In this document: positions 1 to 64,000 of the stretch, in pieces
Layout of the letters: each line of letters opens with the position of its first letter
Numbering within the stretch: position 1 is the first letter of the stretch
Source of the DNA: Beijerinckiaceae bacterium
Lineage (GTDB): Bacteria; Pseudomonadota; Alphaproteobacteria; Rhizobiales; Beijerinckiaceae
DNA length: 64,000 bases
NCBI GenBank assembly: GCA_947475995.1
Contig: CANJNI010000010.1
Span: 1-64,000, forward strand
Direction of reading: 5' to 3'
Position numbers and translations under genes: made by a program
Notes under the pieces: model-generated
Told to the model about the DNA's origin: nothing
The model's database searches: none
Seen by the model: only the letters and a program-made list of their open reading frames with translations

Positions 1-36
1 ATGCCGCCAGCGTCTGATGACGCTCAACAACTCCAT
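1..36 (-). CDS. istA: IS21-family transposase IstA, first 12 codons only
   Basis: An ATG at 36 on the minus strand opens the frame MELLSVIRRWRH and runs out of the window. I recall this N-terminus, just before a helix-turn-helix, from many IS21-type IstA proteins. It lies about 110 bases inside the proposed element end, the usual distance, with the terminal repeats between. Only 12 residues are visible, so the assignment depends largely on the repeats beside it. Confidence 0.5.
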   Translation of the reverse strand, partial: MELLSVIRRWRH

Positions 37-88
37 GCTGATCACTCCATTGCCCCCCGCTCAACTCGCGGGGAAGAGGTTCGAACAT

Positions 89-148
89 GGGTCAAATCTC
101 GATGGAAAAATCCCGCCTTACCGGGTCAGTTCTCAGTGGAAATCAACA
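89..148. repeat. Tandem terminal repeats of the IS21-type element
   Basis: Two copies of a roughly 22-base unit (89-110 and 123-145) share GGGTCA, then TCTC, then TGGAAA with conserved spacing. Such repeated sites are expected to bind the IstA transposase. The outer copy ends in AATCAACA at the junction with the dehydrogenase gene. Confidence 0.6.
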
Positions 149-1366
149 CGTCTTGGGATCGATCGACTTCACAACGTTCTGGTAGACTGTATCGCGACCC
201 CAGAACCAGTTTCCATTCGTGCGATCCAGCACCTCGATGATCCCGGGCTTGCCGACCGTCACCATCGCCTTGCGGGTCTGTCCATCAATCGGGATGTCGA
301 CGAGAATTCGCTCATAGGCGTAATCGAGATCCCAGGTATCGTCCTGCAAGTGCTGATAATGCCATTTCAGCTTGCCGGTATTGACATCAAGCGCAAGCGT
401 GGAATCCGAATAGAGCGCGTTGGTTTTCTGTCCCGCCTTCGGCGGAAAAGTGCCGCGCATTTCTGAAATCCACGGATAGGGCTGGCCGACGCCCCAGAAG
501 ACAGTGTTTGTTTCAGGATCATATGAGCCCGAGTTCCACGCCGACGCCCCGAAGCGGCTTTCCAGCGGAAGTCCATTCCATGTATCGCCTCCTGGCTCGT
601 TGGGTCGCGCAATCGTATAGAAGCGCCACACCTCATTCCCGTTTTTGGGATCATGTGCGGTAATGTAGCAGCCACCAGGTTGCGCATTGCCGCAGCCCGT
701 CATGCCCTGCAATATCTTGCCGCCCGCCACGAAGGGCCCACCCGTATAGCGCCAGCCATTTTCCCAATTGTCGGTGGTGTGGTCCCAGACAATCTTGCCG
801 GTCTTTAAATCCAGCGCCAGCAGATGAACATCGGACGTCGCAAAGATCAGTTTGTCTTCATAGATCGCCATGTTGCGTTTGGAGAGCGGATTGCCGCCCG
901 CCGCCGCAAGTCGCTGGGGCAGATTGCGATTGTACTCCCAGATGAGATCGCCTGTTGCCGCGTTGAGAGCTTGCACCTTGTCGGCATAATTGTTGATGTA
1001 AAGAACGCCATCGTGCACGATAGGCGTCGCTTCAGTAGCGCCGGCAGTGAGCGACCATGTCCACGCTACGCCGAGGTTTTTGACATTGCTCTTGTTGATC
1101 TGGTCAAGCGGACTGTAACCCCATCCGTTGTACGTGCGTCGCCACATGAGCCAGTCGCCAGCCGGCGGATTCTTCAACATGTCGTCGGTGACAGGTTTGA
1201 TGTTTTTCAAAACATCCGCAGCAGCATTTTGTTGTTGCGGCTTCTGCGACTGTTGCGACTGCTGAGGTTGCTGTTGCTGGGCTTGTTGCGATAAAGCCGC
1301 ACCCATCGCCTGCACAAACAGCGGCGTCGCCAGAACCGTTGCGGCAAGCAAGCGAGATTTACGCAT
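143..1366 (-). pseudogene. PQQ-dependent methanol/ethanol-type dehydrogenase, 3' end removed by IS insertion
   Basis: Periplasmic quinoprotein alcohol dehydrogenase of the eight-bladed propeller family, which oxidises alcohols with pyrroloquinoline quinone. The ATG at 1366 has a GGGAGA ribosome site and begins a signal peptide (residues 1-26). A Gln/Pro-rich linker follows (about 27-50), then the propeller, recognisable from GDWLMWRRTYNGWGYSPLDQ onward and from repeated ALNAATGDLIWEY- and ALDLKTGKIVWDH-type blades. The frame stays dehydrogenase-like up to SIDPKT near residue 406, then stops at TGA inside the insertion-sequence end. The family is normally near 570-600 residues, so about a third is missing. 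The remainder should lie beyond the left edge. A functional product is unlikely. Confidence 0.82.
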
Positions 1367-1744
1367 GAGAGTCTCCCTTGAAGCGCCCGGCCAAGTAAGG
1401 CCGGTTCTTAAGGCACCCGAAGCTAGGGTCCCGAGAGCGGCGATCAAGAGACGGAAGTCGCCCATCGGGGAACAAACGCAAGGAAAGCTATCCGTAGACA
1501 ATAAGACAATGCGATCAGGCCGCGCCATGATGCTGCGATATTTCCGGCGACGTCCAAGGCAGACGAAGAAACGACCAAGTTCGCAAGCTTCCGCATGAAG
1601 CCGCAACACGGCTCCTGAGGAAACCGGGAATCTGGTGATGTCGCGAGAGCATTTGGGCGACAGCCGGTTCAGCACGAAGAGCCGCTATGCCTGCGTAGCG
1701 AAGGTGCGGGCGATACCACACACCCGCACGCGCATTCGCAACCT
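1367..1744. other. Intergenic region, 378 bases
   Basis: This lies between the dehydrogenase start and the 3' end of the receiver-domain gene. It holds a perfect 6-base-pair hairpin (CCGGCC at 87-92 of the 1300s block, GGCCGG at 1399-1404) in what would be the dehydrogenase leader. I see no convincing gene, EcfG-type promoter or terminator; the short open frames here look like chance frames. Confidence 0.5.
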
Positions 1745-2113
1745 TCAGGCGGCCAGCTTGTGCAGCGCCTGCGCGATATCGCGCGACAGATATGGCTTCT
1801 GGAAGAATAACCCGCCTTCCGGAAGGTCTTTCGCCTGCACGGTCGTATAGCCGGATGCGACGATGATCTTGACGGGCGGCCAGCGATCGCGGACGGCGCG
1901 GACGAGCCGCAGCCCGTCCATGGAGCCCGGCATGTCGACATCGGTGAAGATGATGCGAATGTCGGCGCGGTTTTCCAGAATATGCAGCGCTTCATCCGCG
2001 TTGCGCGCTTCAACAACCTCGAAACCTGCGTCCGCCACCATTTCGGCGGCAAGCATGAGCACGAAGGGATCGTCATCCACGACCAGAACGGCAACGTCGG
2101 AACTTGACGCCAT
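1745..2113 (-). CDS. Single-domain response regulator (CheY-like receiver)
   Basis: A 122-residue protein that is almost entirely one receiver domain. The acidic pair D13/D14, the predicted phospho-acceptor D58 (in FTDVDMPG), S87 in place of the usual Thr/Ser and the invariant K106 (FQKPY) are all present. There is no output domain, so it probably relays phosphate or acts by protein contact. No kinase gene lies beside it. In Rhizobiales such stand-alone receivers often work with HWE kinases, and one is encoded at 28.5-30.0 kb, but a link is only a guess. Confidence 0.85.
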   Translation of the reverse strand: MASSSDVAVLVVDDDPFVLMLAAEMVADAGFEVVEARNADEALHILENRADIRIIFTDVDMPGSMDGLRLVRAVRDRWPPVKIIVASGYTTVQAKDLPEGGLFFQKPYLSRDIAQALHKLAA

Positions 2114-2251
2114 TTCTCACCTCGAATGCCGCAGGTCCGGACCACACTACCCTGCAGGCCATGCAACGCGCAGCGGCGCGATTCGGCAGCGGCTTTTTTT
2201 ATAAAATGCTGAATTATTTGTGTTTACGTTTACAGGCGCGCCGTTCCGTCC

Positions 2252-2758
2252 TCATTTGGAAAAAAGAGGATGCTGAACCATGTCGCCGGCCTTCATGCCG
2301 AGCTTCTGGGCCACGCCACCGTTGAGCTCAAGCACCGCATAGGTCGGGGCCCCGGACGGAATGATGCGCTCGGAGAGAGGTTCGGCATTGCGGGCAATGT
2401 TCACGATCTTCCCGGAGCGGTCGATGAACAGCATGTCGAGGGGGATGTAGGTATTCTTCATCCACATGGCGACCTGCTCTTCACGCTTGAAATCAAAGAG
2501 CATTCCCCGATCGGCCGGCATGAAGCGGCGGAACATCAGTCCACGCGCGCGCTCCTCGTCGGTGCGCATGACCTCGACCTGAAACTTGTGCGGGCCGGAA
2601 GATGTGACGATCGTCAGGCCCTCCAGAGCGCTCTCGGCCGGCTGGGCGGGCGCCTGCGCGAGGGCGCGCGACGGGAGGGTCGTCCCGCCTGCGATCCCGC
2701 CCGCTGCGAGCGCCAGAATAAATGCTGCGACAGCCCGCCGATGACCTGGAAACTTCAT
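2252..2758 (-). CDS. DUF192 family exported protein
   Basis: A 168-residue protein starting at the ATG at 2758, which opens a clear signal peptide (a charged start, a hydrophobic Ala/Gly-rich stretch, then ALAQAPAQ). The DUF192 domain covers about residues 50-165 and shows the family signatures FQVEVMRTDEERARGLMFR, the MLFDF segment and MWMKNT-YIPLDMLFID. The biochemical role of DUF192 is not established; members are small periplasmic or membrane-attached proteins. It is monocistronic here and divergent from the next gene. Confidence 0.85.
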   Translation of the reverse strand: MKFPGHRRAVAAFILALAAGGIAGGTTLPSRALAQAPAQPAESALEGLTIVTSSGPHKFQVEVMRTDEERARGLMFRRFMPADRGMLFDFKREEQVAMWMKNTYIPLDMLFIDRSGKIVNIARNAEPLSERIIPSGAPTYAVLELNGGVAQKLGMKAGDMVQHPLFSK

Positions 2759-2885
2759 GTTTCGCCCGCGTGTCCCGAAATCCAGATCAAAATAGCCCCG
2801 TTCCGGTCCGAACGCCAGAACCTGCCGAAGCTGAACTCCGCCGCACGGCAACGCTTCAGCAAGACCGCCGCCGCATCATGGCCGC

Positions 2886-3365
2886 ATGGAGCCTGACGGA
2901 AAAACCTATTTGCTGCCTTATCCCCTGATTGCGCGGGTCATCGCGACATGCGCGGGGGCTTTCGCACTCTTCATCGCGCCCTATGAGCTGTGGCGTGACG
3001 TCTGGCCGCTGAATCTGACCACCCCGTTCTTCGCATTCATCCTGGTGGGCGGAATGTCGGTCGGGGCGAACTTTGTGTGGGCCGGGCTGGCTGGGTCGTC
3101 AGCAGTGTTGCGTTTCGAAATAGGCTCGATCGAACTGGAAACGCGCAACGTTTGGGGAAAAACCAGCCGCCGTGTCCACGCCGACGACATCGCGGCGTTC
3201 GAGGTCAAGGAACAGCAGAATTCCGAAGGACCGAACGATTGGTACGCTGTCATCCGGACAAAGTCAGGAAGTCCAATGACCTCGAGGCCGCTGTCGACAC
3301 GGGAAGCAGCAGAACGGCAATTGGCTGAATTTCAACGCGCCTTCGCCGGACCGCCGCAGGACTGA
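2886..3365 (+). CDS. DUF2244-like or uncharacterised small membrane protein
   Basis: I do not recognise this 159-residue protein with certainty. Two hydrophobic segments (about residues 14-34 and 45-68) form a membrane hairpin. A soluble C-terminal part of beta-strand character follows (RFEIGSIELETRNVWGKTS, then DDIAAFEVKE), resembling the PH-like half of small bacterial membrane proteins. It is divergent from the DUF192 gene and convergent with the cold-shock gene, with a 5-base gap to the latter. The start at 2886 is chosen because the nearby ATG at 2877 is out of frame. Confidence 0.6.
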   Translation: MEPDGKTYLLPYPLIARVIATCAGAFALFIAPYELWRDVWPLNLTTPFFAFILVGGMSVGANFVWAGLAGSSAVLRFEIGSIELETRNVWGKTSRRVHADDIAAFEVKEQQNSEGPNDWYAVIRTKSGSPMTSRPLSTREAAERQLAEFQRAFAGPPQD

Positions 3366-3370
3366 GCGGA

Positions 3371-4063
3371 TCAGTGCGACGAGGGCAGCGAAGCGCCCAG
3401 CGGGCGGACTTCCGCCGCCATAAGCCCCTTGGGACCATCTCCGAAACGAATGAGCAGGCTGTCGCCGGGCTTGAGGTCCGTGATGCCGAAGCGGCGCAGC
3501 GTCTCCATATGGACGAAGATGTCTTCCGTTCCCTCGCCGCGCGTCACAAAGCCGAAGCCGCGCACACGATTGAACCATTTCACGATGACGATCTCGAATC
3601 CGCCGGACGGCGTCACCTGCACGTGGGTGCGGGGCGCCTGAAGCTGCGCCGGATGCACGGCGGTCGACTCGTCCATGGCGGTGACGCGGAAGACCTGCAG
3701 CCCCTTCGCGCGGCGCTGCGCTTCGCAGACGACGCGCGCGCCCTCCGGAGCGGTCTGGAAACCGTCCCGGCGCAAAACCGTGACATGCAGAAGCACGTCG
3801 GCGCCGCCATCATCCGGAACGATGAAACCATAGCCCTTGGCTACGTCGAACCACTTGATCCGACCCGACAATTCAATGAGGTCGAGTGGACGGTCCTCGG
3901 CAGCGCTTGAAGCGATGTAACCTTCCAGGACCGGTGAAGAATGATCCTTGCTGCCCAAAGGAATGGCCCCCAAAATTCTCTTGCGCTGCACAGCGCCTGC
4001 TTCCGCCTTCGGAAACATCCGAATCACCAGCCCGCACGATGAATCGTTGACATAAGATAGCAT
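3371..4063 (-). CDS. Protein with two cold-shock domains
   Basis: A 230-residue protein with cold-shock domain 1 at about 66-129 and domain 2 at about 157-221. Each carries RNA-binding motifs: KGYGFI plus VLLHV in the first, RGFGFV plus IFVHM in the second. These domains bind single-stranded RNA or DNA and melt secondary structure. The double-domain form is common in Rhizobiales. The first 60 residues are unlike the family and no good ribosome site precedes 4063, so the true start may be internal (ATG at 4018 or later). Confidence 0.85.
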   Translation of the reverse strand: MLSYVNDSSCGLVIRMFPKAEAGAVQRKRILGAIPLGSKDHSSPVLEGYIASSAAEDRPLDLIELSGRIKWFDVAKGYGFIVPDDGGADVLLHVTVLRRDGFQTAPEGARVVCEAQRRAKGLQVFRVTAMDESTAVHPAQLQAPRTHVQVTPSGGFEIVIVKWFNRVRGFGFVTRGEGTEDIFVHMETLRRFGITDLKPGDSLLIRFGDGPKGLMAAEVRPLGASLPSSH

Positions 4064-4146
4064 TCGGCCCGCTTCGGCAAAGCCGTTTCTTGGACAAGTT
4101 TGTGGATGACGGCCGGAATCGCGCCGGCTCAGCCGCTTACCGCGCT

Positions 4147-4919
4147 CTAGTTCAGCCCTGCTTCATGCAGGAAAGGCCCCAGCGTATCTCCGATATCGGC
4201 GCGGATGATGAGGTCGGCGGCTTGATCGAGCGGCGTCGGATCGCGGTTCAGGATCACCAATTTGGCCCCGGATTCCTTGGCCATGATGGGAAAGCCGGCA
4301 GCCGGATAAACCACCAGCGAAGTCCCGATGGCGATGAAGAGATCGCAGTTCATCGACAGCTTTCGCGCCTGTCGCATGGGCTCCTGCGGCATCGCCTGTC
4401 CGAACGCGATCGTTGCGCCCTTGACGAAGCCCCCGCAGGAACATTCCGGCGCAAGGCCCGTCCGCTCGAATGAAGCGCGGATCGGCGCAAGGTCGTAGCG
4501 CTGGCGCAAGATAGGCAGCGCGCATAAGTGCCGTTGCCATGCAATTCGATCACCCGATCCTCATCGAGGCCCGCGGCCTGGTGCAGGCCGTCGATGTTCT
4601 GCGTGATCACCGCATCGACTTTTTGGCTGTGGACAAGTCGCGCCAGAGCCAGATGCCCGCGCGCCGGCTGCGCGCCGCTATAGATGTCGTCCATCGCGAA
4701 CTTTCGCCGCCATGACTTGGCGCGATGCGATGCGTCAGCCATGAAGTCTGCGAAAGCCACGGGACGATTGCGCTTCCACGCGCTGTCCGGCGAACGGAAA
4801 TCCGGAATGCCCGCCTCGGTGGAAACGCCTGCTCCGGTGAATGCGACGGCGCTGTCGCAGACGCGCAGAAGCGCCGCGAGCTGGACGAAGCCATCGGCCG
4901 GATCGGTAGTGATTGCCAT
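4147..4919 (-). pseudogene. Sir2-family NAD-dependent deacylase (sirtuin), frameshifted
   Basis: Both halves of a sirtuin are present in different frames. The N-terminal frame (from ATG 4919) holds the NAD site GAGVSTEAGIPDFRS (29-43), QNID (107-110), the catalytic His127 in ELHGN and the first zinc pair C135/C138. The C-terminal frame (to the stop at 4147) holds CSC, the IGTSLVVYPAAG and NRDPTPLD NAD-binding segments. The frames join at about 4505-4510: inserting one base there gives CLSCRQRYD, restoring a protein of about 257 residues. This is either a real -1 frameshift or a sequencing error. It is divergent from the aldo/keto reductase. Confidence 0.82.
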
Positions 4920-5027
4920 TGCGCCCTCCGCGTTCGAATCTGGCGCAGGCCCGTCGCGCCTTCAAGCGCTGCTTGCTAAAGATCAGCCGACGCTGTCTCA
5001 TGCGTGAAAATCTTCGGAGTACGTCGA

Positions 5028-5966
5028 ATGGAACTGCGCAATCTCGGCCCCTCCGGCCTGCTTGTCTCGACCGTCGGCCTCGGCTGCAACAATTTCGGCG
5101 GGCGCATAGACCTCGCGGCCACCAAGGCTGTCGTGCATCGTGCGCTCGATTGCGGCATCACCCTGTTCGACACGTCCGATTCCTACGGCAAGGAAGGCGG
5201 CTCGGAGATCACGCTGGGCGAGGCGCTCGGCGCGCGCCGTAAGGACATCGTTCTGGCCTCGAAGTTCGGCTCCCCGATGGGAGCGGGCGACTACATGCGC
5301 GGCGGCTCGCGCCGCTACATGATGCTCGCCGTGGAAGCCAGCCTGAAGCGCCTCAAGACCGACTGGATCGACCTCTACCAGTTCCACAAGCCCGACCCGC
5401 GCACGCCGCTTGAGGAGACGCTCCGGGGGCTGGACGACCTCGTCCGGCAAGGGAAGGTCCGCTATATCGGCGTGTCCAACCATGCCGCCTGGCAGGTGGT
5501 GGAATCGCGCTGGATTTCGAAGTCGCAGGGTCTCGCGGGCTTTGTCTCGTGCCAGGACGAATACAGCCTGCTGGTCCGCGATATAGAACAGGAGCTGCTG
5601 CCCGCCATGGCGGCCTATGGGGTCGGCTTGCTCCCCTATTTTCCGCTCGCCAGCGGCCTGCTGACCGGCAAGTACAAGCATGGCGAGGCGGCCCCGGCCG
5701 GGACGCGCTTCGCCAATGGCGGCAACTTCCTGACCCGCTACTGGACCGACGCCAACTGGAACAAGGTGGTCGCCCTTCAGGCCTTTGCCGAAAAACGCGG
5801 CAAGACCCTGCTGGAACTCGCCTTCAGCTGGCTGGCCTGCCGCCCCTGCGTGTCGAGCGTCATCGCGGGCGCGACGAAACCCGAGCAGATCGAGGCCAAT
5901 ATCAAGGCAGCCTCCTGGAAGCTGACGGCCGAAGAAATGAAGGAAATCGACGCCATCACGGGCTGA
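5028..5966 (+). CDS. Aldo/keto reductase
   Basis: A 312-residue NADPH-dependent carbonyl reductase of the (beta/alpha)8 aldo/keto reductase superfamily. The catalytic tetrad is visible: D48, Y53 (FDTSDSYG), K79 (LASKFG) and H120 (YQFHKPDP). The C-terminal cofactor segment SVIAGATKPEQIEAN is typical of the YajO/Tas-like subgroup. I start it at ATG 5028, which has a CGGAG site about 8 bases upstream, rather than at GTG 5004. The substrate is not predictable. Confidence 0.9.
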   Translation: MELRNLGPSGLLVSTVGLGCNNFGGRIDLAATKAVVHRALDCGITLFDTSDSYGKEGGSEITLGEALGARRKDIVLASKFGSPMGAGDYMRGGSRRYMMLAVEASLKRLKTDWIDLYQFHKPDPRTPLEETLRGLDDLVRQGKVRYIGVSNHAAWQVVESRWISKSQGLAGFVSCQDEYSLLVRDIEQELLPAMAAYGVGLLPYFPLASGLLTGKYKHGEAAPAGTRFANGGNFLTRYWTDANWNKVVALQAFAEKRGKTLLELAFSWLACRPCVSSVIAGATKPEQIEANIKAASWKLTAEEMKEIDAITG

Positions 5967-6051
5967 CCCGGCCATTTTGGATTCAAGCGGAACCGTTCTA
6001 TGGTCCGCCGCAGACGCCCCGCCGGGGGCGCTCGTAACGGGAGGATTTCAA

Positions 6052-6597
6052 ATGCGTTCATTGCGCACAGCCCTCATCGCCACCCTCACGGCCTCGGCGG
6101 TTCTGGTCGCCGGACAGGGCACAGTGGCGGCGCTGCCCTTTCTGCATGCGCTTGCGGCCATGCCGGTCGTCGACCTGCCGGTCGTGAAGACGCAGGCCTT
6201 TCTGAACACCAAGCGCGCCCGTCCGGCCCAGGTCGTTCCGGTCCGGCCTGCTCCCGCCCCGCGCCGTCGCGGCGGCGGCAACAACGCTGCCGGAGCCGCC
6301 GTTGCGGCGGGCGTTCTGGGCATCATCGCGGGCGGCATCATCGCCTCGCAGTCACGGCCGAACACGATCGGCCCGCGGACCTATTACGAGCCCGGTTACG
6401 ATCCGCGCTACGATCCCCGCTACGACCCGAACTATTATCCGCCGCAGGCCTATCCGGCCTACGAAGCGCCGGTGACCTATTCCCCGCAGCAGCGCAGCCA
6501 GGCCTGGTACGACTACTGCTCGCGCAAGTACCGCTCGTTCGATCCGCGCAGCGGAACCTTCCTCGGCCGCGACGGCGTGCGCTACTTCTGCCAGTAA
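6052..6597 (+). CDS. BA14K family exported protein
   Basis: A 181-residue protein with a strong GGGAGG ribosome site and a signal peptide over about residues 1-27. A Gly/Ala glycine-zipper segment follows (AAGAAVAAGVLGIIAGGIIA), then a Tyr/Pro/Asp-rich repeat region (three YDPRYDP-like units) and a C-terminal BA14K motif ending in WYDYCSRKYRSFDPRSGTFL and two cysteines. BA14K proteins are Rhizobiales-restricted surface proteins; the Brucella member has been described as lectin-like and immunoreactive. Confidence 0.85.
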   Translation: MRSLRTALIATLTASAVLVAGQGTVAALPFLHALAAMPVVDLPVVKTQAFLNTKRARPAQVVPVRPAPAPRRRGGGNNAAGAAVAAGVLGIIAGGIIASQSRPNTIGPRTYYEPGYDPRYDPRYDPNYYPPQAYPAYEAPVTYSPQQRSQAWYDYCSRKYRSFDPRSGTFLGRDGVRYFCQ

Positions 6598-6622
6598 GGC
6601 AAAGGACGTCATCGACAGGACT

Positions 6623-6650
6623 GCCGCCCCCTCCGGGGGCGGCGTTCTTG
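6623..6650 (+). terminator. Intrinsic terminator after the BA14K gene
   Basis: A perfect 9-base-pair stem (GCCGCCCCC at 6623-6631, GGGGGCGGC at 6635-6643) with a 3-base loop, followed by a broken T-rich tract (GTTCTTGCTT). Confidence 0.65.
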
Positions 6651-6708
6651 CTTCCGGCCACGGCCAGCCGCTAATGTGCGCAAGACAAACATTCGGGAGA
6701 AACCGCTC

Positions 6709-7245
6709 ATGGACGACGCCGGGCCCAAACCCGCCGCTCCGCCCCCTGCCCTGCATGGCGAAAAGATACTGGCCGCCGTTCGGGCTGCGAAAATCGACTA
6801 CGTGCTGTCGGTTCCCGATCTCCACACGAGCCTCGGCCTGCTGAAACCCATCGCGGGCGCGGACGACCTCAAGCTGATCCGTGTCTGCAAGGAAGACGAG
6901 ACGCTCGGCATCGCGGCGGGGCTTCAGTACGGCGACAAGCGATCCCTGATCCTGATTCAATACACGGGCTTCATGTACGCCAGCAACGCGATCCGGGCGG
7001 TGGCTGTCGAGCACAAGCAGCCGATGGTGATGATGATCGGCCTGCTCGGCAAGGAGCCGGGCGTCGCGCCGCAACAGTCCAAACGTTACGGTGTGCGCAT
7101 TCTTGAGCCGCTGCTCGACGTCATGGGCATCAGGCGCATCCTGATCGAGACCGACGCCGACGTTCCGCTCATCGCGCCAGCCATCGAGGAAGCCTACGCG
7201 ACCTCCCGTCCCGTCGCCATTCTGATCGGAGGCAAGCCCGCATGA
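6709..7245 (+). CDS. ThDP-dependent decarboxylase, alpha (pyrimidine-domain) subunit, ComD-like
   Basis: A 178-residue protein matching the N-terminal ThDP-binding half of sulfopyruvate/phosphonopyruvate decarboxylases. CKEDETLGIAAGLQYGDK carries the glutamate expected to activate the cofactor, and the Rossmann-like core LILIQYTGF-MYASNAIRAV follows. The ATG at 6709 has GGGAGA ahead of it and is preferred over GTG 6676. It overlaps the beta-subunit gene by 4 bases, so the two halves are made together. Sulfopyruvate decarboxylase (ComDE) is the best-known split enzyme of this type, but the actual 2-oxo-acid substrate is not shown by sequence. Confidence 0.78.
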   Translation: MDDAGPKPAAPPPALHGEKILAAVRAAKIDYVLSVPDLHTSLGLLKPIAGADDLKLIRVCKEDETLGIAAGLQYGDKRSLILIQYTGFMYASNAIRAVAVEHKQPMVMMIGLLGKEPGVAPQQSKRYGVRILEPLLDVMGIRRILIETDADVPLIAPAIEEAYATSRPVAILIGGKPA

Positions 7246-7814
7246 GCCGCATGGATCGCATGGAGGCGTTGCAGGTTCTCAAGCGCCACATCACCAACGA
7301 GATCGTGGTGGGCACTTATTCGACCGGCTTCGACTGGGCCTCGATCACCGAACGGCCGCTGAACTATTTCGCGGTCGGAGCGATGGGGCTCGGTTCGTCG
7401 CATGGACTGGGCCTCGCGCTGGCGCGGCCGGAGCGCAAGATCGTCGTGCTCGATGGCGACGGCGGCCTGCTGATGAATCTTGGCACACTCGTCACCATCG
7501 GCAAGGTCGCGCCGAAGAACCTTGTGCATTTCGTCTTCAAGAACAACACCTACGAGGCGAACGGCGGCCATCCGATCCCCAACACGGGCGTCGATTTCGA
7601 AACCATCGCGCGCGGCGCAGGCATCCCCAACGTAGCGACCTGCAAGACCGTGGCGGATTTTGAGAAAAACATCGCGAACTGGCTGACCATCGACGGCCCC
7701 ACCTTCGTTTGCATGGAAATCGAACAGGGCTGGCTCGGGCGGCGCGACTATTCCAACATGTACAGCGCATCGCGCCGGCAGGCGTTGAAGGAGGCTCTCG
7801 CCGCCGGAGCGTAA
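7242..7814 (+). CDS. ThDP-dependent decarboxylase, beta (diphosphate-domain) subunit, ComE-like
   Basis: A 190-residue protein with the ThDP/Mg signature GDG near residue 68 followed about 28 residues later by NN (VLDGDGGLLMNLG, then HFVFKNNTYE). It supplies the diphosphate-binding half of a split decarboxylase whose other half is the preceding gene (ATGA overlap). The context of a dioxygenase and a nutrient ABC importer downstream suggests a role in breaking down a small organic acid, possibly a sulfonate or phosphonate. This is inference from family and neighbours only. Confidence 0.8.
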   Translation: MSRMDRMEALQVLKRHITNEIVVGTYSTGFDWASITERPLNYFAVGAMGLGSSHGLGLALARPERKIVVLDGDGGLLMNLGTLVTIGKVAPKNLVHFVFKNNTYEANGGHPIPNTGVDFETIARGAGIPNVATCKTVADFEKNIANWLTIDGPTFVCMEIEQGWLGRRDYSNMYSASRRQALKEALAAGA

Positions 7815-7824
7815 CGGCCATGCA

Positions 7825-7849
7825 GTCAGGACCGCCGTGCGGCCCTGAC
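7825..7849 (+). terminator. Hairpin after the decarboxylase genes, no T-tract
   Basis: GTCAGG...CCTGAC arms with a GC-rich interior and CGT loop, immediately downstream of the beta-subunit stop codon. There is no U-rich tail, so it may only stabilise the 3' end or partly terminate. Confidence 0.3.
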
Positions 7850-7944
7850 AAATCGCCGCCTTGAAACCGTCGTTTGGTTCCTCTACTGCCCAATCAGCAA
7901 GGGGAAACGCCGACCGGCTTGGCCATACAAGGCAAGGAGCGACC

Positions 7945-8952
7945 ATGACGCCTGTCTATCGCCAGCAAATTGATCACCCGGCCGTCTGGACCGCGCGGTC
8001 CATGCCGCACGGCAAGGACGACCTCGTCCGTCGTCTCACCCCCGATGAACTGGCGGGCTTCGACGCGCTCATCAAGAAGACCGCCCAGAAGGACATTCAG
8101 GACGTCACCCGCGAGGAGTTCAACGATCCGCGCACCACGCCGCTGCTGACCGACATCCGAGATACGGTCGAGAACGGCCGCGGCGCGATCATCGTCGTGG
8201 GCGTCACGCCGGATCGCTATTCCGAACAGGACATGGAGCGCATCTGGTGGGGCGTCGGCACGCACCTCGGCATCGCCAATGTGCAGAGCGCCTCGGGCGA
8301 CCGCATCGGCTATGTGGAGGACGACGAGACCAACCCGGTGAAGCGCGGCTATCGCAGTTCGGGCGAACTCTCCTGGCACACGGATTCGCCCGAGCATATC
8401 GGGCTGATGTGCATCCGTCAGGCTGAGAGCGGCGGCATGAGCGGCATCGTCAGCACGCTCGCCATTCACAACGAGATCCAGCGTACGCGGCCAGACCTGC
8501 TCGACGCGCTCTATGAGGGCTATTACTACGCCATCCCGGAAGTGAAATTCACCGACAAGCCAGTGACGGAGGAGAAAATTCCGGTCTTCTCCAACATCAA
8601 CGGCGTGGTCAGTTGCATGATCGCAGCCAGCTTCATGCGCGAGGCCGCGAAAAAACGCGGCGAGCCCCTGCCGCCGAAACTGGCCGAAGGGCTGGATCTC
8701 TTCATGTCGCTCGCGAACCGGGAGGACATGCATCTCAGCTTCATGCTGGAGCCGGGCGAGATGATGCTCTGGCACAATTTCCTGTTCCTGCACCGGCGCA
8801 CGGAATTCCAGAATTCGGCGACGAAAAAGCGACTGCTGCTGCGTCACTGGCTCGACGCCTTCCAGCGCCGCCCGGTCGACCCGATGGTCTATGCCCGCAT
8901 CGACGCCTACAAGTGGGCCTATCGGGAGGCCGTGAAGCGCAAGGCGAGCTGA
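7945..8952 (+). CDS. TauD/TfdA-type Fe(II)/2-oxoglutarate dioxygenase
   Basis: A 335-residue protein. The iron-binding H145-T-D147 (ELSWHTDSP) and a distal histidine at H277 or H283 (LWHNFLFLHRRTEF) are present, with R300 in LLLRHW a candidate 2-oxoglutarate anchor. The family hydroxylates small substrates such as taurine or chlorophenoxyacetate at the cost of 2-oxoglutarate. An AAGGAG ribosome site precedes ATG 7945, so the longer frame from 7861 is rejected. The following ABC transporter genes suggest that its substrate, or the parent of it, is imported. Confidence 0.85.
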   Translation: MTPVYRQQIDHPAVWTARSMPHGKDDLVRRLTPDELAGFDALIKKTAQKDIQDVTREEFNDPRTTPLLTDIRDTVENGRGAIIVVGVTPDRYSEQDMERIWWGVGTHLGIANVQSASGDRIGYVEDDETNPVKRGYRSSGELSWHTDSPEHIGLMCIRQAESGGMSGIVSTLAIHNEIQRTRPDLLDALYEGYYYAIPEVKFTDKPVTEEKIPVFSNINGVVSCMIAASFMREAAKKRGEPLPPKLAEGLDLFMSLANREDMHLSFMLEPGEMMLWHNFLFLHRRTEFQNSATKKRLLLRHWLDAFQRRPVDPMVYARIDAYKWAYREAVKRKAS

Positions 8953-9050
8953 TTGCGAGCTTGGCTTTCCGACGGCAGGACCCAACAATCGTCCGCCGCT
9001 TGACGAAAAGATTGGTTACCCCCGAAATGGGGCCCTCGGGAGGGAACGAG

Positions 9051-10064
9051 ATGAAGAATTCCATGACGATCCGCGCGCTTGCCGCTGCGGCGCTTCTGGC
9101 GTCATCGGCCGGGCTGGCGCAGGCCCAAGGCGTCCGGGCCAGCGACGCCGCCATAGCGGCCGCCAAGGCCGAGGGCGGATTCATGCTCTACGCCTCCATC
9201 AGCGAGGCGCAGATCAAGGCCCTCCTCAACGGATTCGAGAAGGATTACGGCATCAAGGGCGATTTCCTGCGCCTCGTCAGCACGCCGCTGATCCAGCGCT
9301 TTTCGGCCGCCAACGACGGCAATTCGAATGACGCCGACGCCTTCCTCGACTCCTCGCCGCAAGTCTTCGAACTTCATCCCGAATGGTTCGTGAAACTCGA
9401 CGCGAAGGAAGTCCCGAACGTCGCCCGCTGGCCTGCGCGCTGGGTTTCCGCCACGTCGGTGACAGTGCAGACCAGCGGCTCTGTCGTGCAGTTCAACACC
9501 GATCTGGTGAAGGAAGCCGACATTCCGAAATCATGGGGCGATCTGGCCGACCCGAAGTGGAAGGGCAAGATTCTCCTCACCGATCCGCGCATTTCGGACA
9601 CCTATCTGGGCTGGGTCGACATGCTGGAGAAACGCTACGGGGCATCCTTCATCCAGAAGCTCGGCGCGCAGGACATCAAGCTCACGCAGAGCGGCGCATC
9701 CGGGGCGCAGCTCGTGGCGGCCGGCTCCAGCCATGTGAACTTCCCGGCCTATTCGTCCTTCTCGGCGCCGCTCATCGAGAAGAAGGCCCCGATCTCCTAC
9801 CGCGTCATGGAAGATCCGGTGCTGGCGAGCCAGACGAGCCTGGCGGCCGTCGCCAAGGCCCCGCATCCGAAAACCGCGCGCCTGTTTCTCGACTGGGTCC
9901 TGTCTGAAAACGCCGTGAAGGCGCTCTGCGCCGCGCTCCCGGTCTCGACGCCCGGCGACGAGACCGGCAAGCTCGGTTGCGTGGCCCTCACGAACCCGCA
10001 GCCCCTGCCTTGGCAGACGACCCCGGAACGCCGTGCGCAATTGCTGAAACTCCTCGGCCTCTGA
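9051..10064 (+). CDS. ABC transporter periplasmic binding protein (Fe3+/AfuA-type), copy 1
   Basis: A 337-residue extracellular solute-binding protein with a signal peptide (about 1-25, ending GLAQAQ) and GGGAGG before the ATG. Class II type-2 fold hallmarks are visible: EGGFMLYASISEAQ at the start of the mature protein, then DPKWKGKILLTDPR and PHPKTARLFLDWVLSENA near the end. This cluster binds ferric ions or small organic acids, phosphonates or thiamine. The next gene is a close paralogue, so the same ATPase and permease are probably fed by two receptors. Confidence 0.87.
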   Translation: MKNSMTIRALAAAALLASSAGLAQAQGVRASDAAIAAAKAEGGFMLYASISEAQIKALLNGFEKDYGIKGDFLRLVSTPLIQRFSAANDGNSNDADAFLDSSPQVFELHPEWFVKLDAKEVPNVARWPARWVSATSVTVQTSGSVVQFNTDLVKEADIPKSWGDLADPKWKGKILLTDPRISDTYLGWVDMLEKRYGASFIQKLGAQDIKLTQSGASGAQLVAAGSSHVNFPAYSSFSAPLIEKKAPISYRVMEDPVLASQTSLAAVAKAPHPKTARLFLDWVLSENAVKALCAALPVSTPGDETGKLGCVALTNPQPLPWQTTPERRAQLLKLLGL

Positions 10065-10096
10065 CCCGACACAGACCTCCAACACCGGAGATTTCC

Positions 10097-11119
10097 ATGA
10101 CCATTCGTCCTGCCCTCAAGGCCCTTCTGTCCGCCACGCTGGTGGCCGGCTTCGCCACAGCCGCCGCAGCGCAAGCGCCGATCAGCCGCGATGCGCTCGT
10201 CAAGGCCGCCAAGGCCGAAGGCAAGCTGATGCTTTATTCGTCCTCGGGCGAAACGCAGTCGAAAACGATCCTGTCAGCCTTTGAAGCTGAATTCGGCATT
10301 CAGGGCTCGCACCTGCGCCTCACCACAATCCCGCTGATCCAGCGCATGAGCGCCGAGATCGAGGGCAAGGACGTGCAGGCGGACATCATCAGCGTCTCGA
10401 CCACCGTGCCTTTCATCGACCATCCGGACTGGTTCGTGAAGATGACGAAGGATTATGCGCCCAGCCTCGCCAACTGGCCGGGCCGCTGGGTCAGCGCCAA
10501 CTACATCAGCTGGACCGCCGACAATTTCTACATGGCCTACAACACAGACCAGATTCCGGTCGGTCAGCATCCGAAGACCTACGCGGACCTCGTCGATCCG
10601 AAATGGAAGGGCAAGATCCTCCTCACCGATCCGCGCGTGGCCGACAATTATTTCGGCTGGCTCGACGGGCTGGAAAAGGCCAAGGGCGCGGACTTCCTGC
10701 GCAAGATCGCCTCGCTCAACGCGACCCTGACGGCGAGCGGCGCGTCGGGCGCCCAGATGATCGGCGCAGGCGCCTTCGCGATCAATTTCCCGACCTTCCC
10801 GGACTTCTCGGCGGCGCTGATCGAGAAGAAAGCTCCGGTGGCTGTCTTCGCCATCACCGAGCCGACGCTCGTGTCCGAGCGCGTCATCACCGCCCTGACG
10901 GGCGCGCCGCACCCCAACGCCGCGCGCCTCTTCATCGACTGGATCGTGTCGGAGAACGGCATAAAGGCGGCCTGCAAGAACGGAACGGTGGCGGTGGTGG
11001 CCGATCCGGACCGCAAGTATGGCTGCATCGGTCTCAAGGACCCTCAGCCCGTCTCCTACATCCTCACCGAAGAGCGCAAGAAGCAGCTCGTGCGCGATCT
11101 CGGTCTCTCGGCCAATTGA
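10097..11119 (+). CDS. ABC transporter periplasmic binding protein (Fe3+/AfuA-type), copy 2
   Basis: A 340-residue paralogue of the preceding gene with a signal peptide (about 1-25) and GGAG before ATG 10097. The two align end to end: EGKLMLYSSSGETQ, DPKWKGKILLTDPRVADNYFG, SGASGAQMIGAGA and PHPNAARLFIDWIVSENG all have counterparts in copy 1. They probably arose by tandem duplication and then diverged, which may widen the ligand range. The ATPase gene starts 13 bases after its stop. Confidence 0.87.
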   Translation: MTIRPALKALLSATLVAGFATAAAAQAPISRDALVKAAKAEGKLMLYSSSGETQSKTILSAFEAEFGIQGSHLRLTTIPLIQRMSAEIEGKDVQADIISVSTTVPFIDHPDWFVKMTKDYAPSLANWPGRWVSANYISWTADNFYMAYNTDQIPVGQHPKTYADLVDPKWKGKILLTDPRVADNYFGWLDGLEKAKGADFLRKIASLNATLTASGASGAQMIGAGAFAINFPTFPDFSAALIEKKAPVAVFAITEPTLVSERVITALTGAPHPNAARLFIDWIVSENGIKAACKNGTVAVVADPDRKYGCIGLKDPQPVSYILTEERKKQLVRDLGLSAN

Positions 11120-11132
11120 ACCAGCAGGTCTT

Positions 11133-12284
11133 ATGACGAATTCATCGAACGCGGCGGGCGCTCCCAAGCGCACCGCCGTCCAGATCCGCGGCCTGCGCAA
11201 GGTCTATCGCACGCGCGGACGCAGCGTCGTCGGCGTCGACCATGTCGATCTTGACGTCGGCGCGGGCGAACTCGTGGTTCTGCTGGGCCCGAGCGGTTGC
11301 GGCAAGACCACGCTTCTGCGCTCGGTGGCGGGTCTCGAAACGCCTGACCTCGGCGAGATTTCCATCGACGGTAAGCTCGTCTTTTCTTCCTCGCAGAAGA
11401 AGGCGCTGCCGCCCGAGGACCGGCATCTGGGCATGATGTTCCAGTCCTATGCGCTCTGGCCGCACATGACAGTGTTCCAGAACGTGTCCTACCCGCTGAC
11501 CTCGCTGGAGCCGTCGGCGCGCGGCGACATCAAGGCGCGCGTGCATGACGTGCTGACCAAGCTGGGGGTTGCGGGTTTCGAGGAGCGCTTCCCGAGCGAA
11601 CTCAGCGGCGGCCAGCAGCAGCGCGTGGCGCTTGCGCGTGCGCTCATCGGCAAACCGTCGGTGATCCTGTTCGACGAACCTCTGTCGAACGTCGACGCCA
11701 AGGTGCGCCGCCGTTTGCGCCAGCAATTGCGCGACCTGAAGCAGGAAACCAAATTCTCCGGCATCTATGTCACGCACGATCAGGAAGAGGCGATGGAACT
11801 CGCCGACACGCTGGCCGTGATGGACGCGGGAAACATCAGGCAGCTCGGCACGGGCCGCGAAGTCTACGAAAGGCCCAACAGCCTTTACGTTGCGGGCTTC
11901 GTGGGCGAAGTGAATTTCTGGCCCGCCGAACTCGTCGGCGTGGGACCGCATGTGGCCCATGCCAGAACCGACTTCGGGACATTCGAGATCATCGGCGCGA
12001 CAGCCTCCATGCAGGTCGGCCAGAAGGGTCATCTGGCCATCCGCCCCGAGCGCGTGAACATCGGCGCGCCCGGGGCGCCCGTAGCGGATCCGGCCCCGCG
12101 CGTGCGCGGCAAGGTTCGCGAAGTCGTGTTCCTCGGCGCGCGCTGCGAGGTCCGCATCGAACTGCCGGGCGCGGAAGTGATGGCGTGGCTTTTCGAAGCC
12201 GTGTCGCATCGCTCGCCGCCGGTGGCGGGCGGCGCAGTCGATGTGATCTTCGAACCGGGCAGCCTGCAATGGCTCCCCGCATGA
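11133..12284 (+). CDS. ABC transporter ATP-binding protein (Fe3+/putrescine/thiamine class)
   Basis: A 383-residue cytoplasmic ATPase. Walker A GPSGCGKT (52-59), signature LSGGQQQR (157-164), Walker B VILFDEP (177-183) and the switch histidine in YVTHDQEEA are intact. A C-terminal TOBE-like regulatory domain spans about 290-380. Its closest architecture is FbpC/PotA/AfuC. The stop overlaps the permease start (ATGA), so translation is coupled. Confidence 0.9.
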
Positions 12285-14017
12285 CGGACGCTGCGGTATC
12301 GGGCGTCAAGGTCGAGACGCCGCGCTACCGCGCGGTTTCGATCATCGTTGTCCTTCTGGCGCTCTTCGTTTTCGCCGCCATCTTCTTCCCGCTGGGCGTC
12401 ATTCTCCAGCGTGCGCTTTTGCCGAACTGGAAACCGGATTTCGCGCTCTGGGCGACGACGCTGGCGCAACCCGAATTGCTGACGGCGGTGCGCAACACAC
12501 TCATCATCGCCTTCGTCAACACGGTCATTTCCGTCCCGCTCGGAATTTTCTTCGCCTGGCTGGTGGAACGCACCGACGCCCGCTGGGGGGCGCTGTCGCG
12601 TCTCCTGCCGGTGATCCCGCTGCTGCTGCCGCCTGTGGCGATGACCATCGGCTGGCTGTTTCTGGCCGATCCGCGCGCCGGATTTCTTGCCGCGCCCATG
12701 CAGGGCTTCTTCCGGTCGATCGGGCTCTCGATTGATCCCTCGTCGCTGGCGGTTCAGAGCTGGGGCGGGCTGATCCTCCTCTATGTGCTGTTCTCGGTCC
12801 CGCATGTCTATGTGGTGGCCGCCGCCGCTTTCGGATCGCTCGATCCTTCGCTGGAGGAGGCTGCGCGCATCTTCGGCAAGGGACGGCTCAAGTGCTTCCT
12901 GAGCATTTCGGTCCCGGCCATCCGGCACGCGGTCGGCTCCTCGGCCCTTCTGACGATCATCTCGTCCTTCGGGCTCTATTCGATCCCCGCCCTGCTCGGC
13001 ACGGCGGCGCGCATCGACGTCTTGTCCGTCTATATCTACCGCCTGCTGCACGCGACCTATCCGCCCAAGATCGGCCAGGCGGTTGTGCTCGGCGTGGTGA
13101 TGATCTTCGTCATCGGCCTGTTGTGGCTGGCGCAGCGGCGCATAGCATCCAGCACCGGACACGCCCAGATTGGCGGCATGGGCATACGGCCCAACCTCAT
13201 CTCGCTGGGCGGCTGGCGCTGGCCAGCCCGCATTCTGCTGCTCCTCTATGTGCTGCTGACCTCCGTACTGCCGCTGGTGGCGCTGTTCATCGTGTCGCTT
13301 CAGCCATTCTGGCGCTCGACCATCGTGTTCGATCAGCTGTCCTTCGCGAATTTCTTCGAGTTCTGGTCGGACCGGCAATCGCGCGCCGCCATCGTCAACA
13401 GCGCATGGCTTGCGGTTCTGACGACCACTGTGGTCGTGCTGATCGCCGGCATCCTGTCCATCGTCGGAAAAAATGTCGGCGGCGCGCGCGAGAAATGGCT
13501 CGGCGTCCTCACCAAGGTGCCCTCGGCGATTCCCCATATCGTCTTCGCCGTAGGCGTGCTGGTGGCCTTCGGCTTCGCACCGTTCTTCCTCAACGGCACA
13601 TGGCTGATCATCTTCATCTGCTATCTGGCGGTCTATATTCCGCAGGCGTCCATCGCGGCTGAATCCGCGGTGCAGCAGGTCGGCAATCAGCTTGTGGAAG
13701 CATCGCGCATCTTCGGCGCGCGGCCGGGCCGCACCTTCTGGACCGTGCAATTGCCGCTGATCCTGCCGGGCCTTGCGGCGGGCTGGGCGCTGATCTTCAC
13801 ACTCGTGGTGGGCGAACTGAACGCTGCGGCGATTCTGGCGGGGCCGCGCAATCCGGTGATCGGCTACCTGATCCTCGCCCTGTTCGACAACGGCACTTAT
13901 TCGCAGCTTGCAGCGCTGGGAAGCATCATCGGCCTCGTCTCGGGCGTCACGGTCTCGATCGCACTCATTCTCGGTCGCCCGCGCTTCAGCAGCAAGGCCG
14001 TCCGGGCTGACGACTAG
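12281..14017 (+). CDS. ABC transporter permease, fused two-domain (FbpB/AfuB-type)
   Basis: A 578-residue inner-membrane protein with about 12 predicted membrane helices arranged as two binding-protein-dependent transport domains. Each half carries an EAA-type loop: EEAARIFGKGRLKCF in the first and EASRIFGARPGRTFW in the second. Such fused permeases form the channel alone, so the transporter is complete with the adjacent ATPase and either binding protein. ATG 12281 overlaps the ATPase stop by 4 bases and is preferred over upstream ATGs inside the ATPase gene. Confidence 0.9.
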   Translation: MTDAAVSGVKVETPRYRAVSIIVVLLALFVFAAIFFPLGVILQRALLPNWKPDFALWATTLAQPELLTAVRNTLIIAFVNTVISVPLGIFFAWLVERTDARWGALSRLLPVIPLLLPPVAMTIGWLFLADPRAGFLAAPMQGFFRSIGLSIDPSSLAVQSWGGLILLYVLFSVPHVYVVAAAAFGSLDPSLEEAARIFGKGRLKCFLSISVPAIRHAVGSSALLTIISSFGLYSIPALLGTAARIDVLSVYIYRLLHATYPPKIGQAVVLGVVMIFVIGLLWLAQRRIASSTGHAQIGGMGIRPNLISLGGWRWPARILLLLYVLLTSVLPLVALFIVSLQPFWRSTIVFDQLSFANFFEFWSDRQSRAAIVNSAWLAVLTTTVVVLIAGILSIVGKNVGGAREKWLGVLTKVPSAIPHIVFAVGVLVAFGFAPFFLNGTWLIIFICYLAVYIPQASIAAESAVQQVGNQLVEASRIFGARPGRTFWTVQLPLILPGLAAGWALIFTLVVGELNAAAILAGPRNPVIGYLILALFDNGTYSQLAALGSIIGLVSGVTVSIALILGRPRFSSKAVRADD

Positions 14018-14089
14018 GTCCAGCCAAGCCTGTTGGCGGGGACGAAATTTCGCGCCATGATAGGCGCATAAAGGAACGAAGGAGTGGAA

Positions 14090-14962
14090 ATGCCCGATCT
14101 TCGCTATGAGGCTCCCGGCAGTCTGGCGGACGCCGTCAGAATGCTGGCCGCAGCCGGGGGGCCGACACGGATTCTCGCAGGCGGCACGGATGTGATCGTC
14201 CAGATGGAAACCGATCTGATCGAGCCCGAACTGCTGATCGACATCAAGAAGATCCCCGGCCTGCACACAATCACGGCCGAAAACGGCGGCTTCCGCATCG
14301 GCGCGGCCGTCAGCGCGATGAAGATGATGGATCACGCGGCGCTGTGCGCAACCCATCCGGGCATCATCGAAGGCGTGAAGCTCATCGGCTCGATCCAGGT
14401 CAAGGGCCGCGCCACCGTGGCGGGCAATCTCTGCAACGCCTCGCCCGGCGCGGACAGCGTGCCGCCCATGATCACGGCAGGCGCGATTGCGCGCGTCACC
14501 GGACCGAACGGATCGCGCGACGTGCCGGTCGAACAGATTCCGGTTGCTCCCGGCAAGACCTCGCTGGCGAAGGACGAGATCATCGAGTCCTTCTTCCTCC
14601 CCGCTCTGCCGCGTAATTCGGGCGGCGCCTATCAGCGCTTCACGCCCCGGACCGAAATGGACATTGCGGTGGTGGGCGTTGCGGTGAATCTGACGCTGGA
14701 TGGCGCCGGCGTCTGCACTGCAGCCCGCGTGGCGCTCGGCGCTGTCGGCCCAACCGTCGTCGTCAGCGACGAATGCGCCCAGGCATTGATCGGCACGAAG
14801 GTCGATGAAGCGGCGCTCGAAAAGCTGGCCGCCGCCGCCAGCGCCGCCTGCCGTCCCATCGACGACAAGCGCGGCACGAAGGAATTCCGCATCAAGGTCG
14901 CCGCTGTTCTGGCAAGGCGCGTGGCCCAGCAGGCGCTCGAACGCGCGAGGCACATCGCATGA
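14090..14962 (+). CDS. Molybdenum hydroxylase FAD-binding (medium) subunit
   Basis: A 290-residue subunit of the xanthine dehydrogenase/CO dehydrogenase superfamily. FAD-contact motifs ILAGGTD (28-34) and TVAGNLCNASPGAD (about 109-122) are present. It passes electrons from the iron-sulfur subunit to an acceptor. A GGAG site precedes ATG 14090. Gene order medium-small-large is the coxMSL order, but the large subunit lacks the CO dehydrogenase motif. It overlaps the next gene by 4 bases. Confidence 0.88.
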   Translation: MPDLRYEAPGSLADAVRMLAAAGGPTRILAGGTDVIVQMETDLIEPELLIDIKKIPGLHTITAENGGFRIGAAVSAMKMMDHAALCATHPGIIEGVKLIGSIQVKGRATVAGNLCNASPGADSVPPMITAGAIARVTGPNGSRDVPVEQIPVAPGKTSLAKDEIIESFFLPALPRNSGGAYQRFTPRTEMDIAVVGVAVNLTLDGAGVCTAARVALGAVGPTVVVSDECAQALIGTKVDEAALEKLAAAASAACRPIDDKRGTKEFRIKVAAVLARRVAQQALERARHIA

Positions 14963-15438
14963 GCAGGAAGCATCACGTCACCACCACCGTCAACGGCGAT
15001 GAATACGAGTTCCTCTGCGAAACGCAGCAGACCGTGCTCGACGTCCTGCGCGACGAACTCATGCTTACCGGCACCAAGGAAGGCTGCGCGACCGGCGACT
15101 GCGGCGCATGTTCCGTCATGGTGGATGGAACGCTCGTCTGCTCGTGCCTGATGCTGGCCGTCGAGGCCGAAGGCAAGAAGATCGACACCATCGAGGGCAT
15201 GGCGGCGGACGATGAACTGCACCCGCTGCAGCGCAAGTTTCTAGAACTGAACGGCCTGCAATGCGGCATCTGCACGCCCGGCATCCTGATCGCCGCGCGC
15301 GCGCTGCTGGAGCGCAATCCCGATCCCACAGAAACCGAAGTCCGCTACTGGCTCGCCGGCAATCTCTGCCGCTGCACCGGCTACGACAAGGTCATTCGCT
15401 CCGTCCTGACGGCGGCTGCTGAAATGAGAGGGGCCTGA
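14959..15438 (+). CDS. Molybdenum hydroxylase (2Fe-2S) subunit
   Basis: A 159-residue protein with two 2Fe-2S clusters. The plant-ferredoxin-type site uses C43, C48, C51 and a Cys at 61/63 ([13 protein letters not shown]). The second site uses C102, C105, C137 and C139 ([15 protein letters not shown]). Length and motifs are fully typical. It connects the molybdenum subunit with the flavin subunit. Two bases separate it from the large-subunit gene. Confidence 0.92.
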
Positions 15439-15440
15439 AC

Positions 15441-17726
15441 ATGACGACGATTCTCGAAAAGCCCGGCTACAATCCGGACAAGCAATACAAGATCGTCGGC
15501 ACATCGCCGGTGAAGCACGACGGCTTCGACAAGGTGACTGGCCGCGCGAAATTCGCCGCCGACGCCTTCCTTCCCGGCATGCTGGTCGGGAAGTTCCTGC
15601 GCAGTCCTCACCCGCACGCGATCCTCAAAAGGATCGACATTTCCAAAGCCGAAAAGCTTCCGGGCGTGAAGGCCGTCGTCACCCGCGACGACTTCCCCGA
15701 AATCAAGGCCGGCACCGGCGGCGGCGACATGACCCGCCTCGTGATGGCGCGCGAGAAAGTCTATTGGGAAGGCCATCCGGTCGCGGCTGTAGCAGCGACC
15801 AGCGAGAGCATCGCCAAGAAGGCGCTCAAGCTCATCGAGGTCGAATATGAAGTGCTGCCGCACGTCATCGATCCGCTCGAAGCCATGCGCGACGATGCGC
15901 CGATCCTGCACGATTACATGCGCACCAAGGGCGCCAAGGGTCCGGCCGCCGAGAAGAAGACCAACGTCGTCGAGCGCCTCGAACTCTCCAAGGGCGACAT
16001 CGAGAAGGGCTTCGCGCAGGCGGACTTGATCGTAGAAGGCTCCTACGACACTAAGCCCATGCATCAGGGCTATATCGAGCCGCAATCCTGCATCGCGAGC
16101 GTCTCCGATGACGGACAGGTGGATCTGTGGTGCTGCACGCAAGCGCCGTGGGTCTATCGCGACCGCCTCACCGAAATCCTCAAATGGGATTCCTCGAAAA
16201 TCCGCATCCAGCAGTCGGAACTCGGCGGCGGCTTCGGCGGCAAGACGACATTTTACGCAGAGCCCGTCTCGATCGTCCTGTCGAAGAAAGCCAAGGCGCC
16301 TGTGAAGATGACGCTGACGCGCATCGAAGTTCTGCGCGGCACAGGTCCGGTCTCCGGCACCGCGTCGAAGCTCCGCATGGGTTGCAAGAAGGACGGCACC
16401 ATCGTGGCCGTCGATGCGGAACTCGTGTTCCAGACCGGCCCCTACTCCGGCTCTGCCTTCACCAATGCCCCGCAGGCGATGCTGACGCGCTACGAGATCG
16501 AGAACGTCAAGACAGTCTCCTTTGAAGTCGTCTCTAACCGTCCCAAGGTGTCATCCTTCCGCGCGCCCTGTGTGCCCCAAGTCGTGTTCGGCGTCGAAGG
16601 TCTCATCGACGAGATGGCCCGCAAGGTCGGCATGGACCCGCTCGACTTCCGGCTGAAGAACGCCATCGTCGAAGGCCACAAGACCATCTATGGCGAGACC
16701 TTCACCAAGATCGGCTTTGTGGAAACGCTGAAGGCCGCCAAGGCCTGCGATCATTACAAGTCGCCGGTCCCGAAGGGTCAGGGCCGCGGCATCGCCTGCG
16801 GTTTCTGGTTCAATCGCGGCGGCGAGACGACGGGCTCGATGGCGCTGGCGCCGGACGGCACCGTCAACATCATCCTCGGCACGGCTGACGTCGCTGGATC
16901 GCGCATGTCCATGTCGATGATGGCGGCCGAAGAGTTCGGCATTCCGGTGGATCGCGTTCGCTCGCAGCTCGCGGATACGAATTCGCTTGGCTACAACCGC
17001 GTCACGGCCGGCAGCCGCACGACCTATTCGAGCGGCATGATCGTGGTGGACTCAGCCCGCAAGATCATTGCCGAACTCTGCCGCCGCGCAGCCAAGATGT
17101 GGAACGTGCCCGAAGAAGGCGTGGTGTTCGAGGACGGTCATTGCCGTCCCGCCAGCTCCAACGTCGGCGACTTCCCGCCCCTGTCGATGAAGGACATTGC
17201 GGCAAAGACCACCTACACGATGGGGGCGATCTGCGGCCATTCGGAGATGAACGTCACCGGCGCAGGTCCGGGCTTTGCGGTCCACATCGTTGACTCGGAA
17301 GTCGACAAGGAAACCGGTCTCGTCAGCATCAAGCGCTACACGATTGTTGAGGACGCCGGAAAGGCCATCAGCCCGCTTCAAGTCGAAGGCCAGTTCCAGG
17401 GCGCAGCCGTGCAGGGCATCGGCTGGGCGCTGAACGAAGAATATATCTACGGCGCAGACGGCAAGCTGCAGAATCCGGCCTTCCTCGATTATCGCATGCC
17501 GGTCGCGTCCGACGTGCCGATGATCGACACCGTGATTGTAGAAGTCGCGAACCCGAAGCATCCTTACGGATTGCGGGGCGTCGGCGAAGTGCCGCTTACG
17601 CCCGCAATGGCCGCCATCGCCAATTCGGTCGGCGCATGTATCGGCATCCGGCCCTCATCGCTGCCCATGTCGCCGCCCCGGCTGCTGAAGCTGATCGAGG
17701 AGGCGAAGGCAAAAGGGTTGGGTTGA
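15441..17726 (+). CDS. Molybdenum hydroxylase large (molybdopterin-binding) subunit
   Basis: A 761-residue catalytic subunit of the xanthine dehydrogenase family with the a/b hammerhead domain at about 30-150 and the molybdopterin-binding region after it. GGGFGGKT and the catalytic Glu716 in GVGEVPLTPAM are present. The loop near the molybdenum reads VSSFRAPCVPQ, not the AYxCSFR of form I CO dehydrogenase, so CO oxidation is unlikely. The enzyme probably hydroxylates an aldehyde, an N-heterocycle or an aromatic acyl compound. With the importer and dioxygenase upstream it may form one catabolic route. Confidence 0.88.
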   Translation: MTTILEKPGYNPDKQYKIVGTSPVKHDGFDKVTGRAKFAADAFLPGMLVGKFLRSPHPHAILKRIDISKAEKLPGVKAVVTRDDFPEIKAGTGGGDMTRLVMAREKVYWEGHPVAAVAATSESIAKKALKLIEVEYEVLPHVIDPLEAMRDDAPILHDYMRTKGAKGPAAEKKTNVVERLELSKGDIEKGFAQADLIVEGSYDTKPMHQGYIEPQSCIASVSDDGQVDLWCCTQAPWVYRDRLTEILKWDSSKIRIQQSELGGGFGGKTTFYAEPVSIVLSKKAKAPVKMTLTRIEVLRGTGPVSGTASKLRMGCKKDGTIVAVDAELVFQTGPYSGSAFTNAPQAMLTRYEIENVKTVSFEVVSNRPKVSSFRAPCVPQVVFGVEGLIDEMARKVGMDPLDFRLKNAIVEGHKTIYGETFTKIGFVETLKAAKACDHYKSPVPKGQGRGIACGFWFNRGGETTGSMALAPDGTVNIILGTADVAGSRMSMSMMAAEEFGIPVDRVRSQLADTNSLGYNRVTAGSRTTYSSGMIVVDSARKIIAELCRRAAKMWNVPEEGVVFEDGHCRPASSNVGDFPPLSMKDIAAKTTYTMGAICGHSEMNVTGAGPGFAVHIVDSEVDKETGLVSIKRYTIVEDAGKAISPLQVEGQFQGAAVQGIGWALNEEYIYGADGKLQNPAFLDYRMPVASDVPMIDTVIVEVANPKHPYGLRGVGEVPLTPAMAAIANSVGACIGIRPSSLPMSPPRLLKLIEEAKAKGLG

Positions 17727-17737
17727 AGCGACCAAAC

Positions 17738-17815
17738 CGTCATTGCGAGCGAAGCGAGGCAATCCAGCACACCACGATGGATTGCTTCGCGCGCCTGCGG
17801 CCCGCTCGCAATGAC
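17738..17815. repeat. Palindromic intergenic repeat (CGTCATTGCGAG type)
   Basis: The 78-base element begins CGTCATTGCGAGCGAAGCGA and ends with the inverted form CTCGCAATGACG, with an internal AATCCA...TGGATT pair, so it can fold into one long stem. I know this repeat as dispersed in many copies through Bradyrhizobium, Rhodopseudomonas and relatives. It lies between two convergent genes and might also work as a 3' end structure. Confidence 0.8.
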
Positions 17816-17836
17816 GGGGGACGCTAAAGGTCAGCC

Positions 17837-18574
17837 TCACCCCTTCTTGAAATTCGCCCGCAGATCCGACGACGTGTTCACCAGCGCATGAATGCTGCGC
17901 GCGTAATTCACGGCCTTGTTGGTGTCGATCGCCTGCGCGCTGAGCGCATATTCCTTGACGCCCAACACGGCGGGGCGCGAGGCTTTCAGGATGCTGGCGC
18001 ACAAGGCGTCCACCAGGCCTTCGACCTGATCCTTCGGGGCGACGTCATTGACCAGCCCGAGAGTCATGGCGCGTTCGGCGCTGATGACCTTCGACGTATA
18101 GACCATATACATCAGGGCCTTTACCGAAAGCCGGTCAACCAGCGATGACATCACCATCGTGGGCATGATGTTGTGCGCGAATTCGGGAACCTGAAACGTC
18201 GCATCGTCAGCCGCAATCGTCATGTCGGCGACGGAGGCCAGCGCGCAACCGAACCCGTAGGCCCTGCCCTTCACGACGGACACTACAGGCGCCTGCGTCT
18301 TGCGCACAGCCGAATAACAGCGAAACACAATGTCGTGCATCTTGCGCAACTGATGTGCATCGGGCGGAGTCTGAGGGGGCGGCGGGGAAGCGCGCCCCAT
18401 GCAGAAATCATCGCCCGCGCCGCGCAGAATGACGACGCGCGCCTCGGTTTCGGCTTCCAGAATGTCTCCGAGCCGCGTGACCATTCCGTCCGACGCCGCA
18501 TTGCCGCGTTCGGGATTGCTCAGCGTGATGTCCAGAATTTCGCCGCGCCGTGCGGTCAGGATTTCGTCCGCCAT
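17837..18574 (-). CDS. Enoyl-CoA hydratase/isomerase family protein
   Basis: A 245-residue crotonase-fold protein. The oxyanion-hole segment GRAYGFGCALASVADMTIAADDA and the CoA-binding GAGDDFCMGR region are recognisable. Of the two classical hydratase glutamates, the position after the ALASVAD helix is not clearly conserved, so a different crotonase reaction (isomerase or hydrolase) is possible. It is convergent with the molybdenum hydroxylase operon across the palindromic repeat and appears monocistronic. Confidence 0.85.
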   Translation of the reverse strand: MADEILTARRGEILDITLSNPERGNAASDGMVTRLGDILEAETEARVVILRGAGDDFCMGRASPPPPQTPPDAHQLRKMHDIVFRCYSAVRKTQAPVVSVVKGRAYGFGCALASVADMTIAADDATFQVPEFAHNIMPTMVMSSLVDRLSVKALMYMVYTSKVISAERAMTLGLVNDVAPKDQVEGLVDALCASILKASRPAVLGVKEYALSAQAIDTNKAVNYARSIHALVNTSSDLRANFKKG

Positions 18575-18640
18575 CGTTCCCCCAATTGATCAGCCTGTCT
18601 GCCTTTTGTGGAACCAACCGGCGCGGCGCGCAAGCGCAAA

Positions 18641-20860
18641 TCACCTGCGCGCAATCTGCACGATCCGGTCTTCCCAGTCCCGCACCCAACGCTTCGTGTC
18701 GCCCAGCGGAGAACGCCGGATGATGCTGCGCAGGTTCTTGCGAAGAAAACGCAGCCGCGACACGTCTGCCGCCAGTTCCGCCGCAGTCGCCACGAAGGCC
18801 TCCTCGGAATGCGCGCACAGGTCGCCCAGCCCGACATTCGAATTGTTGCTGAAGCTGATGCGTTCGAAAAAGGCCTCGCCCACCAGCGTGACGACCGGAA
18901 CGCCCATCCAGAGGCTCTCGCAGGTCGTCGTGCCGCCTGTCTGTGGAGCGCAATCGAGCGAGATGTCCATCTCGCCGTAGAACGGCAGATGGGCGCCGCG
19001 CACCGGACGAAACAGAATTCGCTCCGCCTCTACGCCATGTTTGGCAAATTCCGCGGTGACATTGCGACGAAAGGACTCAACCGCCCCTTCCGGGCGGACG
19101 AAAACGAAACGCGACCCCGGCGTCGCCATCATGGTTCTGGCCCACAACGCCAGCAGCTTTTGCGAATATTTCATCGGATTGTTCGCAGTGCCGTAGGTGA
19201 TGAAACCATTGCGCACTACGGGCGGCTCCTTGGCCGGTTGCACGGCGTCGGTGAAGCCCAGACGGCTCAGGCAGATCCAGCTTGCCGGCATCTCGAAAGG
19301 CTTCTCGATCATCAGATCGGAGGCCGGCTTCAGATAGGGATCAACCAGCAGATAATCGATCGTCGGCAAGCCGATCGAATGCGGATAGCCGAGCCAGCTC
19401 GCCTGCACGGGCGCAACGCGCCGCGCCAGAACCGAGGGCCTGTTCAGATGCGTCGATCCCCCAAGCTCGAAAAGAACATCGAGGTCATCCCCCGCCATCT
19501 GCTCCGCGACGGAGCGATCATTGCCGCCGTTGATGACCTTGAAGGAGGTCGAGATCGTAGACAGGTGCTGCTGCACACGATCGGGGTCGCGCGGATAGAA
19601 CGAATAGGCGTAAAGCTCGATCCGCTCGCGATCGTAATGTTCAAAGATCGGCAAGCAGAAATAGGTCACCGGATGATCGCGCAGATCGGACGACATGATG
19701 CCGACACGCACTTTCGGCCTGGTGCGCCGGGGCGGCATCGCCACCGGCGTGCTCGATGCGCGCTTGACGATGCTCTCCCCCCAGCGGCGATGCTGGGCGA
19801 GAAGATCGAGCCGGTCCTGTCGCGTCTTCACGTGTGACAGGAGACTGTGCAGCCCGCCCGGAATGTCGTTCGTGGCCCAGTATTCGGCGCAAACGCCGAA
19901 ATCGAATTTCTCCAGATGCGCGAAGTCGCAGGTTCTTTCAAAGACGGACGAAAAGGATTTCGCATTCTGCGGATCGAACCCATAGGCGTCGAAACACCGT
20001 GCGGCGAGCGCCTGCGCTTCGTCGATCCACTTCGCTTCGTCAGCCCCGCGCGTATTGATCAGGCTGAAACAAAGGTTTGCGGCGGTCCGCAGATCGAACT
20101 GCGCCGCCAGCGACCGGCGGTAAAACTCGTTCGCCGTGTGGCGATCTTCCTTCTGGTAGAAATGAAAATCGGCCATGAAGCGCAGTGCGCCCGCATGATC
20201 GGGCTTCGCGGCCAGCATGTTTTCCGCAGCCGCAAGCGCTTCCTCGCGCCGGTTCAGGCGCAATAGCAATGAAGCGCGGTTGAGCCGCAACCCGTCATCC
20301 TCAGGCGCGAGATCTATGGCGCGCTCCAGAACGCCGACGCCTTCGTCCGTGCGCCCCAGCAACGTGAGCACCCGTGCCTTGAGCGTGAGCGCATCAACCG
20401 ACTTCGGCGTCATGGCAAGGATGCGATCCAGAACCGTCAGGGCCGCCTCGTGTTCGCCCATGCGGTCGCGGGCGCGCGCGACGAACAGCGCAGCTTCGAG
20501 GTTTCCGGGCTCAAGTTTCAACGCCCGGCCGGCGGCTTGCAGGCAAAGCTCGGGCTCGGCCAGCGCGAGCCGCGCCTTGGCCATATTGACCCACGGACTG
20601 GCCGATTGCGGCATGAGTCGCGCGCCCTGCTCCAGACAGGCGACAGCATCGCGCGGCCGGTTCAGGTTGTTGAGAATCACGCCCTTGAGATTCCACGCGG
20701 CCCCGTATGTCCGCTGCCGGGTCAGGGTCGCCTCGCAATAGCGAAGGGCGCTGTCGAACTCGCCGGACCGATAGGTCGCCACAGACCGCTCGTAGAGCGC
20801 CTTTGCATCCCGGTCGATTGCTGTCCCACCGCTGCTGCGGCTTTCGCCCGGCTTCGCCAT
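18641..20860 (-). CDS. TPR-domain O-GlcNAc transferase-like (SPINDLY family) protein
   Basis: A 739-residue protein. The first half (about 15-260) is tetratricopeptide repeats (ALYERSVATYRSGEFDSALR, AWNLKGVILNNLNRPRDAVA and similar). The second half (about 370-735) is a GT41-type glycosyltransferase: VRVGIMSSDLRDHPV, LFELGGSTHLNRPSV, ASWLGYPHSIGLPTIDYLL and the nucleotide-sugar motif DCAPQTGGTTTCESLWMGVPVVT. Bacterial members glycosylate proteins such as flagellin or adhesins, but no target is encoded nearby. No signal peptide is seen, so it is cytoplasmic. Confidence 0.88.
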   Translation of the reverse strand: MAKPGESRSSGGTAIDRDAKALYERSVATYRSGEFDSALRYCEATLTRQRTYGAAWNLKGVILNNLNRPRDAVACLEQGARLMPQSASPWVNMAKARLALAEPELCLQAAGRALKLEPGNLEAALFVARARDRMGEHEAALTVLDRILAMTPKSVDALTLKARVLTLLGRTDEGVGVLERAIDLAPEDDGLRLNRASLLLRLNRREEALAAAENMLAAKPDHAGALRFMADFHFYQKEDRHTANEFYRRSLAAQFDLRTAANLCFSLINTRGADEAKWIDEAQALAARCFDAYGFDPQNAKSFSSVFERTCDFAHLEKFDFGVCAEYWATNDIPGGLHSLLSHVKTRQDRLDLLAQHRRWGESIVKRASSTPVAMPPRRTRPKVRVGIMSSDLRDHPVTYFCLPIFEHYDRERIELYAYSFYPRDPDRVQQHLSTISTSFKVINGGNDRSVAEQMAGDDLDVLFELGGSTHLNRPSVLARRVAPVQASWLGYPHSIGLPTIDYLLVDPYLKPASDLMIEKPFEMPASWICLSRLGFTDAVQPAKEPPVVRNGFITYGTANNPMKYSQKLLALWARTMMATPGSRFVFVRPEGAVESFRRNVTAEFAKHGVEAERILFRPVRGAHLPFYGEMDISLDCAPQTGGTTTCESLWMGVPVVTLVGEAFFERISFSNNSNVGLGDLCAHSEEAFVATAAELAADVSRLRFLRKNLRSIIRRSPLGDTKRWVRDWEDRIVQIARR

Positions 20861-21031
20861 GGAGCCTCCATTTCAGGCACGTTCTAGCACCATGGACCCG
20901 GCTACGCCATTTGCGCAGAGTGCTAACAAAATCAGCGGTTTTTCCACCGAATTCTGTCCACAGGCCGCTTTGACCCGCCAGTCCCGCACCCCTAGAACGC
21001 TCGTCCGCAATCAGCATTTGAGTCGGGTGAA

Positions 21032-23353
21032 ATGAAATCCATCAACCAGCGCATCGCCGAGGAACTCAACGTCGCGGAACGACAGGTCATCGCGACTGTC
21101 GAACTGCTCGACGGAGGCGCGACCGTGCCGTTCATCGCCCGCTACCGCAAGGAAGTGACGGGCGCGCTGGACGATACGCAATTGCGCACGCTTGAAGAGC
21201 GACTTCGCTACCTGCGCGAGATGGAGGAACGCCGCAAGGCCATCCTCGAGTCGATCCGCGAACAGGGCAAGCTCGACGCCGACGTCGAAAAGCGCGTGAT
21301 GGAAGCCGATACGAAGGCGCGGCTTGAAGACATTTATCTTCCCTTCAAGCAGAAACGCCGCACCAAGGCGCAGATCGCGAAGGAGAACGGCCTTGAGCCG
21401 CTGGCGAATGCCCTGATGGCGCAGCCGGACCTTGATCCCAGGACGCAGGCAGCCGCCTATGTGAAACCCGAGGCCGTAGCGACAGCGGAAGAAGCGCTCG
21501 AAGGTGCGCGCGCCATATTGGTGGAACGCTTCGCCGAGGACGCCGAACTGATCGGCCGCCTGCGCGAGGATTTCTGGACGCGGGGCCAGCTCGTCTCAAA
21601 GGTCCGCGACGGCAAGCAGACGTCCGGCGCGAAGTTTTCCGATTACTTCGATTTCTCCGAACCGCTCACCAAACTCCCGTCGCATCGCATTCTGGCGCTG
21701 TGGCGAGGCGAACGCGAGGAAGTGCTTGACCTGAAACTGGTGCCGGACCCCGCCGCCGACCCGACCGTGCGGGCTCCGGGGCCTTACGAATTCGCCATCG
21801 CGGCGCGCTTCGGCGTTGCCGATCGCGGACGGCCCGGCGACAAGTGGCTGATGGAAACGGTGCGCTGGTCGTGGCGCACCAAGATCGAGGTGCATCTGGG
21901 CATCGATCTGCGCATGCGGCTGTGGACCAATGCAGAAGACGAAGCAGTCCGCATCTTCGCGGCCAATCTGCGCGATCTCCTACTCGCCGCCCCGGCCGGA
22001 ACGCGCGCCGCCATGGGGCTGGACCCCGGATTCCGCACGGGCGTGAAGGTTGCGGTGGTCGACGCTACCGGCAAGGTGGTCGACACCACAGCCATATTCC
22101 CGCACGAACCGCAGCGTCGTTGGGACGAGAGCATTTCGGTCCTCGCCGCCATGGCGCTGCGTCACAAGGTCGAACTCATCGCCATCGGCAATGGAACCGC
22201 CTCGCGCGAAACCGACAAACTCGCCGCGGACCTCATCGCGCGCTTCCCGCAACTGAAGCTCACGAAGGTGATGGTCTCGGAAGCCGGCGCTTCGGTCTAT
22301 TCAGCCTCCGCCTATGCGTCGCAGGAATTGCCCGAACTCGACGTCACCCTGCGCGGCGCCGTCTCCATCGCCAGACGCTTGCAGGACCCGCTCGCGGAAC
22401 TTGTGAAGGTCGATCCGAAATCCATCGGCGTCGGACAGTATCAGCACGACATCGCCGAACAGAAGCTCGGACGCTCGCTCGAAGCCGTGGTGGAAGACTG
22501 CGTGAACGCCGTGGGCGTCGACGTGAACACCGCATCCGCGAAATTACTCGCGCGCGTCTCCGGCGTCGGGGATTCGCTTGCCCAGTCCATCGTCACCCAT
22601 CGCGACACAAACGGTCCGTTTCCGTCGCGCGACGCCCTCAAGAATGTTCCGCGGCTCGGCGCGAAGGCTTTCGAGCTGGCAGCCGGCTTTCTGCGCATCA
22701 ACAGCGGCGAGCAGCCGCTCGACCGCTCCGGCGTACACCCGGAAGCCTATCCGGTAGTCAGACGAATTCTGGACCGCACGAAATCCGACATCACCACATT
22801 GATCGGCAACACGCGCATTCTGGGAACCCTGAAAGCCAGGGACTTCGTCGACGACAAATTCGGCGTGCCAACCGTCAGCGACATTCTCAAGGAACTTGAG
22901 AAGCCGGGCCGCGACCCGCGACCGGCCTTCAAGACTGCAATCTTCAAGGAAGGCGTCGAAAAACTTGAGGATCTGCGCCCCGGCATGATTCTCGAAGGCG
23001 TCGTGACGAATGTCGCGGCGTTCGGGGCTTTCGTCGACATCGGCGTCCATCAGGACGGCCTGGTGCATGTGTCGGCGTTGTCGACCACATTCGTCAAGGA
23101 CCCGCGCAGCGTCGTGAAGCCGGGCGACATCGTGAAAGTCAAAGTGATGGAGGTCGACAGATCACGCCAGCGCATCGCGCTCACGATGCGTCTCGACGAT
23201 CCTGAGACGGGTCGTGCGCAGCAAGGCGACAAGCGTCAACCCCCGCCAGCGCAGAAACACTTCCAGTCAGCTCCGCGCCCGTCAGAGCCCACCGGAAACG
23301 CCTTCGCGGATGCGTTGCGACGCGCCTCGGAGCGTCCGAACAAAGCCCGCTAA
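21032..23353 (+). CDS. tex: Tex-family RNA-binding transcription accessory protein
   Basis: A 773-residue protein of full family length. Domains in order are the N-terminal Tex domain (about 1-190), the YqgF/RNase H-like domain (about 325-450, MGLDPGFRTGVKVAVVD), helix-hairpin-helix motifs (about 480-560, VNTASAKLLARVSGVG) and a C-terminal S1 domain (about 645-715, GMILEGVVTNVAAFGAFVDI). Tex binds nucleic acid and is linked to transcription and stress tolerance in other bacteria. The tail beyond S1 is Pro/Gln-rich. It is monocistronic and closed by a terminator. Confidence 0.95.
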   Translation: MKSINQRIAEELNVAERQVIATVELLDGGATVPFIARYRKEVTGALDDTQLRTLEERLRYLREMEERRKAILESIREQGKLDADVEKRVMEADTKARLEDIYLPFKQKRRTKAQIAKENGLEPLANALMAQPDLDPRTQAAAYVKPEAVATAEEALEGARAILVERFAEDAELIGRLREDFWTRGQLVSKVRDGKQTSGAKFSDYFDFSEPLTKLPSHRILALWRGEREEVLDLKLVPDPAADPTVRAPGPYEFAIAARFGVADRGRPGDKWLMETVRWSWRTKIEVHLGIDLRMRLWTNAEDEAVRIFAANLRDLLLAAPAGTRAAMGLDPGFRTGVKVAVVDATGKVVDTTAIFPHEPQRRWDESISVLAAMALRHKVELIAIGNGTASRETDKLAADLIARFPQLKLTKVMVSEAGASVYSASAYASQELPELDVTLRGAVSIARRLQDPLAELVKVDPKSIGVGQYQHDIAEQKLGRSLEAVVEDCVNAVGVDVNTASAKLLARVSGVGDSLAQSIVTHRDTNGPFPSRDALKNVPRLGAKAFELAAGFLRINSGEQPLDRSGVHPEAYPVVRRILDRTKSDITTLIGNTRILGTLKARDFVDDKFGVPTVSDILKELEKPGRDPRPAFKTAIFKEGVEKLEDLRPGMILEGVVTNVAAFGAFVDIGVHQDGLVHVSALSTTFVKDPRSVVKPGDIVKVKVMEVDRSRQRIALTMRLDDPETGRAQQGDKRQPPPAQKHFQSAPRPSEPTGNAFADALRRASERPNKAR

Positions 23354-23356
23354 AAG

Positions 23357-23386
23357 AAAATGGCCGGTCCAGGGGACCGGCCATTT
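23357..23386. terminator. Bidirectional intrinsic terminator between tex and the DUF1236 gene
   Basis: Stem TGGCCGGTC (23361-23369) with GACCGGCCA (23375-23383), flanked by A4 on the left and T3 on the right, so it can end transcripts arriving from either side. Confidence 0.8.
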
Positions 23387-23408
23387 CCTCAACGTTTGTT
23401 GCAGACGG

Positions 23409-23816
23409 TTACTCGATGATCTCGACGACGCGATGCGAACGCGGGTCGACCAGCACGGTCTTGCCGTTCACCACGGTGTAGCGATAGTTCTGCACCTTGA
23501 AGCGAGCCGGAACTTCGTAATATTTCACGCCCGACGTGGGCAGCGTTGCGCCGACGACAATGTCGCCGTTCATCCGGTAGGGCTCAACGCGCTGCGTTTC
23601 CACATAGGTGCGGAATTCGCGGCGATCAGCATCCGCAATGCCGCCGACGATGGCCCCGCCTACTGCCCCCACCGCAGCCCCGACCGGACCGCCGACGATC
23701 GCGCCGCCTACAGCGCCAGTCGCTGCGCCGGCGGCCGCGCCGCCACCCTGCGCAAACGCCACGCCCGGAAGCGCCAGAACCGAAACAACACCGAGAATTG
23801 TGAGTGCGTTTTTCAT
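23409..23816 (-). CDS. DUF1236 glycine-zipper exported protein
   Basis: A 135-residue protein starting at ATG 23816 with a signal peptide (about 1-22, ending VAFAQ). A glycine-zipper stretch follows (GAVGGAIVGGPVGAAVGAVG-like, about 25-60), then a DUF1236 domain of the Rhizobiales (about 75-130, ending VDPRSHRVVEIIE). Such proteins are probably envelope-associated and their function is unknown. A perfect EcfG promoter lies 90 bases upstream, so it is probably made in the general stress response. Confidence 0.85.
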   Translation of the reverse strand: MKNALTILGVVSVLALPGVAFAQGGGAAAGAATGAVGGAIVGGPVGAAVGAVGGAIVGGIADADRREFRTYVETQRVEPYRMNGDIVVGATLPTSGVKYYEVPARFKVQNYRYTVVNGKTVLVDPRSHRVVEIIE

Positions 23817-23905
23817 ATCAGCCTCTCTGTTTCCCAAAGCTCGCAGCGGTTGCAACAAGCCTGCTAGGGTCCACATCGCAAGTTGCGCACGGACACTGGG
23901 AAAAG

Positions 23906-23930
23906 AACGTTGAGGCAGCGGCTGCGTTCC
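23906..23930 (-). promoter_or_regulatory. EcfG promoter upstream of the DUF1236 gene
   Basis: Reading the minus strand, GGAAC (23930-23926), 16 bases, then CGTT (23909-23906). This exactly matches the alphaproteobacterial general-stress consensus. The expected transcript start is near 23899, giving a leader of about 80 bases before ATG 23816. The box lies just beyond the 3' end of ecfG. Confidence 0.85.
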
Positions 23931-23947
23931 AGTCTTCCGGAAAATAC

Positions 23948-24502
23948 TCAAGACACGCGAGAGGGAGCGCGGATCAGAACGCCTGTATTCACTGGGTCCG
24001 GCCCAATATCCTGCACACCGTTGAGCGAAAGTAGTTCTGCGAGCTTGGCGCGCGCGCGATTGAGCCTGCTCTTAATCGTGCCGGTCGGCACACCGCAGAT
24101 CTCCGCAGCTTCTTCGTAGGACATTTCGGCAATGCCGATCATCACCAGCACCTCGCGATGCTCCGGCGACAATTTCTCCAGCGCTTCCCTGAACTCGTTG
24201 AGCTGCAGCCGGCTGCCCTGCTCGGCGCCAACTGACAATGTCTTGGCGTAGGCGCCGTTTGGATCAGGCACTTCACGTTTCATCTTGCGATAGCTTGAAT
24301 AGAAGCTGTTGCGCAAAATCGTCACGAGCCAACCGCGCAGATTGGTGCCCTGCTGGAAAGAACCGAAATTCGCCCATGCCTTGACGAGGGTTTCCTGCAC
24401 CAGATCATCGGCCGTCGTCACCGAACTGGTCAACGACACCGCATAGGCGCGCAGGAACGGAATTTCAGCGACGAGGAGATCACCTTGCGATCGGTCCGTC
24501 AT
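23948..24502 (-). CDS. ecfG: ECF sigma factor EcfG (general stress response)
   Basis: A 184-residue sigma factor with region 2 (about 12-80, TADDLVQETLVKAWANFGSFQ and NLRGWLVTILRNSFYSSYRK) and region 4 (about 105-160, LSPEHREVLVMIGIAEMSYEEAAEICGVPTGTIKSR). In alphaproteobacteria EcfG is held by the anti-sigma NepR and released when phosphorylated PhyR binds NepR. All three genes are here: nepR overlaps it by 4 bases upstream and phyR is divergent. It should recognise GGAAC-N16/17-CGTT, the motif found repeatedly around it, including before its own operon. Confidence 0.93.
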   Translation of the reverse strand: MTDRSQGDLLVAEIPFLRAYAVSLTSSVTTADDLVQETLVKAWANFGSFQQGTNLRGWLVTILRNSFYSSYRKMKREVPDPNGAYAKTLSVGAEQGSRLQLNEFREALEKLSPEHREVLVMIGIAEMSYEEAAEICGVPTGTIKSRLNRARAKLAELLSLNGVQDIGPDPVNTGVLIRAPSRVS

Positions 24503-24756
24503 TTCGATTGACCTTTTTTGCGCTCCTCGGCCTCCAGTTTCGCAAGCAGCGAAAGAAACTTGTCCGGCACCGGCGATTTGATGATATCGTTGCAGTAATC
24601 CTTCAAGGCTGAGCCGATGACCTCCTGCACCGCATAGTCAAGCTGAACAGGAATTTCCGCGTTGATATCATCCGCCGCATCGTCCGCAGTTACGACGCGC
24701 GAGTCCCCGAGACCGATTTGCACGATGAAAACTTCCTCACTGCCGGAGCGATCCAT
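24499..24756 (-). CDS. nepR: Anti-sigma factor NepR
   Basis: An 85-residue protein. The C-terminal half has the NepR signature of two helices that clamp the sigma factor (IGSALKDYCNDIIKSPVPDK, then FLSLLAKLEAEE). Its position directly before ecfG, with a 4-base overlap, is diagnostic. I start it at ATG 24756, because the EcfG promoter at 24797-24821 puts the transcript start near 24790, downstream of the alternative TTG at 24795. The N-terminal part is longer than in some NepR proteins. Confidence 0.88.
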   Translation of the reverse strand: MDRSGSEEVFIVQIGLGDSRVVTADDAADDINAEIPVQLDYAVQEVIGSALKDYCNDIIKSPVPDKFLSLLAKLEAEERKKGQSK

Positions 24757-24796
24757 CACGTCGATGCGAACGTGAAAACTTGGCCGATGCGTCAAT

Positions 24797-24821
24797 AACG
24801 TTCATCGGCCTCATTAGTTCC
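24797..24821 (-). promoter_or_regulatory. EcfG promoter upstream of nepR-ecfG (autoregulation)
   Basis: On the minus strand GGAAC (24821-24817), exactly 16 bases, then CGTT (24800-24797). A perfect match to the consensus in the nepR/phyR divergent region, as expected for positive autoregulation of the sigma factor operon. Confidence 0.92.
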
Positions 24822-24912
24822 GCTTGCGAAAATATCTTTTTCGGTTGCTTGACCGACCAAGTCGCGCGCGCGCAATGTGCTGCCACAACTATGCTTTTAA
24901 GGAGCAGAACGC

Positions 24913-25704
24913 ATGTCCGTTGCCCAGGAAATCGCGCCGCATCTACCTTATCTTCGTCGTTTTGCGCGCACCCTGTCGGGCTCCCAGCCGGGAGGCGATG
25001 CTTATGTGATCTCCACGCTGGAAGCGCTTGTGGCGGATCCTTCGTCCTTTCCTCGCGACGTCCCGGCGCGCATCGGACTTTACCGCACATTCGTGAAGCT
25101 CTGGTCCTCTGTGCCGTTGAACGGCGTCGCAGACTCTCCCGACGTCATTGCGGCCGCGCAGCGGAACCTGAATTTGCTCACGCCGCTATCGCGTCAGGCC
25201 TTCCTGCTTCGCACCGTCGAAGGTTTCTCTCCGCGCGAGGTTTCGCAGATCCTTCAGGTTGAAGAGAGCGAGATCGACGATCTGATCGACGCAGCGGGAC
25301 GCGAAATCGCCATGCAGGTCGCCACCGATGTTCTGATCATCGAGGACGAGCCTGTCATCGCGCTCGACATTGAATCCCTGGTCAAGGATCTCGGTCATCG
25401 TGTGGTCGGAATTGCGCGAACGCACAAGGAAGCTGTCAAGATTGCGGACGCCACGCGACCTGGACTCGTTCTGGCGGACGTTCAACTCGCGGACGGCAGC
25501 TCCGGCCTTGACGCCGTGAACCAGATCCTCGGCAGCTATGAAGTCCCGGTCATTTTCATCACTGCATTCCCCGAGCGCCTGCTGACCGGGGACCGTCCGG
25601 AACCGGCTTTCCTCATTGCAAAGCCGCTCGGAACCGAAGTCGTCAAGGCCGCGATCAGTCAGGCCCTTTTCTTCGATCGTCGCGCCTCACGCCGCGCAGC
25701 CTGA
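24913..25704 (+). CDS. phyR: Response regulator PhyR (anti-anti-sigma)
   Basis: A 263-residue two-domain protein. The N-terminal sigma-like domain (about 1-135) mimics EcfG, and the C-terminal receiver (about 138-255) holds the phospho-acceptor D189 (LVLADVQLADG) and K237 (IAKPLG). On phosphorylation the sigma-like part binds NepR and frees EcfG. AAGGAG precedes the ATG. It is divergent from nepR-ecfG and closed by a strong terminator. No EcfG box was found ahead of it. Confidence 0.95.
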   Translation: MSVAQEIAPHLPYLRRFARTLSGSQPGGDAYVISTLEALVADPSSFPRDVPARIGLYRTFVKLWSSVPLNGVADSPDVIAAAQRNLNLLTPLSRQAFLLRTVEGFSPREVSQILQVEESEIDDLIDAAGREIAMQVATDVLIIEDEPVIALDIESLVKDLGHRVVGIARTHKEAVKIADATRPGLVLADVQLADGSSGLDAVNQILGSYEVPVIFITAFPERLLTGDRPEPAFLIAKPLGTEVVKAAISQALFFDRRASRRAA

Positions 25705-25708
25705 AGCG

Positions 25709-25738
25709 AAAACGCGGGCCGAAAGGCCCGCGTTTTTT
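25709..25738. terminator. Intrinsic terminator after phyR
   Basis: A 10-base-pair stem AACGCGGGCC (25711-25720) with GGCCCGCGTT (25725-25734) and a GAAA tetraloop, followed by TTTT. The flanking A-tract allows it also to end the convergent LuxR-type gene. Confidence 0.9.
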
Positions 25739-25756
25739 GACCCCGAAAAGCAGATG

Positions 25757-26089
25757 CTATCGCGCACCTGCGCCCATCGAACCGGAAGAGTTCGCGTTCT
25801 GAATCATCGACAGATCGATCGAACTCCACGCAGCAAACAATGCAAGACGCGCCAGGGCCGGAAGCGATTTTGACCCCGTGCGCTTCATTATGGCCGCGCG
25901 ATGCTTTTCAACTGTTCGCTGGCTGATGCCGAGATCCGCAGCGATATTCTTGCTGGGGTGTCCCTCAAGAACGAGATCCATGATCTGACGTTGCCGTGGC
26001 GTCAATGCGGCCACATTGTTGGCGGCCTTTTCCCGCCACAGCGACAACTGCGACAGGTCCCATTGAATCTCCCTCTCCGGTGTTCCCAT
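25757..26089 (-). CDS. Stand-alone LuxR/FixJ-type DNA-binding protein
   Basis: A 110-residue protein. Its only domain is a C-terminal-type LuxR helix-turn-helix at about 27-85 (LTPRQRQIMDLVLEGHPSKN, then IAADLGISQRTVEKHRAAIM). There is no receiver or ligand domain; the first 25 residues may be a dimerisation or contact arm. It is convergent with phyR and preceded by a perfect EcfG promoter, so it is probably a second-tier regulator of the stress response. Target genes are unknown. Confidence 0.85.
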   Translation of the reverse strand: MGTPEREIQWDLSQLSLWREKAANNVAALTPRQRQIMDLVLEGHPSKNIAADLGISQRTVEKHRAAIMKRTGSKSLPALARLALFAAWSSIDLSMIQNANSSGSMGAGAR

Positions 26090-26150
26090 TAGTCATTCTC
26101 CTGTAGCTGAGCCCGAGACTCCCCTTGGGGGTGACTGGAGCCTGAGAGAA

Positions 26151-26175
26151 AACGGGGAAGGGGACGGAAAGTTCC
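26151..26175 (-). promoter_or_regulatory. EcfG promoter upstream of the LuxR-type gene
   Basis: On the minus strand GGAAC (26175-26171), 16 bases, CGTT (26154-26151). It is a perfect match about 62 bases before the ATG at 26089, giving a leader of roughly 55 bases. Confidence 0.87.
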
Positions 26176-26225
26176 CCTACCGAGCGGTATTTTCCGAGCG
26201 GCATTGCCGCCTAATTGCGGCAGCG

Positions 26226-26250
26226 GGAACCTCGGCATGGTGCAAGTGTT
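26226..26250 (+). promoter_or_regulatory. Near-consensus EcfG promoter upstream of the 101-residue ORF
   Basis: GGAAC (26226-26230), 16 bases, then TGTT (26247-26250) instead of CGTT. Spacing and -35 are perfect and the -10 differs at its first base. The distance to ATG 26280 fits a short leader. It is divergent from the perfect promoter of the LuxR-type gene. Confidence 0.5.
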
Positions 26251-26279
26251 AACATCCGGTTTCAATGCACGGAGTCGCT

Positions 26280-26585
26280 ATGTTGACGATCATTGTGGGC
26301 AAGCAACTTCCGGTGGCGCCCGTCGAAGCATTGATGCAGGCCTCCGGTGCGACCCGATATGTCTGTGTCGACGACTTCGAAGCTGTCCGGTGGATCGTCA
26401 ATGACGCGAGCCCCGCGTGTCTGCTGATCGTTGACGCCGAGCACGCCAGTCCGCAGCAGATCAATGCGCTTCCGGCGAACGTCAACTGCATGGTCACCAA
26501 TGCTGCTGCGCTGCAGTCGGGCGAATTTGCTGCAGCTTTCATTGCGGACTGCAATGGCCGTTCGACCACGGACGAAGCGGCATAA
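26280..26585 (+). CDS. Hypothetical protein in the stress locus
   Basis: I do not recognise this 101-residue protein. It is acidic, Ala-rich and cytoplasmic (no signal peptide or membrane segment). The alternation of hydrophobic strands and helices (MLTIIVGKQLP, TRYVCVDDFEAVRWIV, ACLLIVDAEHA, NCMVTNAAALQ) recalls a receiver-like or Rossmann-type fold without a conserved phospho-acceptor. ATG 26280 follows GGAG and is preferred over ATG 26265. It lies between the phyR block and the membrane-stress operon and may be EcfG-dependent. Confidence 0.55.
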   Translation: MLTIIVGKQLPVAPVEALMQASGATRYVCVDDFEAVRWIVNDASPACLLIVDAEHASPQQINALPANVNCMVTNAAALQSGEFAAAFIADCNGRSTTDEAA

Positions 26586-26613
26586 AAAAGCCCGCGTCGC
26601 TTCCGACGCGGGC
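26584..26613 (-). terminator. Intrinsic terminator after the DUF883 gene
   Basis: On the minus strand a GCCCGCGTCG/CGACGCGGGC stem (26613-26590) is followed by TTTTTT (26589-26584). It ends the stress operon that runs from 28259 down to 26638. Confidence 0.85.
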
Positions 26614-26637
26614 GCCGCCACGTTCCGTCCGGAAGCT

Positions 26638-26955
26638 TTAGCGTGACCGGTTCATCAGTCCGAACGTAACGCCCAGGCCGAAGGCAACCGCCAGTGCAAT
26701 GCCGGGGTTGCGCTCCACATAGCTTTCAAGCTCACCGCCTGCACTCTGCAGCTTCTGCTGTGCATCCGACATGGTTCCAGACAGACGATCGCGGGCGTCA
26801 TGCGTGGCGCGCGTGATCGTATCGGTCGCGGAACTCGCCTGCTGCTGGACAAGCTGCGTCATCGACGTCGCGAGCTTCGCCACATCGTCGCGCAGCGTGG
26901 CGAGGTCGCCGGAAATATCGACTGTCGAAGATTTCATATTATCGACGTTGCTCAT
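26638..26955 (-). CDS. DUF883/YqjD-ElaB-type membrane-anchored protein
   Basis: A 105-residue protein starting at ATG 26955 after GGAGG. It is a long amphipathic helical region (about 10-75) rich in Ala, Thr, Asp and Gln, then a single C-terminal membrane helix (PGIALAVAFGLGVTFGLM) ending in RSR. In E. coli YqjD and relatives are inner-membrane, ribosome-associated stationary-phase proteins under RpoS. Here it is the last gene of an operon that begins with an EcfG promoter. Confidence 0.85.
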   Translation of the reverse strand: MSNVDNMKSSTVDISGDLATLRDDVAKLATSMTQLVQQQASSATDTITRATHDARDRLSGTMSDAQQKLQSAGGELESYVERNPGIALAVAFGLGVTFGLMNRSR

Positions 26956-26973
26956 ATGTGCCTCCAAGGAAAG

Positions 26974-26998
26974 GCCGGCGACGCTTTGCGCCGCCGGC
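26974..26998 (-). other. Intercistronic hairpin between csbD-like and DUF883 genes
   Basis: GCCGGCG (26974-26980) pairs with CGCCGGC (26992-26998) around a short GC-rich loop. With no T-run it is more likely an RNA stability or processing element than a terminator. Confidence 0.4.
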
Positions 26999-27020
26999 GT
27001 GATGAGTGAATCGGACCTGC

Positions 27021-27221
27021 TTAGCGGTTGCGGTCGTACCAGTCGGTTACGGCCTTCTCCGCCTGCTCCTTCGAATAGCCGTACCGTTCCTGGACACGTC
27101 CGACGAGCTGCGTCTGCTCGCCTTCGATCACCTGCATGTCGTCGTCGGTGAGCTTTCCCCATTCCTTCTGGGCCTTGCCCTTCAACTGCTTCCAGTTTCC
27201 CTTGATCTGATCCCAATTCAT
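27021..27221 (-). CDS. CsbD family stress protein
   Basis: A 66-residue protein starting at MNWDQIKGNWKQLKGKAQKE, the classical CsbD signature, and ending in a short linker and VTDWYDRNR. CsbD proteins are small, hydrophilic and abundant under general stress (sigma-B regulon in Bacillus). Their activity is unknown. The start at ATG 27221 is chosen because upstream codons are not family-like. It sits in the EcfG-controlled operon. Confidence 0.92.
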   Translation of the reverse strand: MNWDQIKGNWKQLKGKAQKEWGKLTDDDMQVIEGEQTQLVGRVQERYGYSKEQAEKAVTDWYDRNR

Positions 27222-27244
27222 ATTCAGCTCCTGTGTTGGCCCCA

Positions 27245-27265
27245 TCCGGCGCATTTTGCGCCGGA
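27245..27265 (-). other. Perfect intercistronic hairpin before the csbD-like gene
   Basis: TCCGGCGCA (27245-27253) and TGCGCCGGA (27257-27265) form a 9-base-pair stem with a 3-base loop between the 298-residue membrane-protein gene and the csbD-like gene. No U-tract follows on the minus strand. It may set different mRNA levels for the two sides of the operon. Confidence 0.5.
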
Positions 27266-27275
27266 CCGGGGCGGG

Positions 27276-28172
27276 TTAGATTTCGTCCCTGTGGTGGCCG
27301 CCGTAGGCGCTGCCCACACTCGAGATGAAGGCGCCGACGACGAGCGACAACACGAGCATGAAAGCCGTTGTGGCCCCGGCCTTTCGGGCCTTGTCGGCAG
27401 CTTCTTTCGCCTGCGTCTTGGCATTGTCGACGCGAGTCAGAACCTGATCCACGCGCTGGCGCGATTCAGCTTCGCTCATGCCCGTACGCGAGGCCACGAG
27501 TTGCGCCAGGTAGGCCTTGTCTTCATCGGGGATTGTGCCGTTGACAGCGCCGGCCGCCAGTATGCGCCCAGCCTCGGCATTCGACGCCGCCACGTCAGCG
27601 GTCGCCGATGTCGTCCCCGCCGCTCCACGTCGAAACAGCATGTCAACGAAATAGGCCGACGGATTTGCCGCACTGTCGCCCTGTGACGAGCCCGCGCGGT
27701 TGCCAGCGCCCTGGGCGGCGCCCTGCGCAGCTCCACCCGTGACGCTTGTCACGGCCGAACCGACGCCGCTGGCGATGCCCGTCACCGCGCTGGTCAAAAC
27801 GCTTGCAACCAGAATGGTCGCCAGCGCCCATGCCAGAAAGCCATGGGCCGTGTCACGAAAATAGACTTCATCGGTATGGACGATGCTGCGCGTGCGCAGC
27901 CGTCCCGCCACATAGCCCCCAAGCGCCGAAGCGATCCATTGGATCGCCACCACCGCCACACCTGTGCTCACCGCAAAGGTCGTGACGCTCGCGCCCGAGC
28001 CGCTCCATGGCGACACGATGGTCAACCCCAGAGCAGACGCCAGCACGGTCAGGACAAGCGAGACTGCCACCATGGTGATAGCGCCCGCCACGATGGCTCC
28101 CCATGCTGTTGCGTCCCCATCGCGCGTATGTGCTGCGGGGTCCGGCGCATGTCGTATGTCGCTCAAGCTCAT
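27276..28172 (-). CDS. Hypothetical multi-pass membrane protein of the stress operon
   Basis: A 298-residue protein. About four to five hydrophobic segments are visible (about 23-52, 62-90, 108-140 and 268-290). A soluble loop (about 150-265) contains Gly/Ala-rich and helical stretches such as DKARKAGATT. The family is common in Rhizobiales next to CsbD-type genes, but I know no function. AGGAGG before ATG 28172 overlaps the stop of the 25-residue peptide gene, suggesting translational coupling. It is likely EcfG-regulated as part of the operon. Confidence 0.75.
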   Translation of the reverse strand: MSLSDIRHAPDPAAHTRDGDATAWGAIVAGAITMVAVSLVLTVLASALGLTIVSPWSGSGASVTTFAVSTGVAVVAIQWIASALGGYVAGRLRTRSIVHTDEVYFRDTAHGFLAWALATILVASVLTSAVTGIASGVGSAVTSVTGGAAQGAAQGAGNRAGSSQGDSAANPSAYFVDMLFRRGAAGTTSATADVAASNAEAGRILAAGAVNGTIPDEDKAYLAQLVASRTGMSEAESRQRVDQVLTRVDNAKTQAKEAADKARKAGATTAFMLVLSLVVGAFISSVGSAYGGHHRDEI

Positions 28173-28181
28173 GCGCCCCTC

Positions 28182-28259
28182 CTAGCGAAAGAGGAAAGCG
28201 AGGAGCAGGATGATCGGAATCGGCACGCCCAGCAGCCACAAGAGTATTCCGCGACCCAT
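28182..28259 (-). CDS. 25-residue single-helix membrane peptide
   Basis: ATG 28259 follows a strong GGGAGG site. The product is almost only one membrane helix: MGRGILLWLLG, then a PIP turn, then ILLLAFLFR. It begins the EcfG-controlled operon and its stop lies 9 bases before the next start. Because it is too short for most gene callers it may be unannotated in related genomes. The strong ribosome site, coupling and a perfect promoter argue that it is real. Confidence 0.7.
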   Translation of the reverse strand: MGRGILLWLLGVPIPIILLLAFLFR

Positions 28260-28290
28260 TTTCAACCTCCCGTGAAGGATACGCCATGCT

Positions 28291-28315
28291 AACGTGAGCA
28301 GGCCCGTGCGGTTCC
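28291..28315 (-). promoter_or_regulatory. EcfG promoter of the membrane-stress operon
   Basis: On the minus strand GGAAC (28315-28311), 16 bases, CGTT (28294-28291), a perfect match 32 bases before the ATG of the 25-residue peptide gene. It would transcribe the peptide, the 298-residue membrane protein, the CsbD-like and DUF883 genes down to the terminator at 26584. Confidence 0.88.
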
Positions 28316-28511
28316 GGTCGAGACGGTGCGGCTTATGCGCAAGCGCGGCAAAACCTTGCTGCAACGCTTTAAAAATTGATTCCATTTTAAGCATGTCTTG
28401 TTTAAATGACGTCGATTCGCTCTACATGCGCATGCGTTGTCGGTTAACGCCGAGGCGACAGAGCAGCAATAATCATCCGGTGTCATTCGAGCCAGATGGG
28501 CAGGAGGAGCC

Positions 28512-29999
28512 ATGGAATTCCTTCGCAACAGCGAAGCTATCCGGGCGGATCAGAAAAACGGCGGACGAGTCTGGAAGCATTTTTTCCAGACTACTGACGG
28601 CGCCGTAGCGACGCCTGCGGTGCCTCACGTCGTCGAGACGGTTCTACAGTACTGCCCGGACATTGATCCCGAGCAAGTCGCGGCGTTCCGCCGCGCGGTT
28701 GAAGCGAGCCTGCGGCGCAATAATTCATTCTGCGAAACCTACAAGGCCACGAGCCGCGCCGAGGAACCGGCGCGCTGGATCGAGGCCAGCGGCAGTCTCC
28801 AACGCCTGGCGGATGGCGCCATAGAGCTGGTCGGCATCTCGGTCGATGCATCCGCGCGCATGGCGAGCGAGGGTGAATTGCAACGGCGTCTCCGGCAGCA
28901 GACGGGAATCGCACGCTTCGGCACGTATGCGCTCGGTGAAAGCGATATCGATCGGATCGTGCAGCGCGCAGCGGAAACTGCTGTGGAAATTCTCGACGTT
29001 CCGCTCGCGAAAATTCTTCAGCTTTCGCCACATGACGGCTCCATGTTTTTCAAGGCCGGCGTTGGCTGGCGCGAGGGACTCGTCGGACAGTCCACATTCG
29101 AGATTGCCCTCACGTCGCAGGCCGGCTTCACGCTCATCAATGATGGTCCTGTCATCGTTGAGGATCTTCTCGCCGAAACTCGATTTGCCTGCCCCCCCAT
29201 GCTGCACGAGCATCATGTCCGCAGCGGAATGAGCGTCATCATTCCCGGACATGGCGCACAGCCGTTCGGCGTGTTCGGCGTCTTCTCTCGAGAACTTCGC
29301 AGCTTCGACGAAGCGGATATCGATTTTCTCGTGTCCATCGCCAATGTCATCGCCAACAGCGTCAGGCATAATGCGTCCGCTGTTCAGCAGTCATTGCTCA
29401 TTCGTGAACTGGTTCATCGCGCCGGCAACATGTTGCAGGTGGTGAGCTCCATCGCGAACCAGACCCTTGCGCGCGATCCGTCAACCAGCCCGGAGCGAGC
29501 ACAGTTCACCGAACGTCTCGCGGTGCTTGGCCGCGCCAACCATCTTGTGGCAGACGGTGGATGGACCACCACGCGCCTTGCATATTTCGCTGAAAATATT
29601 CTTCGGCCCTGGCTCCCCCGCCTGAAATTGCATGGCGCTGACATATTGCTCCCTGCTGATCTTTGCTTTGACCTTGGCTTGATCCTTCACGAGATCGCAT
29701 CGAACTCGCGCCGCTTCGGCGTACTCGGCTCGCAGGAAGGCGCGATCCGGGTAGACTGGACCTTGCTGGCGGGCCCGGACGCGGCGGATCTCTTCAGCTT
29801 TGTTTGGGAGGAATCGACCCCGACGCGCCATCGCACCGAACGCGGATTTGGATCGCGGCTGTTTCAGGCCGTCATCGAACGCAAGTGGGGCGGCTTGGTG
29901 CACGAGACGCGCAGCGACGTCTACCGCTTTGCTTTCGACGTACCGGACGTCAGCACTGCGACTGCCGGAAAGGCCTGGACTCTTCCGGGCATCAATTGA
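28512..29999 (+). CDS. HWE-family histidine kinase with PAS-like and GAF domains
   Basis: A 495-residue soluble kinase. An N-terminal PAS-like segment (about 40-120) precedes a GAF domain (about 135-285), an HWE phospho-acceptor region with His302 (RELVHRAGNMLQ) and an ATPase domain with N398 in the N-box (LHEIASNSRRFGVL), the W432-x-E434 motif and the GFGSRLF glycine box. HWE kinases commonly feed PhyR. The absence of membrane segments suggests cytosolic sensing. The H-box reads HRAGN where HRxKN is usual. GGAGGAG precedes the ATG. Confidence 0.87.
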   Translation: MEFLRNSEAIRADQKNGGRVWKHFFQTTDGAVATPAVPHVVETVLQYCPDIDPEQVAAFRRAVEASLRRNNSFCETYKATSRAEEPARWIEASGSLQRLADGAIELVGISVDASARMASEGELQRRLRQQTGIARFGTYALGESDIDRIVQRAAETAVEILDVPLAKILQLSPHDGSMFFKAGVGWREGLVGQSTFEIALTSQAGFTLINDGPVIVEDLLAETRFACPPMLHEHHVRSGMSVIIPGHGAQPFGVFGVFSRELRSFDEADIDFLVSIANVIANSVRHNASAVQQSLLIRELVHRAGNMLQVVSSIANQTLARDPSTSPERAQFTERLAVLGRANHLVADGGWTTTRLAYFAENILRPWLPRLKLHGADILLPADLCFDLGLILHEIASNSRRFGVLGSQEGAIRVDWTLLAGPDAADLFSFVWEESTPTRHRTERGFGSRLFQAVIERKWGGLVHETRSDVYRFAFDVPDVSTATAGKAWTLPGIN

Positions 30000-30000
30000 C

Positions 30001-30025
30001 GGAACAAGCCCATTCAGCGCTCGTT
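30001..30025 (+). promoter_or_regulatory. EcfG promoter with no protein gene behind it
   Basis: GGAAC (30001-30005), 16 bases, CGTT (30022-30025), beginning 1 base after the kinase stop codon. The transcript would start near 30031 and end at the terminator at 30133. The next protein gene (DUF3309) is on the other strand. Confidence 0.85.
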
Positions 30026-30030
30026 GATAT

Positions 30031-30133
30031 GCATGCCCTCGAACGGGCATAGCTTTCCGGCACTGCCGGAGAGCGCCCTCTCGGGCGTTTCCTCCCCTCG
30101 ACTTCACCGGGGCCTCGGCCCCGGTCTTTTTTT
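30031..30133 (+). ncRNA. Candidate EcfG-dependent small RNA, about 103 nt
   Basis: Between the EcfG promoter and the terminator lie three short stem-loops: ATGCCC/GGGCAT (30033-30038 with 30045-30050), CCGGC/GCCGG (30057-30061 with 30065-30069) and CGCCC/GGGCG (30074-30078 with 30083-30087). A single-stranded stretch TTTCCTCCCC follows (30088-30097) that could pair with Shine-Dalgarno sequences, then the terminator. Size, promoter class and C-rich unpaired bases resemble stress sRNAs such as Caulobacter GsrN and rhizobial anti-SD sRNAs. Expression is not shown. Confidence 0.6.
30106..30133 (+). terminator. Strong intrinsic terminator (sRNA candidate and kinase gene)
   Basis: ACCGGGGCC (30106-30114) pairs with GGCCCCGGT (30117-30125), then C and seven T (30127-30133). 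Confidence 0.92.
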
Positions 30134-30145
30134 GTCCTGAATACA

Positions 30146-30175
30146 AAAAGGGAAGCGCCGCAGCGCTTCCCTTTT
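30146..30175. terminator. Terminator after the DUF3309 gene
   Basis: AAAAGGGAAGCGC and GCGCTTCCCTTTT arms around 30158-30163 form a long stem, with A-tract and T-tract on the outside. On the minus strand it follows the DUF3309 stop at 30196. Confidence 0.8.
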
Positions 30176-30195
30176 CTTCAGTTCTGACAGTGCAG

Positions 30196-30354
30196 CTATA
30201 TTCGGCCCATCAGGAGCAGAACGATGATGATCAGCAGCAGCAGGCCGAGACCTCCGCTTGGAAAGTATCCCCAACCCGAACTGTAAGGCCAGGTCGGGAG
30301 CGCGCCGATCAGCAGTAGAACGAGAATGATCAGCAGTATGGTGCCGAGACTCAT
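30196..30354 (-). CDS. DUF3309 small membrane protein
   Basis: A 52-residue protein starting at ATG 30354 after AGGAGG. Two membrane helices (MSLGTILLIILVLLLIGALP and GLGLLLLIIIVLLLMGRI) flank the signature TWPYSSGWGYFPSGG, which identifies DUF3309. Such peptides are widespread in Proteobacteria and their function is unknown. The gene begins 33 bases after the lipoprotein gene stop, so the two are probably cotranscribed. Confidence 0.92.
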   Translation of the reverse strand: MSLGTILLIILVLLLIGALPTWPYSSGWGYFPSGGLGLLLLIIIVLLLMGRI

Positions 30355-30387
30355 TGGCTTCCCCTCCTCACGAGTAAAGCCTGATCA

Positions 30388-30642
30388 TCAGCGACGGCAA
30401 ACGGTCCGGCCGCTCCGCGTCACGTAACAGCCACGCGGACGAGTCGCGTCCGCAATGACGGCGCCGCCGACTGCGCCGATGGCGCCGCCCGCAAGCGCAC
30501 CGCCCGCAGTGCCGGTGGCGACGCCGCCGACAACTGCGCCTGCCGCGCCACCCACGGCCGCGCCGGTGAGGACGCGATCATCGCGCGCCGAACATGCGCC
30601 GAGCGTGAGCGCAAGAGCGGATACAACGAGAATCTTATTCAT
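30388..30642 (-). CDS. Glycine-zipper lipoprotein (SmpA/Omp16-like fold not evident)
   Basis: An 84-residue protein with a signal peptide ending in a lipobox LGAC (Cys at about 17) and then a long Gly/Ala/Val zipper (about 26-64) expected to insert in or pack on a membrane. The tail has two cysteines (GCYVTRSGRTVCRR). It resembles YMGG/glycine-zipper outer-membrane lipoproteins. ATG 30642 has GGGAGCC close upstream. No EcfG consensus was found before it. Confidence 0.8.
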   Translation of the reverse strand: MNKILVVSALALTLGACSARDDRVLTGAAVGGAAGAVVGGVATGTAGGALAGGAIGAVGGAVIADATRPRGCYVTRSGRTVCRR

Positions 30643-30930
30643 AGGTGGCTCCCTTTTCGAATTTGAATCCGGCTCCGGGGAAATTCCGCAACCGGGGATG
30701 CAATGTGGAATATTGAAGGCGGGCGACCCGAAAACAGGTCGGAATTTACGGCAGCGTTTTGTTTTGTCCTCTGCATGCAGAACGAGAGCAGGAGAAACTA
30801 AAGCGTGACCGCCATTTTGTTGCATTCCTGCAACGGCGTTTTACAAGCGCGCTGCAAAGGCGTGGCAGCCGGAACTGCTTTCCGTCTCGTTGGTTCCTTG
30901 CTCGTGAGGAACTTACTGAGAGGTTTTGTA

Positions 30931-31665
30931 ATGAAGAATTTCATCGCGTCTTCGCTGGGCGCCGTCGCGATGGCGACCAGCGTCACCGCAATGGCGGCCG
31001 ATCTGCCGTCCCGTGTGGCTGCCCCCGCGCCGGTCCTTGCGCCCGTCGCTGTCGCCTTCTCATGGTCCGGCTTCTATGCCGGTCTGAACGGTGGTTATGG
31101 CTGGAACAACAGCCGCTGGTCGCCCTCCGCTCCGCCGGTGTTCGCGACCTTCCGGGCCGATGCCGACGGCTTCGTCGGCGGCGCGCAGGTCGGCTTCAAC
31201 TGGCAGATGGGTTCTCTCGTCGCCGGTGTCGAAGGCATGCTCGACTATTCGGACATGTCCGGCAGCGCACAGTGCTCCACATTCGCCGGCACTGTTTGCC
31301 GCACGCGCCAGGATTGGCTCGGCGACATCAACCTGAAGCTCGGCTTCGCGGTCGATCGCGCCCTCATCTACGGAACGGGCGGTATCGCATTCACGAACTT
31401 CAAGCTGACGCAGCCTGTCGGAGCCCCTCCGGCTAACTTCGGCAGCCATTCGCGCACCGGCTGGACGGTTGGCGTGGGCATCGACTACGCCCTGACCAAC
31501 AACTGGGTCGCAGGCCTGCAGTACAAGTACTATGATTTCGGCAGCTTCAACTCGACTGCCGCCGGAACCAACGTGCGCTTCCGTGAAACCGATCGCGTGC
31601 TGCTCGCCAAGATCAGCTACATGTTCGGCGGACCGTCGACCTCTGGCGTCGTCGCGCGCTACTAA
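30931..31665 (+). CDS. Outer-membrane beta-barrel porin, Omp25/31 family
   Basis: A 244-residue protein with a signal peptide (about 1-22, ending AMAADLP) and an eight-stranded barrel of the Omp25/OmpA-like family. Visible signatures are SWSGFYAGLNGGYGWNNSRW at the mature N-terminus, VGFNWQMGSLVAGVEG, the alternating aromatic strands and the C-terminal LLAKISYMFGG followed by VVARY. Rhizobiales encode many paralogues that stabilise the outer membrane. It is monocistronic with a terminator and a leader of more than 100 bases. Confidence 0.9.
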   Translation: MKNFIASSLGAVAMATSVTAMAADLPSRVAAPAPVLAPVAVAFSWSGFYAGLNGGYGWNNSRWSPSAPPVFATFRADADGFVGGAQVGFNWQMGSLVAGVEGMLDYSDMSGSAQCSTFAGTVCRTRQDWLGDINLKLGFAVDRALIYGTGGIAFTNFKLTQPVGAPPANFGSHSRTGWTVGVGIDYALTNNWVAGLQYKYYDFGSFNSTAAGTNVRFRETDRVLLAKISYMFGGPSTSGVVARY

Positions 31666-31681
31666 GCAAACCAGAATGCAG

Positions 31682-31711
31682 AAAAGCCCCGGTGCATCCG
31701 GGGCTTTTTTG
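31682..31711. terminator. Bidirectional terminator between the porin and phoB
   Basis: AGCCCCGG (31685-31692) pairs with CCGGGGCT (31698-31705) over a TGCAT loop, with A4 before and T6 after, so it can end both convergent transcripts. Confidence 0.9.
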
Positions 31712-31714
31712 TTG

Positions 31715-32509
31715 CTATTTGCCGAATGTCTCGTCGAATGAATAGCCTGATCCACGTACGGTTCGCAGCGGGTCCCGCTCGTTGTCGCGTGACAGAACTT
31801 TCCGAAGTCGCCCGATGTGAACATCAACGGTGCGCTCGTCGATCTCCGTCTCCGAACCCCAGACCATGTCGAGAAGCTGTGCGCGCGAGAATACGCGACC
31901 CGGCCGCTCGATGAGATATTCAAGCAGCCGGAACTCGGTTGGACCCAGATGCACTTCCCGGCCGGCGCGATGCACGCGCTTGGTGTCGCGGTCCAGGCTG
32001 ATGTCGCCCTGGCCCAGTACGGATGCGATGCGTTCCGGCTTCGCACGGCGCAACACAGCCCGAACGCGCGCCATCAGTTCCGGAACCGAAAACGGCTTCA
32101 CGACATAATCGTCGGCGCCCGTCGCTAGGCCTCGCACGCGCTCGCTCTCCTCGCCGCGCGCGGTCAGCATGATGATCGGAATCGATCTCGTCGCATCTCG
32201 CGCACGCAGCCTGCGGCAGAGCTCGAGGCCGGAAAGTCCGGGCAGCATCCAGTCAAGGATGACGAGATCCGGCAGATCTTCCTTGAGTTTGAGTTCAGCC
32301 TCATCGCCGCGCTCGACGGCCTCGACCTGATAGCCTTCGGATTCCAGATTGTAGGTCAGCAGCACCGACAGGGCCGCTTCATCCTCCACCACCAGAATGC
32401 GCGGCGCGGTCTGCGGCTTGCTGCTGCGTCCCCCATCCGGAAGAACAGACGCCGGTGGTGCGACGCCTCGCCGTGGAGCGGAGAAATAGGCTGACCGGTT
32501 CAGGCCCAT
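31715..32509 (-). CDS. phoB: Phosphate-regulon response regulator PhoB
   Basis: A 264-residue OmpR/PhoB-family regulator. The receiver domain (about 37-150) has D86 (VILDWMLPG) and K138 (VVKPFS); the winged-helix DNA-binding domain (about 165-258) contains RPGRVFSRAQLLDMVWG, DVHIGRLRKVL and RTVRGSGYSF. The first 35 residues are extra compared with ordinary PhoB and rich in Pro, Ser and Arg, so the real start may be internal. It follows phoU by 16 bases and shares its PHO-box promoter. No phoR or pst genes are in the window. Confidence 0.88.
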   Translation of the reverse strand: MGLNRSAYFSAPRRGVAPPASVLPDGGRSSKPQTAPRILVVEDEAALSVLLTYNLESEGYQVEAVERGDEAELKLKEDLPDLVILDWMLPGLSGLELCRRLRARDATRSIPIIMLTARGEESERVRGLATGADDYVVKPFSVPELMARVRAVLRRAKPERIASVLGQGDISLDRDTKRVHRAGREVHLGPTEFRLLEYLIERPGRVFSRAQLLDMVWGSETEIDERTVDVHIGRLRKVLSRDNERDPLRTVRGSGYSFDETFGK

Positions 32510-32525
32510 GTTTCCCCCCGGCGCG

Positions 32526-33224
32526 CTATACCTGCACCGGATGGCCCGGGCCCTTCGGCCGATCGGTCGGCAGGTTTGTTCCCGTCACGAGATAATAGAC
32601 CGTCTCGGCTATATTCGTCGAATGGTCGCCCGCGCGCTCTATATTCTTCGAACAGAACAGCAGATGCGCGCAGAAGGATATGTTGCGCGGGTCTTCGAGC
32701 ATGAAGGTCAGCAGGTCGCGAAAGACGGAATCTTCCAGCGCGTCAATATCCGTGTCGCGCCGCCAGACGTTCATGGCCTTTTCAACGTCGCGATGCGCAT
32801 AGGCGTCGAGCACATCCTTCAACTGCGCACAGGCCAGATCGCCCATATGTTTCAGCCCGACCATGGGCCGTTGCACGCGCTGCTCGGACGCGATCTTGAT
32901 CGCGCGCTTCGAAATATTCTTGGCCAGATCGCCAATGCGCTCCAGTTCGCCCGCGATGCGGATCACCGCAATGGTCTGGCGAAGATCGACCGCCATCGGC
33001 TGGCGCCGCGCGATGGTCAGAACAGCTTGCTCCTCGACGGCGCGTTGAAGAGCGTCGAGTCGGGTGTCGCCCGCCACGACCGAGCGGGCGAGTTCCAGAT
33101 TAAAGGTCGTCAGCGCCTCAAGCGCATCCGCCATGAGCTTTTCGGCAATTCCGCCCATCTCGGAGATCTTGTGCTCAAGCGCCTCAAGATCCTTGTCATA
33201 GGCCCGGACGATGTGTTCGCTCAT
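32526..33224 (-). CDS. phoU: Phosphate signalling accessory protein PhoU
   Basis: A 232-residue all-helical protein with two PhoU repeats (about 15-105 and 120-215). Metal-binding ExxxD-type motifs are visible in ELERIGDLAKNIS and KNIERAGDHSTNIAE. PhoU couples the PstSCAB importer to the PhoR kinase and dampens Pho signalling when phosphate is plentiful. The gene order phoU-phoB is usual in Rhizobiales, where pst genes lie upstream; here a thiolase gene sits there instead. Confidence 0.95.
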   Translation of the reverse strand: MSEHIVRAYDKDLEALEHKISEMGGIAEKLMADALEALTTFNLELARSVVAGDTRLDALQRAVEEQAVLTIARRQPMAVDLRQTIAVIRIAGELERIGDLAKNISKRAIKIASEQRVQRPMVGLKHMGDLACAQLKDVLDAYAHRDVEKAMNVWRRDTDIDALEDSVFRDLLTFMLEDPRNISFCAHLLFCSKNIERAGDHSTNIAETVYYLVTGTNLPTDRPKGPGHPVQV

Positions 33225-33309
33225 TGGTCTGCCCCTTCATCGCCTGCCATCGAGGTGATGGACTTCATCCGGACTTGCGATCCGGATAGACGTTGCCGGA
33301 TGCGGTTTT

Positions 33310-33338
33310 ATGAAAGCCGGATGACAGATATATGACAG
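33310..33338 (-). promoter_or_regulatory. PHO box with three half-sites upstream of phoU-phoB
   Basis: On the + strand ATGAAAG (33310-33316), ATGACAG (33321-33327) and ATGACAG (33332-33338) recur every 11 bases with 4-base spacers. On the minus strand this is CTGTCAT-N4-CTGTCAT, the PhoB consensus, plus a third weaker unit. It lies about 86-114 bases before the phoU ATG. Confidence 0.88.
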
Positions 33339-33367
33339 GCCGCGCTGAAGGTCATGCGTCCAATGGG

Positions 33368-34570
33368 TCAGACCTTCTCCAGCAGTAGCGCCCCGCCCTG
33401 CCCGACGCCCACACACATGGAGGCAAGCGCAAAGCGCCCGCCCGTGCGGGAGAGTTCCAGCGCCGCTGTGCCGGCGATGCGTGCCCCGGACATGCCGAGC
33501 GGATGCCCGAGCGCGATCGCCCCGCCGTTCGGATTGACGCGCGCATCGTCGTCCGCAATCCCCAGCGCGCGGGTGCAGGCCAGCACTTGTGCGGCGAAGG
33601 CCTCGTTCAGTTCCATCACGGCCAGATCCTTGACGCTGACGCCGTTCCGGCCCAGCAGCTTCTCGATGGCCGGCACAGGCCCATAGCCCATGATGCGCGG
33701 GGCAACGCCCGCCGACGCAGCCCCAACCACACGGGCGATGGGCTTCAGGCCGTATTTCTCCGCCGCCGCCCGTGAAGCCACGATCAGGGCCGCCGCGCCG
33801 TCGTTGACGCCCGACGCATTGCCGGCGGTGATCGAACCGTCCGCCTTCACAAACGGGCGAAGTTTCTGCAGCGCCTCAAGGCTGGTTGCGCGCGGATGTT
33901 CATCCTTCGATACCTCCTCGAACTTGCCGCGACCGGCAGGCGTCTGGACGGGAATGATCTCGGCCGCCAGACGGCCATTCTCCTGCGCGGCAGCGGCGCG
34001 GGATTGGGACCGGAACGCAAATGCGTCCTGCGCCTCGCGCTCGATCCTGTAATCAGCGGCGACATTCTCGGCGGTCTCGGGCATGGAATCCGTCCCGTAG
34101 GCCTGATGCATCTTCGGATTCACGAAACGCCAGCCGATGGTCGTGTCATGCACCTCGTTGGCGCGGGAGAAAGCCGCGTCGGCCTTGGGCATCACAAACG
34201 GAGCGCGGGTCATGCTCTCGACGCCGCCCGCTATGGCCAGGTCCATCTCGCCGGCCTTGATGGCGCGTGCGGCCGTCGCGACGGCTTCGAGGCCGGAGGC
34301 GCAGAGCCGGTTCACCGTCACGCCCGGAACGCCTTGCGGGATGCCCGCCAGCAGCAGCGCCATGCGCGCCACGTTGCGATTGTCCTCGCCCGCCTGATTG
34401 GCGCAGCCGAACCAGACTTCCTCGATCGCCGCCGCATCGAGCCCCGGATTGCGAGCCAGCAGCGCCTTCAGCGGAACAGCCGCCAGATCGTCCGGACGAA
34501 CGTTGGCCAGCGCGCCCGCATAGCGCCCGATGGGAGTGCGGATGAAATCGCAGATGAAAGCGTCGGCCAT
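33368..34570 (-). CDS. pcaF: 3-oxoadipyl-CoA/acetyl-CoA thiolase (PcaF-like)
   Basis: A 400-residue thiolase. The acyl-accepting C90 (NRLCASGLEAV), H356 (GHPLGMSGAR) and C386 (MCVGVGQGG) are all in place. The N-terminal segment ICDFIRTPIGRYAGALANVR and FGCANQAGEDNRNVARMALL resembles PcaF enzymes, which cleave 3-oxoadipyl-CoA to succinyl-CoA and acetyl-CoA in aromatic degradation. A general acetoacetyl-CoA thiolase is the alternative. No other pca genes are nearby. The start at ATG 34570 fits the family. Confidence 0.85.
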   Translation of the reverse strand: MADAFICDFIRTPIGRYAGALANVRPDDLAAVPLKALLARNPGLDAAAIEEVWFGCANQAGEDNRNVARMALLLAGIPQGVPGVTVNRLCASGLEAVATAARAIKAGEMDLAIAGGVESMTRAPFVMPKADAAFSRANEVHDTTIGWRFVNPKMHQAYGTDSMPETAENVAADYRIEREAQDAFAFRSQSRAAAAQENGRLAAEIIPVQTPAGRGKFEEVSKDEHPRATSLEALQKLRPFVKADGSITAGNASGVNDGAAALIVASRAAAEKYGLKPIARVVGAASAGVAPRIMGYGPVPAIEKLLGRNGVSVKDLAVMELNEAFAAQVLACTRALGIADDDARVNPNGGAIALGHPLGMSGARIAGTAALELSRTGGRFALASMCVGVGQGGALLLEKV

Positions 34571-34824
34571 GGTCGTCCCGGTCTGAAATGCGGCTCCGGC
34601 ACGCGCCGGGCTTTTGACAGGTGCATACTTGAGCACGGCGGGCTTGTCATGCCGCCATCAAAAGTCGGCGGCGCTCAATGAGTTTTCGGCATTCGGCGCC
34701 CTTCCGGGCGCAAGCCTGTTCACCAAGCGTTAACCATAACGGGAGTCAGTTCGTTAACCTCAACAAATCTTAAACGGCGTTCCGGTTTCATGGAGCTCGA
34801 TATTGCATCTGGCTCGGGCATCCC

Positions 34825-36780
34825 GTGTTCATTCATACTCATCCGGTTCTGCGTACCGCTTTGGCGGCCTGTGCGATTCTCGTTTGCGCTCCGGCCGCGC
34901 ATGCGTTTGATTTTTTTGGCCTGTTCGGCTCGTCCGAACCCGCGCCTCCGCCCCCCAGCGCCAGCGCCCTCTCCTACAGCGTGGCTTTCGAAGGGCTCGA
35001 CGCCGTCAAGGATCTCGGCGCGCTCATGCGCGATTCATCCAATGCCTGGAAACTCCGGCAGGAACCGCCGCCCAACGGCATGTCGCTGGCCCAGCGCGTC
35101 ACGGGAGATTTCCAGCGCTTGTCAGGCGCTCTTCAGGCGAGCGGCTACTATGACGGCTCGGTCAAGGTCGTGATCGCGGGCGTCACGGTTGGTCCTGATG
35201 GTTCCGGCCTCGAAGCAGCCGCAAGCGCAGCCGAAAAGCTCCGCGACCGCGACGTGGTTCCGGTTCGGATAACCGTGACGCCCGGAACGCCCTACCCACT
35301 GCGGCGCGTCAGCGTTTACGACGCGCGCACCGGCAAGCCGGTTGACCGCACATTGTTTTCGAAACGCGCGTTCGAATATGACGACGACGCGCCTGCCCGC
35401 GCCTCAACGCTGGTGTCGCTTCAGACGCAATGGCTCGACGAGCTGCGCGGCAAGTCTTATCCGCTTGCGAAAATCCGCAATACCTCCGCGACGGTCGATC
35501 ATGACGCCCGCGCAGTCGATGCATCCGTGACGGTTGATCCGGGCCCGCGCGCCGGCATCGGGCTGGTCAACATCAATACGCCGCCCGGCATCCATGAACA
35601 GATCATCCGCTCGTACATGTATGTCGACGAAGGCGAGGACTATTCGCCCGAAAAGCTTGCCGCCATGCGGAAATCCATCAGCCGCATCGAGGCAATCGGC
35701 TCCGTGCGCGTCGAGGATGGCGAAAGGCTGGATGCAAAAGGCAACCTGCCGCTGCTCGTGACGATCAGCGATCGAAAGCCGCATGCGGTGGGAGCATCCG
35801 CACAATACTCGACGACCGACGGCCCTTCAATTCGCGCCTACTGGGTCGATCGAAACCTGTTCGGCGGCGCCGAGCGCCTGCGTGTCGACGCGATCGCCGG
35901 CTTCGCGCCCGGCGTAGGCGGAACCCTGAAATCCCCCCAGCTGAACGACGTGATCGGCGGGCTAAAGGCGAGCTTCATCAAGCCCGCGCTCGGCGGAACC
36001 CGCAACGACCTTCTGCTCGACGCCGCGCTCATGCGCGAAAAGAACGATTTCTATCAGGCCGAATATGGAAATATATCGGCCCAGATCCGCCATCGCTTTT
36101 CAGACCGGTTTTCGATTCAGGGCGGCGTGCTGGCCGAGCGCGGTCACTGGGACGACGTTTTTGGCGGCCATAATTATTCGCTGATCGGCCTGCCTGTCTC
36201 GGCAGCTTACGACTCGACCGACAATCAGCTCGCGCCCACGCAGGGCATCCGGGCGACAGCAACCACGACTCCCTACTTCAACGTGCTGCCGCAGGGCGTC
36301 GGCATGATCGTCTCGAAGGCGCAGGTTTCAGCCTACAAGGCTTTGGATGACGAAGCGCGCTACATCATCGCGGGTCGCGTCGCGGCCGGCTCCATCGCCG
36401 GGCAGACAATTCAGAACGTGCCTGCGAGCCTGCGTTTCTTCGCGGGCGGCGGAGGTTCGGTGCGCGGCTATGCCTATCGTTCGCTCAGCCCGGTCGGGCC
36501 CACCGGCGCCTATGTGGGCGGCCGCAGCCTCTTCGAAGGTTCACTCGAAGCGCGCGTGAAGGTCACAGACTCGATCGGCATCGTTCCTTTTGTTGATGTC
36601 GGGCAGGCCTTCAACCAGTCATGGCCCGATTTCCGCGCTCCGACACGCGCCTCCGTGGGGCTCGGACTTCGCTACTACACCGGGATCGGACCGGTGCGGA
36701 TCGACCTCGCCACGCCGCTCAATCCGCCCAAAGGTGCAGCGCATTTCGCAGTGACGATCGGAATCGGGGAGGCGTTCTGA
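34825..36780 (+). CDS. tamA: Outer-membrane assembly protein TamA (BamA/Omp85 family)
   Basis: A 651-residue outer-membrane protein with a signal peptide (about 1-27, ending AHAF). POTRA domains follow (about 45-300), then an Omp85 barrel to the C-terminus (about 325-651). The VRGYAYRSLSP motif, typical of the Omp85 L6 loop, and the terminal FAVTIGIGEAF beta-signal are visible. With TamB it inserts outer-membrane and autotransporter proteins or helps lipid transport. The start is GTG 34825. Its stop overlaps the tamB start. Confidence 0.9.
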   Translation: MFIHTHPVLRTALAACAILVCAPAAHAFDFFGLFGSSEPAPPPPSASALSYSVAFEGLDAVKDLGALMRDSSNAWKLRQEPPPNGMSLAQRVTGDFQRLSGALQASGYYDGSVKVVIAGVTVGPDGSGLEAAASAAEKLRDRDVVPVRITVTPGTPYPLRRVSVYDARTGKPVDRTLFSKRAFEYDDDAPARASTLVSLQTQWLDELRGKSYPLAKIRNTSATVDHDARAVDASVTVDPGPRAGIGLVNINTPPGIHEQIIRSYMYVDEGEDYSPEKLAAMRKSISRIEAIGSVRVEDGERLDAKGNLPLLVTISDRKPHAVGASAQYSTTDGPSIRAYWVDRNLFGGAERLRVDAIAGFAPGVGGTLKSPQLNDVIGGLKASFIKPALGGTRNDLLLDAALMREKNDFYQAEYGNISAQIRHRFSDRFSIQGGVLAERGHWDDVFGGHNYSLIGLPVSAAYDSTDNQLAPTQGIRATATTTPYFNVLPQGVGMIVSKAQVSAYKALDDEARYIIAGRVAAGSIAGQTIQNVPASLRFFAGGGGSVRGYAYRSLSPVGPTGAYVGGRSLFEGSLEARVKVTDSIGIVPFVDVGQAFNQSWPDFRAPTRASVGLGLRYYTGIGPVRIDLATPLNPPKGAAHFAVTIGIGEAF

Positions 36781-39700
36781 TGAAGCCGCGCGCACGCAAG
36801 ACTTTGCTCGGTCTGACGCTTCCTGTTTCGGCGGCATCGGGCCTCATCTGGCTGAACAGCGAAACAGGATCAGACTGGTTGGCTCGGCAGATATCGTCTG
36901 CTGCGTCCTCGACCGAGATGACGATCAACATCGGCGCGATCGAGAATCCCCTGTCGTCGCGCATCGCCATCCGGGATGTGACGCTCGGCGACGCGAAGGG
37001 CGTGTGGCTGCGCATCGACCACATTGCGATTGACTGGTCGCGCCTCGCGCTTCTGCGCGGCGTCGCCCGGATCGACAGGCTTCAGGTGGATCATGTGTCG
37101 CTGCTGCGCGCGCCGCCGAAATCGCCGCAGGACTCAGCAAACGATCAGCCCTTGATTCCACGCCTGCCGGTCGATTTGCAACTGAACGAATTCTCTGTTG
37201 CGAAAATGGAGATCGCCGAGCCCGTCATGGGCGTGACGGCGCATTTCAATGCGCGCGGGGTCGCGACGCTCGCCGACGGCGGCGCAGCCGTGAAGCTCGT
37301 TATCGAACGCTCCGATGCGCCGGGCTCGGTTCAACTCGATGCACGAATTCCCGCGCGCCTCGCGGACGCAAGACTCGATCTGCATGTCTCCGAACCTGAA
37401 GGCGGGCTGATTGCGCGCCTCGCCTCCATCGAAAATCTTCCGGCGCTCGAATTGGATTTGAAGTCCGGCGGCGGACCCGATGACTTCAACGCACGCTTGA
37501 CCGCGAAAGGCGGCTCCTCGCTTGATGCGACGGGCGAATTGCGGATTTCGCGTGACGGAGATTCACGAAATCTCGCCCTTCAACTGGACGCTTCGATTCC
37601 CGCCCTGCTGCCACCGTCGGCTAATGCGGCATTTCCCGGCGTGACGCGCGTCACCGCACTGGCGCGCCTTGACGATAATGGCGCAGTCGACGTTCACCGG
37701 CTCGATATGTCCGGGCAAGTGCTGCAACTCGGCGTCAGCGGATCGTTGCTCAAGGACGGCCAACTGGATTTTACGGGATCGCTCAAACAGACGGGCGCAT
37801 TGGCCGACAAAACCTTTCGCGCGAAGACGCTGGACGGCGCCTTTCGCGCTGCCGGAACTCTGTTGCGTCCAGACGTCTCCTTCCAGCTTGACGGCGAAGA
37901 CATATCCACCCCGGCCGGACAGTTCGGAAGCGTCCTACTCGTGGCGCGCGCAACGCCGGACGGCGTTGCAACGCGCGACCCGCGCATCGCCGTCGAACTG
38001 GACGCGACCGGAGAGCGGCTGGCGTGGACCGACAAGGCTTACGCCGATGCCATCGGCCCCGCACTGTCAGCAACGCTGCGAGCCCGGGTCGATCTCTCGG
38101 GTCAGGCCGATGTGACCGCAGCGCGCATTGCGATCAAGGCCGGCGAAGCAAGCTTTATCGGCAAGGCCGGAATGCGTGAACTCGCGGGACGCTTGTCGCT
38201 CTCGGCGCCGAACCTCGCAGCCTTATCGAAAATGGCCGGGCGCGATCTGCGCGGAGCGCTGTCGGTGGAAACCGAACTCTCGGGTTCGCCTGCACAGCGC
38301 CGCATCGACGCAAAAGTCTCCGGAAGCGTTGCTTCGCCCCAAACCGGCTTCGCCGCAATCGACGGGCTCGCAGGCTCCAAACTGTCGCTGTCAGGCGATG
38401 TCGCATTCTCGCAGCCGAAAATGTCCTTCAACCGCTTCGTCCTCGCGGGCGAACATGCAACGATCAATCTGGATGGCCACTTCACGGCTGACGATGTCTC
38501 GCTGAAGCTGCTGGCGGACTTTCCCGAACTCGACGCCGCTGACGAGCGTCTGGAGGGTCAAGCCAAACTTTCTGCATCGCTCGATGGCCCGCTGAAGAGC
38601 GCCACTGGAAAATTGTCGCTGCAGATTGAAAGCGCAAAGGCGGCCGACAAGGCAATCCCCGCATTGACGTTACGGGCCGACGCCGCAGATGTATTCGGCG
38701 CCGCTAAAGCCACGATACATCTCGACGGAACAGTTGACGGAAAGACCGCCACAGGCCGCGTCAACATCAAACATGAGTCAGGACTGATCAGTGTCGACGA
38801 TCTCAACGTCGCCGTTGGACGAAGCTCCCTGCAAGGGTCGCTCGCGCTCGATCAGAACCGATTGGCTACCGGCTCCATCAAGATCGTCACGCCCGACCTC
38901 AACGATCTCTCCGCCTTCGCCATGAGCAGACTGGCCGGCAAACTCGACGCGCACCTGATGCTTGAGGTCGCCGCCGGCGCGCAAAATGTGACTCTTGTCG
39001 CGAAAGCCGAAGGGGTGCGGACTCCGATGGCTTCGATTGACCGGCTCGATGCGCGCTTCTCGGCGCGTGACGTTCTGCGGCGGCCTGCGCTGGACGGCAA
39101 CATCAACATCGACAATGCAAAGGTAGGGCAGGAACTCATTCCTTCCGCGCGGATCACCGCAAAGCCCTCCGGTGCGGGCGCGGCGCTCGATCTTGCGCTC
39201 GTTGCGCGCGGCTTCACCATCCAGGGCCGTGGCGAATTGATTCCGGGCGACCGTTCGGTCCTGACGATATCGTCTCTGTCCGCCAGAAAGGGCGCGCAGC
39301 AACTTGCGATCACGCGGCTTGCTACAATTGCGTTCGGCGGTGGTGGCCTCGACGTGAAGAATGTCTCTGTTTCGACAGGCGCGGGTCGCATCGAGATCGA
39401 CGGCGCCATCGGGAACTCGCTGGATCTTGTTGCGCGCTTGCGCGCGGTTCCTCTTTCCACTGCGGCGTTCGTGGACCCGGCCTTGAAACTAGACGGAACG
39501 GTTGATGCAGAAGCCCGCATCACCGGCACGGCCGCAACGCCCGCAGGCGACTGGAAACTGAATGTCTCGAAATTTGCCTCCGCCGAAACCCGTTCGCTCG
39601 GCGCGCCTCCGGTCAGCCTGAACGGGCGCGGCCGACTGAGCGGCGGGCGCACAAGCATTGACGCCGATATGGCCGTCGGACCGAAGAGCCGGATCTCCAT

Positions 39701-41054
39701 CACGGGTTCTGCGCCGCTCGATCCGGAGGGTGCCATGGATCTGGCCATAAAGGGCGTCATCGACGCAGCCCTTGCCAACACGATGCTGTCCGCCAACGGT
39801 CAAAGCCTGAAAGGACGCGCCCAACTCGATCTGCGCGTGGCGGGCCAAACCGCCTCGCCTGCCCTCGATGGAAATGTGTCTCTCGCCGAAGGAGCGTTCG
39901 ACGATCCGCTCATGGGCGTTTCCATTCGCAACATCCGTGCGCGCCTTGACGCCAAAGGCCGCGAGATTGATGTGACCTCCTTCTCGGCTGAAACGAAGAA
40001 CGGCGGCAAGATCGGATTGAGCGGACGCCTGTCGCTCGTTCCGGAAAACGATTTCCCCGGACAGTTCCGGTTGACGACACGCAATGCGCAACTCGTCGGC
40101 TCCGATACCGTGACCGCAGTGGCCGATATGGACGTGGAGATTTCCGGCGCTCTCGCGCGTTCCCCGAAAGTCGCCGGCAAGATCGTGCTTCAGGCGGTCG
40201 ACGTCGCCATTCCGGAGCGCTTGCCGGCAAATCTCAAGCCGATCCCCGGGACAACGCATATCGACGCCCGCGGCTTCGCACGCCAGATGCTCGACCTTGA
40301 ACAGAAGCAGAAGCAGAAGAAAGCTGCGTCCTCGGGAAGGAAGGCTCCGTTCGATGCAACGCTCGACCTCACGATATCGGCGCCGAGCCGGATCTTCGTG
40401 CGCGGACGCGGCATCGATGCTGAATTCGCCGGCGACCTCGCCCTGAAGGGAACCACCCAACAGCCCGTAGTGGTCGGCAGCTTCGATCTGCGTCGCGGCA
40501 AGCTCGACATGCTCACGCAGCGCATCGCCATGACGCGCGGCAAGCTCTCGTTTGTCGGCGGCATCGTACCTGAACTCGACTTTGCGGCCGAGACCGCCGC
40601 CGGCGACGTCACCGCATCGGTCAACGTGACAGGCGCAGCGGACGCGCCCTCGTTCTCGTTTTCGTCGTCGCCAGAATTGCCGCAGGATGAAGTGCTGGCG
40701 CGCCTGCTCTTCAGGAAGGCAGCCGCATCGCTCACCCCCGTTCAGGCCGTCCAGCTCGCGACAGCCATTGCACAATTCTCCGGTGCGGGCTCTGGAATCG
40801 ACGCATTCGAAAAAATGCGCCGCGCTCTCGGCGTTGACGCGCTCGATATCGACGTCTCCGGCCCAAGCGGTCCGAAGGTGGGCGCATCGCGCTATCTGAC
40901 CAGCAATGTCAGCGTCGGCGTGAAGACTGGCGCGAAGCCGGAAGAGTCTTCTGTCAACGTCGGAATTGATCTTTTCAGGGGCGTTCGGGCGCAGGCCGAG
41001 ACCAGCATGGACGGTAAATCATCCATCGGCATAGGCTTCGAGTTCGAATACTGA
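36780..41054 (+). CDS. tamB: Translocation and assembly module protein TamB
   Basis: A 1424-residue inner-membrane-anchored protein. An N-terminal anchor helix (about 8-26) precedes a very long beta-rich, repeat-like body. The C-terminal TamB (DUF490) domain shows the signatures GSFDLRRGKLDMLTQRIAMT, GKLSFVGGIVPELDF, SPELPQDEVLARLLF and ends in IGIGFEFEY. The family forms a periplasm-spanning hydrophobic groove like AsmA/VPS13 proteins. ATG 36780 shares a base with the tamA stop (TGATG), so the pair is translationally coupled. Confidence 0.92.
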   Translation: MKPRARKTLLGLTLPVSAASGLIWLNSETGSDWLARQISSAASSTEMTINIGAIENPLSSRIAIRDVTLGDAKGVWLRIDHIAIDWSRLALLRGVARIDRLQVDHVSLLRAPPKSPQDSANDQPLIPRLPVDLQLNEFSVAKMEIAEPVMGVTAHFNARGVATLADGGAAVKLVIERSDAPGSVQLDARIPARLADARLDLHVSEPEGGLIARLASIENLPALELDLKSGGGPDDFNARLTAKGGSSLDATGELRISRDGDSRNLALQLDASIPALLPPSANAAFPGVTRVTALARLDDNGAVDVHRLDMSGQVLQLGVSGSLLKDGQLDFTGSLKQTGALADKTFRAKTLDGAFRAAGTLLRPDVSFQLDGEDISTPAGQFGSVLLVARATPDGVATRDPRIAVELDATGERLAWTDKAYADAIGPALSATLRARVDLSGQADVTAARIAIKAGEASFIGKAGMRELAGRLSLSAPNLAALSKMAGRDLRGALSVETELSGSPAQRRIDAKVSGSVASPQTGFAAIDGLAGSKLSLSGDVAFSQPKMSFNRFVLAGEHATINLDGHFTADDVSLKLLADFPELDAADERLEGQAKLSASLDGPLKSATGKLSLQIESAKAADKAIPALTLRADAADVFGAAKATIHLDGTVDGKTATGRVNIKHESGLISVDDLNVAVGRSSLQGSLALDQNRLATGSIKIVTPDLNDLSAFAMSRLAGKLDAHLMLEVAAGAQNVTLVAKAEGVRTPMASIDRLDARFSARDVLRRPALDGNINIDNAKVGQELIPSARITAKPSGAGAALDLALVARGFTIQGRGELIPGDRSVLTISSLSARKGAQQLAITRLATIAFGGGGLDVKNVSVSTGAGRIEIDGAIGNSLDLVARLRAVPLSTAAFVDPALKLDGTVDAEARITGTAATPAGDWKLNVSKFASAETRSLGAPPVSLNGRGRLSGGRTSIDADMAVGPKSRISITGSAPLDPEGAMDLAIKGVIDAALANTMLSANGQSLKGRAQLDLRVAGQTASPALDGNVSLAEGAFDDPLMGVSIRNIRARLDAKGREIDVTSFSAETKNGGKIGLSGRLSLVPENDFPGQFRLTTRNAQLVGSDTVTAVADMDVEISGALARSPKVAGKIVLQAVDVAIPERLPANLKPIPGTTHIDARGFARQMLDLEQKQKQKKAASSGRKAPFDATLDLTISAPSRIFVRGRGIDAEFAGDLALKGTTQQPVVVGSFDLRRGKLDMLTQRIAMTRGKLSFVGGIVPELDFAAETAAGDVTASVNVTGAADAPSFSFSSSPELPQDEVLARLLFRKAAASLTPVQAVQLATAIAQFSGAGSGIDAFEKMRRALGVDALDIDVSGPSGPKVGASRYLTSNVSVGVKTGAKPEESSVNVGIDLFRGVRAQAETSMDGKSSIGIGFEFEY

Positions 41055-41076
41055 GATTTACACGGCTCTCTGTGCG

Positions 41077-42456
41077 TCAGCGAACACACAGAAGGTCCGC
41101 AAGCGCATCGAGCGATGGCTGGCTTTCCAGCCGATCGACAATTTCGATCAGTTGCGTCGCTCGCGCATGAGAAAGCACCGGTCCCAGCAGGTCCAGCGCC
41201 TTTGCGCGAACTTCTGAGCCCTCCATCGGATTCTCGATGGTGCCGCGCACTGAATAGACGCGCTTCTGCAGGACGCGTCCATCCGTCAGATCAGCCTCGA
41301 CAATGGCCTGACGCTGTGGCCGAAGCGCTTCGAGCTCCTCGCTGCCGATGACATCGATGCGCGCCGCGATCGCCAGCACGTCCGGATGCATGAGTTGCGC
41401 ATGGTCGTGAATCATGTCGAAGGTCAGCCGCCCGTTCGCCAGAAGCGCACCAACGAGATTGCGGATGTTGAGATCCGGCATCGTCGTCTTGTCGACAATT
41501 GTCAGGGCCGTGGTCGGCAGATGGATGCGCAGGCGCTTCAGGTTAGCGGCCCGCAACCCCTGCGGCATCAAGGCCTCGACAGCATCGAGCGCCGGTTGCA
41601 CGGGCGAGCCCACGCACCATTTCTTGATCGTCGTTCTGGCGATCTGGAAATCCGTTCCCAGTCCTTCGATGAGCGACGCCGGTTCTGCGCCGACGACGCT
41701 GAACGTACCTAGAAAATTCGGCTTGCCTGAAAACACATCGACGACGCCGGTCATGCCTGATGCGACCATCGTGACCGCAGCCGCACCGTTGCGCGCCGGC
41801 ATGCCGCCGAACACGAACGCCTTCTCGATATGATCGGCGTCGCGCCGCCAACTGCTCAGCCCCGAGGCCTGCTGCGCCGCATAGGAGAGCGCCGCGCCCG
41901 TCCGGCGCACATCGAGTCCCGCCAGTGCAGCCGCAGCGCCCGCAGCCGCAAACACGCCGCAGAAACCCGGCACCGCATGGCCGGCATTGTGAAATTTGTA
42001 TGCGCCCAGAGCGAGCGCGAAGCGCACCGCCAGATCATATCCGAGCGCCGTGGAGCGCATCAGGTCGCGCCCGCTGCGCTTCCATTTTTGAGCCGCAGCG
42101 AAAGACGCTGGCAGCACGATGCATCCGGGATGCATCGCGCCGGCCGCGCTTGAATCATCGGTTTCATCTGCGTGCGCGGACATGCCATTGGCGAGCGCGG
42201 CATTTACCGCGCTCGTCATGATCGAACTGCCCATGACCAGCGCTTCGGGCGTGCCGCCTTGCGAGGCCACATAGGAGATCGCGTGCTGCCCGGGCAGCAG
42301 GCGCGAACCCGAGACGATCGCCGCCAGCGTATCGAGAATATGCAGCTTCGCGCGCTCATCCACCTCTACAGGCAACGGACGATCAAGCGATGTCGCTATA
42401 TATTCGCAAAGCGTGCGTTCAAACGTCGGCTGCGGATGTTCGGCATGCCCCCCCAT
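41077..42456 (-). CDS. MmgE/PrpD family protein, copy A
   Basis: A 459-residue protein of the MmgE/PrpD (2-methylcitrate dehydratase, cis-aconitate decarboxylase, iminodisuccinate epimerase) fold. Family hallmarks are KLHILDTLAAIVSGS, NGMSAHADETDDSSAAGAMH with its active-site His/Asp cluster, and AALSYAAQQASGL. The specific reaction cannot be read from sequence; no prpB or prpC is nearby, so methylcitrate metabolism is not indicated. It is the last gene of a PrpD-Bug-PrpD trio, 8 bases after the binding-protein gene. Confidence 0.85.
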   Translation of the reverse strand: MGGHAEHPQPTFERTLCEYIATSLDRPLPVEVDERAKLHILDTLAAIVSGSRLLPGQHAISYVASQGGTPEALVMGSSIMTSAVNAALANGMSAHADETDDSSAAGAMHPGCIVLPASFAAAQKWKRSGRDLMRSTALGYDLAVRFALALGAYKFHNAGHAVPGFCGVFAAAGAAAALAGLDVRRTGAALSYAAQQASGLSSWRRDADHIEKAFVFGGMPARNGAAAVTMVASGMTGVVDVFSGKPNFLGTFSVVGAEPASLIEGLGTDFQIARTTIKKWCVGSPVQPALDAVEALMPQGLRAANLKRLRIHLPTTALTIVDKTTMPDLNIRNLVGALLANGRLTFDMIHDHAQLMHPDVLAIAARIDVIGSEELEALRPQRQAIVEADLTDGRVLQKRVYSVRGTIENPMEGSEVRAKALDLLGPVLSHARATQLIEIVDRLESQPSLDALADLLCVR

Positions 42457-42464
42457 GTCGATTC

Positions 42465-43532
42465 CTACTTGCCGGTGTCGTAGTACTTGCGAAGCGTCGC
42501 AACTTCATGCGGACGCACCGTCGCAACCGATCCCATGATCCGCTTGGCGTCGTCCAGCGTCGCCAGTTCGGGTCCGAAGCCTGTCGCCTTCATGTAGAAG
42601 TCGACGAATTCCGGCTCCGCGACAGCCTTCGCATAGGCATCCCGCAGGATCTGCAACTGGTCCGGCGCAACGCCCGGCGGCGTCGCCAGAATGTAGATCA
42701 TGTTGGCCACCATGTTCGTGTAGAAGTTCAGCGTGTCGAACAGGTCCCCGCTCGGCAGCTTGCCGTGGATTTCCTTGTAAAGATCAATCAGGCAGGGCGT
42801 ATCCTTGATGAAGTCAGCGCGCTGGATCTCGCCCTTGTCATCCATCGTGCAGAAATAATAGCCCGGCATCAGTTTGCCGGCGCGGATTTCCGGGCCGGAC
42901 CGGCGCACGATGGTCGCATAGGAATTGTTCAGCACGTCGATTTCGCTGCGCACCAGCGCGAGAAACGATTCCGCCCCATTGCCATAACCGCTGACCATCT
43001 TGTAGTTCGCGCCGAGAAGGTCGAGGCTCATGCGGTTCAGCATGTCCTGTGCGCCGTTGAGGCTGGTGCCGCCGACGACGAGATTTGGAACCTTCACGAT
43101 GTCGGCCGGTTTGTCGATGCGCGGCGTCACATCGCGACGGACCACGATGCCGCGCGTGTCCGCGCCTGCGCCGATGATGCCCATCTTGTCATATTGCGCC
43201 TTGAGTTCCGGCAGTTTCAGGATCTGCGCAATCGGAAACCAGATGCCGTAGTAGAGCGTCTTCGCGTCCGGCTTCGCCACTTCGTAAATATAGTTGGTGG
43301 CGTGCATGCCGCTGCCGCCCGGCATGTTCTGCACCACCACGGTCGGCTGACCCGGCAAATGGCGACCCAGATATTGCGCGATCTGACGCGCGTTCGTGTC
43401 CATCGTACCGCCCGGCCCGCTGCCCACGATGATGGTGATCTGGTTGCCTCGCGCGCCCTGCGCCTGAGCAGCGGCCGGAGCGAATGCGATGGCGGCCGCC
43501 GACAGGGCCGTCAGCAGAAAGCGATTGAACAT
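42465..43532 (-). CDS. Bug/TctC-type periplasmic binding protein 1
   Basis: A 355-residue protein with a signal peptide (about 1-24, ending AQAQG). Bug-fold signatures are ITIIVGSGPGGTMDTNARQI, VVVQNMPGGSGMHATNYIYE and LVVGGTSLNGAQDML. These receptors bind carboxylates, amides or other small acids for TctAB-type transporters. No tctA or tctB gene is present in the window, so it would act with membrane subunits encoded elsewhere or as a sensor. It lies between two MmgE/PrpD genes. Confidence 0.9.
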   Translation of the reverse strand: MFNRFLLTALSAAAIAFAPAAAQAQGARGNQITIIVGSGPGGTMDTNARQIAQYLGRHLPGQPTVVVQNMPGGSGMHATNYIYEVAKPDAKTLYYGIWFPIAQILKLPELKAQYDKMGIIGAGADTRGIVVRRDVTPRIDKPADIVKVPNLVVGGTSLNGAQDMLNRMSLDLLGANYKMVSGYGNGAESFLALVRSEIDVLNNSYATIVRRSGPEIRAGKLMPGYYFCTMDDKGEIQRADFIKDTPCLIDLYKEIHGKLPSGDLFDTLNFYTNMVANMIYILATPPGVAPDQLQILRDAYAKAVAEPEFVDFYMKATGFGPELATLDDAKRIMGSVATVRPHEVATLRKYYDTGK

Positions 43533-43548
43533 GGTTCCTCCCCCTTTT

Positions 43549-44922
43549 TTAGTTCGGCTCTGCGCAGGCGCGCAGAATATCCCGAACACGAATCTGTTCC
43601 ACAGGACTGCGGCAAAGCCGCAGGATTTCGCTTGCACGCCTCTCCCCGATCACCGGCTCTGAGAATGCGTGAAACTTTGCGTCGAATTGCGCATCGCTCA
43701 AAGCATTGAGCCTGTGACCCGGCGCATAAGGCATGTCGATCGTCACGACCGTTCCGTCGCGCATCCGCGCATGGCCCCGCGCCGGGAAGATGCCTTCGGC
43801 CTCGCCAGGCAAGTCCGGAATGAGCGTGAGGCTGTCAATGACCCGCGCCACTTCGGGACTCTCCCACCGGCGCGCGGCAAATTGGTCCGGCGACAGCTTG
43901 CCATCCACCAGCGCGATTCCGAAAATCGCATAAAAACTGTGATCGGCCGTCTCCCGGCGGTCGGGTCGTCGATACACATCGGCAGTCTGACGCCGCACGA
44001 TGCCGCTGTTCGACACCTGAAGCGTGATCGCCTCGATATCCGCGATGCGAGGCCCCAGCTGTTCGTGCAACGCCACAGCCACCGCCGTGGCCGCCTGCCC
44101 GGTGCCCATGCATGGAAAGCGCTTCACGGTGATGTCCATCACGCGCTCGACATCGCCTTCCCCGGGCAGCAGATGATCGAGACTGGAGCCTTCAACGATG
44201 ATCGCTTCGAGTCCACGCGGTCCGTCGACCGCGCCGCGAGGACCGGTCATCCCGGCCATCGAAAGCTGAAGAGCGATGACGCCGTCCGCCTGCCCGAGTG
44301 CTGGCGCGGCGGCTTTCACCGAAGAAATCTTTCCGGCGCGCAGAGCCGAAAACACCGGCGCACGCGCCAGGCTGATGGCGAGCGCCTGCGCCAGTTGCTC
44401 CTCTGTGGGCTTTAGCAATTGCGCGGCGATCAACGTTGCGCAGGGCGCGCATGCTGATGTGTGATCCCACGGCCAGGGCGGATCGCCGGCGCGCATCAGA
44501 TCCATCAGCCGCGTGTAGAACTCGTATCCGGTCGCCACGGCGGCGAGCATGTCGGCTAGCGAGAGATCCCGGCTTTCGGCCACCGCCAGAGCGGTCGCGA
44601 AAATATCGCTCGGATGCCCGCCGAGCCCGGGCCCCCAGTAAAAATCGTTGAGGTCGAGCGCGCGGATCGCAGCTCCGCTGTCCAGCATCGCGCCGAGCAG
44701 ACCGAACGTCTGCCCGCTGCCGAGCCCTGTCGCCTCATGGCCGTTCCACAATGCGCGCGCCACCGTTGTGGACTGAGCCACCGCAGGGTGCGGGCGTCCC
44801 GCAAAGGCGCAGCCCAGCGTGTCAATGAACAGATTGCGGATGCGCTCGCGAGACGGGGCCGCCATGGCGTCCCACCGCCGTTCCTGCGCCCAATGCGCAA
44901 TGCGTCCGCAAATGTCCTCCAA
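43549..44922 (-). CDS. MmgE/PrpD family protein, copy B
   Basis: A protein of about 457 residues with the MmgE/PrpD fold: RIRNLFIDTLGCAFAGRPHP, DLNDFYWGPGLGGHPSDIFA at the active site, AATGYEFYTRL and VKRFPCMGTGQAATA. It differs greatly from copy A, so the two are not a recent duplication. I choose TTG 44922 because GGAGGAA lies 6 bases upstream; the frame also extends to TTG 44991. Sixteen bases separate it from the Bug gene, suggesting a common carboxylate-like substrate. Confidence 0.83.
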   Translation of the reverse strand: MEDICGRIAHWAQERRWDAMAAPSRERIRNLFIDTLGCAFAGRPHPAVAQSTTVARALWNGHEATGLGSGQTFGLLGAMLDSGAAIRALDLNDFYWGPGLGGHPSDIFATALAVAESRDLSLADMLAAVATGYEFYTRLMDLMRAGDPPWPWDHTSACAPCATLIAAQLLKPTEEQLAQALAISLARAPVFSALRAGKISSVKAAAPALGQADGVIALQLSMAGMTGPRGAVDGPRGLEAIIVEGSSLDHLLPGEGDVERVMDITVKRFPCMGTGQAATAVAVALHEQLGPRIADIEAITLQVSNSGIVRRQTADVYRRPDRRETADHSFYAIFGIALVDGKLSPDQFAARRWESPEVARVIDSLTLIPDLPGEAEGIFPARGHARMRDGTVVTIDMPYAPGHRLNALSDAQFDAKFHAFSEPVIGERRASEILRLCRSPVEQIRVRDILRACAEPN

Positions 44923-45059
44923 CGTCTTCCTCCGCCACAGTTTGGGGGACTCTGGCAGAGGTTCGGTCGGACGTAAAGCAGTCAGGCGCAATCATTCATC
45001 TGCGATGCGGCCAGGCTGAAACTGCGTAAATCTACCGGGCCGCGAAGAAAAGAGCGCCG

Positions 45060-45902
45060 TTAGGCGCCTTCGTCCAGGCTGCAATGCTTGAGCCATTCCG
45101 GGCGCGTTCCGTGAAAGCCTCCGCGTAACGCGCGTCCGCAGCCGCAGGTCCGCGCTTCATCCACCAGCAGCTTTGCCGTGTCGATGATGATGTCCTCGAT
45201 GAGCGTGTGAAGCCCGTCGGTGTAATACATGTCGTTCATGCTGCCGGGTCCGGTATGGATCACTGCCGGCGCCATGCCGGCCCCAAAGTTGATCACCGGC
45301 GCAATCGACGCGAAGCACATTTCGGCCTCGCGGGCGAACACAACCTCTGGAACGAGCGGCGTGCCGACAATGTCGCCGCCTTCCATCTGCAACGCCCGAA
45401 TTTCCGCCGGCGTCTCGAAGCGCGGACCTTCGGTGCAGACAAAAACGCCACGCTCGATCACCCGATTGGAGCGCGCGGTTGCGGCGCGGATCAATGCCGC
45501 CCGGGTCTGCGGACAGAACGGGTTCGTCATGTCGACCCGCACCCATGCCTCGCTGTCGTCAAACAGCGAATTGGGCCGCGTCCTGGTCTTGTCGAGGAAG
45601 TCGTCCGAAATCACGATATCGCCGGGCCTGATCGCCGGGTTCACCGAACCGATCGCATTCTGCGAAATGATGCGCGTCACACCGAGCTCGCGCAAAGCCC
45701 ATATGTTGGCGCGATAGTTGATCTTGTGGCTCGGCAGCGTCATCTTCTCGCCGTAGCGCAGCAACACCGCCGCGTCATGGCCGCCGATTTTCCCGATCAG
45801 TATCTCGACCGACCCAAACGGAGTCGGCACCTGCTCGCGGCGGCGATCGGCCAGGACGCGTTCTGACGCTGCGCTGGAAATCAACCCGATGGGCGTTCTC
45901 AT
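45060..45902 (-). CDS. Nucleoside phosphorylase (MTAP/PNP family)
   Basis: A 280-residue member of the trimeric purine nucleoside/methylthioadenosine phosphorylase family. Signatures are HKINYRANIWALRELGV (59-75), NAIGSVNPAIRPGDIVI and the base/ribose loop FVCTEGPRFETPAEIRALQM (154-173). It splits a purine nucleoside with phosphate into base and sugar 1-phosphate. The base-recognition segment reads NFGAG (205-209) where MTA phosphorylase has acidic residues; Asn fits a 6-oxopurine better. ATG 45902 overlaps the stop of a deaminase-type amidohydrolase gene by 4 bases. Confidence 0.87.
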   Translation of the reverse strand: MRTPIGLISSAASERVLADRRREQVPTPFGSVEILIGKIGGHDAAVLLRYGEKMTLPSHKINYRANIWALRELGVTRIISQNAIGSVNPAIRPGDIVISDDFLDKTRTRPNSLFDDSEAWVRVDMTNPFCPQTRAALIRAATARSNRVIERGVFVCTEGPRFETPAEIRALQMEGGDIVGTPLVPEVVFAREAEMCFASIAPVINFGAGMAPAVIHTGPGSMNDMYYTDGLHTLIEDIIIDTAKLLVDEARTCGCGRALRGGFHGTRPEWLKHCSLDEGA

Positions 45903-47215
45903 ATCGTTGATCCTGCCGATTGCGCGCCGTAGCGCATGTTCCACTCCTCTCGGATAGCGGCCTCATCGACGCGCGTGAAGCGCCCGTCCTCGAAGACGGT
46001 GCGTCCGTCGATCATCACCATCCGCACGTGCTGCGGTCCTGCGGCGAAGACGATGTCGGATATGACGCGCTCTTCGGTGAGCCCAAGCGGATGATAGAGA
46101 TCGAGCGCCACGAGATCTGCGCGCTTCCCGGCTTCGAGGCTGCCGGTGACGTCGCCCATGCCCAGCGCAGCAGCGCCCTCGCGCGTCGCCATAACGATCG
46201 CGTCGCGCGCGCTCATCGCATAGCCATTCTGGGCCGCCAGCCGCTGCAGCAGAACGGCGACTTTCATTTCCTGGAACAGGTTGAGCGCATTGTTGGAAAT
46301 GTTGCTGTCCGTTCCGAGCCCGACCGGAATGCAGCGGCGGCGCATCTCCGTCACCGGCGCAATGCCGGATGCGAGCTTGCCATTGCTGACCGGATTATGC
46401 GCGACGGTCGCGCCGGACGATGCAATGGACTCCATGTCCGCATCGTCAACCTGCACGCAGTGCGCCAGAACCGTGCTGCTGTCGAGAATGTCCAGATGCG
46501 CAAGATGCTGGATTGGCCGCCTGCCATAGCGCTCCAGCACCATCTCGGTTTCCTTGAAATTCTCGGCGGCGTGAATCACGAAGGGCAGTCCGCGCTCATT
46601 TGCGGCGCGCTTCACATCGACGAGAAGGTCCGGCGTGCAATTATATGGACTGTGCGCGCCCAGATAAAAGCTCGACAGGCCATCGCCGTCGCGCGCCGCC
46701 ATCGCTTCTTCAGTCTCGCCGATCATCGCCGGCCAGTTGGGAACGCCGGCCTTTCGCAAGGCCGGCGAATTCGCCATCGCGCCGGAGAGCGAGCGCATCC
46801 CGATCTTGCTGGCGACTTCAGAGAAGAGCGCAGTCCCGTGGCGCGCACAATCGCAGGCGGTCGTGATGCCGCCACGCACCATTTCGAGAATCGCCAGCGT
46901 GCATCCATCTTTCAGGCCTTGCGGCGGAATGTTCGACGTCGTCGGCGCAAGCGCCGCCGCCCATTCGAAAAGGTCGCCCTCGTCGCAAGCGCCCCGATGC
47001 AGGCACAGGCCGCCATGCGTGTGGGTGTTCACCATGCCGGGCATGATGACCGCGCCGCGCATGTCGCGCACAACAATGTCGGCGTGGTGCGGCGCCTGTG
47101 CGGCAGGGCCCACATAGGAAATGCGCGGACCGTCGACCAGAACGGCGCCGTCGGGATAACAGGCGAACGTTTCATTCACCGTCACCACGAAGGCATTCTT
47201 CAGCAGCGTCTTCAT
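45899..47215 (-). CDS. Amidohydrolase, MtaD/ATZ-TRZ deaminase type
   Basis: A 438-residue metal-dependent deaminase. Metal ligands H65 and H67 (VNTHTH), H215 (HAAE, with E218), H252 (LAHCVQV) and D303 ([11 protein letters not shown]) are intact. This set is typical of S-adenosylhomocysteine/methylthioadenosine deaminase and N-ethylammeline chlorohydrolase relatives. ATGA overlaps join it to the ABC ATPase gene upstream and the phosphorylase gene downstream. Deamination followed by phosphorolysis is the simplest reading of this pair. Confidence 0.87.
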
Positions 47216-48207
47216 GAGGCGTGACCCCGGTCGTGCAAATGGCAGGCGGCGAACTGGCCGGGCGCGACTTCTTTCAGCAGCGGCGTCTCGGCGCTGCAGC
47301 GACCGCCCAGCGAAGCAGCGAAACGGCAGCGCGTGTGAAAACGACAACCCGACGGCGGATCAACCGGCGACGGCATTTCACCCTCCACAGGCGCGCTCTC
47401 GCTGCGCTTGCGCGGATCTGGCTTCGGATTAGCGGCCAGCAGCGCCTGTGTATACGGGTGCGCGGGCCGCGCGAACAGGCTCGTCGCATCCGCCAGTTCG
47501 ACGATGCGGCCCAGATACATCACGGCCACACGGTCGGACACGTGGCGCACTGCAGCCAGTCCGTGCGCGATGAAGAGATATGCAAGATCGTGCTGCCGCT
47601 GAAGGTCCTTCAGGAGATTCAGCACCTGCGCCTGCACGGACACGTCCAGCGCGGAAACCGGCTCGTCGCACACGATCAGTCGCGGGTTGAGCGCCAGCGC
47701 GCGCGCAATGCCGACCCTTTGTCGCTGGCCGCCCGAAAGCTCGTGCGGAAAACGCTCGGCATGAAGCGGCGTAAGGCCGACGGCCGACAACAGCTCGGCG
47801 ATGCGCTCCCTGACCGTCGCCGAAGATGGCGGGCCATGAATTTCAAAAGGCTCCGACAGGATTTCACTGATCCGCATCCGCGGATTGAGCGAGCCATACG
47901 GGTCCTGAAAGATGATCTGCATGTCGCTTCGCAAAGCGCGAAGTTCGGATGCGCCCATGCGGGTCACGTCACGTCCGTTGAACAGCACCGTGCCGGACGT
48001 GGGCGGCTCCAGCATCAGCACGGCGCGCCCGAGCGTAGACTTGCCGCATCCGCTTTCACCGACGACCCCGAGCGTCTCGCCTGCCCGCAGGTCGAACGAC
48101 ACGCCGTCCACCGCATGAACAACGCGGCGCGTGCGCGTAAATGCAAACTCGCCCTGAACCGGATATTGCTTGACGAGATCGCGGACTGCGAGAAGCGGCT
48201 CGCTCAT
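47212..48207 (-). CDS. Peptide/nickel-type ABC importer ATPase, DppF/OppF-like
   Basis: A 331-residue ATPase. Walker [10 protein letters not shown] (about 55-63), the [15 protein letters not shown] signature and the Walker [15 protein letters not shown] are present, with the oligopeptide-transporter C-terminal domain and its cysteine cluster ([11 protein letters not shown]) at about 285-310. It pairs with the preceding DppD-like ATPase. Both ends of the gene use ATGA overlaps. Confidence 0.92.
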
Positions 48208-49190
48208 GCGCGCATCCTCTCGGCTGCGAAATGACAGGCCGCGCTTCGTCCCGGCGCGAGGCGCACAAGAGCTGGATCGACCTGACCGCATATCTCGGCC
48301 GCATAGGGACAGCGCGGCGCAAACCGGCATCCGGGCGGCAAGGCGAGCAGGTTCGGAACCACCCCGTCGATCGCGCGCAATTCATCGCGCGCCTCGTCCA
48401 CGCGCGGAATGGAGGCCAGCAATCCTTCCGTGTAGGGGTGGAGCGGATTTTCGAAGATCGAGAATACGTCGCCTGACTCAACCACCCTGCCCGCATACAT
48501 CACGTTCACGCGGTCGCAGGTCTCCGCCACGACGCCCAGATCGTGCGTGATCAGAAGAACAGCCGTGCCGCGTTCGCTTTTAAGGCGGCGCACGAGGTGT
48601 AGAATCTGCGCCTGAATCGTCACGTCGAGCGCCGTCGTCGGCTCGTCGGCCAGCAGAATCTGCGGATTGCACGCAAGCGCCATGGCGATCATGACGCGCT
48701 GGCGCATCCCGCCGGACAATTCATGCGGATAGGACTGGGCGCGTTTCTCCGGCAGCGCAATTCCGACCGCACGGAGCAGATCGACAGCCTCGCGATGCGC
48801 GTCTGCGCCGCTCGCGCCCTTGTGCAACCGCACAACTTCCGCGATCTGCTCGCCAACCTTGTGCACCGGGTTGAGCGATGTCATCGGCTCCTGATAGATC
48901 ATGGCGATCCGGTTGCCGCGAATACGGCGCATTTCATTTTCCGACAGCGCCAGCAAGTCCTTCCCGTCATACCGGATCGAGCCGCCCGCCACGCGCCCCG
49001 CCGGATGGCCGATGAGGCGCATGATCGACAGGGCGGTCACGCTCTTGCCCGAACCGCTTTCGCCCACGATGCCGAGCGTTTCGCCAGCCTGAAGTTGAAG
49101 CGACACGCCATCCACGGCGCGCAGCACGCCGCGCTCCGTCTGGAATTCGACGGCGAGATTTTCAACCTCCAGAAGCGGCGTCTGTGTCAT
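48204..49190 (-). CDS. Peptide/nickel-type ABC importer ATPase, DppD/OppD-like
   Basis: A 328-residue ATPase. Walker A GESGSGKS (about 40-47), the signature [15 protein letters not shown] and Walker [15 protein letters not shown] are intact. The C-terminal oligo_HPY domain contains a [14 protein letters not shown] cysteine cluster that may hold an iron-sulfur cluster, as in other DppD proteins. Seven bases separate it from the FAD oxidoreductase gene upstream. It completes the five-gene importer. Confidence 0.92.
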
Positions 49191-49197
49191 GCGCGCC

Positions 49198-50517
49198 TCA
49201 TATCAGCGCGCCGGACCCGACGAGATCGCCGCGCAGCTTATTCACATCGACCTTGCGGGGCAGCACCGATGTTCGCAGGCTCATCACCGCAGCAGCGCCG
49301 GCAGCTTCGCCCATCGCCATGCCCGGCCCCATGACGCGCACCGAAGCTTGCCCGTCATGCGTCGCCGAAACGCAGCGGCCCGTGATGATCAGTCCATCAA
49401 TGTCCTGCGGGATAAGACAGCCGTAAGGGACCTGATAGAAATCGTCGCCTTCCAGATGCAGACGGATGGTTTCCTTGCCAGGCGCATGATCCTCGATCGG
49501 CCAGGACGATCGGCATATCGCATCCTCGAACTTGCGTGCGCCAAGCACATCCTCGCGGGTCAGCACATGCCCGCCCATGATGCGGCGCGTTTCGCGCACG
49601 CCGAGTTGCGAGGCGACAGCGTCCACCCGCGCCTTCTCGAAACCCGGAATATATTTCAGCAGGAAGCGCGAAAAGGCCTCGACCTGACGGCGGCCTTCGA
49701 GCGTTCCTTCCGTCAGGCTCCACGGATCGACGCCATCGACTCCCGCCACGCGGCTCATGTTCACATGCACCTTGCCGGGCTGCGGGATCGGCGAAAAAGA
49801 GCCGCTGACGCGCGGGAAGCTGAATTCGCCGCTCGCAGTTGTCTCGATCAGCAGCCGGCGTATTTCGCTTTCGGGAAACGCCATGGCGCGTTCGACATCC
49901 ACATTTCCCATGTCGAAGACCATCGTGGGCGCCTGAAGATTGCCGTCCGCATCGCCGATCTCGTAAGGAGCGCCTGCCAGCGCGGCCACATCGCCGTCGC
50001 CCGAAGCATCAATGATGCGCCCCGCCAGAATGACCTCGCGTCCGCCCTTGTGCTCCACCACGACGCCGCGAATGATTCCGTCCTGGATGATCGCCTCGAC
50101 CGCCAGCGTATGCAGCAGCAGTTCGACGCCAGCCTTTTCGAGCATCTGTTCGAGAAGGATCTTGAAGGCCTCGTGATCCACCTGAAAGCGATGGCGATAT
50201 TTGTAGCCCGTGCCTTCCGCGATGAGGCGCTGCATGATTTCGTGCGGAATGCCGCCGACCAGCAATTGATGCGTGGAGTCAGGTCCGCATGTGTAGACGC
50301 CGCAGAAGCAGCCCACCATCGCGGCGGTCGCGGTGCCGCCGAGAAATCCATAACGGTCCACCAGCAGGACGCGCGCCCCGCGCCGCGCCGCCGCAACAGC
50401 GGCGCTGCATCCGGACGTTCCGCCGCCCACCACCAGCACGTCGACTTCTCGCGCGACTTTCAGGCTGCGCGCAGGTTCGGTGATCGTATCGCCGTTTCGC
50501 TGAAACGGAATCGCCAT
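49198..50517 (-). CDS. FAD-dependent oxidoreductase (FAD_oxidored, PF12831 type)
   Basis: A 439-residue flavoprotein with an N-terminal dinucleotide-binding [10 protein letters not shown] (31-40) and [11 protein letters not shown], a middle segment [17 protein letters not shown], and a C-terminal FAD contact [16 protein letters not shown]. The family oxidises a range of C-N or C-C bonds with unknown substrates. ATG 50517 is 1 base after the permease stop. Being embedded in an importer operon, it probably acts on the imported compound or its first product. Confidence 0.87.
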
Positions 50518-50518
50518 G

Positions 50519-51379
50519 TCAGGTCTCCACCTGTCGAAGTTTGGGATCAAGAAGATCGCGCAGCCGGTCGCCGACCAGATTGATGCCGATCACAGTCAGA
50601 AATATTGCAATGCCCGGCGTCGCCGCCACCCACCATGCATTCGCGACGTAATTGCGGCCATCCGCAATCATCACGCCCCATGTGGGAATGGAGGCCGGCA
50701 CGCCGAGGCCCAGAAAGCTCAGCGAGCTTTCGAGCAGGATCATCTTGGCGACCTGCAGGCTCGAAATGACGATGACGGACGACATGACGTTCGGCAGCAG
50801 ATGCCGCCAGAGGATGCGGATCGTCGAAGCCCCGAGCGCGCGGGCCGCATGAACAAATTCGCGGTTCTTCAGCACGAGGCTTTCGGCGCGCACGACGCGC
50901 GCATATTGCACCCAGTTGGTGACGCCGAGCACCATGATGAGGTTGATGAGGCTCGGCCCCAGCACGGCCACCACCGCAAGCGCCAGCACCAGAAACGGCA
51001 CGGCGAGCTGAATGTCGGTCAGCGCCATGAGGCCGCGGCCCAGCCAGCGATCATCGTAACCCATGACCAGCCCGAGCGTGACGCCGATCGCCCCGGACAC
51101 GACCACTGACGCAAAGCCGATCAGCAGGGACACGCGCGCCGAGATCATCAGGCGGCTCAGCACATCGCGTCCCAGCGCATCTGTGCCGAGCAGATGAACG
51201 CCTTCGCCGAAATTCGAACCCGGCGGCCTCAGGCGCAGGATGATGTCCTGTGCGTCGGGATTGAACGGCATCAGATAGGGCGCGAAAACGGCCACGAAGA
51301 CCACCAGCACGACCACCGCCAGACCGGTCGCGGCGATCCAGCTTCGGCAGAAGCGACGCAGAAAGGCGAGCGCGCTCAA
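50519..51379 (-). CDS. Peptide/nickel-type ABC importer permease, DppC-like
   Basis: A 286-residue inner-membrane permease with an N-terminal OppC domain and about six helices. The EAA loop EFVHAARALGASTIRILWRH is present, as is LGTDALGRDVLSRLMIGAR-like text (LSRLMISARVSLL). The start is TTG 51379, overlapping the DppB stop as TTGA. Upstream in-frame ATGs lie inside dppB and the sequence there is not permease-like. Confidence 0.9.
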   Translation of the reverse strand: MSALAFLRRFCRSWIAATGLAVVVLVVFVAVFAPYLMPFNPDAQDIILRLRPPGSNFGEGVHLLGTDALGRDVLSRLMISARVSLLIGFASVVVSGAIGVTLGLVMGYDDRWLGRGLMALTDIQLAVPFLVLALAVVAVLGPSLINLIMVLGVTNWVQYARVVRAESLVLKNREFVHAARALGASTIRILWRHLLPNVMSSVIVISSLQVAKMILLESSLSFLGLGVPASIPTWGVMIADGRNYVANAWWVAATPGIAIFLTVIGINLVGDRLRDLLDPKLRQVET

Positions 51380-52296
51380 TGTCGTCTCCGCAGTCGCGGA
51401 TCGAGCGCCGCATAGACGAGATCCAGCGTCAGGTTGATCGAGACGATCAGCACGGCGGTCAGCACCACGAAGGCCTGCACCACGGTGAAATCCCGGTTGG
51501 TGATCGACTGGATCGCCAGGCGGCCGATTCCCGGATAGGCGAAAATCTCCTCGGTGATCACCGCGCCGCCGAGCAGTGCGCCCACCTGCAGGCCGATCAC
51601 GGTGAGAGTCGGGATCGCCGCATTGCGCAGCGCATGGCCGTACACGATGGCGGTTTCGGACAGCCCCTTGCCGCGCGCAGTGCGCACATAATCGGAGCTC
51701 AGCACCTCGATCAGGCTCGATCGCAGCAGGCGCGTGATGATCGCCGTCGAATAGGCAGCAAGCGCTGTCGCGGGAAGCACCAGATTGCGCAGGCCGCCTC
51801 GCCCGGACGGCGGCAGCACAGGCCACACTTCCGAGAACAGCAGGATCAGCATGATCGCCAGCCAGAACGCCGGAAAGCTCTGGCCGAACAGCGACACCAG
51901 CAGGCCCAGCCGGTCAAAGATAGAACCGCGATGCACCGCGCCGAGGATCGCCAGCGGCACGGCTATCACCAGCGACAACAGCAGGGCGGCGCCGGAGAGT
52001 TCCAGCGTCGCCGGCACACGTTCCAGAACAAGCTGCATGGCAGGCTGCTGATAGCGCAGCGAGCGGCCGAAATCGCCCTGCAGGGCGTCCGTGATGAAAT
52101 CCCAGTACTGCACCAGAAGAGGACGGTCGAAGCCCATCAGCGTGCGAAAACGCGCAATCTCCGCCACCGATGTTTCGGGCGGGAGAAAAAGGGCTGAAGG
52201 ATCGCCGCCGATGCGGACCAGAAAGAAGACCGCAACCGACACGCCGAATACGACGCCGAGCGCGTAGAGAACGCGCCCGGCGATGAATGCTGCCAC
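51376..52296 (-). CDS. Peptide/nickel-type ABC importer permease, DppB-like
   Basis: A 306-residue permease with six predicted helices starting at GTG 52296. Signatures are the N-terminal VLYALGVVFGVSVAVFFLVR, the EAA loop SDYVRTARGKGLSETAIVYG and the GALLGGAVITEEIFAYPGIG segment found in DppB/OppB proteins. Ten bases separate it from the binding-protein gene. Confidence 0.92.
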   Translation of the reverse strand: MAAFIAGRVLYALGVVFGVSVAVFFLVRIGGDPSALFLPPETSVAEIARFRTLMGFDRPLLVQYWDFITDALQGDFGRSLRYQQPAMQLVLERVPATLELSGAALLLSLVIAVPLAILGAVHRGSIFDRLGLLVSLFGQSFPAFWLAIMLILLFSEVWPVLPPSGRGGLRNLVLPATALAAYSTAIITRLLRSSLIEVLSSDYVRTARGKGLSETAIVYGHALRNAAIPTLTVIGLQVGALLGGAVITEEIFAYPGIGRLAIQSITNRDFTVVQAFVVLTAVLIVSINLTLDLVYAALDPRLRRRH

Positions 52297-52306
52297 GTTC
52301 AGAGCC

Positions 52307-53824
52307 TCACTTGAACGAAGCCGCCCGCAGGTCGATGATCGAGTCGATGCGCGGCGTCCAGTCGAGCTTGGCGTTCAGCGCATAGACCAGCGGCGGCTGC
52401 AGCATCGGCACGTTCGGCGCATCTTCCTTCATGATCTGTGCGGCCTGCTTGTAGATCGCCAGACGCTCCTTCGGGTCGATGGTCGAGCGCCCCTTGGCGA
52501 GCAGAACGTCGAGTTCCTTGTTCGAATAATACGACTGGTATTCGCCCGTGTAGAGCAGCGGATACCAGACCAGATCAGGATCAAGGCCGCTCCAGCCGCC
52601 GAAGATCAGGCCCTCGCGGCCCTTCTTCTCCGACACCTGCGCCCACACGCCGGGCTCCAGATATTTCGCTTCGACCTTGATGCCGACCCGCGCCAGATAT
52701 CCGATGGAGGCTTCCATGACCTCCTTGTCCTTCAGGTACCGGCCCTGACGCGACACGAGCGGGATGGTGAACCCGTTCGGATAACCGGCTTCGGTCAGAA
52801 GCTGCTTCGCCTTGGCAGGATCGAACGGATAACCGCCGACGCTCTCGTCATAGCCGAACGCTTCCTTCGGCAGCACCATGCTGATCTTGTTGCCGAGGCC
52901 GCCCATGATGGCCTTGTGGATCGCATCCACGTCGATGGCGTAATTGATCGCCTGACGGACGCGCTTGTCCTTGAGCGGCGAGTCCTTCAGCGTGTCGAAG
53001 TGGAAGAAGTAGAGAATGTCGCTCGCCACGGCCGCGACGCGCGCCCCGCCGCGTTCCAGCCCCTGAATGTCTTCCGGCGGCACGTCGCCGATCACGTCCA
53101 CTCCGCCCGAGCGCAATTCGGCGATGCGCGTGCGGACTTCGCGGATCGGACGCCAGATCACAGTCTTGATCTTCGGCGCGCCGCCCCAATAGTCCGGGTT
53201 CGCTTCCAGCACGATGCGGTCGTCCTTGCGCCATTCGACGAACTTGTACGGGCCGGTGCCGACGGGCTTGCTGGCGAGCGCATCGCCGTTGGCCTTCACA
53301 TAGGCCGACGGAACGATGAGCGCCGGGAACGCCGCCTCGTAGAGCGAAAAGAGCATGGTCGGAAACGGCGCTTCGGTCTTGAAGCGCACAGTCAGCGCGT
53401 CCGGCGCCTCCACCTTCTTGATGGCCGAGATGCGCGAGAAATAGGGCGCCTTGAAATTCGGATCGAGCGCGCGCTCGAAGGTGAATTTCACGTCTTCCGA
53501 GGTCATTGGCGTGCCGTCGTGGAATTTCACGCCGGGCCGCAGCTTGAATTCCCACGTCAGCGGGTCGGGGTTCGACCAGGACAGGGCCAGCGCCGGCTTG
53601 AACGTACCGTCAGCGCCGCGGGTGATCAGCGGATCGAAGATGGCAAAAGCCACATTGGCGGTCGGATAATGCGAATGCTTCGCCGGATCCATGGTCAGCG
53701 CATCGCCGCTCTGGGCGATGACGATCGTGTCCTTCGCGGCCTGGGCGAACGCCATCTGGCCGGGCGCAACCGTCAGGCCCGAACCCAGCACTGCAAGCGT
53801 CTGAACGAATTCTCTACGGTCCAT
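52307..53824 (-). CDS. Peptide/nickel-type ABC importer binding protein, DppA-like
   Basis: A 505-residue periplasmic receptor of SBP family 5. The N-terminus MDRREFVQTLAVLGSG looks like a Tat-type signal (RR followed by E-F and a hydrophobic stretch). Family motifs DPLTWEFKLRPGVKFHDGTP, VGTGPYKF and the AINYAIDVDAI segment are present. Members bind peptides, nickel, nucleoside-like compounds or opines; the operon content argues against ordinary dipeptides. The start at ATG 53824 has GGAGGGG upstream. Confidence 0.92.
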   Translation of the reverse strand: MDRREFVQTLAVLGSGLTVAPGQMAFAQAAKDTIVIAQSGDALTMDPAKHSHYPTANVAFAIFDPLITRGADGTFKPALALSWSNPDPLTWEFKLRPGVKFHDGTPMTSEDVKFTFERALDPNFKAPYFSRISAIKKVEAPDALTVRFKTEAPFPTMLFSLYEAAFPALIVPSAYVKANGDALASKPVGTGPYKFVEWRKDDRIVLEANPDYWGGAPKIKTVIWRPIREVRTRIAELRSGGVDVIGDVPPEDIQGLERGGARVAAVASDILYFFHFDTLKDSPLKDKRVRQAINYAIDVDAIHKAIMGGLGNKISMVLPKEAFGYDESVGGYPFDPAKAKQLLTEAGYPNGFTIPLVSRQGRYLKDKEVMEASIGYLARVGIKVEAKYLEPGVWAQVSEKKGREGLIFGGWSGLDPDLVWYPLLYTGEYQSYYSNKELDVLLAKGRSTIDPKERLAIYKQAAQIMKEDAPNVPMLQPPLVYALNAKLDWTPRIDSIIDLRAASFK

Positions 53825-53877
53825 ATTCCCCTCCTGTTCGATGCGACGAAGCACGTTTCGTGCCGATTTTCTTGCAC

Positions 53878-55926
53878 TCAAGCTTGCCGATCGTTCACCA
53901 GCGCGATGCAGCGGTAGGTCTCCAGCCTCTCGAGCCGGAGATTACACCTGCCCGTTTCGTGCGCAATCGGGAACGGCTCACCGCTCACAACATCCCGTGC
54001 GCCGGAAGCCGGACAGTCGACCGCCACGTCGAAACCGGCCAGCGGAACGGACGAGGTGACCGGCCGGCCCTGCACCGAGGAATCGTTGAAAATGTGCAGC
54101 AGCCAGCCCTTCGGATTGCGGGTCAGGCTGAAGGAAACAGCGGCGGGCGCGTCGGTCCGGATCGGCGGCGGACCCAAAATGGGTTCGAGCACATCGGCCA
54201 GCACAAGCGCGTGGTCGTCCACTCCGTAAAGCCCGAAGGCGGCTCCGGGAAGCCACGGCAGCCAGATCGCCTGCCCCATGAGGTGACGGCGCTCCAGCAG
54301 CCCCGGATCGGTTCCGGGTCCGCGCACCATCGCAAATTCCGGCGCATTGTTGCGGAAAGGACCGACGACCCGCAGACCTGCGGTCCAGCCCTCCTGCCCC
54401 AGCTTCGGCATCCACAAACGGCCTTCCGCCCCCAGATGCGGCGCGCCGCCGAGCCGTTCCGACAGGGAGCGGCGATCTGCTTCGAAATAGGCGCCGGCCA
54501 GCGGTCTCACTTCACCGGGCAGCGCCGGAAGGGCGGCGCAGACGGGCCGTTCGCGGCGCTGGCCGATCTCGCTGCAGGCGCCGAAGTCGCCGGTGGCGAT
54601 CAGCGCGCCGCCCGACGCCACGTAATCGTCGAGACGGCCCGCGATCTCGTCGGAGAGGCACGAGACGGCCGGCGCGATCACAGCGGCGTAGCGCCCCAAT
54701 GTGTCGCGCCCGAGCGCCTCGGCCGGCAGAATGTCGGCCGGATAGCGCAGCCGCATCAGGGCTGAATAGAGTCCGCGCGCCTCGCCCACATGACCCCAAC
54801 CGTCTGCCCGCCCGGCCAGCCGGCCGTTGTCCGGTCCGTAGTCTAGCGTCGCCTGCGAGCGCAGCACCGCGATCTTGGCGACCGACTGCGCTCCTTCCAG
54901 CCAGGGCGCGGTCGCTGTCGCCAGTTCGCCGAAGGCCCGGATGGCCGGAACCGCGCGCGGGTCATCGCCCCCCAGACGCCCGCTCACCGCCACCATGACC
55001 GATGCGCCGAACGCATTGGCCTCGGCCATGTTGCGCAGCATCCGGTGCGGCGGCATGGCGGTCTGGCGGCTGGCGAAGAAGCCGCTCGCCGTCTGCACCA
55101 GCAGCGGCGCGGCGTCCGGCTTCAGACCGCGCGCCAGCATGGCTTCCTCCGCCGCCCAATGCGCCCATTGGGGCTGCGGGTCGACCGGATTGACCACGAC
55201 CGGATTGGAAATCTGCGAGGAGACCACGTCGGAGACCGCCGCCATCGCGGGCGCGTCCCAGCCGTCGCGGACATGATGATACGGGATGAGCGTCACATCA
55301 GGCCGGAACGACCGCGCATGGGCGCCGAGACGCCCGAAGAAACCGGCCAGAAAGGCGCGTCTCCATTGTTCATAGGCCGGACTTCGCGTTCCGGGTTCCG
55401 GAACATCAGCGCCGGTCGCAGCCCGCACGCCGGACGCGCAACGGGCGCAATAACAGCGCGGCACATAGAGATAGTTGAAGAACAGCCCGTCCGGTCGATA
55501 GGTCTTCATCATCTCGCCGACGATGCCGAACGCTTCTTCCTGCCAGAATGGTCCTGTCGGGCAGGTCGCGGGCATTTCCCAGACGAGGCTCGGAGCCCCG
55601 TCTGGACCGCGCACGAACCAGTCCGGATCGCGCTCGATCCATTCGGGCCGACCTTTCGACAGATCGACGCGCGCGATGAGGCGCAGACCGGACGCGCGCG
55701 CCGCCTCGCTGACCTCGCCCAGAAAGTCTCCGCGCATGTGCGGATTGATCCGCTGCGATCTCAGCTTCGTCGGGTACCAGCAGGAAAATCCGCCGCCCAT
55801 CGCCAGATAGGCTTTCGCCTTCGCGGCCGAGGCTTCCCGGATCAGGTCGCGCGCGTCGAGACCGATGGCGTCTTCCTCGCGCAACAGGTGCTGGAAGACG
55901 GTCTCTGGCTTCTTCCAGCCGCTCAT
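53878..55926 (-). CDS. Glycoside-hydrolase-like protein (GHL6 / beta-galactosidase-trimerisation type)
   Basis: A 682-residue cytoplasmic protein. The N-terminal (beta/alpha)8-like part (about 20-330) has GGGFSCWYPTKLRSQRINPH, RLIARVDLSKGRPEWIERDP and PDGLFFNYLYVPRCYCARC, which resembles the hypothetical glycosyl hydrolase 6 group. A flavodoxin-like trimerisation-type domain (about 375-510) and a small beta domain follow. No signal peptide is seen, unlike secreted sugar hydrolases. It overlaps the amidohydrolase stop by 4 bases. The substrate is unknown, but a glycoside or nucleoside is plausible given the phosphorylase in the same operon. Confidence 0.68.
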   Translation of the reverse strand: MSGWKKPETVFQHLLREEDAIGLDARDLIREASAAKAKAYLAMGGGFSCWYPTKLRSQRINPHMRGDFLGEVSEAARASGLRLIARVDLSKGRPEWIERDPDWFVRGPDGAPSLVWEMPATCPTGPFWQEEAFGIVGEMMKTYRPDGLFFNYLYVPRCYCARCASGVRAATGADVPEPGTRSPAYEQWRRAFLAGFFGRLGAHARSFRPDVTLIPYHHVRDGWDAPAMAAVSDVVSSQISNPVVVNPVDPQPQWAHWAAEEAMLARGLKPDAAPLLVQTASGFFASRQTAMPPHRMLRNMAEANAFGASVMVAVSGRLGGDDPRAVPAIRAFGELATATAPWLEGAQSVAKIAVLRSQATLDYGPDNGRLAGRADGWGHVGEARGLYSALMRLRYPADILPAEALGRDTLGRYAAVIAPAVSCLSDEIAGRLDDYVASGGALIATGDFGACSEIGQRRERPVCAALPALPGEVRPLAGAYFEADRRSLSERLGGAPHLGAEGRLWMPKLGQEGWTAGLRVVGPFRNNAPEFAMVRGPGTDPGLLERRHLMGQAIWLPWLPGAAFGLYGVDDHALVLADVLEPILGPPPIRTDAPAAVSFSLTRNPKGWLLHIFNDSSVQGRPVTSSVPLAGFDVAVDCPASGARDVVSGEPFPIAHETGRCNLRLERLETYRCIALVNDRQA

Positions 55927-57404
55927 GCGCCCTCGCTGCTTTCGAGACGCGCATACATGCGCCGAATGGGTTCGACGAGATCGCTCGCCGCCGCATAAGT
56001 CGCCGCATTGGCCCCCAGCCGTCGCTCGGCCGCAACCTGCGCCTCCTGCATCATCGTGGCCTCGTCGATCTGCGTGCAACGTCCATTTTGCACCACCGCC
56101 CTGCCCTGCACGAATACGGCTTCGGGCGCGACACGCCCCGCTGACAGAACCAGCTGGCGCACAGGGTCGATCAGCGGCGCAAACGCCGGATGGTCGAGCG
56201 GGAACAGCGCAAGGTCCGCTTCAAGACCGGGTTCGATTCGCCCGGCGCGACCGGCCAGACCAAGCACATCCGCTCCCTGCCGGGTCGCCATGCCGAAGGC
56301 TCTGTGCGGGCCGATCCAGCGCGCCGGATCGCGTTCGTTGAAATTGTGTAGGAGCGCCGTCCATTTCGCGGTTTCCAGCAGATCGCCGCTGTCGTTGCAG
56401 CAGGCGCTGTCCGTGCCGAGAGCCACCCGGATTCCACGCGCAACCATCTCCGGAACGGCGCAAAAGCCGCTTCCGAGTTTCGCATTCGACACCGGATTGT
56501 GGACCACGCTGGCCCCCGAACGCGCGATAATGTCGAGGTCGCCGTCTTCCAGCCAGATCGCATGGACGAGATGCGTGCGCGGCGTCAGCAATCCCAGATC
56601 CGCGAGATGCGCGATCATGCCGCGCCCGTAAAGCTGAAAAGCCATGGCGCGTTGCGCGCGGGTTTCGAGCACATGCATATGCAGCAGAAGCCCGCGCCGC
56701 ATGGACAGATCGCCGGCCGCGCGCAGCAGGTCGTCCGTGCACCGTTGCGGCCCGGACGGCGCAGCAGCCACCTGGATGCGTCCGTCGATTTCGTGCCAGC
56801 GCGCCGCGAACTCTTCGACAAGCGCAATCTGCTCGCGCCAGTGCAGCATCGCGCCGCGCCCGTAGCCGCTCGGGGGCCTGCCCGACGGACAGAAATCCTC
56901 GTCGATCAACGGCAAAGTCTCTGCGGGCGGCCTGTCGGCAAGCACCGGCGCGATCACGACGCGCATGCCTGTGTCGCGCCATGCGCGCGCAACCGCGTCG
57001 AGCAGATCGGGCCTCAGGGCCGGATCGAACCGGATGTGATCGACCACGCTGGTCACGCCCGCGCGCAAAAGCTCCGCCGCCGTCAGCCGCACGGCGAGGA
57101 TCGTTTCCTCGACGGTCCGCTCTACGCGACCGGCCGCCGAATGAAGCGACCACAATTCCAGCGGCAGTTCCGGCGCAGAGCCGCGGATCAGGCTGTCGGG
57201 CGAATGGACATGCGCGTTTACCAGACCCGGAACGACGAGCCGGCGGCGGGCGTCAACCGCCTGCAGTCCGGGCGGACAGGGCGCGCCGGGCGGATGCAGG
57301 GCCGCGATACAGCCGTTGCGAATTTCGATGTCCAGCGCGACCGCACTGTCATCCTGCACGCAAAGCCCGCCCGCAATCCACGCCTCCGCGCCCGCTCCAC
57401 CCAT
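55923..57404 (-). CDS. Amidohydrolase, cytosine/guanine-deaminase-like, first gene of the operon
   Basis: A 493-residue metal-dependent hydrolase of the ATZ/TRZ group. H65 and H67 (VNAHVH), a later LLLHMHVLE, VVHNPVSNAKLGSG and ALGTDSACCN (metal Asp) are present. It shares the HNPVSN segment and overall fold with the amidohydrolase at 45.9-47.2 kb, yet is longer and distinct, so two different deamination or dechlorination steps are likely. ATG 57404 with AGGG ahead is preferred over TTG 57419. Confidence 0.85.
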   Translation of the reverse strand: MGGAGAEAWIAGGLCVQDDSAVALDIEIRNGCIAALHPPGAPCPPGLQAVDARRRLVVPGLVNAHVHSPDSLIRGSAPELPLELWSLHSAAGRVERTVEETILAVRLTAAELLRAGVTSVVDHIRFDPALRPDLLDAVARAWRDTGMRVVIAPVLADRPPAETLPLIDEDFCPSGRPPSGYGRGAMLHWREQIALVEEFAARWHEIDGRIQVAAAPSGPQRCTDDLLRAAGDLSMRRGLLLHMHVLETRAQRAMAFQLYGRGMIAHLADLGLLTPRTHLVHAIWLEDGDLDIIARSGASVVHNPVSNAKLGSGFCAVPEMVARGIRVALGTDSACCNDSGDLLETAKWTALLHNFNERDPARWIGPHRAFGMATRQGADVLGLAGRAGRIEPGLEADLALFPLDHPAFAPLIDPVRQLVLSAGRVAPEAVFVQGRAVVQNGRCTQIDEATMMQEAQVAAERRLGANAATYAAASDLVEPIRRMYARLESSEGA

Positions 57405-57496
57405 ATCGTCCCTCGACAAAATACGCGGGACACATGAGCGAGTCCGGCGCGCAATGTCAAAGCTGCCGACGCGCCGGCTTGCGGGTTCGGACCGGA

Positions 57497-58510
57497 CTAC
57501 TTGCCGTTGAACGTCGCCAGAATATCCTCGATCTGCTTCACCACGGCCGGCGGCGTGCTGGCGGCGCGCTCGACGACCTTGGCAAGCGCAGCGCCGTCGA
57601 TCGGCGAATCGAATTCAAGCCTCATGCGCGTCACATCGTCCTTGAATCCCTGATCCGTCACGACCTTCATGAAGGCTTCGCGGAACAGCGCAAGTTGCGC
57701 GGGCGCAATGCCGGGCGGCGCCAGATAGGGACGCGCGATTTCGCCGCGCACACGCATGAAATCGAGAATCTGGCGTTCTGTGTCGTTCTTCGCCAGATCG
57801 CTGAAGAGCGGGACGTCCTTCAATTCGGGATGCGGCGTCGCGCCATGCTGGAAGATCACCTTCACAAAGTTGCGTTCCAGCATGTCCGTGGCCTTCAGCG
57901 ATCCCCAGGTGGTGCCGCCGGTGCCGTGAATCTCCCCACGCTCCATGGCGAGTTTTGTCTCGTCGCTGGTGCGATAGCCGGGAATGATCTTGAACTTCAG
58001 CCCGAACAGCTTCTGGCCGATGAGCGGAAGATCAATGCCGGTGCTGCCAAGGCTTGTGCCGCCAAGCACGACTTCGCGTGTCTTGGCTTCTTCCAGACTC
58101 TGTACCGGCGAATTCCTGGTGACATAGCCGATATAGGTGTCGCTCGATGCGTTGCCGATCCAGTTGAACTTCGTCACGTCGAAGTCCACCACCGTGGGCG
58201 ACAATTGCGGCGACGTCAGAACCGATCCATGCACGGCGCCGATCACGGTGCCGTCGCGCGGCGCGATATTGTAAAGATAGCTGGCTGCCCGGATGCCGCC
58301 GCCTCCGGGCATTTCCTGCACGATGATGCTGGGCTTGCCGGGAAGATAAGCAGGCATGTAGCGGGCCATCAGCCGCGCATAGGCCTCGTATCCGCCGCCG
58401 CCGCTCACCACGATCTTGATGACCTTGCCGGCGAAATTCGTATCCTGCGCCTGCGCCGGAAACGCTGCTGCGAGGCCACACGCCAACACGATTGCTGCGA
58501 GCTTCTTCAT
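57497..58510 (-). CDS. Bug/TctC-type periplasmic binding protein 2
   Basis: A 337-residue receptor with a signal peptide (about 1-21, ending PAQAQ). Bug signatures IKIVVSGGGGYEAYARLMAR, IIVQEMPGGGGIRAASYLYN and VVLGGTSLGSTG are visible. It differs from the Bug protein at 42.5-43.5 kb. No TctAB membrane genes are nearby. It lies upstream of the importer operon on the same strand (92-base gap) and divergent from the acyl-CoA synthetase gene. Confidence 0.9.
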   Translation of the reverse strand: MKKLAAIVLACGLAAAFPAQAQDTNFAGKVIKIVVSGGGGYEAYARLMARYMPAYLPGKPSIIVQEMPGGGGIRAASYLYNIAPRDGTVIGAVHGSVLTSPQLSPTVVDFDVTKFNWIGNASSDTYIGYVTRNSPVQSLEEAKTREVVLGGTSLGSTGIDLPLIGQKLFGLKFKIIPGYRTSDETKLAMERGEIHGTGGTTWGSLKATDMLERNFVKVIFQHGATPHPELKDVPLFSDLAKNDTERQILDFMRVRGEIARPYLAPPGIAPAQLALFREAFMKVVTDQGFKDDVTRMRLEFDSPIDGAALAKVVERAASTPPAVVKQIEDILATFNGK

Positions 58511-58807
58511 CCGCTTCCTCCCGATGCTCCCGGCTTATGCGCAGCATTCACATGCCGCGAAACGGGTTCCGCATCCCTGATTGAACTGTTGCCCTTCGGC
58601 TTGCTACAATCTGCCCCGGTTTCGTCGCACATACAAGGCGAGCCCAAAGGTCAAGATTGCGCAGCCAGGAGCTGCACAAGGGGGGAATGTCAGTTGATCG
58701 TCAGCATTGCATCGATGCGCCCGCGATCCGGGCCTCCGGCTTCCGCCTCATGTCCGCAACGACTTCCTGCGCCGCGCGCGTACCAGATTTGAAAGCATAG
58801 CGCCGTC

Positions 58808-60919
58808 ATGCCCAGCACAAGCTCCATCGAAAAACTGCTGCAACCCGGATCAATCGCCATCGTGGGCGCCTCGCCGCGCACCCGCATGGGCCGCGCCGTC
58901 ATCCAGAACGCGCGCCGGATCGGCTTCAAGGGGGCGATCTATCCGGTCAATCCCAATTATGAAGAGATCGAGGAACTCGCCTGTTACAAGAGCCTTGGGG
59001 CGCTTCCGCAGACGCCCGATTGCGTGGTCATTCTGGTGCCGGCGGATCGTGTGCTTCCTGTTCTTGAAGAAGCCGGAGCGCTGGGCGTCAAGGCCGCAGT
59101 CGTGGTCGCGAACGGTTTCGGCGACTCGCGCGCCAGCGAGGGCGCGGTGCGTCACAGCCGCCTGCTGGCTATCGCTGCGCAATACGACATGGCCATCGCC
59201 GGACCGAATTGTCTGGGCCTCACAAGCTTCGTCTACAGCGTTGCAAATACCTACACGGACCTGCCGCCCGGCGCGCGGCCCGGCGGCATTTCCATCATTT
59301 CGCAGAGCGGCGGATTGCTCAACGCGGCCGCAAGTTACGTCAACGAGCGCGGCGGTGGACTGAATTATCTCATCTCCGGCGGCAATCACGCCGTTGTCGG
59401 TCTGCACGACTACATCGAGTTCCTCGGCGACGATCCGGCCACGCGCGTCATCGCCTGCATCATGGAAGGCGTGACGGACGGACAGAAATTCCGGCAGGCG
59501 ATCGAGCGCGTCTCGCCCAAGAAGCCGATCGTGATTTTGAAGCTGGGACGCAGTGACGCAGGAAAGCGCGCCACCTTCGCGCATACCGGCACTCTCGCCG
59601 GACAGGACGCCGCCTTCGCGGCCCTGTTCCGGCAGAACGGCGTCGCGCAGGCCGCCAGCATCGACGACCTCATGGAGACCTCGATGCTGATGGCCTCAGC
59701 CAAGGCCCCCACGGGCGGCCGATGCGTGATGCTGACCATTTCAGGCGGAACCACGGGCCTCATCGCCGACATCGGCGAGGCGGCCGGCCTGCGCTTTCCG
59801 GCCCTGTCTCCCGAGACTGACAAGTCGCTTCGCGAAATCTTCAAGATCCCGCACGCGCTCAACAACCCGATCGACACGACAGGATGGCCGCAGCTTTCCG
59901 ATGAAGGAAATCTGGATCGCGCTCTGGATGCGCTGCTCGCCGATGACGAGGTCGATCTGGTCGCCATTTCGTTCCGTCTGACGCCCACCGACCGGGATCG
60001 CAAACTTATCGCAACGCTCGCGCGCCGCTCGAACGAGGCCGCCAAGCCGATGCTGTTTTCATCGACGGTCTCCTATACGGCGCAGCCATTCCGGGCCTTC
60101 GCGCCGGAGCTCGCTGATTATCCGATCCTGGAGGATCTCGAAAACGGTCAAAGGGCCATCAGCCGCCTGATCGCCTATGGCAAGTTCCGCAACAGCCGCC
60201 AGACTGCGCGCAGCACGTCGGCTACGCCTGTCACGATTTCCCACGCCGCCGGACGACATTCGCTGACCGAATTTGAAAGCAAGCAATTGCTCGCGCAGCA
60301 CGGGCTTTCCGTCACGCGCGAGGCGCTTGCGACGGACTCCGGCATGGCGGCCCGCCTCGCCGAAGACATCGGCTATCCGGTCGCGCTCAAGATTCAGTCG
60401 CCCGACATACCGCACAAGTCGGAAGCGGGCGGCGTGAAGCTCAACATCATGTCTGCCGAGCAGGCGAAAGCCGCGTTCGACGAGATCATCGCCAACGCCA
60501 GGCGCGCGCAGCCCGGCGCTGCCCTTGACGGCGTTCTGGTTCAGCAGATGGTCCCGAAAGGCCTCGAAGTCATTCTCGGAATGAACCACGACGAGCAGCT
60601 CGGCCCCTGCATCATCGTCGGGCTCGGCGGCATATTCGTCGAAGTCCTGAAGGACGTGTCCCTGCGCTTCCCGCCGGTCAACAGGAGCGAGGCCGTCGAC
60701 ATGCTGGGTGAACTGCGCGGCAAGGCCCTGCTCGAAGAGTTTCGCGGATCGCCCGCGCGAGATGTCGATGCGCTGGCGGAGATGATCGTGCGCTTCAGCG
60801 AAATGGTCGCCGCAACGAACGGCCAGTTTCAGGCCATCGACATCAATCCGGTCATCGTCGGTCCCGCCGGTCAGGGCGCCGTCATCGCCGACGCCCTGAT
60901 GATCCCGCGCAAGGCATGA
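58808..60919 (+). CDS. Acyl-CoA synthetase (NDP-forming), acetate-CoA ligase family
   Basis: A 703-residue fused protein. The order is a CoA-binding domain (about 8-130, GSIAIVGASPRTRMGRAVIQ), a succinyl-CoA-ligase-like domain (about 145-440, SIISQSGGLLNAAASYVNER and the HTGTLAGQDAAFAALFRQ segment) and an ATP-grasp domain (about 475-700, GYPVALKIQSPDIPHKSEAG, GLEVILGMNHDEQLGP). It interconverts an organic acid and its CoA ester with ATP. In catabolic islands such enzymes activate pimelate-, ferulate- or acetate-like acids; the substrate is not determined here. Confidence 0.88.
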   Translation: MPSTSSIEKLLQPGSIAIVGASPRTRMGRAVIQNARRIGFKGAIYPVNPNYEEIEELACYKSLGALPQTPDCVVILVPADRVLPVLEEAGALGVKAAVVVANGFGDSRASEGAVRHSRLLAIAAQYDMAIAGPNCLGLTSFVYSVANTYTDLPPGARPGGISIISQSGGLLNAAASYVNERGGGLNYLISGGNHAVVGLHDYIEFLGDDPATRVIACIMEGVTDGQKFRQAIERVSPKKPIVILKLGRSDAGKRATFAHTGTLAGQDAAFAALFRQNGVAQAASIDDLMETSMLMASAKAPTGGRCVMLTISGGTTGLIADIGEAAGLRFPALSPETDKSLREIFKIPHALNNPIDTTGWPQLSDEGNLDRALDALLADDEVDLVAISFRLTPTDRDRKLIATLARRSNEAAKPMLFSSTVSYTAQPFRAFAPELADYPILEDLENGQRAISRLIAYGKFRNSRQTARSTSATPVTISHAAGRHSLTEFESKQLLAQHGLSVTREALATDSGMAARLAEDIGYPVALKIQSPDIPHKSEAGGVKLNIMSAEQAKAAFDEIIANARRAQPGAALDGVLVQQMVPKGLEVILGMNHDEQLGPCIIVGLGGIFVEVLKDVSLRFPPVNRSEAVDMLGELRGKALLEEFRGSPARDVDALAEMIVRFSEMVAATNGQFQAIDINPVIVGPAGQGAVIADALMIPRKA

Positions 60920-60990
60920 TCGAATGAGACGCTCCTGCGCAACCCGGATTGTTGCGCAGGCGCTTCACGTCAGCCTGAAACGGAAATGAA

Positions 60991-62067
60991 TTATTCCGCC
61001 GCCACCCTCGCGGTCGCCGTTTCGGCCGCAATCGCACGGTCGATCATCATGCGCGCTCGGACACTGCCGGCGTCGATGTTCAGCTTCAGCAAACGCCTGT
61101 CCGGATAGCGCAACAGGTTCACCTGCTGCTGCTCCAGCATCGCAAGATCTTCGCTGAAGATCTTTCCCTGGCCTTCGCGCACGGACGCCGTGACGGCGGG
61201 ATCATTCACTGCGAACTGCCGCGCCATGCCCCAGAAATACCAGTGGCTATGTTCGGTCTCGGGCGTGATGAAATCGACCACGATGCTGGACGCCTTCGCG
61301 GAGGGGTCCGCCTCATAGCCGCCCCTTCCCTCCAGGGCGACGCCGACCTCGATCATCACATGGCTCGGCAGGCTGAAGCGGCAAATCTGCCAGCGGTCAA
61401 CGGGTTGATCGTCCGGCAATCCCGCATGGCGCAACGCCATGCGCCAGAATGGCGGCGCCTGAACCGACTGCATGGTCCGGCTGGTGACGACATCATCGCC
61501 TTCCACCCGCGTGGCGACAGGCGCCTCGTCGATCTCGCGCTGCCCGATGCTGCTGGCGTGCACATAGGTCTCGTGAGTGAGGTCCATCAGATTGTCGATC
61601 ATCAACCGATAATCGCAGGCGATGTGAAACAGGCCGCCGCCGTAAGCCCACTCGTCGCTCTCGGCCCAGGGCAGCGGATGCAGCTTCGCCGGATCGGCGA
61701 GTTCCGCATCGCCCGGCCACACCCAGACAAAACCGTAGCGCTCGATCGCCGGAAAGGCCCGGATCGACGGGAACCCCTGCACGCGCTGACCCGGCATGCT
61801 GTGGGCACGTCCGGTGCAGCCCATGACAAGCCCATGATAGCCGCAGACCAGTGCGCCATCGCGCACGAAGCCGAGCGACAGGGGCGCGCCCCGGTGCGGG
61901 CAGAAATCCTCCAGCGCCGCCACTTTCCCGTCCTCACCCCGATAGAAGACCATGGACTCGTCGCAGATCTTTCGACCGAGCGGCTTGTCGCCGAGTTCGT
62001 CGGGCGTACAGGCGACGTACCACGCATTGCGGGGCCAGGCGGGTTGGGTGGGGACGGATTTGGTCAT
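60991..62067 (-). CDS. Rieske non-heme iron oxygenase, vanillate-demethylase/phthalate-dioxygenase type
   Basis: A 358-residue oxygenase subunit. The Rieske 2Fe-2S ligands are C56, H58, C75 and H78 (CPHRGAPLS, CGYHG). The catalytic iron site is in DNLMDLTHETYVHASS (about 158-173, H165 and H170). This class demethylates or hydroxylates aromatics such as vanillate or phthalate and needs a separate ferredoxin reductase, which is not in the window. ATG 62067 follows GGGAG. It is divergent from the LysR gene, which probably controls it. Confidence 0.9.
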   Translation of the reverse strand: MTKSVPTQPAWPRNAWYVACTPDELGDKPLGRKICDESMVFYRGEDGKVAALEDFCPHRGAPLSLGFVRDGALVCGYHGLVMGCTGRAHSMPGQRVQGFPSIRAFPAIERYGFVWVWPGDAELADPAKLHPLPWAESDEWAYGGGLFHIACDYRLMIDNLMDLTHETYVHASSIGQREIDEAPVATRVEGDDVVTSRTMQSVQAPPFWRMALRHAGLPDDQPVDRWQICRFSLPSHVMIEVGVALEGRGGYEADPSAKASSIVVDFITPETEHSHWYFWGMARQFAVNDPAVTASVREGQGKIFSEDLAMLEQQQVNLLRYPDRRLLKLNIDAGSVRARMMIDRAIAAETATARVAAE

Positions 62068-62145
62068 GTCGCTCCCGTGGGGTTGGTCCACCGTTCAGCG
62101 CGGACGCGAGTGCAAATTAGGTTGAGCCAAAACCATAAGCATCAG

Positions 62146-62169
62146 ATATAGTATTTATAGACACTATAT
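62146..62169. promoter_or_regulatory. Inverted repeat in the Rieske/LysR divergent promoter
   Basis: ATATAGT (62146-62152) and ACTATAT (62163-62169) form a perfect dyad with a 10-base AT-rich spacer; it contains a T-N11-A core of the LysR-binding type. It lies 10 bases before the LysR ATG and about 80-100 bases before the oxygenase ATG, placed to regulate both. Confidence 0.65.
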
Positions 62170-62178
62170 GGCTTTGAA

Positions 62179-63105
62179 ATGGATAGACTGGACCTCAATC
62201 TCCTGCCCGTGTTGGAAGCGCTATTCGCCCAGCGCAGCGTCTCGGGCGCCGCCCGCGCTTTGGGCGTGACCCAGCCCAGCGTCAGCCTCGCCCTGAGGCG
62301 GTTGCGAGCGCATTTCGAGGACGAACTGTTTGTCCGGCAAGGCGCCCGGATGGAGCCGACCCCGGCGGCGCAGCGCCTGCTGGAGCCGGTGACAAAGGTG
62401 ATGACCTCGGTGCGCTCGGAGATCGTGGCTGCAGCCCCCTTCGATCCGGCACAGTCCGGGCGATGCTTCACCCTCAACCTGTCGGACCTTGGCGAACTGA
62501 CGTTCCTGCCCGATCTGATGACCGCCCTGCGCGAACGCGGGCCGGGGCTGTCCGTCCGGTCCGTGTATTTGCCCCCCGCCGAATTGCGCAAGGGACTGGC
62601 GGACGGATCGGTTGATCTGGCGCTGGGGTTTCTGCTCGGGCTGGAGGGCGACAATCTCTTCACCCAGACGCTGTTCGAACAGGGTTTCGTATGTCTGGTT
62701 CGATCCGATTGGGGCGGCGGGGCGCAAACAATGACGCTGGACGATTTCCTCGCCGCCGATCATGCCGTCATCGAACAGGAAGGGCGCAGTCAGGAAGTTT
62801 TAGAACGGCGATTAAGATCGCTCGGATTGCATCGGCGTTCCGTGCTGCGTTCCCCGCACTTCATGACCGTGCCGCTGCTTGTCGCCCGGTCCGACATGAT
62901 CGCCACCGTGCCCTATGGCCTCGGTCGCATCTTCTCGCGCCTCGGCGGCCTGCGCTTCGTGCCGCCGCCTTTCGACGCTCCACGCATCCCTCTCCAGCAA
63001 CTCTGGCACAGACGCAGCCATCAGGATCCGGGAGCCGTGTGGCTCAGACGGCTGGTTGCAGAGCTGTTCCGCGGGCGCGATCCGATGGCGCGACCTGAGG
63101 GCTGA
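62179..63105 (+). CDS. LysR-family transcriptional regulator
   Basis: A 308-residue regulator. The N-terminal winged helix-turn-helix is MDRLDLNLLPVLEALFAQRS then VSGAARALGVTQPSVSLALR (about 1-60), followed by a linker helix and a two-lobed effector-binding domain (about 90-300). The subfamily resembles NodD/NahR-like regulators with a short LysR_substrate domain. By position it is expected to control the divergent Rieske oxygenase in response to an aromatic compound and to repress itself through the dyad that touches its own start. Confidence 0.92.
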   Translation: MDRLDLNLLPVLEALFAQRSVSGAARALGVTQPSVSLALRRLRAHFEDELFVRQGARMEPTPAAQRLLEPVTKVMTSVRSEIVAAAPFDPAQSGRCFTLNLSDLGELTFLPDLMTALRERGPGLSVRSVYLPPAELRKGLADGSVDLALGFLLGLEGDNLFTQTLFEQGFVCLVRSDWGGGAQTMTLDDFLAADHAVIEQEGRSQEVLERRLRSLGLHRRSVLRSPHFMTVPLLVARSDMIATVPYGLGRIFSRLGGLRFVPPPFDAPRIPLQQLWHRRSHQDPGAVWLRRLVAELFRGRDPMARPEG

Positions 63106-63120
63106 CACGTACACGACCGT

Positions 63121-63348
63121 TCAGCGCGACGGATTCCGCAAACACGCGCCGACAAGAAATCCAAACGCCAGTCCTGCGCCAAGCTGCAGGAGCGAAGGCC
63201 CGCGATGCTTGCGGGCGTAACGCTCCATCGACGGCGCCGCAGCCCTGCTCCGCCGTCCGGCAGGCCCCATCCCGGCGTCCTTCGAATGCAAGGCTACGCG
63301 CGGGTCCGGATGGGCCGAGGCGAAATGCGGTCCCCTGTCTGAAGGCAT
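63121..63348 (-). CDS. Hypothetical small protein with a C-terminal membrane helix
   Basis: A possible 75-residue protein from ATG 63348: a basic, Arg/Pro-rich first part and one hydrophobic segment near the end (LLQLGAGLAFGFLVGACL). GGGAC about 8 bases upstream is a weak ribosome site. I recognise no family. The frame could be chance; the clear terminal helix is the main support. Confidence 0.4.
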   Translation of the reverse strand: MPSDRGPHFASAHPDPRVALHSKDAGMGPAGRRSRAAAPSMERYARKHRGPSLLQLGAGLAFGFLVGACLRNPSR

Positions 63349-63505
63349 GATGTGTCCCGAAACATGATTGAAGACGCCGAGCCTCAAGCGAAGGCTGAAC
63401 AATCCATCAACTTCAACCCGGAGCAAATGTTCCTCAACGGGCGCACACGCCTGCGGGCCCGCGCGTCGCACGTGCCCCTAACCATTTCAGAGTTTCAATG
63501 AAGAA

Positions 63506-63583
63506 TGGTCGGAGTGGCGGGATTCGAACCCACGACCCCTAGTCCCCCAGACTAGTGCGCTAACCGGGCTGCGCTACACTCCG
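63506..63583 (-). tRNA. tRNA-Pro (anticodon GGG)
   Basis: The minus strand folds into a full cloverleaf. Acceptor stem CGGAGTG/CACTCCG, D-arm GCGC...GCGC, anticodon stem CTAGT/ACTAG with loop CTGGGGG (anticodon GGG), and TpsiC arm with GTTCGAAT. The discriminator A is followed by an encoded CCA (63508-63506). Confidence 0.96.
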
Positions 63584-63661
63584 ACTGGCGGCTCTTATAG
63601 AGAACGGGGGGTGGAGACGCAACCGATGCGGCGCGGTTTTGACGGTTTTCCCGCTTTCCGC

Positions 63662-64000
63662 TCACGGATTCGCGGCGGCGAGAATCCGCAGGCATTCGGA
63701 CACATCCGTGAGGGCCGCGCGCAATTGCTCAACGCCGTCGGGCGAGATCGTCTCGACCGGCGCGGCGACCGGTTCCGGCACATCCTCGTCTGCCTCTTCC
63801 GGCTCGGGCGCAAATCGCGGCTGCGCTGCGGCGGGAAGCGCAGCTTCGGGACGCGGCGCTGACGGGCGCGGCAAGGGCGCGCCCGACGCCAGCCCGATCA
63901 CGGCCTTCAGGCCCTGCCCCTTCAGCAGGCGCTGGACGCCCTTGATCGTGTAGCCTTCGCCGTAAAGGAGATGCCGGATGGCCTGGAGAAGCTCGATATC
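63662..64000 (-). CDS. MerR-family transcriptional regulator, 3' part
   Basis: The frame enters from the right edge and runs 112 residues to the stop at 63662. The first visible residues, DIELLQAIRHLLYGEGYTIK then GVQRLLKGQG, are the second half of a MerR DNA-binding domain. A Pro/Ala/Glu-rich linker and a short helical C-terminus (EQLRAALTDVSECLRILAAA) follow. In Rhizobiales a MerR gene of this type often lies between ihfA and tRNA-Pro, matching the tRNA here. The start codon is outside the window. Confidence 0.85.
   Translation of the reverse strand, partial: DIELLQAIRHLLYGEGYTIKGVQRLLKGQGLKAVIGLASGAPLPRPSAPRPEAALPAAAQPRFAPEPEEADEDVPEPVAAPVETISPDGVEQLRAALTDVSECLRILAAANP

Follow-up and report, generated by a model that had tools for sequence, protein, structure and literature searches.

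When a promoter of the general-stress sigma factor lies directly behind the gene for a stress kinase and no protein gene follows it, what does it transcribe? The question is raised by a stretch of 64,000 nucleotides from a Beijerinckiaceae bacterium (assembly GCA_947475995.1, contig CANJNI010000010.1, positions 1 to 64,000), referred to below as the window, for which an initial annotation had proposed a small RNA (sRNA) under EcfG control.

The promoter behind the kinase gene

The features that define the locus are as follows:

23948..24502, - strand: EcfG-type sigma factor (Sigma70_r2/r4_2), 91% identical in G559, a genome of the same genus
24499..24795, - strand: NepR anti-sigma factor (NepR, 31.2 bits), with an EcfG-type site upstream (24797-24821, - strand)
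24913..25704, + strand: PhyR (PhyR_sigma2, PhyR_sigma-like, Response_reg)
28512..29999, + strand: GAF-HWE histidine kinase gene (Pfam HWE_HK, 45.6 bits, and GAF), immediately 5' of the sRNA
30001..30025, + strand: EcfG-type promoter, an exact match (GGAAC 30001-30005, 16-nt spacer, CGTT 30022-30025)

The stop codon of the kinase gene (TGA) occupies 29997-29999 and GGAAC begins after one intervening base, exactly where the initial annotation had placed a GGAAC-N16-CGTT element. The window contains five GGAAC-N16/17-CGTT sites against 0.81 expected, a number reached in none of 100 shuffles, and all five fall within 23906-30025, i.e. in the general-stress locus that comprises the EcfG, NepR and PhyR region. 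The sRNA locus thus carries the GGAAC-N16/17-CGTT promoter that characterizes the EcfG regulon, with a spacer of 16. The promoter had been called an orphan, and this description holds, as no protein gene directly downstream on the + strand is apparent in the list of open reading frames of the window; the nearest + strand frames are 30455-30808, which is antisense to a glycine-zipper gene, and 30759-31436, which overlaps the frame of an outer-membrane protein at about 30.8-31.7 kb, downstream of the sRNA.

Two very short frames of this region may be recorded here. A seven-codon frame at 30029-30052 (MHALERA, stop) overlaps the first 5' hairpin of the RNA described below, has no visible ribosome site and is probably due to chance. 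At 28182-28315 (- strand) another EcfG site precedes a very short membrane peptide (MGRGILLWLLGVPIPIILLLAFLFR), for which a Pfam scan gave no match; a counterpart of both the site and the peptide is present in G559.

Family membership and predicted fold of the small RNA

The RNA expected from this promoter comprises the following elements, none of the two 5' hairpins having a homologue that we could find:

30031..30133, + strand: predicted primary sRNA transcript, about 103 nt, with the 5' end inferred from the promoter
30033..30050, + strand: 5' hairpin 1, AUGCCC-UCGAAC-GGGCAU
30052..30074, + strand: 5' hairpin 2, GCUUUCCGGC-ACU-GCCGGAGAGC
30068..30140, + strand: match to the alpha-r8 / suhB / MmgR family (RF00519), 49.8 bits (gathering cut-off 41), E 3e-7 in the window
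30075..30086, + strand: family hairpin before the seed, GCCC-UCUC-GGGC
30088..30097, + strand: seed UUUCCUCCCC, identical to the family 10-mer UUUCCUCCCU in nine of ten positions, the last base being different
30106..30133, + strand: intrinsic terminator, an 8-bp stem with a 4-nt loop followed by C and seven T (30127-30133)

The Rfam search, which the initial annotation had suggested as a check, supports a structured sRNA above the family cut-off and reveals what that annotation had missed, namely membership in RF00519, with a match that spans the full model (1-77). Our own covariance model, built from 34 of 52 alpha-r8 copies, also gives 49.8 bits, a score that is partly a matter of construction because the sRNA under study is among the 34. 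In the alignment, 95.3% of cells in the family hairpin and the terminator are paired, and changes on both sides occur in 7 of 12 pairs, a count biased towards the terminator columns, as the RNAalifold consensus used to define them came from this very alignment. None of 500 shuffles scored as high on any of five measures, and all slid versions scored lower. A lack of covariation in the stems had been named as grounds for abandoning the sRNA; the family core, the part for which homologues were found, does covary.

The genome encodes three alpha-r8 copies, on contig C25 (70.6 bits), in the window (49.8 bits) and on contig C3 (49.5 bits). The first adjoins genes for an FGase and an inositol monophosphatase, and the last adjoins MscL and AbrB-family genes. 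Linkage to the FGase gene is described as a feature of the usual alpha-r8 copy in the available text of PMC12559287, and it is seen at C25 and not at the window copy; since the same text places Caulobacter alpha-r8 paralogues away from the usual location as well, we do not hold this against family membership. The family is nearly ubiquitous in the sampled bacterial family, being detected at E 0.001 in 146 of 149 genomes and above the cut-off in 143 of the 149. We regard it as virtually certain that the sRNA gene is real.

The predicted fold agrees with this assignment. The 103-nt RNA (30031-30133) has a folding energy of -53.8 kcal/mol (z -5.4), which none of 200 shuffles equalled, and when the elements are folded singly, the three hairpins are matched by 0, 0 and 1 of 200 shuffles, respectively, and the terminator by 0 of 200. 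The three stem-loops and the unpaired stretch of the initial annotation are thereby borne out, as are the seven T of its terminator; the stem of the latter has eight pairs and a 4-nt loop, not the nine pairs given there. Two hallmarks of alpha-r8 RNAs, an unpaired 10-mer after a weak hairpin and a Rho-independent terminator, are both seen in the 103-nt fold, where TTTCCTCCCC (30088-30097) is unpaired. In a 66-nt form that starts at the Rfam boundary (30068), the GGAG of the 3' arm of hairpin 2 instead pairs with the CUCC of the seed, which is then partly closed. Judging from these predicted folds, the seed appears to stay open in the longer RNA because hairpin 2 binds GGAGAG into its stem. An alternative is offered by the consensus that RNAalifold gives for the 34 aligned copies, in which the GGG of the family hairpin pairs with the CCC of the seed and replaces the Rfam hairpin; the seed is then partly closed, and the family is thus compatible with more than the open-seed fold. 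Nor are foldable 5' sequences special in themselves, an idea we rejected: canonical copies have foldable stretches there too, and by 5' folding energy the sRNA ranks 5th among 44 anchored rows (of 51 rows in all, seven could not be anchored), within the range of the others. On the whole, the sequence supports the earlier claim that the PhyR-NepR-EcfG locus contains an sRNA gene preceded by an EcfG-type promoter, with an anti-Shine-Dalgarno stretch exposed in the predicted fold.

The position and the promoter recall known stress RNAs. According to the accessible text of PMC5869019, GsrN of Caulobacter is an sRNA dependent on the general-stress sigma factor, as we propose for the window sRNA, it has a conserved C-rich 5' loop and activates katG by pairing with the leader, its homologues typically lie near ecfG-nepR-phyR, and an EcfG-dependent sRNA next to the stress kinase is suggested there as a wider arrangement among GsrN-like RNAs. 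The window sRNA shares the EcfG site and the proximity to the phyR-ecfG locus; it is set apart by its 5' loops (UCGAAC and ACU) and by an open stretch that is the alpha-r8 seed and lies behind three hairpins. ReC64 of Rhizobium etli is described, in the available part of PMC3892343, as an 88-nt RNA downstream of tcrY, with a mapped start and mainly dependent on EcfG1. One could thus regard the window RNA as a stress sRNA of the GsrN or ReC64 type, alpha-r8-like only through the anti-Shine-Dalgarno stretch and the terminator, given that its place beside a stress kinase and its EcfG promoter resemble ReC64 and the GsrN-like RNAs. However, the RF00519 match is full-length and over the cut-off, a C-rich 5' loop is absent, and the suhB-like RNAs of R. 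etli named in the accessible text of PMC2881028 are ReC58 and ReC59, not ReC64. Such an identity is, in our opinion, very improbable. A different element, at position 14926 (- strand) of locus L127 in genome G125, has the appearance of a candidate stress sRNA like GsrN: a hairpin with CUUCCUCCCCC in its loop and a T run lie downstream of an orphan EcfG-type promoter, at a distance of no more than about 100 nt.

Upstream control, relatives and recurrence

Gel shifts have shown that PhaR (AniA) binds to the mmgR promoter of Sinorhizobium meliloti, reportedly as a repressor (available text of PMC12542648 and PMC7143759), and the core of its motif is given as YGCRNYGCR in the former. A motif fit upstream of the alpha-r8 copies, started from seed words picked by eye, yielded TTTTGTGC(A/G)GTGC, which contains this core. 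The comparison covered 51 copies, one each from the 30 best-scoring family genomes with loci and all 21 from six genus genomes, with one of them (L052) unanchored; the PhaR core occurs upstream of 38 of the 50 anchored copies, a fraction that is no unbiased census because the copies were selected, and in 163 of 1605 background windows of equal length from the same loci. Both sibling copies in the genome (C25 and C3) have the core upstream, and the window copy lacks it. Conversely, an EcfG site is found in one of the 50 anchored upstream regions, that of the window copy, and in 5 of the 1605 background windows. The PhaR core is also missing from 10 of the 20 anchored genus copies (the window copy included), so its absence is common among secondary copies. 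The nine further genus copies without it (L040, L043, L044, L045, L046, L047, L048, L050 and L051) may have had their promoters rewired in other ways. We consider EcfG control of the window sRNA likely from its upstream sequence.

Two other accounts of this arrangement have to be weighed. Transcription could pass through the kinase gene and an RNase could then free an alpha-r8 RNA of 66-77 nt from the 3' end of that mRNA, with the EcfG match acting as a mere booster or being irrelevant; hardly any intergenic space separates kinase and promoter, the site beginning one base past the kinase stop, and the Rfam boundary is 30068 rather than 30031. Against this, the promoter is exact and has the correct place and orientation, which the rarity of such sites in the background windows makes harder to dismiss, and the 66-nt form partly shuts its own seed. 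This origin seems unlikely to us. The EcfG match could also be fortuitous and the copy an alpha-r8 paralogue that landed between the kinase and DUF3309 genes and is silent or in decay. The frequent loss of the PhaR core in the genus fits such a history, as does the lack of conservation of the arrangement in relatives (see below), but the hairpins, seed and terminator are intact, the score exceeds the family cut-off, and four further exact EcfG sites accompany genes of the same locus. We judge decay to be improbable, and continue with the reading of an EcfG-driven alpha-r8 RNA.

The latter resembles MmgR of S. meliloti, the alpha-r8 (RF00519) RNA, in the family hairpin, the 10-mer seed (9/10) and the terminator, and differs from it in the lack of the PhaR core, the EcfG promoter, the two 5' hairpins that precede the family one and the position in a stress locus. 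As with SisA-D of Caulobacter crescentus, several alpha-r8 siblings with unrelated promoters and an anti-Shine-Dalgarno seed occur in one genome; unlike here, control by a stress sigma factor was not found for SisA-D in the available text of PMC12559287.

How old is the arrangement? Among 61 genomes searched with the kinase, one close relative was found beyond that of the window itself, in G559 (65% identical), and a kinase scan of the named genomes confirmed none. The stress locus of G559 is orthologous (EcfG 91%, NepR 50%, PhyR 81%, LuxR 77%, kinase 65%, DUF3309 75% and glycine-zipper protein 81% identical), and EcfG sites 5' of the LuxR gene and of the small membrane-peptide gene are common to both genomes. 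However, the distance from the kinase stop to DUF3309 is 99 bp there versus 196 bp in the window, and this gap contains neither an EcfG site nor TTTCCTCC. In the synteny comparison proposed in the initial annotation, G559 shares the stress locus and lacks the sRNA. On the strand opposite to the kinase, the G559 gap gives an Rfam match of 27.1 bits (L104) and a match to our model of 25.5 bits (E 0.0003; L123), which we read as the terminator of DUF3309 rather than as alpha-r8, as a terminator is present and TTTCCTCC is absent. Frames between LuxR and the kinase (26265-28172 in the window), including a CsbD-like gene, were unmatched by tblastn in the fetched G559 region. The simplest reading of these sequences is a gain of the sRNA and its stress promoter in the lineage of the window; a loss in G559 would be a possible alternative.

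A wider set of 40 PhyR regions (39 from relatives and the one around the second PhyR of the window genome, several of them clipped at contig ends), together with three regions round L053, L056 and L059, contained just two strong alpha-r8 matches to the model; L060, which is the L053 locus, scored 52.8 bits, and a copy at the L098 edge, some 9.5 kb away from PhyR, scored 44.4 bits, the next-best score being 21.1 bits. A strict regular expression found no match in the 40 PhyR regions, and the L098 copy was missed by the same expression. The second PhyR gene (G000:C12:11467-12237, L083) is 56% identical to that of the window, and the alpha-r8 model found nothing in the 19.9 kb around it. When the DNA of 29600-30400 was compared with plasmids, matches came from 15 records; among the matches listed, the DUF3309 part was covered and the sRNA was not.

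The composite pattern of an EcfG site and alpha-r8 occurs in 2 of 51 genus genomes, that of the window and G571, the latter being a chance match as judged by eye. In the sample of the bacterial family (gap 50-80) one genome of 149 has it, so that conservation lends no support to the promoter or the 5' hairpins. The search of the order (397 genomes, gap 20-50, SGTT) gave matches in seven genomes versus five for the reversed control pattern, and of the seven loci only L053 in G390 scores as alpha-r8 (46.2 bits); the remaining 10 of the 11 genomes in G390's family lack this type of composite. The search of the class (385 genomes, gap 28-58) gave one match versus one for the reversed control, and inspection by eye assigned that match to chance. 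The named genomes contain at least 113 such stretches, and among those scored with our model, in sets of 80 and 33, two are clear alpha-r8 RNAs, L175 in Methylobacterium soli (52.2 bits) and L202 in Roseicella frigidaeris (35.7 bits), with the next best at 20.4 bits; the PhaR core is present upstream of both and absent in L053. By rough arithmetic, chance alone would give about one composite in the scan of the named genomes and, for the order, about 0.2. Since L053, L175 and L202 together are close to this estimate, and recurrence of EcfG-driven alpha-r8 elsewhere does not exceed it, we do not claim recurrence.

Candidate targets and proposed function

The seed suggests where the RNA might act. 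The genome has 20 occurrences of the pattern GGGAGGAA-N4-11-ATG, corresponding to 18 distinct sites, versus three for the reversed pattern. Twelve of the 18 distinct sites start frames of more than 300 aa, and six precede only frames of 19-83 aa. Seven of the 12 long frames encode solute-binding proteins, one of them SBP_bac_5, one SBP_bac_8 and five TctC-like (of these, two exceed the Pfam cut-off, one falls short of it, and two lack a Pfam match yet are 32-41% identical to the others by BLASTP), and the other five encode EutA, a cupin, an ABC ATPase, a PEP-mutase family protein and an acetyl-CoA synthetase. Two candidates lie in the window:

57497..58510, - strand: candidate target with GGGAGGAA ahead of its ATG, encoding a TctC-like solute-binding protein, no Pfam match, 32-34% identical to the other four TctC-like proteins
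42465..43532, - strand: candidate target with GGGGGAGGAACC-ATG, encoding a sixth TctC-like solute-binding protein that shares 25-30% identity with the TctC-like queries

The enrichment may have another cause, namely that TctC genes are abundant here and have strong ribosome sites for unrelated reasons, and duplex energies of the whole RNAs do not favour the window copy over its siblings. In Caulobacter, SisA down-regulates genes of TonB-dependent receptors, a repression attributed to the shared 10-mer (available text of PMC12559287), which makes uptake genes plausible targets of the window sRNA. From the matching ribosome sites and this analogy we consider uptake mRNAs a plausible target set, with the chances evenly balanced.

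We propose, with somewhat more confidence, that the sRNA is a third, lineage-specific, trans-acting copy of alpha-r8 (MmgR/Sis), which lies in the stress locus, has exchanged control by PhaR, the regulator tied to carbon storage in most copies compared, for that of EcfG, and would repress uptake mRNAs under stress. Stress would activate the kinase, PhyR would titrate NepR, and the freed EcfG would transcribe the 103-nt RNA. The two added 5' hairpins would keep GGAGAG off the seed, so that UUUCCUCCCC remains open, and with Hfq the RNA would pair with the GGGAGGAA ribosome sites of the mRNAs for solute-binding proteins and related products and repress them. Such repression would lower nutrient uptake under stress.

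Several components of this scenario have been published: EcfG-driven sRNAs at stress loci, anti-Shine-Dalgarno pairing by alpha-r8 RNAs, and siblings with differing promoters. The expression of the phyR and nepR genes changes in a phaR mutant according to the available part of PMC6520949, which mentions the control of mmgR by a PhaR homologue elsewhere, apart from the mutant data, and the accessible text of PMC7204398 does not draw a link between MmgR and general stress. An EcfG-driven suhB/alpha-r8 sRNA was not found in the open-access literature searched, as far as its accessible text goes. The kind of sRNA is known, and the combination of alpha-r8 with an EcfG promoter appears to be new.

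It is tempting to generalize, although we do so tentatively and with less confidence than for the target set, that alpha-r8 siblings may serve as transferable anti-Shine-Dalgarno modules, moved from one regulon to another by an exchange of promoters; in this case PhaR would have given way to the general-stress sigma factor in the locus of the latter, providing a direct stress brake on uptake, with 5' hairpins that guard the seed. The redundancy of alpha-r8 siblings is a question left open by the Caulobacter work, to judge from the available text of PMC12559287, and it becomes testable with a copy whose trigger can be read from the promoter. If our proposal is correct, the window would contain a clear case of an sRNA sibling rewired between master regulators through replacement of its promoter, and the general stress response of Alphaproteobacteria would be tied to the control of solute uptake via a known seed.
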